Shown: in pieces, positions 1 to 44,353 of the stretch
Layout: the number at the start of each line of letters is the position of its first letter
Numbering within the stretch: the stretch's first letter is position 1
Source of the DNA: Bacillota bacterium
Lineage (GTDB): Bacteria > Bacillota > Dethiobacteria > Dethiobacterales > Dethiobacteraceae
Assembly (NCBI GenBank): GCA_018725565.1
Contig: QLUR01000022.1
Location: forward strand, 1 to 44,353
Length of the DNA: 44,353 bases
Reading direction: 5' to 3'
Notes under the pieces: generated by a model
What the model was told of the DNA's origin: nothing
Databases searched by the model: none
The model's input: the letters and a program-made list of their open reading frames with translations, nothing else
Position numbers and translations under genes: made by a program

Positions 1-1
1 T

Positions 2-508
2 GCGCTGACCATCCGTTATGCCCGCCTGGCTCCGGGGCAGGTGGTTTGGGATATCGGCGCCGGCAGCGGCTCTCTGACGGTGGAGGCGGCCCGTTTGGTT
101 CCCGGCGGATGCGTCTTTGCCGTGGAACGCGAGGCACAGGCTGTTTTGCTGGTTCAGAGAAACTGCCAGCTTTTTGGTGTGGACAATGTCCGGGTGGTTC
201 ATGGCGAGGCCCCGGCAGTGTTGTCCGGCCTGCCGCTGCCGGACCGGGTGCTGGTGGGAGGAAGCGGCGGGAAATTGCCGGAAATTTTGGCCTGCTGCGG
301 GGAACTCCTGACCAGCGGCGGGATGATCGTGGTTAACGCGTTGACGCCGGCCACGTTATGTGCCTCCCTAAGCGGCTTAAGTCTGCCGCCGTTTGCCGCT
401 CTGGACGGCAGGCAGGTCCAGGTATCCCGCCTGGAGAAACTGGGCAGTGAATATTTTTTCCGGGCGCAAAACGCAGTGTACATTTTGTTTGCGCGCAAGG
501 AGGGGTAA
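2..508 (+). CDS. cbiT: Cobalt-precorrin-6B C15-methyltransferase (decarboxylating), CbiT, 5' partial
   Basis: SAM-dependent enzyme of the anaerobic B12 pathway that methylates C15 and decarboxylates the C12 acetate of the corrin ring. The frame is open to the left edge of the window, and the residues before the GTG at 41 (ALTIRYARLAPGQ) fit the family, so the real start lies outside. The SAM-binding motif DIGAGSGSL follows, then the acidic end of the second strand (VEREAQA). Stop at 506-508; the cbiL ribosome site AAGGAGG overlaps the 3' end. CbiE is usually adjacent or fused and would lie upstream. The family call is firm; the N-terminal length is unknown. Confidence 0.9.
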   Translation, partial: ALTIRYARLAPGQVVWDIGAGSGSLTVEAARLVPGGCVFAVEREAQAVLLVQRNCQLFGVDNVRVVHGEAPAVLSGLPLPDRVLVGGSGGKLPEILACCGELLTSGGMIVVNALTPATLCASLSGLSLPPFAALDGRQVQVSRLEKLGSEYFFRAQNAVYILFARKEG

Positions 509-512
509 GGAT

Positions 513-1229
513 ATGCTGCGGGGAACTTTTTACGGGCTTGGTGTCGGTCCGGGCGGAAACGGGCTGCTGACGGTAAGAGCAGCGGAAATATTGCGTAAAA
601 CCGGTGTTCTTTGTGTCCCGGGGCGGACGGCCGGTGCGGAGAGCCGCGCCCTGACCATAGCCCGTCCCTACCTGGCGCCTAATGTACCGGTGGTAGAACT
701 GGTTTTCCCCATGTCCAGGGACAGTGCGGTACTGGAGCAGCATTGGCTGGCAGCGGCCGGGAAGGTGGGGGAGCTGCTGGCTGCACATGAGGTGGTTTCC
801 TTTATAACCATCGGCGACCCGCTGACGTACAGCACCTGCGGTTACCTGTTGTCTTACCTGCGCCGCCTGCACCCGGACGCAAAAACGGAGATTGTTCCCG
901 GCGTTACCTCTTTCCAGGCGGCGGCGGCATTGCTGCAACTTCCTCTGGCGGAAGGTGACGAGCGGCTGGCGGTGGTGACGGCTCCGCTTTGGCAGGAAGA
1001 ACTGGCTGAACTGCTCGGACGCTTTGCCACCATTGTGATTCTGAAAGTATCGGCCGCCTTTGACCACACGCTGGACCTGCTGCGGCCGCACAGGGGCGAG
1101 TTGGACTTTTATCTGGTCAGTGCCTGCGGGAGCGGTGAGGAATTTTGCACTGCCGATCCTTTCGTGTTTTACGGACAGGCGATTGAGTATCTGTCCCTGT
1201 TAATTGTCAGAAGGAGGCGTTCCTCTTGA
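513..1229 (+). CDS. cbiL: Cobalt-factor II/precorrin-2 C20-methyltransferase CbiL
   Basis: Tetrapyrrole methylase that adds a SAM methyl group at C20 of cobalt-factor II. The 238-residue product has the usual N-terminal motif GLGVGPG (about residues 8-14), the mid-protein GDPLTYST signature, and the EIVPGVTSFQAAA motif of this superfamily. The ATG at 513 is chosen because AAGGAGGGG (497-505) lies just upstream; an open frame extends back to 393 but lacks a ribosome site. It follows cbiT by 4 nt and overlaps cbiF by 4 nt, so the genes are probably translationally coupled. Confidence 0.93.
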   Translation: MLRGTFYGLGVGPGGNGLLTVRAAEILRKTGVLCVPGRTAGAESRALTIARPYLAPNVPVVELVFPMSRDSAVLEQHWLAAAGKVGELLAAHEVVSFITIGDPLTYSTCGYLLSYLRRLHPDAKTEIVPGVTSFQAAAALLQLPLAEGDERLAVVTAPLWQEELAELLGRFATIVILKVSAAFDHTLDLLRPHRGELDFYLVSACGSGEEFCTADPFVFYGQAIEYLSLLIVRRRRSS

Positions 1230-1990
1230 CCGTTTTTTTTGTCGGTGCCGGGCCGGGGGATCCCGAGCTGCTTACCGTAAAAGCGGCCAGGCTCCTGGCA
1301 GCTGCCGGCTTTATTATGTATGCCGGTTCACTGGTTAATCCGGAAATATTAAGTGTTGCCAATCCGAAGGCGCGGCTGGTGGACAGCGCCGGCCTGGACC
1401 TGGAGCAGCAGGCGGCGATGATGGCTGCCGCGGTGCAGGAAGGACTGACTGTGGTACGGCTGCATACCGGCGACCCTTCGCTGTACGGTGCTATCCAGGA
1501 GCAGCGTGATGCGCTCTGTTCGTATGGGGTGGACAGCAGCGTGGTGCCCGGAGTATCTTCTTTCGCCGCCGCGGCAGCTGCGGTCGGCCGCGAGCTGACG
1601 CTGCCGGGAGTAAGCCAGACGGTGATTATCACCCGTCTGGCCGGCCGCACGCCCGTGCCGGAGAAAGAAAAGCTGCGTGATTTGGCTGCTCACCATGCTT
1701 CGATGTGCATCTTCCTAAGCGTTGGCATGCTTGACCGTGTGGCTGAAGAATTGCTGGCCGCCTATCCGCCGGAGACTCCGGCGGCCATAGTGGAAAAAGC
1801 AAGCTGGCCGGAACAGCGCGTAGTGGCCGGTTCACTGGCTGAACTGTCCGCTTTAGGCAAGGAGGCCGGGATAACCAGGCAGGCTGTTATCCTGGTGGGA
1901 GAGTTTTTGGGCAGCCGGGAGTACGAACGCTCTTGCCTGTACGACGCAAGCTTCACCCATGGCTTTCGGGCAGGAAAGAGCGAAGCATGA
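1226..1990 (+). CDS. cbiF: Cobalt-precorrin-4 C11-methyltransferase CbiF
   Basis: Methylates C11 of cobalt-precorrin-4. The 254-residue product matches the family length. It starts FFVGAGPGDPELLTVKAA, the SUMT-type nucleotide-binding loop, followed by TGDPSLYGAIQEQ and VPGVSSFAAAAA. The start is TTG at 1226, overlapping the cbiL stop as TTGA, with AAGGAGG at 1211-1217 at good spacing. It overlaps cbiG by 4 nt (ATGA). CobM in the aerobic pathway is homologous, but the neighbours (cbiG, cbiX) support the anaerobic enzyme. Confidence 0.94.
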   Translation: MTVFFVGAGPGDPELLTVKAARLLAAAGFIMYAGSLVNPEILSVANPKARLVDSAGLDLEQQAAMMAAAVQEGLTVVRLHTGDPSLYGAIQEQRDALCSYGVDSSVVPGVSSFAAAAAAVGRELTLPGVSQTVIITRLAGRTPVPEKEKLRDLAAHHASMCIFLSVGMLDRVAEELLAAYPPETPAAIVEKASWPEQRVVAGSLAELSALGKEAGITRQAVILVGEFLGSREYERSCLYDASFTHGFRAGKSEA

Positions 1991-3060
1991 GCGGAGCGGT
2001 CCTGGCACTTACGCCTCACGGCAGAAAACTGGCGCTGCTGATTGGCAGCCGGACCGGTTTTGCTGTCTACCTGCCAGCCAAGCTTGTTATGCCCGGAGAC
2101 TCAGTCCGGCCGTTTGACAGCCTGCGCGACTGTCTGGAGGAAGCTTTTGCCAGAGAGCGGCAACTGGTTCTGGTAATGGCTGCCGGAATTGCCGTTCGTC
2201 TTCTGGCCCCGCTGCTGGTCGGTAAACAGCGTGACCCGGCGGTGGTAGTGCTTGATGAAGGAGGCCGTCATGTCATTTCTTTGCTGTCAGGCCATTTTGG
2301 CGGAGGCAACAGACTGGCCAGACAATTGGCCTCTGCAATCGGGGCGGTGCCGGTGATTACTACTGCCACGGATACGGCCGGCCTGACGGCGGTGGATGTG
2401 CTGGCGGAGACCTTTCAGCTGCTGCCTGAGCCTTTTGTCAGGATTAAAGAATATAACTGTGCCCAGTTGCGCGGGGAGACGGTAGCTGTTTTTGCTGACG
2501 GCTGGCCGCCGTCCCTGGAGCGGGAAGAGGGCCTTTGCTTCCGGCAAAGAGATGACTATTTGTCTCTTCGGCAGCAATTTGCCTGGAGGGCGGTGATTAC
2601 GGACCTGGCCTGCTGGCCAGGCGCGGAGGGTGATCTGCACCTGCGACCGGCCAGCCTTTACGTTGGCCTTGGCTGCCGCCGCGGGATTGCTGCCGCGGAA
2701 GTGCTGGCCGCAATCAACACGGTTTTTTTAAAGTCTAATCTGGCGCCGGCCAGCCTGGCGGCGCTGGCCACGATCGAAGCGAGGCGCGATGAGCCGGGCT
2801 TGAAACAGGCAGCGAAACTTCTCGGGAAGCCGTTGATAACCTTCAGCGTCCGCGAGATACAGGCTCTGGAAGTGCCTTACCGGCATTCTCCGTTCGTTTA
2901 TCAAAACATGGGGGTGGGAGGCGTATGCGAACCTGCGGCCATCCTGGCGGCCGGCGGCCGGTTGCTGGTGGAAAAGCAGAAGCTGAACGGGGTAACGGTG
3001 GCGGCGGCGCGGGCCGCCTCTCCGTGGTGGGACTTGGCCCAGGCACGGAAAGGCAGCTGA
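1987..3060 (+). CDS. cbiG: Cobalt-precorrin-5A hydrolase CbiG
   Basis: Opens the delta-lactone of cobalt-precorrin-5A and releases acetaldehyde, the ring-contraction step specific to the anaerobic pathway. The product is 357 residues: an N-terminal domain with VVVLDEGGRHVISLLSGHFGG (about residues 87-107), a middle region, and a C-terminal CbiG/CobE-type domain with YVGLGCRRGI and FSVREIQALEVPYRHSPFV. The start is ATG 1987 overlapping the cbiF stop (ATGA). Its 3' part overlaps the next gene by up to 136 nt, depending on the cbiH start. Confidence 0.93.
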   Translation: MSGAVLALTPHGRKLALLIGSRTGFAVYLPAKLVMPGDSVRPFDSLRDCLEEAFARERQLVLVMAAGIAVRLLAPLLVGKQRDPAVVVLDEGGRHVISLLSGHFGGGNRLARQLASAIGAVPVITTATDTAGLTAVDVLAETFQLLPEPFVRIKEYNCAQLRGETVAVFADGWPPSLEREEGLCFRQRDDYLSLRQQFAWRAVITDLACWPGAEGDLHLRPASLYVGLGCRRGIAAAEVLAAINTVFLKSNLAPASLAALATIEARRDEPGLKQAAKLLGKPLITFSVREIQALEVPYRHSPFVYQNMGVGGVCEPAAILAAGGRLLVEKQKLNGVTVAAARAASPWWDLAQARKGS

Positions 3061-3728
3061 CACCGCAGGCCTGCGAGGCGTTGCGGGAGGCCGAGGTTGT
3101 GCTGGGGTATAAAACCTATCTTAACCTTGCCGCCCCAATGTTAGAAGGCAAGGAAGTAATTTCCTCAGGGATGAAGCAGGAAGTGGTCCGGGCGGAACTG
3201 GCCGTCCGTCTGGCACTGGAAGGCAAGCGTGTGGCAGTTGTTTCCGGCGGTGACCCGGGCGTTTACGGCATGGCCGGCCCTGTGCTGGAGCTGGCTCCGG
3301 CCGGCCTGGAGGTAGAGGTTATCCCGGGCATTACCGCGGCCAACGCGGCGGCGGCACTGCTTGGCGCGCCGCTGATGCACGATTTTGCCTGTATCAGTCT
3401 TTCTGACCTGCTGACCCCCTGGGAAACGATAGAGCGCCGGCTGGCAGCGGCGGCTGAGGCCGACTTTATCGTTGTCCTGTACAATCCGCGCAGCACCGGG
3501 CGGGCAGAGCACCTGGAGGCGGCGCGCCGGGCCGTTCTTTCCCGCAGGGCTTCCACAGTGACCGGGTGGGTAAAAAACTGCGGACGGGCAGACGAGCAGA
3601 GCAGGATTACTACTTTGGCGGAACTTGATACCGCTGAAGTGGACATGTTTACCACAGTCGTCGTTGGCAACAGCCAGACATTTGTGCAAAACGGCAGGAT
3701 GATTACGCCGCGGGGGTATAAAAAATGA
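2925..3728 (+). CDS. cbiH: Cobalt-precorrin-3B C17-methyltransferase CbiH
   Basis: Methylates C17 with ring contraction. The family homology begins at LSVVGLGPGTERQLTP, residue 32 of this frame; further marks are VVSGGDPGVYGMAGPVLE, EVIPGITAANAAAALLGAP, and DFIVVLYNPRSTGR. The only in-frame ATG is at 2925, with GGGAGG at 2916-2921. Using it adds about 30 glycine/arginine-rich residues and gives a 136-nt overlap with cbiG. GTG at 3024 or 3027 would cut into the first strand, so the start is uncertain although the function is clear. It ends in an ATGA overlap with cbiJ. Confidence 0.88.
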   Translation: MRTCGHPGGRRPVAGGKAEAERGNGGGGAGRLSVVGLGPGTERQLTPQACEALREAEVVLGYKTYLNLAAPMLEGKEVISSGMKQEVVRAELAVRLALEGKRVAVVSGGDPGVYGMAGPVLELAPAGLEVEVIPGITAANAAAALLGAPLMHDFACISLSDLLTPWETIERRLAAAAEADFIVVLYNPRSTGRAEHLEAARRAVLSRRASTVTGWVKNCGRADEQSRITTLAELDTAEVDMFTTVVVGNSQTFVQNGRMITPRGYKK

Positions 3729-4489
3729 TCCTGTTGCTGGCAGGGACAAAGGATGCCCGCCTGCTTGTGCCTATACTGCGTGACGCTTTCCCGGACGAAA
3801 AGTTTTTGGCTACGGCAGTCAGCGAATACGGCGCGGAGCTGTTGCGTGGCGGCGAAGGGTGCGAGGTCCTGCAAGGCAAGTTGGATGCCGGTGCCTTATC
3901 CGCTCTAATCAGGGAACGAGGAGTCCGGGTACTGGTTGATGCCACTCATCCTTTTGCCGAGCTGGCTTCATCCGCGGCCAGGCTCGCGGCACAGGAGGCA
4001 AAAATTCCCTGCATTCGCTACGAGCGTCCGCACACTGCCCTGCAAGAAGGCGAAAACATTATTCCGGCGCCGGATTTCAAGACTGCGGCTCTGCTGGCTG
4101 CCAGCTTCAGCGGGACAATCTTTTTGACGATCGGCACCAGGCACCTCGCTGAATTTCTGGCAGCGCTTCCCCAAAAACGAAGAGTGGCGGCCCGGGTACT
4201 GCCGGAAACGGAAAGTATCCGGACCTGCCGCGAGCTGGGCCTTACCCCTGCGGAAATTATTGCTATCCAGGGGCCGTTGTCCGTGGAGTTAAATGCGGCA
4301 TTGTTTACCGCTTATCAGGCCGGCGTGGTGGTATCCAAGGAAAGCGGCGAAACCGGCGGGACCGGGGAAAAGGTGCAGGCCGCCAGGATTTTGCAGATTC
4401 CGGTCGTCCTGGTTTCCCGTCCGCAGAAAGCGGATGGACTGAGCTGTGCTTTGCAGCTGGTTAGTGAACTGCGCAAAATTATCTGCTGA
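3725..4489 (+). CDS. cbiJ: Cobalt-precorrin-6A reductase CbiJ
   Basis: NADH-dependent reduction of cobalt-precorrin-6A. The 254 residues fit CbiJ/CobK: MILLLAGTKDARLL at the N terminus, LVDATHPFAELASSAA, CIRYERP, FLTIGTRHLAEF, and VVSKESGETGGTGEK near the C terminus, which is the usual family ending motif. The start ATG overlaps the cbiH stop, and cbiX follows after 15 nt. The motifs are classical, so confidence is high. Confidence 0.94.
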   Translation: MILLLAGTKDARLLVPILRDAFPDEKFLATAVSEYGAELLRGGEGCEVLQGKLDAGALSALIRERGVRVLVDATHPFAELASSAARLAAQEAKIPCIRYERPHTALQEGENIIPAPDFKTAALLAASFSGTIFLTIGTRHLAEFLAALPQKRRVAARVLPETESIRTCRELGLTPAEIIAIQGPLSVELNAALFTAYQAGVVVSKESGETGGTGEKVQAARILQIPVVLVSRPQKADGLSCALQLVSELRKIIC

Positions 4490-4504
4490 ACGGGAGGTGA
4501 GATT

Positions 4505-4879
4505 GTGTGTAAAGAAGCAGTTTTATTGGTCGGACACGGCAGTCGCTTGCAGGAGGCCAACGATTCGCTTGGCAGGCTCGTCAGCCTAGTCACCGGGAAG
4601 CGGCCGGGGACGAAAGTAACTTATGCTTTTATGCAGTTTGCTTCCCCGTCCCTTCCCGCGGCACTGGATGAATTGGCCGGCGCCGGCGTAGAGCAGGTTA
4701 CGGTAGTACCGATTTTTCTTTATGCCGGCGTGCATATCCGGGAAGACCTGCCGCAAATTTTGGCGGAAGCGGCGGAAAAGCTCCCGGACCTGCGGATGAT
4801 TCTGGCCCCGGTGCTGGGGATTGACGAACGGATGGCCGAAATTGTCTGGGAACGTGTTGATGCGGCACCTAATTTTTGA
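4505..4879 (+). CDS. cbiX: Sirohydrochlorin cobaltochelatase, short CbiX
   Basis: Inserts Co2+ into sirohydrochlorin at the entry to the anaerobic B12 branch. At 124 residues it is the short, single-domain (homodimeric) type. The two metal-ligand histidines are visible: H11 in LLVGHGSR and H77 in YAGVHIREDLP. GTG start at 4505 with GGGAGGTGA at 4492-4500. No dedicated siroheme ferrochelatase is seen in the window. Some short CbiX/SirB proteins also insert iron, so this protein could serve the heme branch encoded at 26-36 kb; that is inference. Confidence 0.92.
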   Translation: MCKEAVLLVGHGSRLQEANDSLGRLVSLVTGKRPGTKVTYAFMQFASPSLPAALDELAGAGVEQVTVVPIFLYAGVHIREDLPQILAEAAEKLPDLRMILAPVLGIDERMAEIVWERVDAAPNF

Positions 4880-4890
4880 GGAGAGATAAT

Positions 4891-5511
4891 GTGCAATATC
4901 TGAGAGACCCGCAAAAAATTGAAGAGCTGAGCATGGCTGTCATCAGGGAGCGGTTAAAAGACCATGACTTTGCGGCCGCGGAGTGGGCGGTAGTCAGACG
5001 GGTAGTCCATACCACCGGCGATGTAGCCTTTGCCGGCCTGCTGCAATTTTCTCCCAGGGCCGCGGAGCAGGGTGCGCAAGTGCTGGCAGGAGCGAAACAA
5101 GTCTGGTGTGATGTGGAAATGGTTAAAGCCGGCATTAAGCGGCGGGCGCCGTTTTTGCTTAACTGTCGTATCCATCAGCCGGAGGTGGCGGAGCAGGCCC
5201 GCCTCGCCGGCACAACGCGTGCTGCGGCGGCGATGTCGGCAGCGGTTGCCGAACAGCCGGAGGGAGGCATCTTTGTGATCGGTAATGCGCCAACGGCGCT
5301 GTTTGCCCTGCTGGAAGCAGCTGCGGCGGACAAGTGCCGGCCGGCGCTGGTCGTCGGCACGCCTGTCGGCTTTGTGGGAGCGGCGGAGTCCAAGGAATGG
5401 CTAACCGGCTTTGACTTTCCCTGGATCAGCGTGCGGGGCGAAAAGGGCGGCAGTACCGTGGCGGCGGCCATCGTCAACGCCCTCCTTTCCCTGGCCTTAA
5501 CTGCTCAGTAG
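4891..5511 (+). CDS. cbiC: Cobalt-precorrin-8 methylmutase CbiC
   Basis: Moves the methyl group from C11 to C12, giving cobyrinate. The 206-residue product shows the CbiC motifs RVVHTTGDVAFAGLLQF, VWCDVEMVKAGI, GGIFVIGNAPTALF and VGTPVGFVGAAESKEWL. The start GTG 4891 is preferred over the TTG at 4876 because GAGGAGAG (4878-4885) is correctly spaced for it. The catalytic His of the family is in VHTTGD. It follows cbiX by 11 nt. Confidence 0.94.
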   Translation: MQYLRDPQKIEELSMAVIRERLKDHDFAAAEWAVVRRVVHTTGDVAFAGLLQFSPRAAEQGAQVLAGAKQVWCDVEMVKAGIKRRAPFLLNCRIHQPEVAEQARLAGTTRAAAAMSAAVAEQPEGGIFVIGNAPTALFALLEAAAADKCRPALVVGTPVGFVGAAESKEWLTGFDFPWISVRGEKGGSTVAAAIVNALLSLALTAQ

Positions 5512-5537
5512 TTTCACTAAAGGAGAGGTTTCTAAAG

Positions 5538-6110
5538 ATGGCGGAGGGGAAAATTATTTTTATCACCGGAGGCGCACGCAGCGGCAAAAGTACACTGGCG
5601 GAAAAACTGGCTGAAAACAGAGGCGGCCCGGTGGCTTATATCGCCACTGCCGGTGTTTTAGACGCGGAAATGGCCGAGAGAGTAAAGCAGCACCGCGAGC
5701 GGCGACCCGCCGCTTGGCTGACCATTGAGGAGACGCTTTCCTTGTCCTGCGCCCTGGGAAAAGTGCCGGAGTCGGTCAGGGTAGTCATTGTGGACTGCCT
5801 GACCCTGTGGCTGACCAACCGCCTGCTGCAGGGCTGGGAGCCAAATGCCGGCGCCTGTGCCGGGGCAGAGGCAGATCAGGAGAAAACAATTTTAGCGGAG
5901 CTTGACGCCTTTTTGCGGCTGCTGCCGGCCAGGCCTTTTCAGACAGTGCTTGTCAGCAATGAGGTAGGTTGCGGTATTGTGCCGGAATCGGGGCTGGTAC
6001 GCACCTTTCGTGATTTGGCCGGGCGGGCCAATCAACTGGCGGCGGCCCGTGCCGACGCCGTGTACTTGACTGTTGCCGGACTGCCGCTTTTACTGAAAGG
6101 AAGCGCCTGA
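5538..6110 (+). CDS. cobU: Adenosylcobinamide kinase / adenosylcobinamide-phosphate guanylyltransferase CobU
   Basis: Bifunctional enzyme that phosphorylates adenosylcobinamide and then transfers GMP in nucleotide-loop assembly. The P-loop GGARSGKS is at residues 11-18. The typical EMAERVKQHRERRPAAWLTIEE stretch holds the His that carries GMP, and VIVDCLTLWLTN and SNEVGCGIVP follow. At 190 residues it is of normal length. AAAGGAGAGG precedes ATG 5538. It links corrin-ring synthesis to the late steps; CobS and CobT are not in the window. Confidence 0.94.
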   Translation: MAEGKIIFITGGARSGKSTLAEKLAENRGGPVAYIATAGVLDAEMAERVKQHRERRPAAWLTIEETLSLSCALGKVPESVRVVIVDCLTLWLTNRLLQGWEPNAGACAGAEADQEKTILAELDAFLRLLPARPFQTVLVSNEVGCGIVPESGLVRTFRDLAGRANQLAAARADAVYLTVAGLPLLLKGSA

Positions 6111-6111
6111 A

Positions 6112-7071
6112 TTGTACATTGCCTTGGCCTTTCTGCTGGACCAGCTTATCGGCGACCCGCGTCATCTGCCGCATCCGGTCGTCTTAACCGGCCGCCTGAT
6201 TGACTGGCTGGATAAACGGCTCAATGACCCGGGCAAGCCGGCGGGTGTACTGTTGCTGCGCGGCGGCCTGCTGGTGCTGTTGGTGCTGCCGGTGGTATAC
6301 GCGGCAGCGCTGCTGCTGTTGCAATTCTTCTCGCTTCTTCCTTCTGTGCTGGCCGGTCTCCTGACAGTTATCCTGCTGAAGAGCGCCTTGGCCGCTCGCG
6401 GCCTGGCAGACGCGGCACTGGCAGTGCTCCGGCCGCTTGAGGCGGGCAACTTGGCTGACGCCAGGCTGGCCTTGTCCGGGATTGTGGGACGGGATACGGC
6501 GGAACTAAGCAAGACCGAGGTGGCCCGGGCCGCGGTGGAAACTGTGGCGGAAAACACGGTGGACGGCGTGACGGCGCCACTCTTTTACGCCCTGTTGGGC
6601 GGGTTGCCTCTGGCTCTCCTGTATAAGGCGGTTAATACGATGGATTCCATGCTGGGCTATAAAAACGAGCGATATTTGCATTTTGGCACCGCGGCAGCCA
6701 GGCTTGACGACCTGGCCAACTGGCTGCCGGCCAGGCTTTCTATACCTGTCATGCTGCTGTCGGCCGCACTGTTGCGCCTTGATACGGCAAGTGCCTGGAA
6801 AGCGGTAAGGCTTGACGGCCGCAAGCACCAGAGCCCAAACAGCGGGCTGCCGGAGGCGCTCTTTGCCGGAGCGTTAGGGATTACACTGGGAGGGGAAAGC
6901 CGCTATGGCGGCCGCCTTGTGCAGCGGCCGCCGCTCTGGTCGGCCGGCCGCGCCGCGGAACCGGCCGACATCCGGAGCGCAGTACGGCTGATGCGCCTGA
7001 CCTCACTGCTTTTCCTGCTTGCCGGACTGCTGGTTCAAGTACTGTTGCAGCGAGGCGGAAAACTGTTATAA
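6112..7071 (+). CDS. cbiB: Adenosylcobinamide-phosphate synthase CbiB
   Basis: Membrane enzyme that joins aminopropanol phosphate (made by CobD) to adenosylcobyric acid. The 319 residues start with the family motif LALAFLLDQLIGDPRHLPHPV and carry SGIVGRDTAELSKTEVARAAVETVAENTVDG, the most conserved block, and later YKNERYLHFGTAAARLDDLANWLPARL. Several hydrophobic segments (about 50-90, 165-185, 200-225, 300-316) agree with an integral membrane protein. TTG start at 6112, one base after the cobU stop, with GAAAGGAAG upstream. Confidence 0.93.
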   Translation: MYIALAFLLDQLIGDPRHLPHPVVLTGRLIDWLDKRLNDPGKPAGVLLLRGGLLVLLVLPVVYAAALLLLQFFSLLPSVLAGLLTVILLKSALAARGLADAALAVLRPLEAGNLADARLALSGIVGRDTAELSKTEVARAAVETVAENTVDGVTAPLFYALLGGLPLALLYKAVNTMDSMLGYKNERYLHFGTAAARLDDLANWLPARLSIPVMLLSAALLRLDTASAWKAVRLDGRKHQSPNSGLPEALFAGALGITLGGESRYGGRLVQRPPLWSAGRAAEPADIRSAVRLMRLTSLLFLLAGLLVQVLLQRGGKLL

Positions 7072-7099
7072 TAAATAGAAGGCAAATAAGGAGCTTTTA

Positions 7100-8197
7100 A
7101 TGGCCGATAAAAATTATCCTGAGGCTGAATCTCCGACCCATGGCGGCGATATCATCTCAGCCGCATGTTTTGCGGGGTTGGCACCGGACATGATTCTGGA
7201 CTTCAGCTCCAGCATCAATCCGCTTGGCCCGCCCCCTGGTTTGTATGATTTTTTAGAGCAGAACCTGCCGGCCATAACACGCTATCCCGACCCGCTGGCC
7301 CGGCGGCTTTGTGCTGCCATTAAGGCTCACTACCGGCCTGATGCCGATTTTGTCCCTGGAAACGGCGCCGCGGAGCTTATTTTTTTGCTCCTGCGCGCTC
7401 TTAGTCCGCGCACGGTGCTGCTTCCCGCCCCCACCTTTTCCCTTTATGAGCGGGCGGCACAGTCAGCCGGCAGCCGGCTTATTTTTCACCAGCTGACGGC
7501 AGAGAGCCGATTTCGCCTGGAACACAGCCGCTTTTGCACCGCTGTCCGGGAGTGGCGACCGGAACTTGTATTTCTTTGCCATCCCAATAACCCGACCGGT
7601 GAATTGCTGGAAAGAGAGCAGCTGCTGGCAATCGCCAAGGAAGTAAATGCAGTCGGCGGCCTGCTTGTGGTTGATGAAGCGTTTTTGGAGTTTCGGGAGG
7701 ATTACCGCCGGCGCACCTTGCTTGCGGCGGCCAGCCCTGACAATGTGGTGGTGCTGTGCTCACTGACTAAAATGTTTGCCATTCCCGGGCTGCGCTTGGG
7801 ATTCATGGCGGGCCCGCCGCAAGTCATCAATGCAGTCCGCGCGGTGCGCGACCCGTGGAGCGTTAATGCTCTTGCCCAGTTGGCAGGTGAGTTCGTTCTG
7901 GCGCAGGAAGGTTTTGTGGAGAAAAGCGCTGCGGCTGTGTCAGTTTTGGGCAAGGCACTTTTTGAATCGCTTTCCTGTTTGCCGTGGTTGACGGTTTATC
8001 AGCCGACAGTTAATTATCTGTTTTTGGAAAGCAGCGCCGCAGCGTCACAAGAACTGCAACGCAAACTGTTATCGTCAGGCATCCTGATCAGGGACTGCAG
8101 CAATTTCCGCGGGCTGGATTCAAGACACCTGCGCGTCGCAGTGCGGACGGCGGCGGAAAACGCCCGCCTGGCAGAGGCTCTTGCTTTATTATCATAG
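7100..8197 (+). CDS. cobD: L-threonine-O-3-phosphate decarboxylase CobD
   Basis: PLP enzyme that makes (R)-1-amino-2-propanol O-2-phosphate for CbiB. A class I/II aminotransferase fold is evident: THGGD near the N terminus, FSSSINPLGPP, VPGNGAAELI, CHPNNPTGELL, VVDEAFLEF, and the PLP lysine K224 in SLTKMFAIPGLRLGF. The 365 residues match the family. The ATG at 7100 has AAGGAGC upstream. Histidinol-phosphate aminotransferase is the near relative, but the cbiB neighbour settles the call. Last gene of the cobalamin operon. Confidence 0.93.
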   Translation: MADKNYPEAESPTHGGDIISAACFAGLAPDMILDFSSSINPLGPPPGLYDFLEQNLPAITRYPDPLARRLCAAIKAHYRPDADFVPGNGAAELIFLLLRALSPRTVLLPAPTFSLYERAAQSAGSRLIFHQLTAESRFRLEHSRFCTAVREWRPELVFLCHPNNPTGELLEREQLLAIAKEVNAVGGLLVVDEAFLEFREDYRRRTLLAAASPDNVVVLCSLTKMFAIPGLRLGFMAGPPQVINAVRAVRDPWSVNALAQLAGEFVLAQEGFVEKSAAAVSVLGKALFESLSCLPWLTVYQPTVNYLFLESSAAASQELQRKLLSSGILIRDCSNFRGLDSRHLRVAVRTAAENARLAEALALLS

Positions 8198-8260
8198 AAA
8201 AATTCGCAGGTTAATAGCGTGTAATAAAAACGTCGGGGAAAACACAAGGAGGGGGGGCAA

Positions 8261-11191
8261 GTGAAATTTTTGAGGCCGTGTCCGGCGATGGTCATGCTGC
8301 TAGTGTCTACTATTTTGCTGGTATCAGTTCCGGCCTCGGCTGCCTCGCCAACATCGTCCGTCATTACCAGCCGGGAGCGAGCTGTATATATTTCTTTCTC
8401 TGCCGGGGAGGGCTGCAAAGAGGCAGCGGCGACTAAGGCCAGGCTGCAGCAAGACGTGCATGCTCTGGAGCATGTTTTCTTGGGCTTGCAAAAAGCAGGC
8501 AAGCTGAATAGCCGTTATCCGCTGCTGCTGATCAGGATCAAGTGCCGGCCGGATGATACGAACGGCATTTCGCCGCTCGCTGCAAAACTTTCCTTTACTC
8601 CTGCCGTTGCCTTAGTTTCCGCTTTTCCTTCCGGAGGACCCGTCACCGGCGCCTGCCGTACGGAGAGGCTGGGCCGGGCCTACTTGATTGACACGACACT
8701 AACTTCTTTTGAGGACTTGCTGGCTCTTGCAATGCTTTTGCCGCGCCTTGGGGAGCAAAGTCCGTCGCTGGCCGTTAAGGATGAAAATGCTCTGACAGAG
8801 GTTAAGAATAGTCGGGAATACAAGGCTTTTAGTAAGATGCGCCTGGAGCTTGGCCCTCCGGTAATAGATAGGAGCTCGCAGGAAAATCGAGGGCTACTCC
8901 CTGTCTGGGAAGCAGGGGCATATTTTTATCATGTTTATGATCAGGCGGGGAACAAACTATTTGAGCTCAAGCCTATGGACTATTATCTGGCCAGGCCGTC
9001 TTGGTCCTTGCCTGCCCCCCGTTTGGTAACCGCAGCTAGCGATACAGAGTTGTATTTCGTTGAGCTGCCGATGAGAAAAACTCATCGCCTTGACCTCACA
9101 GCCCTTTTCCCCCAGAGATACCTGCAGATGACGGACCGCATCGCCCTGGCCATAAACCTGCAGGAAAAGCAAATTTACTTTACGTTAGACCGCAATCTGC
9201 CGGAAGAATTCTGGCAAACGGAACGCCACACCTATAGTTTTGCCTTAGACACCGGGGAGGTCCGGATTGCTGAGGGAACAGTACCAAGAGAGCCGGATCA
9301 GACTCCGGTACAGCCGCCGGCATCCGGACCAGGAGCAGTAACAGAGTTTGTATCTCCTTCTGCGGGGGATGTGTCCTTCGTCCACCGACTTATCAATAAT
9401 TGGCAGGCCGGCTGGCAGTATGGCCAGCTCAGCCGGCATGAGGGTTATTTGGGTCCCTACTGGGCAGAGCTATTGCCCAAAGACAGCCCGTTAGTGTTTC
9501 GACCCGTCGGGCTGGTTACACAAAGCCGCTTTGTCGCTTATGGTTCGCAGACAGAACTGGTTTTATTTGACGTTGTCGGGGAGAGCTATGTTAGCTTAAG
9601 CCTAAAGGAATTGCGACCAGCCGATTACACGGAAATCACCGCAGTCAGGTTTGCCCAAAATCCAAGTGCTATGGGAGATAAAATCTATTTTTCCCTGGAG
9701 GGACGTAAGGCAACTTTATCTTCTTACGTCTGGGATATTCTGACAAGCAGCGTGAGACAAGTTGAAGAAACCTTAGAAAATAAACTAAATCATGGGTGGC
9801 AGGAGTTTCGGCCTGGAGCGGCAAACTATGTGCTGCCTTACGGTAGTTTCCTGCTCACGGGAAATGAAGCCAAAGGCGCAAGTACCGCGTATTATTTGTC
9901 CCTTGTGACTGGCGCCTTGTTGTCATTGTCGTCGTGGCTCCTGCTGCTCTTTTTAGCCTATGGTTTACCCTTTGTGTTTGCTCACGCGTTGATTTTTTGG
10001 GCCGCGATTAAGCTTAATAGTGCCCGGCTGCTGGTTAGCTTCGGGCCGGCATTGATTACAGTGCTGTTTATTGCCTTCTCTATTCTGGCTATCAGGCTTA
10101 CCTTGCCCTACGGCGAACTGATTAAAGGGCTGGTTTACCCCTTGCCTTGGTTCTACCGCTTGGGTAGCAGTGCCGGCATGATTTTTATGGCTGGGCTTAT
10201 CACTGTCGTGACAGCAGTGCTGGCGATCCTTGTTTTTAACAGTGCTCGTACTATGCCTCAGTCGTTTTTCCCAGATGCAAGCGACGCGCACCTGGATAGG
10301 AAAAGTATCGTCTTCTCTGCCAGCGCAATCTACGGCCTGGCCGGCGCAATGATAATTTTACTGCTTTTCCTGCTGGCGGCGACAACACTGCCTTACTACC
10401 AATGGCCTAAAGGCCTGGATGTCCTGCTTTTCGTAGCCATGGTTTATATTCTTTGTTTGGCGGCAACCTTTTACCTGCTTTGGGCAACCCCGGCTGCCGC
10501 GGGGTATCTGGCTGCCGCCGCCGCCTTTTTGGGGGTGGGATATGTTGCCTTTGATAACATTAGCATTATCAGAGTGCTTATTGATTACGAACATTCACTC
10601 CCGGCAGCTGTAAGTCAGTTGGCTGTCATGCTGCCATTGACACTGATTTGCATGGTGTACCTGGCTAGAAGGGAACTTGTGCGCCGCAAGCGGATACTGA
10701 AATTGCCGGCAGCCATTGTGACGGCGGCCTTGGTGTCCGTTCCGGCCACCGCAGTTATCCTGTATGGCGAACTTTTGCCTTTGCTCATGGGCAGGTTGGG
10801 CAACTTCGCCCTTCCGGCTGCTGTCGCTCTGCTTGCCGTAACATTCGTCTCAATGATTGCCGCCTTGGTGCTGGTTTTCATCATTCCCAGCCGGGAACCG
10901 GTGCCGGCGAGGGTGATGGCGCCGGCAGCAGCAGCACCGGCTGCTAAAAGGTCTCGGATGCCATTCGGCCTGGCGGTTGCCGGGGTTGCCGCTTTGCTGG
11001 TAATTTCCCACTTAGTGCTGGAAAGGTCAGCAGGGTTTTCCCTTTGGAGTTACTTGGGGTGGCTGCTGTTGGCTGCCATTTTCTATTTGGCTGTGGTGCC
11101 TGTCTTTTATCTGGGGCGACTTTTAACTGTCCGTTTGGCAAAGATTATTTTTACGCCTGAACGTGTCAGGCAATTGACATGCAAACCGTAG
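8261..11191 (+). CDS. Unrecognised large membrane protein with signal peptide and about 12 TM segments
   Basis: 976 residues, GTG start with a strong AAGGAGGGGGG ribosome site. I do not recognise a family. Residues 1-28 form a signal peptide (basic start, hydrophobic core, VPASA-A cleavage-like end). Residues about 30-535 are a soluble, probably extracytoplasmic region with aromatic/charged patterns and no obvious catalytic motif. From about residue 545 to 958 come roughly twelve hydrophobic stretches, including an alanine/proline-rich loop near 880-892. It sits alone between cobD and the sporulation genes, 63 nt after cobD, in the same orientation. Its neighbours suggest either an envelope or spore role, but nothing in the sequence proves this. 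Confidence 0.75.
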   Translation: MKFLRPCPAMVMLLVSTILLVSVPASAASPTSSVITSRERAVYISFSAGEGCKEAAATKARLQQDVHALEHVFLGLQKAGKLNSRYPLLLIRIKCRPDDTNGISPLAAKLSFTPAVALVSAFPSGGPVTGACRTERLGRAYLIDTTLTSFEDLLALAMLLPRLGEQSPSLAVKDENALTEVKNSREYKAFSKMRLELGPPVIDRSSQENRGLLPVWEAGAYFYHVYDQAGNKLFELKPMDYYLARPSWSLPAPRLVTAASDTELYFVELPMRKTHRLDLTALFPQRYLQMTDRIALAINLQEKQIYFTLDRNLPEEFWQTERHTYSFALDTGEVRIAEGTVPREPDQTPVQPPASGPGAVTEFVSPSAGDVSFVHRLINNWQAGWQYGQLSRHEGYLGPYWAELLPKDSPLVFRPVGLVTQSRFVAYGSQTELVLFDVVGESYVSLSLKELRPADYTEITAVRFAQNPSAMGDKIYFSLEGRKATLSSYVWDILTSSVRQVEETLENKLNHGWQEFRPGAANYVLPYGSFLLTGNEAKGASTAYYLSLVTGALLSLSSWLLLLFLAYGLPFVFAHALIFWAAIKLNSARLLVSFGPALITVLFIAFSILAIRLTLPYGELIKGLVYPLPWFYRLGSSAGMIFMAGLITVVTAVLAILVFNSARTMPQSFFPDASDAHLDRKSIVFSASAIYGLAGAMIILLLFLLAATTLPYYQWPKGLDVLLFVAMVYILCLAATFYLLWATPAAAGYLAAAAAFLGVGYVAFDNISIIRVLIDYEHSLPAAVSQLAVMLPLTLICMVYLARRELVRRKRILKLPAAIVTAALVSVPATAVILYGELLPLLMGRLGNFALPAAVALLAVTFVSMIAALVLVFIIPSREPVPARVMAPAAAAPAAKRSRMPFGLAVAGVAALLVISHLVLERSAGFSLWSYLGWLLLAAIFYLAVVPVFYLGRLLTVRLAKIIFTPERVRQLTCKP

Positions 11192-11231
11192 CCGCCGGTT
11201 TATGGTCGCGGAAGATCATGACAGAAGGTTG

Positions 11232-11254
11232 ACCTGCTAGCCGAGTGAGCAGGT
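11232..11254 (+). other. Hairpin in the 139-nt gap before ytfI
   Basis: ACCTGCT (11232-11238) and AGCAGGT (11248-11254) form a perfect 7-bp stem with a 9-nt loop. It is not followed by a T tract, so it is not a standard intrinsic terminator. It lies between the large membrane gene and ytfI and could be a weak terminator, an RNA-processing site or an operator. Nothing else recognisable is in this gap. Confidence 0.35.
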
Positions 11255-11330
11255 GTATGTGGCATAGCTAAACATTGCATGGGTGTGCTTATTTTGGGAT
11301 AGAGTAAGAAAAAACCTGTGTGGTGTATAA

Positions 11331-11963
11331 ATGGCGCTGTTTTGGCAGTTGCTGCCACTGTTTCTGGCCGCCTGGCTGCTGACCCTGCTCATTCCCGTCC
11401 GTATAAACATTTTGTTTCTCAGAAAAAATAGAGATGACCTTCTGTCTGTCCGTGTTGACACGTTTTGCTCACTACTGCGCTTGAAGCTGGAAGTGCCGGT
11501 GCTCCGGCAGGAAAACGTACTGGACCTGGAGTTGGAGGCGGAGCTGAAGACAGGTGCAGGCAGGCTGCTCAGTGAAGAAGAAAAACGGGTGTCAGGGTCG
11601 GAAGTTCTGGAGCAGGTCAGAAAAATCTCTGCTTACCTGCTTCGCCACAGGAGACAGTTTTGGTTTATGGCCCGGCTCTTAGCACGTGCCGTGACAGTGG
11701 AAAAGTTTACTCTGCACGTGGCGGGTGGCGCTCGCGACGCTGCACTGACAGGTGTGCTGGCCGGCCTATACTGGACTGTGGCAGGGACACTTGCCTCCCT
11801 GGCCGGGCGATGGCTGAAGCTGCGCAGCAGGCCGCAGTTCTTCCTGTCGCCCGATTTCGGGCAGGAACCGACGGCCGCGATTCGTGCTGATACTACTGTC
11901 TCACTGTACATCGGGCACTTTGTACTGTTGGGGATAATGCTTGTGAACATTAAAATACGTTAA
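11331..11963 (+). CDS. ytfI: DUF2953 (YtfI-like) membrane protein
   Basis: 210 residues with an N-terminal membrane segment (LFWQLLPLFLAAWLLTLLIPVRINILF, about 4-28) and a second near the C terminus (YIGHFVLLGIML). The arrangement and the RINILF...DLLSVRV start agree with DUF2953 proteins, called YtfI in Bacillus subtilis, which are found next to ytfJ as here. Function is not established; association with sporulation is inferred from the neighbour. ATG 11331 has only a weak ribosome site (GTGTGGTG). It is followed after 15 nt by gerW. Confidence 0.72.
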   Translation: MALFWQLLPLFLAAWLLTLLIPVRINILFLRKNRDDLLSVRVDTFCSLLRLKLEVPVLRQENVLDLELEAELKTGAGRLLSEEEKRVSGSEVLEQVRKISAYLLRHRRQFWFMARLLARAVTVEKFTLHVAGGARDAALTGVLAGLYWTVAGTLASLAGRWLKLRSRPQFFLSPDFGQEPTAAIRADTTVSLYIGHFVLLGIMLVNIKIR

Positions 11964-11978
11964 GGAGTGAAATGCTGC

Positions 11979-12398
11979 ATGGCGGAACACCCCCTCCAGA
12001 ATCTGATGAAAACAGCAATGGAAAATATTAAGGGCATGGTAGACGTTAATACGATTATTGGCGATCCGGTGGAAACGCAGGACGGCAGTGTCATTATTCC
12101 CATTTCCCGGGTTTCTTTCGGGTTTGCGGCCGGCGGCAGTGAATTTGAGAGCGTAGATAATGAGAAAAAGAACGGAGGCAACGGCAGTTTGCCTTTTGGC
12201 GGCGGCAGCGGCGGTGGCGTTACCGTTTCGCCAGTGGCTTGCCTGGTAGTGAGCAGCACTGGCCAAGTGCGTATGCTGCCCGTTGACCACCATGCTATGC
12301 TTGACCGGCTGATTGACCTTGTGCCGCAACTTGTCAGCCAGTTGCAGGCCATGACCGGTAAAAACAAACCGCCTGTGCACCGTAATTGTCAGATTTAG
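11979..12398 (+). CDS. ytfJ: Spore protein GerW/YtfJ
   Basis: 139 residues with the GerW/YtfJ family features: HPLQNLMKTAMENIKGMVDVNTIIGDPVET, PISRVSFGFAAGGSEF, then a glycine-rich stretch (FGGGSGGGVTVSPVACLV) and a C-terminal helix. In Bacillus the protein is a forespore product important for spore germination. An in-frame GTG at 11967 lies inside the ribosome site AAGGAG (11962-11967), so ATG 11979 is the better start. An intrinsic terminator follows immediately. Confidence 0.9.
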   Translation: MAEHPLQNLMKTAMENIKGMVDVNTIIGDPVETQDGSVIIPISRVSFGFAAGGSEFESVDNEKKNGGNGSLPFGGGSGGGVTVSPVACLVVSSTGQVRMLPVDHHAMLDRLIDLVPQLVSQLQAMTGKNKPPVHRNCQI

Positions 12399-12399
12399 C

Positions 12400-12421
12400 A
12401 AACGCCCCCGGGCGTTTTTTT
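12400..12421 (+). terminator. Intrinsic terminator after ytfJ
   Basis: AACGCCC and GGGCGTT form a GC-rich stem around a very short CC apex, followed by seven T residues. It starts 2 nt after the ytfJ stop and separates ytfI-ytfJ from the dacB-spmA-spmB group. The apical pairs probably open to give a wider loop. This is the clearest rho-independent terminator in the window. Confidence 0.85.
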
Positions 12422-12497
12422 AATAAGCGCTGTTTTACATATTCGCTGCCCGCAGGGAATAAAGATTAACCAGGGTTTTTGTCAGGAGGCTTGCAGT

Positions 12498-13634
12498 GTG
12501 CGAATTGTTCTGGTAATTATTCTGGCTTTGCTGCTGTTTCTGCCGGCAAGCGCTGCCCACAGCCTGGCTCCTCCCAGGCTTACAGCCCGGTCAGCGCTGC
12601 TGCTTGACCAGGCAACCGGCCGGATTCTTTACAGCAAAAACGCCCATGAAAAATTGCCGATGGCCAGTACCACCAAAATCATGACGGCCATTTTAGCGTT
12701 GGAGTCAGGAAGAATGTCTGAGACTGTCAGCGTGAGTGAGCATGCGGTAAGTATCGGCGGCTCGTCGGTCTACCTGGAGCCGGGCGAGAAAAAGACGCTA
12801 GAGGAACTGGTGTGGGGGCTTCTGCTGCGCTCCGGCAATGACGCGGCAGTGGCCATTGCCGAACATTTGTCGGGCAGTACAGAAGAATTTGCTGTGGAGA
12901 TGACCCGCCGTGCCGCCCAGCTGGGGGCGAGACAGACAAAATTCAGCAACCCGCACGGGTTGCACCAGGAAGAGCATTATACTACCGCCTATGACCTGGC
13001 ACTATTGGCGGCTCATGCCATGTCCCTGCCCAAATTCAGGGAAATAGCGGCTGCCAGGGAAAAAAAGATTTCCTGGCATGACCGCCCGGCCGGCCGCCTG
13101 CTGCGTAACCAGAACAAGCTGCTGGTGATGTATGAAGGCGCCGAGGGCATCAAAACCGGATGGACCACCCCGGCAGGCCGCTGTTTTGCCGGTGCAACCT
13201 CGAGAAAGGGCTGGCGGCTGGTAGGAGTGGTCTTAAACGCTCCTCAAATGTGGGAAGACATGATAAAACTGTTTGACTTCGGCTATCAATACTACCGCTG
13301 GCAAACTGTGATTCAGGCGGGGCAGCACCTGAAAAGCGCCGCCGTTGTTCGTGGTGTCCGCGATCGCGTGACGCTGGTAGCAGGAAGTGAGGCCGGTATG
13401 CCGCTGAAAGAAGATGAGTCAGCTTATCTGCGTTTTCAATTTAACGTCCGGGAGCCGCTGAAGGCGCCGCTGAGGACGGGGGGGAAAGCAGGAGAACTGC
13501 AGATTTTCTTTGGGAAGACCATGGTCAGGTCGATTCCCCTGCTGGCGGGCGAGGATGTGGCAAGAAAAGGGCCGGGTCATTTCCTGCGCAGTTTTCTGCA
13601 AACCTTTATACGCTTCGCTTCCGTCCCGGGGTAA
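12498..13634 (+). CDS. dacB: D-alanyl-D-alanine carboxypeptidase, DacB/DacF type
   Basis: Penicillin-binding protein that trims the terminal D-Ala of peptidoglycan stem peptides. Signal peptide at 1-20. Active-site motifs: S57-T-T-K60 (nucleophile), S112-G-N114, and K219-T-G221. The C terminus (LRSFLQTFIRFA) looks like the usual amphipathic membrane anchor. 378 residues, GTG start at 12498 after AGGAGG. It directly precedes spmA-spmB, as B. subtilis dacB does, which argues for a role in setting spore-cortex cross-linking; DacF is the alternative name used for close relatives. Confidence 0.92.
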   Translation: MRIVLVIILALLLFLPASAAHSLAPPRLTARSALLLDQATGRILYSKNAHEKLPMASTTKIMTAILALESGRMSETVSVSEHAVSIGGSSVYLEPGEKKTLEELVWGLLLRSGNDAAVAIAEHLSGSTEEFAVEMTRRAAQLGARQTKFSNPHGLHQEEHYTTAYDLALLAAHAMSLPKFREIAAAREKKISWHDRPAGRLLRNQNKLLVMYEGAEGIKTGWTTPAGRCFAGATSRKGWRLVGVVLNAPQMWEDMIKLFDFGYQYYRWQTVIQAGQHLKSAAVVRGVRDRVTLVAGSEAGMPLKEDESAYLRFQFNVREPLKAPLRTGGKAGELQIFFGKTMVRSIPLLAGEDVARKGPGHFLRSFLQTFIRFASVPG

Positions 13635-13655
13635 TTTTACAATGGTGGTGCCGGC

Positions 13656-14234
13656 ATGATCAACACAGTATGGTTTGTTTTAATGTTTACCGGGTTGGTG
13701 GTGTCCGCCCTGACCGGCAGAGCGGAAGAGATAACCGGTGCCGTTTTTGCATCGGCTGAGAAAGCGGTCGCTGTCGGAATTTCTTTGCTCAGCATCATGA
13801 CTTTCTGGTTTGGGATGATGAAGGTGGTGGAGGAAAGCGGCTTGCTGGACCGGATGTTCAGGCTGCTGCGGCCTCTGGCCCGCTTTCTTTTTCCCCGGCT
13901 GCCTGATGAGCACCCGGTTACGCGTTCCATCCTGATGAACATGAGCGCCAATGTGTTAGGAATGGGCAGCGCAGCTACTCCATTCGGATTGAAAGCCATG
14001 CAGGAGTTACAGGAACTAAACAAAGACAAGGAAACTGCCAGTGACGAGATGTGTACTTTTTTGCTGGTGAACACTTCCAGTGTCACTTTGGTGCCGATGA
14101 CCGTCGTGGCATTAAGGGCTGCCAGCGGGTCACTCAACCCTGCGGAAATTATCGGCACTACCATAATTGCTACCTGTTGTTCAACAATTGTGGCTATTGT
14201 CCTGGACAGGGTTTTCCGGCCTTTTTCCCGTTAA
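13656..14234 (+). CDS. spmA: Spore maturation protein SpmA
   Basis: 192-residue membrane protein with the nucleoside-recognition (Gate) domain pattern: a start like MINTVWFVLMFTGLVVSALTGR, then ITGAVFASAEKAVAVGISLLSIMTFWFGMMKVVEESGL, and the conserved MNMSANVLGMGSAATPFGLKAM. In Bacillus, SpmA with SpmB is needed for full core dehydration and heat resistance of spores. The next gene is spmB, 25 nt on, so the two are almost certainly cotranscribed. The ribosome site before ATG 13656 (GGTGGTG) is modest. Confidence 0.95.
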   Translation: MINTVWFVLMFTGLVVSALTGRAEEITGAVFASAEKAVAVGISLLSIMTFWFGMMKVVEESGLLDRMFRLLRPLARFLFPRLPDEHPVTRSILMNMSANVLGMGSAATPFGLKAMQELQELNKDKETASDEMCTFLLVNTSSVTLVPMTVVALRAASGSLNPAEIIGTTIIATCCSTIVAIVLDRVFRPFSR

Positions 14235-14259
14235 AGTCCTGGATGGGGGGAGGAAATAG

Positions 14260-14796
14260 ATGTTGCAGGTGAGCGTCACTACTTTTGCCGCCTGGATTAT
14301 CCCGTTGTTTTTGCTTACCGGCCTGGTCTGTGCTTATCAAAAAAAAGTCGCGGTCTTTGACACTTTTGTCGATGGTGCCAAAGAGGGATTTCCCACCTTT
14401 GTCAGGCTGATACCTTTCCTGGTGGCGATGCTGGTGGCCATTGGGGTATTGCGCGCCTCCGGGGCGCTTGAACTGCTGCTTGGACTGCTGATGCCGCTGC
14501 TGACGGTGTTCAACATCCCGCCGGAAATTGTGCCGCTGGCCCTGATGCGGCCGCTGTCCGGCAGTGGTTCGCTGGCACTGACTACGGAAATCCTGCAGAC
14601 CAGCGGGCCGGATTCACTAATCGGGCGGATTGCTTCCACCATGCAGGGCAGCACTGATACGACCCTGTTCGTGCTTACGCTATACTTCGGCTCGGTGGGG
14701 ATCCGCCAGACCAGACATGTTCTGCCGGTAGGGCTGTTTGCCGATCTGGCCGGGTTTATTGCGGCTGTAATAGTATGCAAACTTGTTTTCGCTTAA
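14260..14796 (+). CDS. spmB: Spore maturation protein SpmB
   Basis: 178 residues, the same length as the Bacillus protein. The Gate domain is evident: VFDTFVDGAKEGFPTFVRLIPFLVAMLVAIGVLR, PLALMRPLSGSGSLAL, and STMQGSTDTTLFVLTLYFGSVGIR, the most conserved part. Four to five membrane segments. It acts with SpmA in spore maturation. ATG 14260 is preceded by GGGGGAGGAAAT. Last gene of the sporulation group; a new promoter for selA starts just downstream. Confidence 0.95.
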   Translation: MLQVSVTTFAAWIIPLFLLTGLVCAYQKKVAVFDTFVDGAKEGFPTFVRLIPFLVAMLVAIGVLRASGALELLLGLLMPLLTVFNIPPEIVPLALMRPLSGSGSLALTTEILQTSGPDSLIGRIASTMQGSTDTTLFVLTLYFGSVGIRQTRHVLPVGLFADLAGFIAAVIVCKLVFA

Positions 14797-14812
14797 GGCC
14801 AGCTAACAGTCC

Positions 14813-14841
14813 TTTACTACTGATACCTGCTGTAGTATACT
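14813..14841 (+). promoter_or_regulatory. Candidate sigma-A promoter for selA-selB-selD
   Basis: TTTACT (14813-14818), exactly 17 nt, then TATACT (14836-14841), about 36 nt before the selA ATG. An inverted repeat TACTAC-N11-GTAGTA (14815-14820 and 14832-14837) overlaps both promoter boxes and could be an operator. The -35 matches the consensus at 4 of 6 positions and the -10 at 5 of 6. Confidence 0.5.
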
Positions 14842-14876
14842 TTTGACATGGATTTTTAAGACAGCGGGTGAGAAAT

Positions 14877-16277
14877 ATGGTGGAAAGTTGGCGGCAGCCG
14901 TACCTGAGAACTTTGCCGGCTGTTGACGTGGTTGTGGGCATTTATCAGCGGACAGCCGCCATAAATTATCCTCATCATCTCCTGGTGCGGGGGGCACAGG
15001 AAATCGTGGATTCATTGCGGCAACAAATCCTGGAGGCCGCCGGGGAACAGCTGCTGGCGGGGCTGGCCGTGACGCCGGAAGAAGTGGCCGTACGCCTTGA
15101 CACCTGGCTGCATACTTTGGCCGGACCTGCGTTGCGCCGGGTAATTAACGCAACCGGCACCATTTTGCATACCAATCTGGGAAGGGCAACGCTGGCGCCG
15201 GCAGCGAGACAAGCTGTCCTGGCCGCAGCCGGTTATTGCAACCTGGAACAGGATTTGCGTGAAGGAAAGCGCGGCTCCAGGCACGATTTGGTGGAGAAGC
15301 TGCTGCTGTGCCTGACCGGCGCCGAAGCAGCCTGCGTGGTGAACAACAACGCGGCGGCGGTATTGCTTTGTCTGAACACGCTGGCCGCCGGCAGGAAAGT
15401 AATCGTTTCCCGTGGCGAACTGGTAGAAATAGGGGGCAGTTTTCGTATCCCGGAGGTCATGAAGGCGAGCGGTGCGCGCCTGGTGGAAGTGGGGACAACC
15501 AACAAAACACGTCTTTCTGATTACAGTGAGGCAATTGATGATGAGACGGCGTTGCTCCTGAAAGTTCATACCAGCAATTATCGGATAATCGGTTTTACCT
15601 CAGCCGTGGACGTTGCTGAGTTGGCGTATTTGTCCGGCAAATGTGGGGTTCCGCTGATGGAAGACTTGGGCAGCGGCCTGCTGGTGGACCTCGGGCCTTA
15701 CGGACTGGGCGGGGAGCCACTGGTCGCGGAGCGGGTTGCCGCCGGGGTTGACTTGCTGACAATGAGCGGGGACAAGCTGCTGGGCGGGCCGCAGGCCGGA
15801 CTGATCCTAGGACGGAGGGAATTGGTGGCGCGTATCCGGAAAAATCAGCTGATGCGGGCATTGCGGCCTGATAAACTGACCCTGGCCGCCTTGGAGGCGA
15901 CATTGCGTATTTACCTGTCAGGAGAGCCGCTGCGGGAGGTCCCGGTGCTGGCCATGCTTACTGTGCCTCCGGAAACTTTGCGGCGGCGGGCTGAGCGATT
16001 GGCGGAGACGGTGCGCCGTTCTTCCGCAGGCAAGCTGGCGGCCAGTGTTCGTGAAGAGCGCTCGTTTGTCGGCGGCGGGGCCATGCCGGAAGCAAGGCTT
16101 CCCACTTTTGTGGTGGCAATTCCCTTGCGTGGTGAGGCCGGAACGGAATGGCTGCGCCGGTTACGCCAGGGTTCGCCTCCGCTTCTGGGCAGGGTGCAGG
16201 ACAGCACCCTGTTGCTTGACCTGCGGACCGTGGCGGAGGATGAGGAGGAAGAGGTGGTCCGTTGTCTGCTTATGTGA
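14877..16277 (+). CDS. selA: L-seryl-tRNA(Sec) selenium transferase SelA
   Basis: PLP enzyme that converts seryl-tRNA(Sec) to selenocysteinyl-tRNA(Sec) using selenophosphate. Hallmarks: INATGTILHTNLGRA, VNNNAAAVLLCLN, RGELVEIGGSFRIPEVM, VGTTNKT, MEDLGSGLLVDL, and the PLP lysine K300 in MSGDKLLGGPQAG. 466 residues from ATG 14877; a GTG at 14868 would add three residues, and both have a weak GGGTGAG-type ribosome site. Its end overlaps selB by 16 nt. Confidence 0.95.
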   Translation: MVESWRQPYLRTLPAVDVVVGIYQRTAAINYPHHLLVRGAQEIVDSLRQQILEAAGEQLLAGLAVTPEEVAVRLDTWLHTLAGPALRRVINATGTILHTNLGRATLAPAARQAVLAAAGYCNLEQDLREGKRGSRHDLVEKLLLCLTGAEAACVVNNNAAAVLLCLNTLAAGRKVIVSRGELVEIGGSFRIPEVMKASGARLVEVGTTNKTRLSDYSEAIDDETALLLKVHTSNYRIIGFTSAVDVAELAYLSGKCGVPLMEDLGSGLLVDLGPYGLGGEPLVAERVAAGVDLLTMSGDKLLGGPQAGLILGRRELVARIRKNQLMRALRPDKLTLAALEATLRIYLSGEPLREVPVLAMLTVPPETLRRRAERLAETVRRSSAGKLAASVREERSFVGGGAMPEARLPTFVVAIPLRGEAGTEWLRRLRQGSPPLLGRVQDSTLLLDLRTVAEDEEEEVVRCLLM

Positions 16278-18205
16278 TTGTCGGCACGGCGGGACATGTG
16301 GACCACGGCAAAACGGCGCTGATTAGAGCACTGACCGGCGTTGACACTGACCGTCTGCGGGAGGAACAGGAACGCGGCATTTCTATTGAACTGGGGTTTG
16401 CTCCTTTTCGTCTGCCTAGCGGCCGCCTCGCCGGCGTGATCGACGTTCCTGGGCATGAGAAATTTATCCATAATATGCTGGCCGGTATCGGCGGTATTGA
16501 CCTTGTGCTGCTGCTGGTGGACGTTATGGAGGGTGTGATGCCGCAGACCAGGGAGCATGTAGAGATTATGCAGCTGTTGCGGATTCCCAGGGGCGTGGTG
16601 GTGCTGGCCAAGATTGACCTGGCGGAGGACCCGGATTGGCTTGACCTGGTAGAGGAAGAGGTGCGGGAAAGTCTTTCCGGCACTTTCCTGGAAAGCGCTC
16701 CTTATGTCCGCGTTTCTGCGCTGACCGGCGAAGGGCTGGCCGAACTGCGTAAAGTGATTGACACGCTGACCGGCGAAGTGCCTGAGAGGGATAAAAATGC
16801 CCCGTTGCGCCTTCCGGTAGACCGCGTCTTCAGTATGACCGGCTTCGGTACGGTGGTAACGGGAACCTTGCTTGCCGGTCGGATTATTGTAGGCGAAAAT
16901 GTGCAAATCCTGCCACTCGGCAGGCAGGCACGGATACGGCAACTCCAGGTATATGGGGAGGAAGTTACAGAAGCGGTGGCTGGCATGCGTGTGGCTGTCA
17001 ACCTTTCCGGGGTGGAAAGGGAGGCATTGGAGCGTGGCAGCGTGCTGGCCAGGCCCGGATTCCTGACGTCCGTAACCCTGTTGGATGCGCGGCTTTTTTT
17101 GCTGGCCGGCGCAGGGAAAGCAATGAAAAATATGACCCGTGTCCACGTTTATCTTGGCACCGGAAGAACGGTAGGCCGAGTCGTCCTGGTTGACTGCGAG
17201 GAGTTGGCGCCGGGCGGCGCTGCCCTGGTCCAGTTGCGCCTCGAAAAACCACTTGTTGCTTACCGGGGTGACCGTTTCATCATCCGGTCTTACTCACCAA
17301 TGACGACTATTGGCGGCGGAGTGGTGCTGCAGGCCGGTATCCGGCGCTTGAAACGCTTTAAAGAAGAGGTGCTGGCGGACCTTGAGGCTTTGGAAAAAGG
17401 CGATCCGGCCGCCCCGTTGCTGCAGCGTCTCCGCCGGGAGGCGGTAGTCTCCTTAAAGACGCTGGAAAAAGAGGCCGGACTCCCCTTAGAGCAGTTGCGC
17501 CAGCTGCTGGAACGCCTGGAGAGGGAACGACTGCTGGAGCGGGTGGGGGAGTTGCTTGCGGATGGTACCGCGACGCAGGAATGGCGGGAAAAAATCATGG
17601 CGGTACTTACTTTTTTTCACAATACGAATCGTCTGTCAGCCGGTATGTCTAGGGCAGAACTGAAAGCAAGCCTGCCCAAAAATGTACCGCAAAAAGTATA
17701 TGACTACCTGCTGACCGATCTGGAAAAGGCTTTGAAAATAACAGTTTGTGAGGATTTGGTGGCTGCTTTCGGACATCGTCCCGAACCCGACGCCAAGGAA
17801 ACTGAGCAACTGGTGCGAATCGAGCGGTTGTACCGGGAGAAGGGTTTTACACCGCCTACTTTCCGTGAGATGACGGAGCAAACAGGGTTAAAAGCCGGCC
17901 ATGCCGAAAGCCTGGTCAATTACCTGGCCTTGCAGGGCCGGCTGGTCCGCCTTGATGACGAGTTGGCCCTGCACCATGATTTTTTCGTCCGTGCCCGTGA
18001 ATTGCTGTGTGACCATTTTCAGAAAAACAGAACGTTGTCAGCAGCTGATTTTCGCACCAAACTGGGAACAAGCAGAAAATTTGTCCTGCCATTGCTGGAA
18101 AAGTTTGATCACCTGAAAATGACAAGGCGCCAGGGGTTGGAGCGCGTACCGTGGCGCCTTGGTCCTGACTTTTGCGCGGAGGTGCAGAGAAATGACGGCG
18201 AATAA
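16262..18205 (+). CDS. selB: Selenocysteine-specific elongation factor SelB
   Basis: GTPase that brings Sec-tRNA(Sec) to the ribosome at UGA codons marked by a SECIS hairpin. 647 residues. G1 is GHVDHGKT (11-18), G3 is DVPGHEKF, and G4 is AKID (116-119), an unusual first residue relative to N/TKxD. EF-Tu-like domains II and III follow (LPVDRVFSMTGFGTVVTGTL), then winged-helix repeats in the C-terminal third that bind SECIS RNA. TTG 16262 is used because GAGGAAGAGGTGG lies just upstream; the in-frame GTG at 16274 is badly spaced. It overlaps selD by 14 nt. Confidence 0.95.
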   Translation: MSAYVIVGTAGHVDHGKTALIRALTGVDTDRLREEQERGISIELGFAPFRLPSGRLAGVIDVPGHEKFIHNMLAGIGGIDLVLLLVDVMEGVMPQTREHVEIMQLLRIPRGVVVLAKIDLAEDPDWLDLVEEEVRESLSGTFLESAPYVRVSALTGEGLAELRKVIDTLTGEVPERDKNAPLRLPVDRVFSMTGFGTVVTGTLLAGRIIVGENVQILPLGRQARIRQLQVYGEEVTEAVAGMRVAVNLSGVEREALERGSVLARPGFLTSVTLLDARLFLLAGAGKAMKNMTRVHVYLGTGRTVGRVVLVDCEELAPGGAALVQLRLEKPLVAYRGDRFIIRSYSPMTTIGGGVVLQAGIRRLKRFKEEVLADLEALEKGDPAAPLLQRLRREAVVSLKTLEKEAGLPLEQLRQLLERLERERLLERVGELLADGTATQEWREKIMAVLTFFHNTNRLSAGMSRAELKASLPKNVPQKVYDYLLTDLEKALKITVCEDLVAAFGHRPEPDAKETEQLVRIERLYREKGFTPPTFREMTEQTGLKAGHAESLVNYLALQGRLVRLDDELALHHDFFVRARELLCDHFQKNRTLSAADFRTKLGTSRKFVLPLLEKFDHLKMTRRQGLERVPWRLGPDFCAEVQRNDGE

Positions 18206-19250
18206 ACCTGTCAGCCTAACCAGCTTGGCTAAAAGCGGCGGCGGGTGAGCGGTAAAACTGCCCCCCGGGGCGCTGGCACAGGTGCTGTGCCAATTACCGC
18301 AAGTACGGGACCAGAATCTGTTGGTAGGCTTTGAATCATTTGCCGATGCGGCTGTCTACCGTCTGAGCGATGAACTGGCTCTGGTGCAAACACTTGATTT
18401 CTTTACCCCGGTGGTTGACGATCCCTATCTTTTCGGCCAGATTGCCGCCGCCAACGCCCTTTCCGACGTCTACGCTGCCGGTGCCAGGCCGCTGACGGCT
18501 TTGAACATCGTATGTTTTCCTTCGCGGACCCTGGGGATGGAGGTCTTAAAAGTAATTCTGCAGGGTGGCGCCGACAAGGTGCTTGAGGCTGGAGCACTCG
18601 TAGTGGGCGGTCACAGTGTGGAAGACAGTGAGCCAAAATACGGGCTGGCGGTCACCGGGATAGTCCGCCCTGACCTTCTTGTGACCAACAGCGGCGCGAG
18701 ACCTGGCGACTTGCTTGTACTAACCAAGCCAATCGGAACCGGTTTGCTGCTGATGGCAAATAAGGCGGAGATGGCGGCTGCAGGCGAATTGGAGGCGGCT
18801 GTCAACTCCATGAAAGAATTGAACCGTTGTGCTGCCGAAGCGATGCTGGTTGCAAGTGCTCATGCCGCTACAGACATTACCGGATTTGGCTTGCTGGGAC
18901 ATGCCCGGGAACTGGCGCTGGCAAGTAAGGTCGGCCTGGAGATAAGTTTTGGCAAAGTGCCGGTTCTGCCTGGCGCTCTCCGGGCGGCAGCCATGGGGCT
19001 GGTTCCTGCGGGCACCTACGCCAACCTCGATTATGTGCAGCAGGGCCTGGTGGTTATAAACGAAAAAGTGGTCGGAGAGCAGGCGCTTGATGTGCTGTGT
19101 GACCCGCAAACGTCAGGGGGGCTGCTGATCGTGGTACCACCTGAAAAAGAACAAACATTGCTTGCCGAGCTCGGGCGGCGGCAGACAACAGCAGCGGTTA
19201 TCGGCCGGGTCCTGCCCGGACCTGCAGGCCAGATCCGGCTGGTTCCGTAG
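18192..19250 (+). CDS. selD: Selenophosphate synthase SelD, selenocysteine-containing
   Basis: Makes selenophosphate from selenide and ATP. The catalytic region reads [11 protein letters not shown]19-AVK22: the UGA at 18246-18248 sits where other SelD proteins have the active-site Cys, three residues before the essential Lys. The frame is continuous on both sides and the downstream part is typical SelD ([51 protein letters not shown]). ATG 18192 has GGAGGTG (18178-18184) at 7-nt spacing and overlaps the selB end. Full length 352 residues, close to E. coli SelD. An unaided caller would start at GTG 18282 and lose 30 codons, including the active site. A Sec form of SelD is known in other bacteria. 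Confidence 0.93.
18249..18300 (+). promoter_or_regulatory. Bacterial SECIS-like element of selD
   Basis: Starts directly after the UGA. An outer 7-bp stem pairs GCGGTAA (18249-18255) with TTACCGC (18294-18300). Within it, TGGCAC (18274-18279) pairs with GTGCCA (18287-18292) around the 7-nt loop AGGTGCT, which resembles the AGGTCT apical loop of E. coli fdhF. The loop is 31 nt after the UGA, within the usual bacterial range. A C-rich/G-rich segment (18260-18271) lies on the 5' side between the two stems. Confidence 0.82.
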
Positions 19251-19289
19251 GGTATATACGAAGCTGGTTACTGAATGTCTTTCCCGGGG

Positions 19290-19305
19290 AAGATATTCAT
19301 ATCTT
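19290..19305. other. Short inverted repeat upstream of asnB
   Basis: AAGATAT-TC-ATATCTT is a perfect 7-bp inverted repeat in the 92-nt gap between selD and asnB, about 37 nt before the asnB ATG. It may be an operator or an RNA hairpin. No T tract follows, and I see no convincing promoter boxes around it. Confidence 0.3.
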
Positions 19306-19342
19306 AGCAGTAGATTGCTGTAATGCAGGAAGGAGAAAAATA

Positions 19343-21214
19343 ATGTGCGGATTTGTGGCCCTGTGGCGTAAAAGCGGCAGTTTCCCGCTGTCGGCCGGTG
19401 CCGAAGCTGCCGCTGCACTTCGGCACCGCGGCCCTGACGACGAGGGACAGGCGGAGTTTGGTCACGCCGCGCTCTTTTTCAGGCGGCTGGCCGTCATTGA
19501 CCTGTCGGAGCGCGGTCGCCAGCCGATGTATAACGAAGACGGAACGCTTTGTATGGTCTTTAACGGTGAAATCTATAATTTCAGGTTGCTGCGCGAGGAA
19601 CTGCGGCAAAAAGGCCATCTGTTTAAAAGTGAGAGCGACAGCGAAGTTATTTTGCACCTTTATGAAGAAGAAGGCGAGTACTGTGTCAGGCGATTGCGCG
19701 GCATGTTTGCCTTCTGCCTTTACGACGGCCGCCGCCGGCTTTTTTTTGGGGCTCGTGACCGCTTTGGCATTAAACCTCTTTACTGCCTGGAAAACGAGCA
19801 TTACCTGGTGCTGGCCTCGGAGGCCAAGGCTTTCCTGGAACTGCCCGGGTTTACCCCGAAAGTTAATGAAGGGGCTTTACCACACTACCTTACCTTTCAG
19901 TATGTACCAGAACCGGAAACCATGCTGGCCGGAGTACGGAAAATTCCGCCGGCACACTCCTTTGTCTGGCAGGCAGGACACCTGGAAACCAAACGTTACT
20001 GGCAGGCGGAGTTCTCGCCGCAGGAGCGGCCGCTTCAGGAATTCATTGAAGGGACTCAAACCGTGCTGCGAGAGGCGGTCCGGCTTCACACCCAGGCGGA
20101 TGTACCTTGGGGAGCTTTTTTGTCTGGAGGTATTGACTCTACGGTAGTAGCGGCCCTTTTACGGGAAAGCGGGCCAGTGTCCACTTTCAGTGTCGGCTAC
20201 GCCGATGAGGCGTACAGTGAGTTGGCAGAAGCCCGGGAGACTGCACGTTACCTGGAAACAGACCACGAAGAATATGTGATAGAGGCCAGCGAGCTATGGA
20301 ATCACCTGCCGCAACTGGTATGGCACCTGGATGACCCTGTGGCCGACCCGGCGGCAATGGCGCTGTTTTTTGTGGCCCGCCTGGCACGCCGCAAGATTAC
20401 TGTTACCCTTTCGGGTGAAGGTGCTGACGAGGTGTTCGGTGGCTACGCCATCTACCGTGAACCGCAGGCGCTGAAATATATGGACTGGCTGCCGCGGCCG
20501 CTGCTTGAGATGTGGCGCTTGTTGCCTGATTTTGTGCGCGGCAGGAATTACCTGCGTCGGGCGGCGACACCGCTTGAGCAGCGCTATTTTGGCAACGCCC
20601 TGATTTTCACGGAAGAGGAGAAACGTCTGCTTCTGAAAAAGAACTCTTTTTCACCGGCCGCAGAAATAACACGGCCGTTTTACCACCAGGCGGAAGCATA
20701 TGACGATGTGACTAAGATGCAATACCTTGACCTCCATACCTGGATGCTGGGTGATATCCTGGTTAAGGCGGATAAAATGACCATGGCCAACTCGCTGGAA
20801 CTGCGTGTTCCGTATCTGGATCACCATGTTTTTGAGTTTGCCGCCACCATTCCTACAAAATATAAAATACGCGCCGGCATGACCAAATACGTGCTGCGCC
20901 AGGCTTTTAAAGACGAGGTGCCTGCCGCTGTGGTCCGGCGGCAAAAGCGTGGCTTCCCGGTGCCGACTCGCGTTTGGTTGCGTGATGCTCTGTTCAAGGA
21001 GGCGCAGTCGGTTCTTGACGACCCGGCACTGAGGGAATATTTTTCACCCTTGTACTTAAAAAAACTGCTTGCCGAACACAAAGAAGGCAGGGCGGACAAC
21101 AGCCGCAAGATCTGGGCACTGCTGATTTTTGCCCTGTGGATGGAGCGTTTTACAGGGAAAAGTACTTCTTTTGTCACAAAAAGTTCATCTTTTCGCTTTT
21201 CACCGATGATATAA
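19343..21214 (+). CDS. asnB: Asparagine synthase (glutamine-hydrolysing), AsnB
   Basis: Transfers the amide nitrogen of Gln to Asp using ATP. The N-terminal glutaminase domain starts with the nucleophile C2 (MCGF), then LRHRGPDDEG, RLAVIDLSERGRQPM and FNGEIYNF. The synthetase domain has the PP-loop SGGIDS at 261-266 and SGEGADEVFGGY. 623 residues, normal for the family. GGAAGGAGAAAA precedes ATG 19343. Not obviously part of the neighbouring pathways; some relatives modify cell-wall or other amino acids, so the substrate is inferred from the family only. Confidence 0.92.
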   Translation: MCGFVALWRKSGSFPLSAGAEAAAALRHRGPDDEGQAEFGHAALFFRRLAVIDLSERGRQPMYNEDGTLCMVFNGEIYNFRLLREELRQKGHLFKSESDSEVILHLYEEEGEYCVRRLRGMFAFCLYDGRRRLFFGARDRFGIKPLYCLENEHYLVLASEAKAFLELPGFTPKVNEGALPHYLTFQYVPEPETMLAGVRKIPPAHSFVWQAGHLETKRYWQAEFSPQERPLQEFIEGTQTVLREAVRLHTQADVPWGAFLSGGIDSTVVAALLRESGPVSTFSVGYADEAYSELAEARETARYLETDHEEYVIEASELWNHLPQLVWHLDDPVADPAAMALFFVARLARRKITVTLSGEGADEVFGGYAIYREPQALKYMDWLPRPLLEMWRLLPDFVRGRNYLRRAATPLEQRYFGNALIFTEEEKRLLLKKNSFSPAAEITRPFYHQAEAYDDVTKMQYLDLHTWMLGDILVKADKMTMANSLELRVPYLDHHVFEFAATIPTKYKIRAGMTKYVLRQAFKDEVPAAVVRRQKRGFPVPTRVWLRDALFKEAQSVLDDPALREYFSPLYLKKLLAEHKEGRADNSRKIWALLIFALWMERFTGKSTSFVTKSSSFRFSPMI

Positions 21215-21257
21215 TAAGTTCGTAGCAGTTGTACCTGAAGCCAAAGGAGCGGAGGCG

Positions 21258-21875
21258 GTGCAAGCCCAGATTGCCGTCAAAAATCTCGCAAAAACATACC
21301 ACTGCCGCAAGCTTTTTTACGACCTTTCCTTTCTTGTTAAGAATAACACTGTTTTCGCCGTGATTGGTCACAATGGTGTCGGGAAAACCACGTTGCTAAG
21401 GGTCATCTGTAATCTTGTTCCTGCGACCTCCGGGTGTGTCGAGATTACCGTGGGTGACCGGTTGCTCAGCGCTGCGGAGCGGCGGGCCGCGCTCGGCCTT
21501 GTTTCGCCGGAATTGGAACTGTACGGCGAGTTGAGCGCCTTTGAAAACCTGGAGTTTTTCTCCGGTGTTCGCGGGATAGTTTTCAACAGGGAAAAGGCGC
21601 GGGAGATACTGGAGTATGTGGGACTGAAGGGACGCGGTCATGACCTTGTTTCCACCTTTTCTTCAGGCATGATGCAGCGACTAAAATTTGCGCATGCCCT
21701 ATTCCATGACCCCCAAATCTTGGTTTTGGACGAGCCTGCCTCGAATATGGACGGCGAAGGTGTGGCCCTTGTCAGGGAAGTGATCCGTCATCAGCGGGAG
21801 CGCGGTATAGTAATCATGGCTACTAACGAGCAAAGAGAGGCGTCTTATGCGGACCAGACACTTTCTCTTGCTTAA
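21258..21875 (+). CDS. ccmA: Heme exporter ATP-binding protein CcmA
   Basis: ABC ATPase of the CcmAB(C) system, which releases heme-loaded CcmE for cytochrome c maturation. Walker A GHNGVGKTT (37-45), a variant signature STFSSGMMQRLKFAHAL, and Walker B ILVLDEPASNMD. 205 residues is the usual short length. GTG 21258 is preceded by AAAGGAGCGGAGG. It overlaps ccmB by 29 nt. The context (ccmB, ccmC, ccmE) makes this call better than a generic ABC ATPase. Confidence 0.9.
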   Translation: MQAQIAVKNLAKTYHCRKLFYDLSFLVKNNTVFAVIGHNGVGKTTLLRVICNLVPATSGCVEITVGDRLLSAAERRAALGLVSPELELYGELSAFENLEFFSGVRGIVFNREKAREILEYVGLKGRGHDLVSTFSSGMMQRLKFAHALFHDPQILVLDEPASNMDGEGVALVREVIRHQRERGIVIMATNEQREASYADQTLSLA

Positions 21876-22530
21876 GCGCAGCTGCGCCGTTTTGCAGAAG
21901 GACCTGCGCGTGGAATTTCGTACCCGTTATGCCTACAACACTTTAATGATGTTTGCCGTTACGGTCCTGGTGACGGTCAGTTTTTCAGTAGGCGGCATGA
22001 TCCTGGAAAGCGAGATCGCCGCTGCCCTGCTCTGGATTATCCTGTTCTTTTCGGCAATGGCCGGCTTGTCTCGCACCTTTGTGCAGGAAGAGGAGTCGGG
22101 AACGGTTGTGGCGTTGAAGTTGGCCGCTGACCCGGAGCCGGTTTATCTGGGCAAGCTGCTGTTCAATATTGTGGTGCTGTTTAGTATTGCCGCCGTGGTA
22201 GTACCTTTGTTTCTGATCATGCTTAACCTCTCCGTGGCTATGCCGCTTTCCTTTGTGCTGGTGGTGCTGCTTGGCTGCCTGGGTCTAGCCGGAGCCAGTA
22301 CTATCCTGGCCGCTATTGTGGCCAAAGCTGCAGTTAAGGGCGCTTTGCTGACGGTACTTGCTTTTCCTGTCTTGCTGCCGCTGTTGATTGGTGCTATTAG
22401 CGCCACCCGCTCAACATTGGCTGGGGTGCCCTTGGAGGTCCTGCGCCCTGACCTTGGGCTGTTGCTGTTCTACAACGGCATGATGGTGACGGCTTCGCTC
22501 CTGCTTTTTGATTATGTCTGGAACGAGTAG
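21847..22530 (+). CDS. ccmB: Heme exporter membrane protein CcmB
   Basis: 227-residue ABC permease partner of CcmA, with about six membrane segments. The pattern DLRVEFRTRYAYNTLMMFAVTVLVTVSFSVG, FSAMAGLSRTFVQEEESGTVVALKL and ILAAIVAKAAVKGALLTVLAFPVLLPLLIGA matches CcmB. ATG 21847 lies inside the end of ccmA with AGAGAGGCG before it. ccmC follows after 51 nt. Confidence 0.92.
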   Translation: MRTRHFLLLKRSCAVLQKDLRVEFRTRYAYNTLMMFAVTVLVTVSFSVGGMILESEIAAALLWIILFFSAMAGLSRTFVQEEESGTVVALKLAADPEPVYLGKLLFNIVVLFSIAAVVVPLFLIMLNLSVAMPLSFVLVVLLGCLGLAGASTILAAIVAKAAVKGALLTVLAFPVLLPLLIGAISATRSTLAGVPLEVLRPDLGLLLFYNGMMVTASLLLFDYVWNE

Positions 22531-22581
22531 TTTTGCTGGATAATGGCCCGTTAACACCGGGCAACAAAGGAGCGGGGCAGC

Positions 22582-23247
22582 ATGTTTTGGCAAATTATGC
22601 TTGGCATTTGGATGGCTGGGGTGATCGCTGCCTCGTTCCTGATGATCCGGCCGATCCAAGGACTCGGGGAATTAGGGCGGATCTTTATTTATCATGTACC
22701 GGCGGCTTGGGTGGCGGTGCTCGCTTACCTGATGGCTATGGCCAACTCCGCCTGTTACTTGCGCAGCAGAGATTTGCGGTTCGACCGGCAGGCCCTGGTT
22801 AATGCCGAGTTGGGAACGGTCTTTTGCCTGTTGGCGACCGTGACAGGCGCCGTCTGGTCCAAAGCCGCCTGGGGCTGGTACTGGAACTGGGATCCGCGGC
22901 AGACTTCCATATTTGTCTTGCTTTTGATTTACGGAGCGTATTTTGTCTTGCGAAATGCAATTCCCGATATTGACAGGAGAGCACGCCTGGCTGCGGTGTA
23001 TGCTATCCTGGCTTTTCTGACAGTACCATTCCTGGTTTTTGTCGTCCCGCGCGCATACGCTTCACTGCACCCGGATCTGGCAATGGTTAATGTTGTGCAA
23101 CGACGCCTGGAAATGGATCTGCCTATGCTGCTGGTGTTTCTGGCTTCCCTTGCCGGATTTACCGGACTTTATTTCTGGCTCTACAAGGTGCAGGTCAGCC
23201 TGGAAAACCTGCTCTGCGAACAGACTGTCAGGGAGGAATTGCGGTGA
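22582..23247 (+). CDS. ccmC: Heme-handling protein CcmC (WWD domain)
   Basis: Loads heme onto CcmE. The WWD signature WGWYWNWDPRQTS is at residues 97-109 and is flanked by the two expected heme-ligand histidines, H38 (IYHVPAAW) and H163 (ASLHPD). 221 residues with six membrane segments. ATG 22582 follows AAAGGAGCGGGG. It overlaps the next small gene by 4 nt (GTGA). CcmF and CcsA share the WWD domain, but the length and position fit CcmC. Confidence 0.93.
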   Translation: MFWQIMLGIWMAGVIAASFLMIRPIQGLGELGRIFIYHVPAAWVAVLAYLMAMANSACYLRSRDLRFDRQALVNAELGTVFCLLATVTGAVWSKAAWGWYWNWDPRQTSIFVLLLIYGAYFVLRNAIPDIDRRARLAAVYAILAFLTVPFLVFVVPRAYASLHPDLAMVNVVQRRLEMDLPMLLVFLASLAGFTGLYFWLYKVQVSLENLLCEQTVREELR

Positions 23248-23360
23248 GTGAGTTGAATTTCGTTCTGGCTGTGACCCTGATTACCTGGACCGGTCTCTTC
23301 CTCTACATTTTACGCGTTGACCTTAAGGTGAGGGAGGCCAACCGTCGTGAAAAGGTATGA
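23244..23360 (+). CDS. ccmD: CcmD-like small membrane protein
   Basis: A 38-residue frame starting at GTG 23244, with GGGAGGAA at 23231-23238 at good spacing. One membrane segment (FVLAVTLITWTGLFLYIL, about 6-23) is followed by a charged tail (RVDLKVREANRREKV). Size, topology and place between ccmC and ccmE are those of CcmD, which helps release holo-CcmE. It overlaps ccmC by 4 nt and ccmE by 14 nt. Sequence identity in this family is low, so the call rests on context. Confidence 0.75.
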   Translation: MSELNFVLAVTLITWTGLFLYILRVDLKVREANRREKV

Positions 23361-23724
23361 CAAAATTATCCTCCTGCTGCTGCTGCTTGTATTTGGCGCG
23401 GGTTCTTATTACACTTTTTCCGGAGCGCTGAATCCATACGTTTCTTTTGGTTATGCTGATGCTGTTGCCCGTTTCGTGCAAATCAAAGGGGCTCCTGTTG
23501 ACGGGACGCTGGTTCCGGATGAAAGCGGTGGTTTTACCTTTCGGATGAATGATCTGGAGGGAGGCACAGCCATTGTCTATCATGCAGGAGAAATGCCTCC
23601 CGACCTGATGGACGCTGATAACATTGTAGTGGCAGGCCGTTTTGACGGGAGCGGGAATTTTAACGCCCAACGCATTCTCGTTCAGTGCCCGACGAGGTAC
23701 CAAGCGGAGCAGGCACAAAGGTAA
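23347..23724 (+). CDS. ccmE: Cytochrome c maturation heme chaperone CcmE, CxxxY type
   Basis: Membrane-anchored periplasmic-side heme chaperone. Residues 5-20 form the anchor; the beta-barrel (OB) domain follows, with VDGTLVPDESGGFTFRMNDLEGG and VVAGRFDGSGNFNAQRILVQC. In place of the classical HxxxY heme site the protein has C114-P-T-R-Y118, the CxxxY variant known from archaea and some sulfate reducers. 125 residues, GTG start at 23347. No ccmF or ccmH follows; resB comes next. Confidence 0.88.
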   Translation: MKRYDKIILLLLLLVFGAGSYYTFSGALNPYVSFGYADAVARFVQIKGAPVDGTLVPDESGGFTFRMNDLEGGTAIVYHAGEMPPDLMDADNIVVAGRFDGSGNFNAQRILVQCPTRYQAEQAQR

Positions 23725-23803
23725 CCGGTTGGAGTAACAGCTCAGATGACGGTTTAAAAGCAGTTGTATCTGCCGGTGAGTTGACACTTTTGGAGGGAGA
23801 ATT

Positions 23804-25207
23804 TTGACCAGTGAAGATTCAGGGCTGCCGGAACGCCCCCCTTCTCCCGGCATTCCGTACCGCCAGATCCTCAACTTCCTCAGCTCAATGCAACTAGGCA
23901 TTATTTTGCTGTTGCTGTTAGCCGTAATTTCTGTTTTTGCCACCTTGCGGCCCATGGAAGAAGCGATTGAGCATATTTACACCTCATGGTGGTTTATCGG
24001 CATTATGTCGTTTACGGCCCTGAACCTGCTGCTCTGCACTGTGGAGCGCAGCGATTTCCTTTACCGCCAAGCCTTCAGGCCAAACCTGCAGCTATCGGCT
24101 GAGGCGATAAAAAAAATGCCTGTCAGTCGCATGATTAAATTAAAAAGAATTGAAGCTGACCCGCTTTCCGGCGCCAGGGCGGCGTTTAGGGCAGGCGGTC
24201 TGGCCGTCAGGATTGTCGATGGTCCAAGTGGTCCGCTGTTGTTTGGAGAAAAAGGGCGACTCGGCTACTTTGGTTCCATTGTTACCCATCTTAGCTTGCT
24301 CCTGATCCTGTTTGGCGCCATGTATGGGGCGCTGACCGGCTTTGAAACGGGAGGCGCCGGTATGTCCGGCGGTTCTTTTTTCGTTCCCGAAGGCAATTTC
24401 CGGGTCAATATCCACGAGGTAAAAATGGAGTACCTGGACGAGGAGGGCAAGGTACGTCCACGGGCGAAAAGCAATGTTTCAGTAACCCGCCGCGGTGAGG
24501 AAATCGGGCGTCAGCTTGTTTCCATCAACATACCGCTGCGTTTTGAAGGCACTGCTATTTACCATTCCACTTTTCTCTGGGTTGCCCACCTGACGGTTAC
24601 CGACCCGCAAACCGGGCGAACTACGGGGCCGCTAAAGCTGTTGCCGGTACGTGGGCTCTATGCCGAAGGCATTTTTCAGGCAGCAAGGCCAGGCAACCTG
24701 CGGCGGGAACTGCCACCCAACACTTACTATTTTCTGGAAGACAAAGGTCTTTACCTCCTTGCGAGACAGTTCGTCCCCGACTTTTTAACGGTGAGCGCTG
24801 AGCGGGGGCTGGTGTCGCGCAGTTATAAGCCCAATCGTCCGGTACTTTCATATTACATTCTCGTCGAAGGTGGCCCGACCCCCCGCTGGGACCTGCTGGA
24901 GTTAGGTGTGCCAAAAGTAGTGGAAACAGTGGCCGGACCAGTGCAGCTTGAGCTAAGCGGCTTCGAAAATGCGGCGGTGTACAGCATAGCCAGGAATTTG
25001 GGACGCCCGTATCTTTTTGCCGGCGCGATGCTGCTGCTGGCCGGTATGTATCTCAGCTTTTTTCTCGTTCCCCGCCGCTTCTATGCTGTCCTTGACGGCA
25101 ACGGCACGACGCTGGCAGTTGGCGGCCGCGGTTACCGCAACAAGCTGCTTGTTGAGCAGGTTATGGAGCGCATAGAGTCGTATCTTCAGCAAAAGGAAGG
25201 AAATTAA
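23804..25207 (+). CDS. resB: Cytochrome c biogenesis protein ResB/Ccs1
   Basis: System II heme-handling and apocytochrome-binding partner of ResC/CcsA. 467 residues: membrane segments near 30-50 (LGIILLLLLAVISVFATL), 60-80, 155-175 and 400-425, with a large extracytoplasmic region between the last two. The FLSSMQLGIILLLLLAVIS start and FEGTAIYHSTFLW motif are typical. TTG 23804 with GGAGGGAG upstream. resC follows at once, and hemA after that, a common Firmicute arrangement. Confidence 0.92.
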   Translation: MTSEDSGLPERPPSPGIPYRQILNFLSSMQLGIILLLLLAVISVFATLRPMEEAIEHIYTSWWFIGIMSFTALNLLLCTVERSDFLYRQAFRPNLQLSAEAIKKMPVSRMIKLKRIEADPLSGARAAFRAGGLAVRIVDGPSGPLLFGEKGRLGYFGSIVTHLSLLLILFGAMYGALTGFETGGAGMSGGSFFVPEGNFRVNIHEVKMEYLDEEGKVRPRAKSNVSVTRRGEEIGRQLVSINIPLRFEGTAIYHSTFLWVAHLTVTDPQTGRTTGPLKLLPVRGLYAEGIFQAARPGNLRRELPPNTYYFLEDKGLYLLARQFVPDFLTVSAERGLVSRSYKPNRPVLSYYILVEGGPTPRWDLLELGVPKVVETVAGPVQLELSGFENAAVYSIARNLGRPYLFAGAMLLLAGMYLSFFLVPRRFYAVLDGNGTTLAVGGRGYRNKLLVEQVMERIESYLQQKEGN

Positions 25208-25209
25208 AG

Positions 25210-26097
25210 ATGCCGGCTTTAATAGAAGTTGCCCCGGCCGCTCTGTTTGTGGAAAATCTCTTTTTCCGCCTGGCGACAGCTGCTTTCCTGGTGGCCACTA
25301 CCGGCTACATCCTGAACCTGGCAGGCAAAAAAGAATGGGGGAGCTTTGCCTCTCAGGCTTTAAGGATTGCTTTTGTTTTGCAGACGGCCTTCCTGGCTAT
25401 ACGCGGCATAAACGTGGAGCGCGTACCGTTTGTTGGTCACTATGAGTTCGGCAACCTGTTCATCTGGGGAACGGTACTGGTTTATCTCTGGACGGAATGG
25501 CGTCAGAAGGATAGATACTATGCAGTGGGCGCTTTTTTGCTGCCACTGGTATTGCTCTACGTCATTTATGTCAACCTCCCGCTGGTGAATCCCGTTCATC
25601 GGCCGTTGCCTCTGGTGCTGCGCTACCCGTTGTGGCTTAACATTCATGTGAGCACGTCCGTGTTAGGATATGCCGGCTTTTCCCTGGCTTTTGCTCTGGC
25701 GCTGATGTGGCTGTTGCGTGCGGCGCTGGAACATAAAAAAAATGCCGGTCAGGTTCCGCTTATTTTCAGGGCTGTCTTTCAGGTGCTGCCCCAGCCAAGA
25801 GCCTTGGAGGACTATATGTATTCAGCTTCTTCCTTTGGTTTTCTTTTTCAGACGGCGATGATTGTCTCCGGCTCAATTTGGGCTGACGCTTCCTGGGGCC
25901 GTTACTGGGGCTGGGACCCTAAGGAGATGTGGTCGCTGATTACCTGGTTTGTGTTTGCCGTTTACCTGCATGCCCGCTTTACACAAGGTTGGACCGGCTT
26001 TCGCACCGTAGCTCTGGTGGCGGTGGGCTGGATGACAATGATGTTTACCTGGCTTGGAGTGGCCTGGCTGCTTCCCGGGATCCACTCTTTTGGTTAA
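25210..26097 (+). CDS. resC: Cytochrome c biogenesis protein ResC/CcsA (WWD domain)
   Basis: System II cytochrome c heme lyase subunit. The WWD motif WGRYWGWDPKEMWS and the flanking histidines (LNIHVSTSVLGYAGF, HARFTQGW) are present. Eight or so membrane segments in 295 residues. ATG 25210 starts 2 nt after the resB stop, with AAGGAAGG upstream. Together with ResB it can complete heme ligation, which may explain the lack of ccmF and ccmH here. Confidence 0.93.
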   Translation: MPALIEVAPAALFVENLFFRLATAAFLVATTGYILNLAGKKEWGSFASQALRIAFVLQTAFLAIRGINVERVPFVGHYEFGNLFIWGTVLVYLWTEWRQKDRYYAVGAFLLPLVLLYVIYVNLPLVNPVHRPLPLVLRYPLWLNIHVSTSVLGYAGFSLAFALALMWLLRAALEHKKNAGQVPLIFRAVFQVLPQPRALEDYMYSASSFGFLFQTAMIVSGSIWADASWGRYWGWDPKEMWSLITWFVFAVYLHARFTQGWTGFRTVALVAVGWMTMMFTWLGVAWLLPGIHSFG

Positions 26098-26152
26098 AAC
26101 GGGAACTGACTTAACCGTTGGGAAATGAGTAACTTATAGCTCGGAGGAAACT

Positions 26153-27487
26153 GTGACAGGAATAGTTGTTATCGGCATAAATCATAAAACTGCTGCCGTC
26201 GATCTGAGGGAGAAGCTCTCCTTTACAGAAAACCAACTGGCCCGTTTCTTTGAGTTATGTAAGGAGCGCGGCGAAATTTTGCATTGTGTGGTCCTTTCTA
26301 CCTGCAACCGTACGGAAGTGTATGTTGCCGGCCGGGATGAGGAAGCGTCAGGTCAGGCGGTGACGGAGATGCTGGCTGCTGTTAAGGGAGTTGACGCAGA
26401 CGACGTTCGTTCCGGTCTCTATATTTACGTGCGGGAAAAGGCGGTGGAACACCTGTTCTGTGTTACAGCCGGACTCGACTCCATGATTCTTGGCGAAACG
26501 CAGATTCTAGGGCAGGTAAAAGAAGCATACAACAAGGCGTGTGCTGCCGGTATGGCCGGCAGCGTTTTCCACGTTCTTTTCCGGCAGGCGATAACTGCTG
26601 CCAAACGTGTGCAAACTGAAACAGGCATCAACCAGAAAGCGGCATCGATTTCCTATGCGGCTGTAGAACTGGCGAAAAAAATCTTTGGGCGCTTACAAGA
26701 CCATACTGTGATGGTACTTGGCGCCGGCAAGATGAGTGAACTGACATTGCGCCATCTTTATGATCAGGGCGCCAGGCGCGTAATTGTCGTCAACCGTACC
26801 AAAGCACACGCCGACCAGTTGGCAGCCAGTTTTGGCGGTATTTCGGAATACTATGAAAAACGGCGTGAGTGCCTGATTAAGGCTGATATCGTGATCTCAT
26901 CCACACGTGCGCCGCATTTTGTGTTGGGCAAGGAAGAGATGTCCCAGGTAATGCGCCTGCGCTGCGGCCGCCCCCTTTTCTTAATAGATATTGCTGTGCC
27001 ACGCGATGTGGACCCGCGGGTTAAAGAGCTGGAAAATGTTTTCCTTTTTAACATCGACGATTTGCAGGAAGTCGTCACCGCCAATTTAAGAGAGCGTAAG
27101 CAGGAGGCTGAAAGAGCAAGACAGATCTTGCGGCAGGAAATCAACGAGTTTCAGGTTTGGGTTAAAACTCAGGAGGTTGTACCGCTGATTGCGGCATTGC
27201 GACAGAAAGCGGAAGCCATCCGCCAGGCTGAGCTGGGGATAACCATTAAAAGACTGTCGAATTTAAGTGAAAAAGAAAAAAAGCACATTGATAACCTGAC
27301 GCGGGCCATCGTCAACCGCATCTTGCGCGAACCGCTGCTGCGAATAAAGGAAGTTGCCCTTGATGACAACAGCGACACATTTGTTGATTTGCTTTGTCAT
27401 CTGTTTAACTTGAAAAATGAGGCGCCAGAAATTTCCCGTACCGGCCGGCAGGTACCAGAGTCCGGTGCAGAAGCAGGACACTCATGA
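26153..27487 (+). CDS. hemA: Glutamyl-tRNA reductase HemA
   Basis: First committed step of C5-type tetrapyrrole synthesis: glutamyl-tRNA to glutamate-1-semialdehyde with NADPH. The catalytic C51 is in LSTCNRTEVYV; GINHKTAAVDLREKL at the start and LGETQILGQVKEAY are family marks. The NADPH domain has VLGAGKMSEL and the C-terminal dimerisation helices follow. 444 residues. GTG 26153 with GGAGGAAAC just upstream. It overlaps the next gene by 4 nt and heads the heme operon. Confidence 0.95.
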   Translation: MTGIVVIGINHKTAAVDLREKLSFTENQLARFFELCKERGEILHCVVLSTCNRTEVYVAGRDEEASGQAVTEMLAAVKGVDADDVRSGLYIYVREKAVEHLFCVTAGLDSMILGETQILGQVKEAYNKACAAGMAGSVFHVLFRQAITAAKRVQTETGINQKAASISYAAVELAKKIFGRLQDHTVMVLGAGKMSELTLRHLYDQGARRVIVVNRTKAHADQLAASFGGISEYYEKRRECLIKADIVISSTRAPHFVLGKEEMSQVMRLRCGRPLFLIDIAVPRDVDPRVKELENVFLFNIDDLQEVVTANLRERKQEAERARQILRQEINEFQVWVKTQEVVPLIAALRQKAEAIRQAELGITIKRLSNLSEKEKKHIDNLTRAIVNRILREPLLRIKEVALDDNSDTFVDLLCHLFNLKNEAPEISRTGRQVPESGAEAGHS

Positions 27488-28152
27488 CCCGCTATATTCC
27501 CTTGATGCTAAGAGTGCAGGACAAGCTTTGCCTGGTGGTGGGCGGCGGCAGCGTGGCCGCCAGAAAAACAGGCATATTGCTGGGATACGGTGCCACTGTC
27601 CTGATCGTCAGTCCGGAACTCATACCGTCCCTGCAGGAACTGGAAAAACAGGGGCGCATCGGCTGGCTGGCCAGACCTTACAGTACGGAAGCACTGGACG
27701 GAGTGTTCCTGGTTGTCGCCGCTGCCGGGGATTCCACCGTTAACAGGCAAGTAGCCGCAGACTGCGAGAGGTGCGGAGTGCCTGTTAATGTTGTCGACGC
27801 GCCGGAACTCTGTACGTTTATCGTGCCAGCGGTTGTAAAGCGCGGAGAGCTGCTCATTGCTGTTTCCACAGCCGGAGCCTCGCCTGCCCTGGCCCGGCGT
27901 ATCCGGGAAGAGCTGGAAAAGCAGTTTGACGAGACCTATAGTATTTTGTTGGCAGCGCTGAAGGTGGCACGTGACTATGTCAGGCAAAATATTCCAGACC
28001 CGGTGCGCCGGAAAGCGGTGTTGACCGCCCTGGCTGACGCCGACCTGCTTTCTGTTCTGGAAGAAGGAGGAACTGCCGCGCTGTCTGCCTCTATCAATAT
28101 AATTATTGGAGGTACCGATGCCAAGGGAAGCGATTGTCGTCGGCAGCCGTGA
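27484..28152 (+). CDS. Precorrin-2 dehydrogenase (SirC/Met8-like), possibly with ferrochelatase activity
   Basis: Oxidises precorrin-2 to sirohydrochlorin with NAD+. The Rossmann loop VVGGGSVAARKTG is at 18-30 and the family aspartate D105 in NVVDAPELCTF, followed by the STAGASPALARRIREELE helix. 222 residues, as in YlnF/SirC or Met8. Met8-type proteins also insert iron; this cannot be decided from sequence, and CbiX (4505-4879) is another candidate chelatase. ATG 27484 overlaps the hemA stop, and the gene overlaps hemC by 35 nt. Confidence 0.9.
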   Translation: MTRYIPLMLRVQDKLCLVVGGGSVAARKTGILLGYGATVLIVSPELIPSLQELEKQGRIGWLARPYSTEALDGVFLVVAAAGDSTVNRQVAADCERCGVPVNVVDAPELCTFIVPAVVKRGELLIAVSTAGASPALARRIREELEKQFDETYSILLAALKVARDYVRQNIPDPVRRKAVLTALADADLLSVLEEGGTAALSASINIIIGGTDAKGSDCRRQP

Positions 28153-29068
28153 TTCAGAGTTGGCTTTGATTCAGGCTAATTATGTAATAGCGGCCCTGCA
28201 AGAAAAATTTCCTGCTGTTGACTTTCCGTTAAAAAAAATTAAAACAGAAGGGGACAGGTTATTGGAGGTGGCGCTGGCCAAAATCGGCGGCAAAGGCCTG
28301 TTTGTCAAGGAAATTGAAAATGCCTTGCTGGCGGGTGAAATTGACCTGGCCGTTCACAGCATGAAAGACGTTCCTGCCGTTATTCCTGCCGGGCTGACTA
28401 TCGCGGCGGTAACTGAACGGGAAGACCCCAGGGACTGTTTCATCGCGCTTGACGGTAAAAGCGGGTTGATGGACCTGCAGCCAGGCGCGGTAGTCGGGAC
28501 TTCGTCCCTGCGCCGAACGGCGCAGCTGCTGGCCTTGCGTCCTGACCTGCGAATCATCTCGCTGCGCGGAAACCTGCAAACCCGTTTCCGTAAACTGCAG
28601 GAGATGGCCCTTGACGGCATTGTCCTGGCCTATGCCGGTGTGTCAAGGCTGGGGTGGGCGGACCGGATAGCGGAAATATTCGGTTTTGACAACTGTCTTC
28701 CGGCAGCCGGGCAGGGGGCGCTCGGCATTGAAACGCGGCTTGACGATGAGCGAACCAATAGGGTCGCCAAATTTCTTGACAATAAAGCAGCCCGGGCCGC
28801 GGTGACTTCTGAACGCGCGCTGCTGCGGCGGCTGGAGGGCGGCTGCCAGGTTCCCGTTGGCGCTTACGCCCGGCTTGTGGACGGAGGGACGCTTGTGCTG
28901 GACGGCAAAGTCTGCAGCCTGGACGGGAAATGGGTAGTACACGGGCAACTGGGTGGCAAGGTAAACGAGGCGGCGGCGATTGGTGAACAGCTGGCCGAAA
29001 CGCTGTTGCGGCAAGGTGCCGCGGAAATCTTATGTCAGGTGAGACAGGGGTTTTCCAGGCATGACTAA
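28118..29068 (+). CDS. hemC: Porphobilinogen deaminase (hydroxymethylbilane synthase) HemC
   Basis: Joins four porphobilinogens into hydroxymethylbilane. The catalytic aspartate D84 is in HSMKDVP and the cysteine C243 in LEGGCQVPVGAYA carries the dipyrromethane cofactor. 316 residues. The start ATG 28118 is used because GGAGG (28108-28112) fits it; a TTG at 28106 lies within that site. It overlaps the preceding gene by 35 nt and cobA-hemD by 8 nt. Confidence 0.95.
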   Translation: MPREAIVVGSRDSELALIQANYVIAALQEKFPAVDFPLKKIKTEGDRLLEVALAKIGGKGLFVKEIENALLAGEIDLAVHSMKDVPAVIPAGLTIAAVTEREDPRDCFIALDGKSGLMDLQPGAVVGTSSLRRTAQLLALRPDLRIISLRGNLQTRFRKLQEMALDGIVLAYAGVSRLGWADRIAEIFGFDNCLPAAGQGALGIETRLDDERTNRVAKFLDNKAARAAVTSERALLRRLEGGCQVPVGAYARLVDGGTLVLDGKVCSLDGKWVVHGQLGGKVNEAAAIGEQLAETLLRQGAAEILCQVRQGFSRHD

Positions 29069-30590
29069 GACGGGAATAGTCTATCTGGTTGGCGCAGGTC
29101 CGGGAGACCCCGGACTGATTACCGTTAAAGGCCTGGACTGTATCAAACGGGCAGAAGTCCTCGTCTATGACCGGCTGGCCGGCAAGCGCCTGTTAAGTTA
29201 CGCTTCCGCAGCTTGCGAGATGATTTATGTAGGCAAAATGCCAGACCGCCACACACTGCGGCAGGAGGAGATCAACCAGCTGCTGCTGAAGAAGGCGTTG
29301 GAGGGCCGTGTTGTCACCCGTCTGAAGGGGGGAGACCCTTACGTTTTTGGACGAGGCGGCGAGGAAGCGGAATCACTGGCCAGAAATAACGTGCCCTTCG
29401 AAATAGTTCCCGGCGTTACTTCCGCAATCGCTGTGCCGGCTTATGCCGGAATCCCGGTTACCCACCGTGGGGTTGCCTCCAGTTTTGCTGTGATTACCGG
29501 TCACGAGGACCCAACCAAGGATGAGTCCTCGATTGCCTGGGAGAAGATCGCTACTGCGCATGGGACTCTTGTCTTCCTGATGGGTGCGGGCAATCTGCCC
29601 CTAATTGCAAGCAAACTGCAGCGTTACGGGCGCCCGGCCTCTACCCCGGTGGCGCTAATCCGCTGGGGAACGCGCCCGGAGCAGCGCACCCTGACCGGGA
29701 CACTGGCGTCAATCGTGCGAGAGGCAGAGGGGGGAGGTTTTACTTCACCAGCCATTATCGTGGTCGGGGAAGTCGTGACTTTGCGCGAGACGCTGTCCTG
29801 GTTTGAGAAAAAACCGCTGTTTGGCAAGCGGGTGGTGGTCACGCGCTCCCGTGAACAGGCAGGCAGTCTGTCGGAACGCATCGAGGCACTGGGCGGAGAG
29901 GCATTCGAATTTCCGGCCATCGCCATCGCCGAACCGGAAGATTTTGCTCCGCTTGACGAAGCCATCAGCCGGGCAGAGACCTATGACTGGCTGATTTTTA
30001 CCAGCGTCAACGGTGTCGATGCTTTTTTCGCACGCCTGCGCCGGCAGGGCCGTGACATTCGTAATCTGAAAGGCGCCAGGCTCTGTGCTATCGGCCCGAA
30101 AACGAAGGAGCGCCTGGAGGCACTGTGCCTGAACGTGGAATACGTGCCGGAGGAGTACCGTGCCGAAGCGGTGCTGGAGGGGCTGAAAGGAAAGCTGAGG
30201 TCCGGCGAGCGGGTGCTGCTGCCGCGCGCCGATATAGCCCGGCAGATACTGCCAGACACTCTGCGGAGCATGGGGGCGGAGGTGGATAACATTATTGTCT
30301 ACCGCACCGTGCGCGGTGGCGGTGACGCGAGGTTGCTGCGCGAGCTGCTGGAGAAGAAAATGATTCATTATATAACCTTTACCAGTTCCTCCACGGTCAG
30401 AAATTTTGTTGAAACTTTTAATTACCCCAGCCTTCACTCCTTGCTGAAGGGCGTCAGGCTGGTCAGTATCGGCCCTGTCACCTCACAGGCGGCCCGCGAT
30501 TTGGGGCTGGCAATCGCCATTGAAGCGGCGGAATACACCATTGACGGCCTGATGGATGTTTTGATAAGGGAGAGGGAACAAAATGATTAG
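29061..30590 (+). CDS. cobA-hemD: Fused uroporphyrinogen-III C-methyltransferase / uroporphyrinogen-III synthase (CobA-HemD)
   Basis: 509 residues with two enzymes in one chain. Residues 1-245 are the SUMT domain (YLVGAGPGDPGLITVKG, TRLKGGDPYVFGRGGEE, VPGVTSAIAVPAYAGIPVTHRG), which methylates uroporphyrinogen III to precorrin-2. Residues about 250-505 are uroporphyrinogen-III synthase (FGKRVVVTRSREQAGSLSERIEALGGEAFEFP, ITFTSSSTVRNF). This fusion is common in Clostridia. The product feeds both the B12 and heme branches. It overlaps both neighbouring genes by 8 nt. Confidence 0.95.
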   Translation: MTKTGIVYLVGAGPGDPGLITVKGLDCIKRAEVLVYDRLAGKRLLSYASAACEMIYVGKMPDRHTLRQEEINQLLLKKALEGRVVTRLKGGDPYVFGRGGEEAESLARNNVPFEIVPGVTSAIAVPAYAGIPVTHRGVASSFAVITGHEDPTKDESSIAWEKIATAHGTLVFLMGAGNLPLIASKLQRYGRPASTPVALIRWGTRPEQRTLTGTLASIVREAEGGGFTSPAIIVVGEVVTLRETLSWFEKKPLFGKRVVVTRSREQAGSLSERIEALGGEAFEFPAIAIAEPEDFAPLDEAISRAETYDWLIFTSVNGVDAFFARLRRQGRDIRNLKGARLCAIGPKTKERLEALCLNVEYVPEEYRAEAVLEGLKGKLRSGERVLLPRADIARQILPDTLRSMGAEVDNIIVYRTVRGGGDARLLRELLEKKMIHYITFTSSSTVRNFVETFNYPSLHSLLKGVRLVSIGPVTSQAARDLGLAIAIEAAEYTIDGLMDVLIREREQND

Positions 30591-31767
30591 TGTCACCAAA
30601 CTGCTGTGCGGCGCGGAGCACTTCGGTGACAGCTTGCGTTATGGCGAGCAATCCCGGGGGGCGGTACACGGCACATCACACGGTGCCGGGCCGGTTGTAG
30701 TCTGGAACTCGACCAGGACTTGCAACATGAAGTGTATCCACTGTTATATGGAATCTGAGCCTGTCCGCTACGAGAATGAACTTAGCACGGCCGAGGCTAG
30801 AAAGTTTATTGACGACTTGGTCGAGTTCAAGGTGCCGGTCATCCTTTTTTCAGGCGGCGAACCGCTGATTCGCCCGGACTTCTTTGACTTGGCCCGCTAC
30901 GCGGCGCGCCGGGGTTTGCGGGTGACCATCTCGACCAACGGAACGCTGATTGACCGGGAAACGGCGCGTCAGATCAAAAAAATCGGCGTCGGTTACGTGG
31001 GTATCAGCCTGGATGGCGTCGGCGCCAAAAACGATGAGTTTCGGAAAATGCCGGGCGCTTTTGACAAAGCGCTGGCCGGGATCCGTAATTGCCTGGAAAT
31101 AGGACAGCGCGTTGGTTTGCGCTTTACGATCAACCGGCATAACTACGGGGAAATGGAAAATATTTTCACCTTAATCGAGGAAGAAGGCATCCCGCGGGTT
31201 TGCTTCTATCACCTGGTGTACTCCGGACGCGGCTCGGAAATGATCAGGGAAGACGTTACTCTGGAGGAAAGCCGCCACGCCATGGACCTGATTATTGACA
31301 AAACACTCTGTTTTGCCGCCAGGGGACTGGATAAGGAGGTCCTGACCGTGGATAACCATGCTGACGGCGTCTATCTCTACCTGCGCATGATAGAGGAAGA
31401 CCCCGGCCGTGCCGCTAAAGTATGGGACCTGCTGCGCAACAACGGCGGCAACCGTACCGGCATTGCCATCGGTCAGGTTGACAACCAGGGGTTTGTCCAC
31501 GCCGACCAGTTTACCCAGAACCATACCTTCGGCAGCGTCCGGGAGCGCAAGTTCGGCGAGATCTGGACCGACTGCAGCAACCCCATCCTGGCGGGGCTGA
31601 AGGATCGCAAACCGCTGCTCAAGGGCCGCTGCGCCGCCTGCAAGTGGCTTGCAGTCTGCAACGGCAATTTCCGGGCCCGGGCCGAGGCGGTTACCGGAGA
31701 CTTCTGGGAGTCGGATCCGGCGTGTTATCTGACTGACGAAGAAATCGGAATCGTAACAGGCTGTTGA
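30583..31767 (+). CDS. nirJ1: Radical SAM protein NirJ1 (AhbC-like), siroheme-to-heme pathway
   Basis: Radical SAM enzyme with the 4Fe-4S motif C47-NMK-C51-IH-C54 and GGEP-type SAM contacts (FSGGEPLIRPDF). A SPASM-like C-terminal part has CAACKWLAVC and a later Cys (DPACYL) for auxiliary clusters. 394 residues. NirJ1 of Firmicutes corresponds to AhbC, which removes two acetate side chains from didecarboxysiroheme to give Fe-coproporphyrin III. The presence of nirJ2, ahbA and ahbB nearby supports heme b rather than heme d1 synthesis. ATG 30583 overlaps cobA-hemD by 8 nt. Confidence 0.88.
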   Translation: MISVTKLLCGAEHFGDSLRYGEQSRGAVHGTSHGAGPVVVWNSTRTCNMKCIHCYMESEPVRYENELSTAEARKFIDDLVEFKVPVILFSGGEPLIRPDFFDLARYAARRGLRVTISTNGTLIDRETARQIKKIGVGYVGISLDGVGAKNDEFRKMPGAFDKALAGIRNCLEIGQRVGLRFTINRHNYGEMENIFTLIEEEGIPRVCFYHLVYSGRGSEMIREDVTLEESRHAMDLIIDKTLCFAARGLDKEVLTVDNHADGVYLYLRMIEEDPGRAAKVWDLLRNNGGNRTGIAIGQVDNQGFVHADQFTQNHTFGSVRERKFGEIWTDCSNPILAGLKDRKPLLKGRCAACKWLAVCNGNFRARAEAVTGDFWESDPACYLTDEEIGIVTGC

Positions 31768-31973
31768 TAAGCGGCGCATCTCTTCGTCGCTGCGGGAACC
31801 CCTTGCTCCTCGACCTGCTTGCTTCTGAACAGCCTGCGGCTTGCACCGGAGCGTGAAAATACCGCAACCCACTGTTTTATCAGGCGTTAAATAGAAGGAT
31901 GAAAATAAACCGTGTTTTTGATCCACCTGTAGGGCACGGCATGCCGTGCCCGCATTTTAGGGAGGTGTTTGTG
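31768..31973. other. 206-nt gap between nirJ1 and hemB with a perfect palindrome
   Basis: The otherwise overlapping heme operon is interrupted here. GGGCACGGCATGCCGTGCCC (31932-31951) is a perfect 20-nt palindrome that could fold into a strong hairpin ending 9 nt before the hemB ribosome site. The first part (about 31775-31845) reads like a dispersed intergenic repeat and codes for nothing recognisable. I see no clear promoter. The palindrome resembles short repeats scattered in many bacterial genomes. Confidence 0.55.
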
Positions 31974-32957
31974 ATGGAATTTCCTGTAGTCAGGCCGCGG
32001 CGCTTGCGTGCGAGCGAAGCGATGAGGCGTTTGGTGCGGGAGACGGATCTGCTGCCCCGCGATTTCGTCTATCCGCTCTTTGTCACAAACGGGGTAAATA
32101 TTAAAAATCCAATTGTTTCTATGCCCGATATTTACCAGATGTCGACAGACAATATCCTGAAAGAAGGGGAAGAGTGTCTGAAACTGGGAATCCCTGCCGT
32201 GATTCTCTTTGGTATACCCGCCTACAAGGATGAAAAAGGTTCTTCAGGCTATGACCCGGAGGAGGCGGTGCAAAAAGCGGTGGCTGCCCTGAAAAAAGAA
32301 TACCCGGAGCTGATCGTGATTACCGACGTCTGCCTGTGCGAGTATACCAGTCACGGGCATTGCGGCCTGGTGGCTGACGGCGAGGTGCAAAACGACCCGA
32401 CGCTCGGTCTTCTGGCTAAAGCAGCACTTTCCCATGCCCGAGCCGGAGCGGACATCGTAGCCCCGTCAGATATGATGGACGGGCGTGTGCGGGCAATCCG
32501 CTCCACTCTTGATGAGCATGGTTTTTCCCATCTGCCGGTTCTTTCCTACGCGGCTAAATATGCCTCCGCTTTTTACGGACCGTTCCGGGAAGCTGCCGGT
32601 TCTGCGCCGCAATTTGGCGACCGGCGCTCCTATCAGATGGACCCGGGCAATGTGCGGGAAGCGTTGAAGGAAATTGAACAGGACCTGGCGGAAGGCGCCG
32701 ACATGGTGATGGTTAAGCCGGCTCTTGCCTACCTTGATGTGATCAGGACGGTCAAGGAGTCTACTAACGTGCCGGTCGCTGCCTATAACGTTTCCGGTGA
32801 GTATGCCATGGTTAAGGCGGCAGCACAAAAAGGCTGGGTCGACGAGCGAAAAATAGCTCTGGAAATGCTGACCGGCATAAAGCGGGCTGGTGCCGACTTC
32901 ATTTTAAGCTATTTTGCGAAGCAGGCAGTAAAGTGGCTGAAGGAGGGAAATATTTGA
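31974..32957 (+). CDS. hemB: Porphobilinogen synthase HemB
   Basis: Condenses two 5-aminolevulinates to porphobilinogen. Schiff-base lysines K195 (SYAAKYAS) and K248 (MVMVKPA) and zinc-type cysteines C120, C122 and C130 (DVCLCEYTSHGHCG) are all present. 327 residues. ATG 31974 is chosen because GGGAGGTG (31960-31967) precedes it; the upstream in-frame start at 31899 would translate the palindrome. It overlaps nirJ2 by 4 nt (TTGA). Confidence 0.95.
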   Translation: MEFPVVRPRRLRASEAMRRLVRETDLLPRDFVYPLFVTNGVNIKNPIVSMPDIYQMSTDNILKEGEECLKLGIPAVILFGIPAYKDEKGSSGYDPEEAVQKAVAALKKEYPELIVITDVCLCEYTSHGHCGLVADGEVQNDPTLGLLAKAALSHARAGADIVAPSDMMDGRVRAIRSTLDEHGFSHLPVLSYAAKYASAFYGPFREAAGSAPQFGDRRSYQMDPGNVREALKEIEQDLAEGADMVMVKPALAYLDVIRTVKESTNVPVAAYNVSGEYAMVKAAAQKGWVDERKIALEMLTGIKRAGADFILSYFAKQAVKWLKEGNI

Positions 32958-33955
32958 TTATTTCCTGGAACACAACCAGGGAGTGCCATCTAAAATGCAA
33001 ACACTGTTACCGGGACGCCGGGACCAGGGAGCAAAGCGAGCTTTCGTTCAGTGAAGGGCGGGAACTGATTGCGGAAATTGCCAAAGCCGGCTTTAAAATA
33101 CTGATTCTTTCCGGCGGTGAACCGCTGCTGCGGGAAGATATCTTTGACCTGACCTCCTGTGCCAAAGAGGCGGGCTTGCGACCTGTGTTCGGGACCACCG
33201 GCACCACCATAACTCCCAAAGTGGCCGAACGGCTTAAAAAGGCCGGCGCTGCCTGCATCGGCATTTCACTGGACAGCGCCGAACCTGCCATACACGAAGA
33301 GCTTCGCCAGGTTCCCGGCTCTTTTGCCGCCGCCATCGAAGGGATGAATAACTGTCGGGCTGTAGGACTGCCCTTCCAGGTGCATACTACGGTGATGGAA
33401 CAAAACTACGCCGAGTTCGAGGCGATTACTGACCTGGCCGTGGAGCTAGGCGCTGCCTCCCACCATATTTTTTTCCTGGTGCCGGCTGGCCGGGCCAAGG
33501 ATATTGAAACCGAGGCGCTGCGCGAAAAGCAGTACGAACAATTGCTGCACCGGATTTTAATAAAACAGCGTCAGGCAGACATCGAGTTAAAGCCTACCTG
33601 CGCACCGCAATTTATGCGTGTTGCCCGTCAGCTTGGAATGAAGATGAGATTTACCCGCGGCTGCCTGGCCGGCACCGCTTATTGCTGTATTCTCCCGGAC
33701 GGTGAGGTTCATCCCTGCCCTTACCTCCCGGCCAGGGTCGGCAATGTCCGCAAGATGCCGTTTTCGGAAATCTGGCGGACGGCAGAAATGTTTCAGCAGT
33801 TGCGCAGCGACCGGTTCGGTGGCAAATGCGGCACTTGCAACCATAAGGATGTGTGCGGCGGCTGCCGGGCGCGCGCCTACTATTACACCGGAGGGGACTT
33901 CATGGCCGAGGACCCGTGGTGCCTGTACCGGAGAGGATTGAGCAATGATGCATAA
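32954..33955 (+). CDS. nirJ2: Radical SAM protein NirJ2 (AhbD-like heme synthase)
   Basis: Radical SAM enzyme with C11-HLK-C15-KH-C18, FSGGEP-type loop (LILSGGEPLLREDIF), and a SPASM-like C-terminal region rich in cysteines (CLAGTAYCCILPDGEVHPCPY, CGTCNHKDVCGGCRARAYYYTGG). 333 residues from TTG 32954, which has AAGGAGGG at 32940-32947; GTG 32933 lies before the ribosome site. AhbD-type enzymes decarboxylate two propionates of Fe-coproporphyrin III to the vinyl groups of heme b. Assignment of NirJ1 and NirJ2 to the two steps follows the family, not direct evidence. Confidence 0.88.
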   Translation: MIISWNTTRECHLKCKHCYRDAGTREQSELSFSEGRELIAEIAKAGFKILILSGGEPLLREDIFDLTSCAKEAGLRPVFGTTGTTITPKVAERLKKAGAACIGISLDSAEPAIHEELRQVPGSFAAAIEGMNNCRAVGLPFQVHTTVMEQNYAEFEAITDLAVELGAASHHIFFLVPAGRAKDIETEALREKQYEQLLHRILIKQRQADIELKPTCAPQFMRVARQLGMKMRFTRGCLAGTAYCCILPDGEVHPCPYLPARVGNVRKMPFSEIWRTAEMFQQLRSDRFGGKCGTCNHKDVCGGCRARAYYYTGGDFMAEDPWCLYRRGLSNDA

Positions 33956-34445
33956 GCATGCTGCTGACAACCTTTCTGCCGTTGACAGGGAACTGCTCAA
34001 TTTTATCCAAATGGACTTCCCCAGGACTACGCGTCCCTTTGCAGAAATAGGCCGGCAGCTTGGCCTTTCTGAGGCGGAGGTGCTCAATCGCGTGCAGACG
34101 CTGAAGGCTGCCGGCGTCATCCGCCGCATCGGTGGCATCTTTGCTTCACAGAAAATGGGATTTGCCTCTACCCTAGTGGCAATGCAGGTGGAGGAGGCGA
34201 AACTTGAGGAAGTAGCAACGGTTGTCAACAGCTATGACGGGGTGACACATAATTATGCACGGCGGCACAAATTTAACCTTTGGTTTACGCTGGTAGCACC
34301 ATCGGACGAAGAACTGCAACAAATTCTGAGCGAGGTTGAAGAACTGCCGGGAGTTGTTGCTTTACGTAACCTGCCGGCAGTCAGGGTGTTTAAAATCGGC
34401 GTGAAGTTCAACCTGAACAGGGGAAACCGCAATGCGCCTTACTAA
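33945..34445 (+). CDS. ahbA: Siroheme decarboxylase subunit AhbA (NirD-like)
   Basis: 166-residue protein with an Lrp/AsnC-like winged helix at the N terminus (AVDRELLNFIQMDFPRTTRPFAEIGRQLGLSEAEVLNRVQ) and an alpha/beta domain (VTHNYARRHKFNLWFTLVAPSDEEL). With AhbB it decarboxylates siroheme to 12,18-didecarboxysiroheme. The DNA-binding-like fold is used for catalysis in this family, so it should not be called a regulator. It overlaps nirJ2 by 11 nt and ahbB by 14 nt. Confidence 0.88.
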   Translation: MMHKHAADNLSAVDRELLNFIQMDFPRTTRPFAEIGRQLGLSEAEVLNRVQTLKAAGVIRRIGGIFASQKMGFASTLVAMQVEEAKLEEVATVVNSYDGVTHNYARRHKFNLWFTLVAPSDEELQQILSEVEELPGVVALRNLPAVRVFKIGVKFNLNRGNRNAPY

Positions 34446-34905
34446 GCTGGATAAGAAAATAATAGCCCGCCTGCAGGGGGACCTGCCGCTTTGTCCTGCT
34501 CCGTACGCCGCCGTGGCGGAGGAAGCGGGCATCACTGAAACGGAGCTGCTGCAAAAAATAGAAGCCTATTTGGATTCCGGAATACTGCGACGCATGGGAA
34601 CAATTTTGCGCCACCACCAGGCAGGCTTTACCGCTAACGCCATCTGCGCCTGGAAGGTGCCGCAGGGGAAGATAGCAGAGGCGGGGCGAGTATTTGCTAC
34701 GTTCCCCCAGACTTCCCACGTTTACCAACGACCGACTTATCCGGATTGGCCCTATAGTCTGTTTACAATGCTGCACGGCCGTAGCGACGAGGAACTGGAA
34801 ATGACCGCCCGGGAAATGTCGGCGAGTACCGGCCTCACCGACTACGCCCTGTTGCACAGCACCCGTGAGTTCAAAAAGACCAGCATGAACTATTTCCCTT
34901 GCTAA
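34432..34905 (+). CDS. ahbB: Siroheme decarboxylase subunit AhbB (NirD-like)
   Basis: 157 residues, paralogous to the previous gene: winged helix at the start (LDKKIIARLQGDLPLCPAPYAAVAEEAGITETELLQKIE) and GILRRMGTILRHHQAGFTANAICAWKVP, then YQRPTYPDWPYSLFTMLHG, a motif typical of AhbB. It forms the decarboxylase with AhbA. It overlaps ahbA by 14 nt and is the last gene before the hemL promoter. Confidence 0.88.
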   Translation: MRLTKLDKKIIARLQGDLPLCPAPYAAVAEEAGITETELLQKIEAYLDSGILRRMGTILRHHQAGFTANAICAWKVPQGKIAEAGRVFATFPQTSHVYQRPTYPDWPYSLFTMLHGRSDEELEMTAREMSASTGLTDYALLHSTREFKKTSMNYFPC

Positions 34906-34943
34906 AGACCGTGGAAGGTAAGACAGCGCCCCGCTTCAATACT

Positions 34944-34974
34944 TTGCTTTAGTACGGATGGCGGCATGTATAAT
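34944..34974 (+). promoter_or_regulatory. Candidate promoter for hemL
   Basis: A perfect -10 TATAAT (34969-34974) lies 35 nt before the hemL ATG. The best -35 is TTGCTT (34944-34949) with a long 19-nt spacer. hemL is separated from ahbB by 104 nt, consistent with an additional start of transcription. Confidence 0.5.
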
Positions 34975-35009
34975 AAGCAAGAAGTTAAACGAGAACGGAG
35001 AATGCTTAA

Positions 35010-36305
35010 ATGTTTGAAAGGTCCAGGCAACTGTTTGCCGAGGCAAAGGAACTGCTGCCCGGAGGCGTGAACAGTCCGGTACGGGCTTTCCGTTCAGTGG
35101 GGATGTCTCCGGTTTTTGTGACGCATGGCTCGGGCTCCCGTGTTTTCGATGTTGACGGGAACGAGTACGTGGACTATGTGTGTTCCTGGGGACCGCTGAT
35201 TCTTGGGCACGCCCATCCGCACATCGTCAGGGCGGTACAGGAGGCGGCCGCGCTTGGCACCAGCTTTGGCGCTCCGACAGAGCTGGAAACACAAATGGCC
35301 CGTCTCGTTGTCGAAGCTGTACCCTCTATGGAAATGGTCAGGATGGTCAATTCCGGGACAGAAGCGGTCATCAGTTCCCTGCGGCTGGCCCGGGCCTATA
35401 CCGGCCGCAGCGTGATAGTCAAGTTTGCCGGCTGTTATCACGGTCATAGTGACAGCTTGCTGGTTAAGGCAGGCTCAGGTGTGGCCACGCTCGGGCTGCC
35501 GGACAGCCCCGGGGTAACTCCCGGTACGGCCGGCGACACCCTGACCATTCAGTTTAACGACTTGGCCGCCGTCCAGGAACTGTTCGCCCGCCGGGGGGAG
35601 GAAATAGCTGCCGTGATTGTTGAGCCGGTGGCCGGCAACATGGGGCTGGTGCCGCCGCTGCCTGGTTTTCTTGAGGGCTTGCGGGCACTAACCAGCCAGT
35701 ACGGGGCGCTGCTCATTTTTGACGAAGTGATGACCGGCTTCCGTGTATCTTACGGCGGGGCGCAGGCCCTGTTTGGCATAACTCCCGATCTGACCACCCT
35801 GGGCAAGGTCATTGGCGGAGGGCTGCCGGTTGGCGCTTACGGCGGCAGGAGGGAAATCATGGAGCTCGTTGCTCCTGCCGGGCCGGTTTACCAAGCCGGA
35901 ACACTGTCCGGCAATCCATTGGCCATGACTGCCGGCATAAAAATGCTGACCATTCTGCGGGAGCCGGGGGTTTACGGCTGCCTGGAGAGAAAAGCGGCTG
36001 ACCTTGCCGCCGGTTTGGCCATGCTTGCCGGCAGGCATGGTGTGGAAACCTGCCAAAAGCGCGTTGGCTCCATGTTCTGTCTGTACTTTACAGGTGATGA
36101 CGTATACGATTACCCGACGGCACTGACCTCCAATATTTTGCGGTTTGCGACCTATTACAGGATAATGCTGGAAAACGGTGTCTATCTCGCTCCTTCTCAG
36201 TTTGAAGCCGGCTTTGTTTCGCTGGCCCACAGCGCAGAGGACATCGGGCAAACACTCCAAGCGGCGGACAAGGCTTTTGCAGCCGCAGCCGCCGTTTTGG
36301 CCTGA
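35010..36305 (+). CDS. hemL: Glutamate-1-semialdehyde 2,1-aminomutase HemL
   Basis: PLP enzyme that converts glutamate-1-semialdehyde to 5-aminolevulinate, the step after HemA. The PLP lysine K266 is in [18 protein letters not shown]. Other motifs: [56 protein letters not shown]. 431 residues. It closes the heme gene set of the window. Confidence 0.96.
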
Positions 36306-36351
36306 GCTTTTGCCAATGATATTATGCACCTCTCCGTTTTTCTCCCCTGAC

Positions 36352-36380
36352 TTGACTCAAACATATGTTTGTGCTATATT
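36352..36380 (+). promoter_or_regulatory. Promoter of yifB with LexA-box-like palindrome in the spacer
   Basis: TTGACT (36352-36357), 17 nt, TATATT (36375-36380), 32 nt before the yifB ATG. The spacer starts with the perfect 14-nt palindrome CAAACATATGTTTG (36358-36371). It matches the Bacillus LexA consensus CGAACRNRYGTTYC at 12 of 14 positions. A repressor bound there would cover the promoter. Confidence 0.65.
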
Positions 36381-36412
36381 GGAGAAAAATGGCATAGAGG
36401 AGTGGGGAAATA

Positions 36413-37924
36413 ATGCTGGCCAGAGTAACCGGCTGTACGGTCGCCGGGATTGAGGGGAAGATGGTCGAGGTAGAGGTGTTTCTTTCCTCACAGTTGCCAA
36501 GCTTTGATATAGTTGGTCTTCCAGATACTGCGGTCCGTGAAGCCAGGGACAGGGTCAGGGCTGCTATTAAAAACAGCTCCCTGGAGTTCCCCAGACAGCG
36601 TGTTGTGGTTAATCTGGCTCCGGCTGACTTAAAAAAAGAGGGGCCACAGCTTGACTTGGCCCTGGCGTGTGGTGTTTTGCTGGCCTCAAGCCAGTTGCGC
36701 ATCACTGAAAACTGTCTCGCCGTACTTGGAGAATTGGCGCTTGACGGTACACTCCGCCCGGTGCGCGGTGTATTATCGATGGTGCTTGCCGCCCGTGAGG
36801 CCGGACTAAAGAAAATACTGCTGCCCCTTGGGAACGCAGCTGAAGGTTCGCTCGTCGGAAACATAGAAGTGCTGCCTGCCTGCTCCCTGAGCGATGCCGT
36901 CAATATTTTGCACGGCGGCCGGACACCGGCTTTGCCGCCGCCGCTGATGGAAGTGTTTAATTCGCCAACTGTCGATTTATCTCAGGTAAAGGGACAGGAA
37001 GGAGGCAAACGGGCCCTGGAAATAGCCGCTGCCGGCGGCCATAACATATTAATGAGCGGCCCGCCAGGTGCCGGGAAAACGATGCTGGCACGCTGTCTGC
37101 CGTCCATCCTGCCGCCTTTAAGTGAGGCAGAATCACTGGAGACTACAAAAATTTACAGCGCTGCCGGGCAGCTGAAAGATCAACATCCAATGATTACTCA
37201 GCGTCCGTTTCGTAATCTTCATCATACTGTAACAGAGGCGGCGCTTTGCGGCGGCGGTAAATATGCACGCCCCGGAGAAGTGAGTCTAGCTCACAACGGT
37301 GTCCTTTTCCTGGACGAGTTGCCGGAGTTTCAGCGCGAAGCTCTGGAAGCACTGCGTCAGCCGCTTGAGCTGGGCGAAATCACTGTCACCCGGTTGCAGG
37401 CAGCATACACATACCCGGCCCGTTTCATGCTGGTTGCTTCTATGAACCCCTGTCCGTGCGGCTTGCTCTCAGATCCTGCCGCGGAGTGTACCTGCAGCTA
37501 CGGGCAGCTGCAGCGCTACCGGCAGAAACTTTCCGGACCGCTGCTTGACCGCTTTGACCTGTTTATGGAAGTGCCGCGGTTGCGCTTCGAGGAGGTAACC
37601 CGCACCGAGCCGGCTGAACCATCCGCAACAATAAAAGCTAGGGTGGCGGCGGCGCGACTGAGGCAGCAGCAGCGCTTCGGACGGGCTCAACTGTCCTGCA
37701 ACGCCGAAATGGGGCCGCAACAGGTGACAGAGTACTGCCAGACGGATTCCGCCGGCCGCGACTTGCTGCGTCACGCCTTTCAGCGCCTGCACCTTAGCGG
37801 CCGCGCTTATAACCGCATTCTGAAAGTAGCACGCACTATCGCCGACCTTGACGGCAAGGAACAAATCACCTCCCGCCACCTGGCGGAAGCCATAGGCTAT
37901 CGCCGGATGAACGGGTCGGGTTAA
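36413..37924 (+). CDS. yifB: YifB/ComM-family Mg-chelatase-like AAA+ ATPase
   Basis: 503 residues: an N-terminal Lon-like (ChlI) domain (VEVEVFLSSQLPSFDIVGLPDTAVREARDRVRAAI), an AAA+ core with Walker A GPPGAGKTMLA and Walker B LFLDELPEF, and the cysteine pattern CPCGLLSDPAAECTCSYGQ. The ComM member acts as a branch-migration helicase in natural transformation; other members are uncharacterised. ATG 36413 is preceded by a weak site (GGAGTGGGGAAATA). It has its own promoter. Confidence 0.93.
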   Translation: MLARVTGCTVAGIEGKMVEVEVFLSSQLPSFDIVGLPDTAVREARDRVRAAIKNSSLEFPRQRVVVNLAPADLKKEGPQLDLALACGVLLASSQLRITENCLAVLGELALDGTLRPVRGVLSMVLAAREAGLKKILLPLGNAAEGSLVGNIEVLPACSLSDAVNILHGGRTPALPPPLMEVFNSPTVDLSQVKGQEGGKRALEIAAAGGHNILMSGPPGAGKTMLARCLPSILPPLSEAESLETTKIYSAAGQLKDQHPMITQRPFRNLHHTVTEAALCGGGKYARPGEVSLAHNGVLFLDELPEFQREALEALRQPLELGEITVTRLQAAYTYPARFMLVASMNPCPCGLLSDPAAECTCSYGQLQRYRQKLSGPLLDRFDLFMEVPRLRFEEVTRTEPAEPSATIKARVAAARLRQQQRFGRAQLSCNAEMGPQQVTEYCQTDSAGRDLLRHAFQRLHLSGRAYNRILKVARTIADLDGKEQITSRHLAEAIGYRRMNGSG

Positions 37925-37952
37925 AGCGGCAACAGGACATTGTAAGGTAATT

Positions 37953-38392
37953 ATGTCAAAAATAGGCATGATGGATGGTTGTGCAATGCCTGTGACGGTT
38001 GCCGGAAAAAATAAGAGGAGTTGATACCAGTCTATCGGGGAAGATGTTCACGCTCAATTACAGGCAGGAATTGACCAGTCAAATGAAATGGTATCTCAGG
38101 GTTACTTGATATTTGATCAGAACTTTAATGCTCATGTTACAGAAAAATATCTCTATAAAATAAGAACTGCCTTATTGTCTAACGAAGAATTAAATCCAGC
38201 AGTTTCTGGTGTTTATGTGAACGAAAATGAGATTAGAATACTTGCCGCATCAATATTTCCGAAGACTGTGTACGGCAGGCAAGATGGGACTACTGACGTA
38301 CATGTGTCACCCATGATTATCCCGAGTTCTACATGTATAGTTTTAGTGCTTCGGATTTGCACCTTATCTATAGCAACGGAGGGATTTTATGA
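37953..38392 (+). pseudogene. Decayed gene of unknown function
   Basis: AT-richer than its neighbours. One frame runs MSKIGMMDGCAMPVTVAG, meets TGA at 38022-38024, then stays open from 38025 (YQSIGEDVHAQLQAGIDQSNEM) through IRTALLSNEEL and EIRILAASIFPK to about 38300. From about 38310 the protein-like sequence moves to another frame (HDYPEFYMYSFSASDLHL, ending SNGGIL) and stops at TGA 38390-38392, overlapping the next small gene as ATGA. At least one frameshift and one stop are therefore likely. The ATG at 38088 has no ribosome site. I do not recognise the family. Confidence 0.5.
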
Positions 38393-38553
38393 GCATTTGG
38401 CAAGCCATAGCTAGCTTAAATGTGGTTTTAGTGGTAGTAGCCAGTGTTTATTTTATAATTAGACCGCCGGGAGAAAAAACAGAAAGAGTATATAAATATG
38501 GAAGCACAATATTACTACTGATAGCATTGTTAATTTGGAACCTTATGGACTAA
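38389..38553 (+). CDS. Small two-TM membrane protein, unknown
   Basis: 54 residues starting at ATG 38389, with GGAGGG (38378-38383) at 5-nt spacing, the best ribosome site in this accessory stretch. Two hydrophobic segments (about 4-24, SLNVVLVVVASVYFII, and 40-52, TILLLIALLIW) flank a charged loop (RPPGEKTERVYKYG). The ATGA overlap with the preceding decayed frame suggests a former two-gene operon. No family recognised. Confidence 0.6.
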   Translation: MSIWQAIASLNVVLVVVASVYFIIRPPGEKTERVYKYGSTILLLIALLIWNLMD

Positions 38554-38564
38554 GTCCTTCGAAT

Positions 38565-38711
38565 GTAACCGTTTACCCAGTGAGTTCCAGGAGTTTGGTT
38601 CTCACCGACTCATCAATTGAAAAGCCTCTTACAGTAGCCGAAACTGCGGAACGCTTTAACACAACACCCACAACGGTTCAGACTGAGGCTTTCCCGCTTT
38701 GCCGGACATAA
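38565..38711 (+). pseudogene. Possible helix-turn-helix gene fragment next to the IS element
   Basis: Open frame from 38565 to TAA 38709-38711. It contains KPLTVAETAERFNTTPTTVQ, which resembles the recognition-helix region of excisionase/MerR-type DNA-binding proteins. No start with a ribosome site is visible, and the frame ends about 5 nt before the proposed end of the IS3 element, so it looks like a remnant. The match is by eye and weak. Confidence 0.25.
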
Positions 38712-38771
38712 CTGAGTGTGATTCGCTCGCCTTTTCATAGAATTGCTTGAAATTTTGTGACTAGCCGGTAT

Positions 38772-39648
38772 TTATGCTGCTTTACAATTATTGTATTTCC
38801 AGAGGATAGATGCCGGAGTCATATAGTTTAGGCTTTGGTGCCGACGCTTGCGGTTGTAGAATATCTCTATATACTCAAAAATAGCTCTCCGGGCTTCTTC
38901 CCTAGTCCTGAACTTTCGCAAATGGATCAACTCGTTTTTGATCGTGCTGAAAAAGGTCTCTGCAGCGGCGTTGTCGTAGCAGTTGCCCTTGCGGCTCATG
39001 CTGCAAAGCATACCGTACTTGGCCAGTATAGCTTGATAATCCTTGCTGCAGTACTGGACCCCACGATCCGAATGGTGGATAAGGCCTACCTACGGATGGC
39101 CGATGCGTTTAAATGGCGTTTGTAAGCGCCTGGATGGCTAAATCGCGTGTCATTGTGCTGGCAACTGCCCAACCAACGATCTGCTTATGGAAGAGGTCTT
39201 TCACCGTCGCTAGATAGTCCCAGCCATCCTCGGTCCCAATATAGCTGATATCACAGACCCAGACCGCATTGGGCTTATCCACCTTGAAGTTCTGATTCAA
39301 TAGGTTTTCTGCGACGGGTAGGTTATGCTTGGAATTAGTCGTTGCCTTGAATTTCCTAGGCCTTTTGGAATGGATGTTGTTAGCATTCGTAAATCGGTAG
39401 ACCCGTTTGCGGCTGCAGGGTCGAGCCTCTTTAACGTCCCTGTGGACCTTGTCCAAGCCGTAGATACCGCCACTCTCTTGATGGCTTTTCTTAATGAGCT
39501 CAAGCAATTTGGCATCCTCCTGCTCCCGCTTGCTGGGCAAACGGTTCAACCAAGCATAATAGCTGCTCCGCGACACATTAAGTGATTGGCACATCTTCTC
39601 CACCGGAAGTTCGGAGCTATGACCCTTGATGAACGGGTATATCATCAC
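38772..39648 (-). pseudogene. IS3-family transposase OrfB (DDE), frameshifted
   Basis: The N-terminal piece (39109-39648) has SSYYAWLNRLPSKREQEDAKLLELI, GIYGLDKVHRDV and WVCDISYIGTEDGWDYLATV, which includes the first catalytic Asp. The C-terminal piece (38772-39011) has [18 protein letters not shown] with the catalytic Glu and [17 protein letters not shown]. Between them, the [11 protein letters not shown] segment with the second Asp is readable only in shifted frames. Small indels, including a duplicated GTAG, lie within about 39090-39125. The protein cannot be made intact. Confidence 0.88.
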
Positions 39649-39935
39649 TTCTGGGGCGGTGTTGCGAAGATGGCCGTAGCCTTTTTTAGGATGGTCACCG
39701 TCTTTTCCAGATCCACCACGCGGCGGTTAGCCGCCTTCAACTCCGCCTCTAATTCTATAATCCGTACTTTGTCAGGCCTCTGCCTTGTCTTTTGCTGATC
39801 AAGCCATCGGTAGACGGTTTGTTCACTTATCCCCAGGTCTTTCGCCACACTGGCGCCGCTCCGCCCGTTGTCCAACACTAAGCGGACAACGCCATCCTTG
39901 AACTCCTTGTTATACCGCTTTTCTGTCTTTGCCAT
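39645..39935 (-). CDS. IS3-family transposase OrfA
   Basis: 96 residues with the helix-turn-helix KRYNKEFKDGVVRLVLDNGRSGASVAKDLGISEQTVYRWL and a leucine-zipper-like coiled coil (ELEAELKAANRRVVDLEKTVTILKKA). It overlaps orfB by 4 nt. The slippery heptamer A-AAA-AAG is at 39681-39687 on the minus strand and in the correct phase (cta aaa aag), the usual signal for the -1 frameshift that makes the OrfAB transposase in this family. Confidence 0.85.
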   Translation of the reverse strand: MAKTEKRYNKEFKDGVVRLVLDNGRSGASVAKDLGISEQTVYRWLDQQKTRQRPDKVRIIELEAELKAANRRVVDLEKTVTILKKATAIFATPPQK

Positions 39936-39987
39936 TTATCTCGCCCCCCACAAGAGTATTTTATCTGTAAGCGTCAAACTGTTCACA

Positions 39988-40234
39988 CCTTGCAGGGGCT
40001 TAACGGCGGATAGTATAACCGCACTACAAAAAACTACCTGTCTCAAGAGAGCCGGGATCGAATCTATTGCTGTACCCTGCAAATCCGCGGCAAAGTATCG
40101 GACCAGGGAAGCAGAGCGTCCAGAACACTCTTATCCTGGACATCCATATCCGGCAGTTTTTCAAAGAGATAGGTAAGGTATGTACTGGCATGCTATTTGT
40201 GTTGGTTGCCAAAAGCGTGGGTTCGGGAGTATTC
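39988..40234. other. Gap between the IS element and the c-di-GMP gene
   Basis: Holds no recognisable gene. One frame is open for roughly 75 codons (about 40010-40242) and reads NTLILDIHIRQFFKEIGK in part, but it has no ribosome site and no known family, so it is either chance or a remnant. The regulatory repeats of the next gene begin at 40235. Confidence 0.5.
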
Positions 40235-40279
40235 TTAACATAAATTTAAGGCAAATTTAACATAATATTTACATATAAT
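40235..40279 (+). promoter_or_regulatory. Four TTAACA-type direct repeats plus -10 box (PhoP-box-like promoter)
   Basis: TTAACA (40235), TTAAGG (40246), TTAACA (40257) and TTTACA (40268) are spaced exactly 11 bp apart, with 5-nt AT-rich linkers. A perfect TATAAT (40274-40279) follows directly. There is no good -35 box, as expected for an activator-dependent promoter. Hexamers of this type with about 5-nt spacing are the known binding sites of PhoP of Bacillus; other OmpR-family regulators use similar 11-bp repeats. The GGDEF-EAL gene starts 55 nt downstream. Confidence 0.7.
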
Positions 40280-40333
40280 GGTTGCCTTAAAGGGAGTTGC
40301 TGATATAAAATGGTTATACGAGAATAACCAGAG

Positions 40334-42658
40334 GTGAGCATTATTAGCAGGAATATCCCCAGGATGGCTTTAGACCTGATCCTTCGCCGCCTGCCTGAAA
40401 CGAATGGCTATTTTCATCCTTACAATCACACATCGCTATTGAACAAAGTCAGGCGGGCACTCGCTTCCGGCACACCGGTCGGGCTTGTGTTCCTGGATAT
40501 TAAGCAGTTCCATGAAATCTTGCAGTTCCGGGGTTCAGCGACTGCGAACCGCATACTGTTGCTGCTCGAGGGAACTCTGCAGCAAAAACTTGCCGAGGTA
40601 TTGCCCGTTGACCGCTTTTTGGCCGCAGAGCATCTGTGGGCCGATGACTTTGTAATTCTGTTGACCCTTCAAAAGACATTCCCGCAGGAATGTCTTTTTG
40701 ACTGGGCTTTGGCTTTTCGTTCATCTCTCAAGGAAGAACTGCACAACAGGCTGGAGCAGCTGGCAGGCTGCCCGGTCGACCTGCATCTGGGCTGTTCTGT
40801 AATTGAGCCTGATGATAGTCCAACAGATGACCTCAGGCTGTATAACGCGCTGCGGGAAGCTCAGAGAGTAGCCAAAGGAACACTTGGTTTGGATGTCTTA
40901 AAATACAAAAAAGAGTTTCTGGAAATACTCGATAACAAGCAGCTGAATACCCTTTACCAGCCAATCGTTTCACTCTCGTCCGGTGAAATTCTGGGCTGGG
41001 AGGCGCTTACCCGCGGACCGGAAAACAGCTACTTCACCCGGCCTGACATCATTTTTAAGTTCGCCGAAGAACTGGGTTTGCTGTTTGCCATGGAAAAGGT
41101 CTGTCGTGAAAAAGCACTCAGCAGCATCGGTGAGTTGGGTCCGGAGCAAAAACTCTTTTTAAATGTCCATCCGCGGACTATGAGCGACCCCAACTTCGTT
41201 AAAGGCGAAACGCTGCAGATACTGCATAACCACGGCCTGGTCCCGCGCAACATTGTGTTCGAAATTACGGAGCGACACAGCATTAAAGATTTCATCTCTT
41301 TTAAGCAGATTATTGAAAACTACCGAAGCCAGGGGTATCGTATTGCTATTGACGATGTGGGGGCCGGTTTTTCCGGTTTACAGACAATTGCCGAGATTCG
41401 GCCGGATTTCATTAAAATTGATATGTCACTTGTTCGGAACATTGACAGTAATTTGAGCAGGCAGTCAGTAGTAGCCGCCCTGAAAAGTCTGGCAGAGAAT
41501 ATCAACTGCAAGATTATTGCAGAGGGGATCGAAAGCCAAAATGAGCTAAATGCACTGCTGTTAAAGGGCGTGCACTATGCTCAGGGCTATTACCTTGCCC
41601 GCCCCCGGTTTCCTAAACCGACTGTTGCCGGTAATATAATTACTTATATCCGCCACCGGAAAATTACTGATCTTACCAGCCGGGGCCGTTACTTGTGTAT
41701 TGGGGATCTTGCCGTGTCGGTACCGGTGGTCGGAGAAGAAACACCTGTAGCAACCGTCAAAGAGCTGCTCGATGCCTCCAGGCAAGTCGACAGCAGTCTG
41801 GTGGTGCTCAAAGGCCAGCAGACCGTTGGGCTGGTAATGCGACACAACCTTCATCGGGTACTGAGCTCCCAGTATGGAGTGCCTCTCTATTACCAGCGCC
41901 CGGTAGCAAAGATAATGGACCAGGCTCCGTTGGTCCTGGATGGTCATACAGTTTTGGAGCTGGCAGCGGAATTGGCACTGAGCCGTGACCAAGACAAACT
42001 GTATGATGATCTCGTGGTTGTGGATACCAACGGAGTCCTGATCGGAGTCGTTTCTATTCAAAGGCTGCTCGAAACCCTAACCCGGATGCAAATAGAATTT
42101 GCCAAAGGAACCAATCCTTTGACCGGCCTGCCCGGTAATTTGGCCATCGGGGAAGAGTTGTCCAGAAGAGCCCGTTACGAGCCTTTCAGCAGCGTAATCT
42201 ATATTGACCTGGATGGCTTTAAGTGCTATAACGACACCTTTGGGTTCAAACACGGCGACCAGATGATTGTACTGCTCTCCAAAATAATTTTGCACTGCAC
42301 CCGCAAGTATGGCGGCGAAGAAGATTTTATCGGGCACATCGGCGGCGACGATCTGATTGTAATTACCACGCCGGAATGCGAAGAGCTAATCGGCAGGCAA
42401 ATTATTAAGATGTTCGACCGCCTGGTCAGTCGTTGCTTTCCTGTCGAGGACCAGTCCCGGAGAACATTTTACGGTTACGACCGATACGGCACACAAAGAT
42501 GGTTGCCCTTGACCTCTGTCACACTGGTCGTAATTGAATGCCGGAATCAAGGAGATTATGGGTCACTGGCAGAGACGGCCGCCCAGCTGAAGAAGTACGC
42601 TAAGGCAACTCCGGGTAGCAATTGTGTGCGGGACAGGCGCGCAAAAAGTTTGGAGTAA
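40334..42658 (+). CDS. c-di-GMP signalling protein, GGDEF(degenerate)-EAL-CBS pair-GGDEF
   Basis: 774 residues. About 25-190 is a degenerate GGDEF domain (WADDF at 102-106 in place of the signature). About 200-430 is an EAL phosphodiesterase domain with its key motifs kept: EALTRG (223-228), NVHP, EITERHS, DDVGAGFSGL (340-349), KIDMSL and AEGIE (396-400), so c-di-GMP cleavage is plausible. About 455-580 holds two CBS motifs, which often sense adenine nucleotides. About 590-750 is a second GGDEF domain (NPLTGLPGN, IDLDGFKCYNDTFGFKHGD) with GGDDL at 670-674, a departure from GGDEF that may or may not be active. No membrane segment. GTG 40334 has only a close GAGG before it; ATG 40364 is an alternative start. 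Confidence 0.9.
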   Translation: MSIISRNIPRMALDLILRRLPETNGYFHPYNHTSLLNKVRRALASGTPVGLVFLDIKQFHEILQFRGSATANRILLLLEGTLQQKLAEVLPVDRFLAAEHLWADDFVILLTLQKTFPQECLFDWALAFRSSLKEELHNRLEQLAGCPVDLHLGCSVIEPDDSPTDDLRLYNALREAQRVAKGTLGLDVLKYKKEFLEILDNKQLNTLYQPIVSLSSGEILGWEALTRGPENSYFTRPDIIFKFAEELGLLFAMEKVCREKALSSIGELGPEQKLFLNVHPRTMSDPNFVKGETLQILHNHGLVPRNIVFEITERHSIKDFISFKQIIENYRSQGYRIAIDDVGAGFSGLQTIAEIRPDFIKIDMSLVRNIDSNLSRQSVVAALKSLAENINCKIIAEGIESQNELNALLLKGVHYAQGYYLARPRFPKPTVAGNIITYIRHRKITDLTSRGRYLCIGDLAVSVPVVGEETPVATVKELLDASRQVDSSLVVLKGQQTVGLVMRHNLHRVLSSQYGVPLYYQRPVAKIMDQAPLVLDGHTVLELAAELALSRDQDKLYDDLVVVDTNGVLIGVVSIQRLLETLTRMQIEFAKGTNPLTGLPGNLAIGEELSRRARYEPFSSVIYIDLDGFKCYNDTFGFKHGDQMIVLLSKIILHCTRKYGGEEDFIGHIGGDDLIVITTPECEELIGRQIIKMFDRLVSRCFPVEDQSRRTFYGYDRYGTQRWLPLTSVTLVVIECRNQGDYGSLAETAAQLKKYAKATPGSNCVRDRRAKSLE

Positions 42659-42659
42659 G

Positions 42660-43024
42660 CCGTAGCTGCTATCCCAAAATGTCCAGAGAATGTCCGTATC
42701 CCCAACCTGACGTCTATTCGGTCCCGGGGAACCCGCACTTCTGCCTCACCAAATCTTGACTTCACCGTCTTTGGATAATACCCATTCCTGCTGTTACCGG
42801 TGTTATCGCCAGCATTATCATTTTTTGAGTAACCGAGATGTGCATCAATTTCCGCTTCGAAAACTTGCTGCAATGTGTCTTTGAAAATGTCGCGCAACTT
42901 CACATGGACTTCCTCAACCGAGGTACACTCTTTGGCCAACTCGTGGATTAATTTTTGTCCTTTGTTTTGCATAAATGGTCAACTCCTTTGTGGTAGTATT
43001 TCCCATTTACACAAAATTATTTAC
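42660..43024 (-). mobile_element. Remnant of an IS256-family insertion sequence
   Basis: Holds the transposase start and one end of the element. On the minus strand the outer end reads GTAAATAATTTTGTGTAAAT (from 43024 inward), followed by a ribosome site and the transposase ATG at 42972. The body of the transposase is missing. The other border, near 42660-42700, carries the repeated words GGACATT (TCTCTGGACATTTTGGGAT). It separates the GGDEF-EAL gene from the nuclease gene. Confidence 0.6.
42700..42972 (-). pseudogene. Truncated IS256-family transposase (N-terminal piece)
   Basis: About 85 residues match the N terminus of IS256-type transposases: FKDTLQQVFEAEIDAHLGY, NSRNGYYPKTVKSRFGEAEVRVPRDR. 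The DDE catalytic core that should follow is absent; after VPRDR the frame runs into unrelated DNA and on into the antisense of the GGDEF-EAL gene. ATG 42972 with AAAGGAG upstream (minus strand) is the original start. Confidence 0.85.
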
Positions 43025-44045
43025 GGTTTCGGCGACTATCGTCCTTCTGTTTCCTGCCATCGCTTTTGCTCAGCCGATCACGGTGACTATGAACGGACAC
43101 CCCCTGGAAATGGAAGCGCCCCCAATCGTCCAGGGCGGAAGGACGCTCGTTCCTCTGCGTGCCATTTTCGAGACCTTGGGAGCAACAATCTGGTGGGATG
43201 CCAAGGCACAGACAATAACCGGCAGCAGAGGCGACAGGACAGTCATCCTGATCATTGGGAACCGGCAGGCCACGGTGAACGGCAACATCGTCCCCCTGGA
43301 CGTACCGCCTGCTGTCATCGGCGGCAGGACAATGGTGCCTGTCCGGTTCATCGCGGACGGCCTCGGCGCAAGGGCGACCTGGGACGCCCGACTGAGAACG
43401 GTATCTGTGACAACAGACGGGGCTATCCCCGCTGCGCCCGCACCCCCGGCTATCGCTGCCAGGCAGGCGGTTGTCACCGGAGTAACGGACGGCGGTACAA
43501 TCCGCGTTAACATCGGCGGACAATCCGAGTCAGTGCGGCTTATCGGCATCGACACGCCGGAAACGCGGCATCCGGAACGCGGCGTTGAACCGTTTGGCCC
43601 CGAAGCTGCCGCGTTCACAAAACAACTGGACGGCAGAACCGTCTGGCTGGGGCTTGACGTGCAGGAGCGCGATCGGTTCAGGCGGTTATTGGCCTACGTC
43701 TGGACGGATATGCCTGCAACAGTCAACAGGGATGCGATCAAAAGGCTCATGTTTAATGCCTGCTTGCTGTCCGAGGGGTTAGCCCAAGTAGCCACGTTCT
43801 CGCCGAATGTTCGTTATGTTGAGTATTTCACGGCACTGCAAAAAGAGGCTCAGGCCGCCGGCAGGGGCCTGTGGCGGACAACGGCTGATGCACCTGCCCA
43901 GCCAGGTACACTAAGGATAACCCACTTCACAGAAACCGTGGAACAGAGCGGTCGGGCGAGTGTAACCGTTCAGGGCAGACCGCATACGGAGTATTTTTAT
44001 TACGGTCACATACAAAACCGGGCCAAGCAGGGCCAGCGGCCTTGA
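42975..44045 (+). CDS. Secreted thermonuclease-like protein with copper amine oxidase-type N-terminal domain, altered at both ends
   Basis: 356 residues. Residues about 17-32 form a signal-peptide core (TVSATIVLLFPAIAFA). About 35-145 is the copper-amine-oxidase N-terminal/stalk domain (MNGHPLEMEAPPIVQGGRTLVPLRAIFETLGA, then GGRTMVPVRFIADGLGARATWDA). About 165-300 is a staphylococcal-nuclease fold with R-L-I-G-I-DTPE and QERDRFRRLLAYVW, the catalytic Arg/Asp/Glu region. The ATG and first ~16 codons lie inside the IS256 remnant and have no ribosome site, so the native start has probably been lost. Near the 3' end a T5 tract (43994-43998) shifts the frame, see the next entry. Expression of a normal protein is doubtful. 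Confidence 0.82.
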   Translation: MVNSFVVVFPIYTKLFTVSATIVLLFPAIAFAQPITVTMNGHPLEMEAPPIVQGGRTLVPLRAIFETLGATIWWDAKAQTITGSRGDRTVILIIGNRQATVNGNIVPLDVPPAVIGGRTMVPVRFIADGLGARATWDARLRTVSVTTDGAIPAAPAPPAIAARQAVVTGVTDGGTIRVNIGGQSESVRLIGIDTPETRHPERGVEPFGPEAAAFTKQLDGRTVWLGLDVQERDRFRRLLAYVWTDMPATVNRDAIKRLMFNACLLSEGLAQVATFSPNVRYVEYFTALQKEAQAAGRGLWRTTADAPAQPGTLRITHFTETVEQSGRASVTVQGRPHTEYFYYGHIQNRAKQGQRP

Positions 44046-44178
44046 GCCTAAAAATTCCGGCGCTGACGGCAGGGTTCAGTGGTCGTGGACCGTGGGCAGA
44101 CTGACGCCCCCCGGTTCATGGCCGATTGACATACGCGGCGGCGGCGAAAGTGTCCGGGTTCACTTCACGGTGCGGTAG
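43999..44178 (+). pseudogene. Frameshifted C-terminal part of the nuclease gene
   Basis: In the frame one base away the text reads ITVTYKTGPSRASGLEPKNSG, then GRVQWSWTVGRLTPPGSWPI and ends VRVHFTVR at TAG 44176-44178. This is a beta-sandwich-like C-terminal domain that would follow naturally on VTVQGRPHTEY of the nuclease. One extra T in the run at 43994-43998 explains the shift, either a true mutation or a sequencing error. Confidence 0.65.
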
Positions 44179-44291
44179 GGGGCTGTTCTTTAAGAACAAC
44201 GCAAAGCCGCCGGCAAGGGCTGACAGTGGTTTTTGCGTTACTTGGATTGCCAAAAGTGACTTTAAATGCGCAAACATGAGTATTCCTGCGG

Positions 44292-44353
44292 CATCCGGCC
44301 AGCAATCCTGTGACATCCGGCCAGAGTTCTTGTCACATCCGGCCACAGTTCTT
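44292..44353. repeat. 22-bp tandem repeats, probable end of an insertion sequence
   Basis: CATCCGGCCA recurs at 44292, 44314 and 44336, exactly 22 bp apart, each followed by a related tail (CAATCCTGTGA, AGTTCTTGTCA, AGTTCTT). A degenerate fourth unit may precede at about 44270. Multiple direct repeats of about this size are typical of the ends of IS21-family elements; the element itself would lie to the right of the window. The remaining DNA from 44179 to 44291 shows no gene. Confidence 0.6.

Follow-up and report, generated by a model that had tools for sequence, protein, structure and literature searches.

Four hexamers that resemble binding sites for the response regulator PhoP precede a putative cyclic di-GMP (c-di-GMP) enzyme gene in the window (the whole stretch of DNA analyzed, 44,353 nt), raising the question of whether phosphate starvation controls c-di-GMP turnover in this bacterium. 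PhoP boxes in Bacillus subtilis have a consensus of tandem TTAACA-like hexamers. More generally, PHO operators consist of direct repeat units 11 nt long (PMC4415409, a review). The sequence comparisons suggest that the array is very likely a PhoP-activated promoter from which a probable c-di-GMP phosphodiesterase would be made upon phosphate starvation.

The original prediction described four hexamers in 11-bp register with 5-nt linkers, followed at once by a consensus -10 element that lacks a -35 element. Coordinates and spacing were exact (Table 1): the boxes start at 11-bp steps, the linkers are 5 nt long, and the fourth box directly abuts TATAAT. No -35 element is assigned to this TATAAT because the letters 16 to 18 nt upstream of it read GGCAAATT. 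The promoter scan agreed, pairing no -35 element with it. Four TTWACA boxes at 11-bp spacing, with up to three mismatches allowed, had a single match in the window and none in 100 dinucleotide shuffles. A perfect 10-bp inverted repeat with arms TTTAAGGCAA (40245 to 40254) and TTGCCTTAAA (40282 to 40291) reaches from box 2 to a little beyond the -10 element. The repeat is not found in the Dethiobacter ortholog discussed below and may serve as the operator of another regulator. No phage similarity of the promoter was found.

Table 1. Features of the promoter and the gene behind it, in window coordinates; bit scores are against a matrix built on pho promoters of the same genome
Feature	Position	Strand	Remarks
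Box 1, TTAACA	40235–40240	+	9.5 bits
Box 2, TTAAGG, weak	40246–40251	+	2.6 bits; TTAATC in the Dethiobacter ortholog
Box 3, TTAACA	40257–40262	+	9.3 bits
Box 4, TTTACA	40268–40273	+	3.4 bits; same letters in the Dethiobacter ortholog
-10 element TATAAT without a -35 element	40274–40279	+	Identical in the Dethiobacter ortholog
Perfect 10-bp inverted repeat	40245–40291		Encloses boxes 3 and 4 and the -10 element; not conserved
GGDEF (degenerate)-EAL-CBS-GGDEF (GGDD) gene	40334–42658	+	774 amino acids from GTG; start codon tentative

The genome, from a Dethiobacter-related member of the Bacillota, comprises 2.67 Mb in 112 contigs, and the protein has its closest named relatives in Dethiobacter-type Bacillota. 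Genes for PstB, PhoU, an OmpR-family regulator, and a kinase are consecutive on contig C25 (32457 to 36068). PstB, PhoU, and the kinase exceed their NCBIfam cut-offs (for PnpS, 418.6 versus a cut-off of 400), and the OmpR-family regulator is under every named equivalog cut-off. Because those cut-offs are not reached, the regulator is called PhoP from its place in the pstB-phoU-phoP-pnpS cluster. The PhoP homologue on which the proposed phosphate link depends was found in this form.

The motif that the original prediction would place at pst and pho genes was also found there. Searched for three boxes, the genome yielded 31 matches versus 9 in a reversed control, and several of the matches sit ahead of genes without a known phosphate role. 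The pstB gene is preceded by TTAACATTAACTTAACA at C25:32369, plus an in-register TTAACA ahead of TATAAT. Boxes TTTAACCAAAATTTAATCTTCTCTTAACA precede pstS, whose product exceeds the TIGR00975 cut-off, and boxes TTTAACCAAAATTTAATCTTGACTTAATC precede phnS2, which encodes a 2-aminoethylphosphonate-binding protein (TIGR03261 cut-off exceeded). With a matrix made from these three promoters only, the best window site by far was at 40234 (24.8 bits), the next nonoverlapping site scoring about 7 bits. The best score was 11.9 bits in 40 shuffles of the whole window and 17.2 bits in 3,000 local AT-rich shuffles.

Similar repeats have other settings elsewhere in the genome. The sole perfect three-box match (C36, 22455) was discarded as a candidate; it lies between two minus-strand genes, apparently tsaD-like and murC-like, with no same-strand gene behind it. 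These three perfect TTAACA boxes (C36:22400-22482; L002 1440-1540) stand beside several TTATCCACA-like DnaA boxes, and the site may be where an AT-rich origin is unwound, or a DnaA site of another kind. TTAAC arrays on contigs C24, C37, and C80 (L084 1501-1528, L089 1501-1528, and L087) are upstream of TTGAC-type -35 elements and precede an M48 peptidase gene and genes for secreted-looking proteins, a layout that differs from that of the pho genes. Repeats ATACTTCCAATAAAACAAGGATTGAAAC at C79:381 (L111) resemble a CRISPR array.

Orthologs of the gene were located with a genome scan, from which the best 80 of 303 loci were taken. The ortholog of Dethiobacter sp. CROMO_SB3 (G003, locus L028) is 77% identical across the shared part. 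Its promoter reads TTAACC-TTAATC-TTAACC-TTTACA in the same register, followed by the same TATTTACATATAATGGTTGC; the spacing from the array to the -10 element is the same, and the flanks differ. This ortholog is apparently without the N-terminal GGDEF domain and was used mainly in the promoter comparison. At the join (G003:C19; L028 1435-1530) the promoter is kept, the domain is seemingly lost, and no in-frame ATG, GTG, or TTG was seen. TTAAC boxes spaced at 11-bp steps are likewise present at three orthologs with 42 to 46% identity (G017, G047, and G049). The ortholog of a further genome, G019, stops at a contig edge and contributes no promoter.

The box consensus for the Bacillota scan relied on the window and its relatives. 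With it, the four-box score was strictly best at period 11 in 14 of 23 Bacillota lineages, with each other period from 7 to 16 best in at most one and little signal on the reverse strand; many loci in this and the following scan are related, so that the counts do not represent independent events. At Desulfobacterota-type loci, the boxes were YGTCAC, modeled on the Desulfovibrio vulgaris PhoB consensus YGTNAC (PMC3333781), and period 11 was strictly best at 23 of the 33 loci, three sequences of this phylum having already been inspected before the scan, with other periods best at no more than 3. The gene start is approximate at some ortholog loci, and some orthologs (for example, L147, L188, L173, L197, and L199) are without a clear array by this score. 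As a control, 13 other GGDEF/EAL genes from related genomes were scanned, and period 11 was best in none of them.

Arrays were also seen near other genes in the genomes that carry the orthologs. A further multibox array lies in the flank downstream of the G049 ortholog, apparently before a divergent gene for a secreted protein. On contig C171 of the related genome G019, four-box TTAACA arrays occur before a gene that looks UDP-glucose-dehydrogenase-like from its sequence (L061 352-390) and after one that looks glycosyltransferase-like (L076 1501-1539). These recall polysaccharide operons under Pho control, tua for example.

The neighbors of the orthologs, assigned with tblastn and NCBIfam, support a phosphate role independently of the motif. 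In Pelotomaculum the order is pstA-pstB-phoU-ortholog-phoP (L150), the same from pstB on at L161, and in Paenibacillus the ortholog follows pstA-pstB-phoU (L219), or the same genes from pstB on (L214, by tblastn). The Humidesulfovibrio ortholog is before phoB-like, pstB, and phoU genes (L171; L175 is similar but cut), and in Desulfomicrobium (L182 and L184) it adjoins a phoB-like gene, a kinase gene, and a partial pstB. The gene in the window has no pst neighbor and lies between an IS3-type transposase gene (39109 to 39935) and a Mutator-type transposase fragment. The C-terminal 52 residues of its product (window 42500 to 42655), a stretch that adjoins the Mutator-type fragment, recur at 100% identity at C34:14009-14164, which reflects either recent duplication or a repeat in the assembly.

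Pfam recognizes EAL, CBS, and C-terminal GGDEF domains in the protein, and alignment places a degenerate GGDEF domain in the N-terminal part. The EAL domain has its full complement of metal-binding and catalytic residues, with roles as established for such domains: E223-A-L, N277, E310, D340-D341, K361, E397, and Q417 are invariant in six orthologs. The canonical GG(D/E)EF signature is absent, with WADDF at the N-terminal position in the window and GGDD at the C-terminal position in all six orthologs. Judged from these residues, cyclase activity of the GGDEF domains is doubtful, and c-di-GMP hydrolysis is the likeliest activity. B. subtilis YkuI (2bas), a Bacillota protein with an EAL domain, matches with an E value of 3.9e-15, but the match is confined to the EAL domain and YkuI has a different architecture. 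To our knowledge, YkuI has no phosphate link.

It is also conceivable that another OmpR-family regulator with 11-bp half-sites, for example a WalR/YycF-like protein, uses the array and that the signal is not phosphate. The genome has at least five further genes for full-length OmpR-type regulators, the one at C80:18805 being nearest to YycF (326 bits; cut-off, 340). Related regulators bind related boxes, and the C25 regulator falls below the named equivalog cut-offs. However, the boxes match those of the genome's own pst and phosphonate promoters, orthologs are placed in pst-phoU-phoP clusters, and the Desulfobacterota boxes take the published form of the PhoB box. We consider control by another regulator quite unlikely. 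The WalR/YycF version was rejected, as the regulator nearest YycF sits elsewhere, on C80, and the pst boxes favor PhoP.

Starvation might instead raise c-di-GMP, if PhoP represses the gene or if synthesis by the C-terminal GGDEF domain dominates. Pfam does recognize that domain, and a bound protein would be near the polymerase because box 4 abuts the -10 element. However, the promoter would need an activator because it has no -35 element, and the spacing from the array to the -10 element is retained in the Dethiobacter ortholog. The EAL residues are intact, whereas the GGDEF signatures read WADDF and GGDD. A rise in c-di-GMP is therefore unlikely. An origin of the array by chance in an AT-rich intergenic region, or as debris of the neighboring insertion sequence, would fit the AT-rich flank and the adjacent IS3-type transposase gene but is hardly credible. 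None of the 3,000 local shuffles reached the array score, and the retention of the array at orthologs with differing flanks already contradicts such an origin. Chance periodicity is ruled out by the shuffles, the period scans, and the control GGDEF/EAL genes.

Phosphate shortage probably turns the enzyme on, because the array matches the genome's own phosphate uptake promoters and recurs at related genes in two phyla. The phosphate link that the original prediction drew from the PhoP-type geometry is supported by the pst and phn boxes of the same genome, the ortholog arrays in two phyla, and the pst/pho neighbors. We infer PhoP binding, activation rather than repression, the direction of the enzyme, the CBS ligand, and the physiological output; activation is favored because of the promoter geometry and the company of pst genes. 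When phosphate is scarce, a PnpS/PhoR-type kinase would phosphorylate PhoP, which would then bind head to tail, lining up on the four 11-bp repeats and occupying a single face of the helix. Bound PhoP would replace the missing -35 element and recruit RNA polymerase to TATAAT. If transcription is assumed to start about 7 nt past TATAAT (near 40286), the boxes would span approximately -51 to -13. The intact EAL domain would most likely degrade c-di-GMP, with adenine nucleotides bound to the CBS domains possibly adjusting its activity, and c-di-GMP would fall during phosphate starvation, with output through c-di-GMP-I riboswitches and PilZ proteins. The genome has three such riboswitches and two PilZ proteins, which could read the change in c-di-GMP.

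The promoter is like B. subtilis promoters of the pstS/phoA type, which PhoP activates, in having TTAACA-like boxes at 11 bp directly before a -10 element without a -35 element. Unlike in those cases, the gene encodes a c-di-GMP enzyme rather than a phosphate acquisition function, and binding here is predicted. Phosphate control of c-di-GMP is already known in Proteobacteria and has been reported for Desulfovibrio. In Pseudomonas fluorescens, rapA encodes a PhoB-activated c-di-GMP phosphodiesterase that is expressed in low phosphate (PMC3032545). The likeness to rapA is at the promoter and domain level, a Pho-box promoter before an EAL phosphodiesterase gene; the phylum and the Pho-box sequence are different, and low-phosphate expression, a property of rapA, is a prediction here. 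D. vulgaris PhoB (DVU1083) binds at genes with HD/EAL phosphodiesterase domains, as described in a report that also cites Vibrio cholerae as a further case (PMC3333781). The YGTNAC box of the D. vulgaris PhoB regulon fits the arrays at the Desulfobacterota orthologs, the likeness between targets being at the level of the HD/EAL domain class.

No report of a link between phosphate and c-di-GMP in Bacillota or in the EAL-CBS-GGDEF family was found in the open-access literature. The part worth following is the apparently conserved phosphate link of this protein family in two phyla. It seems reasonably likely that the Pho regulon of Bacillota and Desulfobacterota has this family as a dedicated output, with each group using its own PHO box and the gene often in the pst-phoU-phoP neighborhood. 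In Gram-positive and sulfate-reducing bacteria alike, the finding offers a testable connection between phosphate sensing and the turnover of c-di-GMP, centered on one orthologous family, and several named species or strains carry the gene (Brevibacillus, Aneurinibacillus, Paenibacillus, and Nitratidesulfovibrio). It also offers a first likely physiological role for the apparently uncharacterized EAL-CBS-GGDEF family. If the proposal is correct, removal of c-di-GMP would be a core part of the phosphate starvation response well beyond the known proteobacterial cases.
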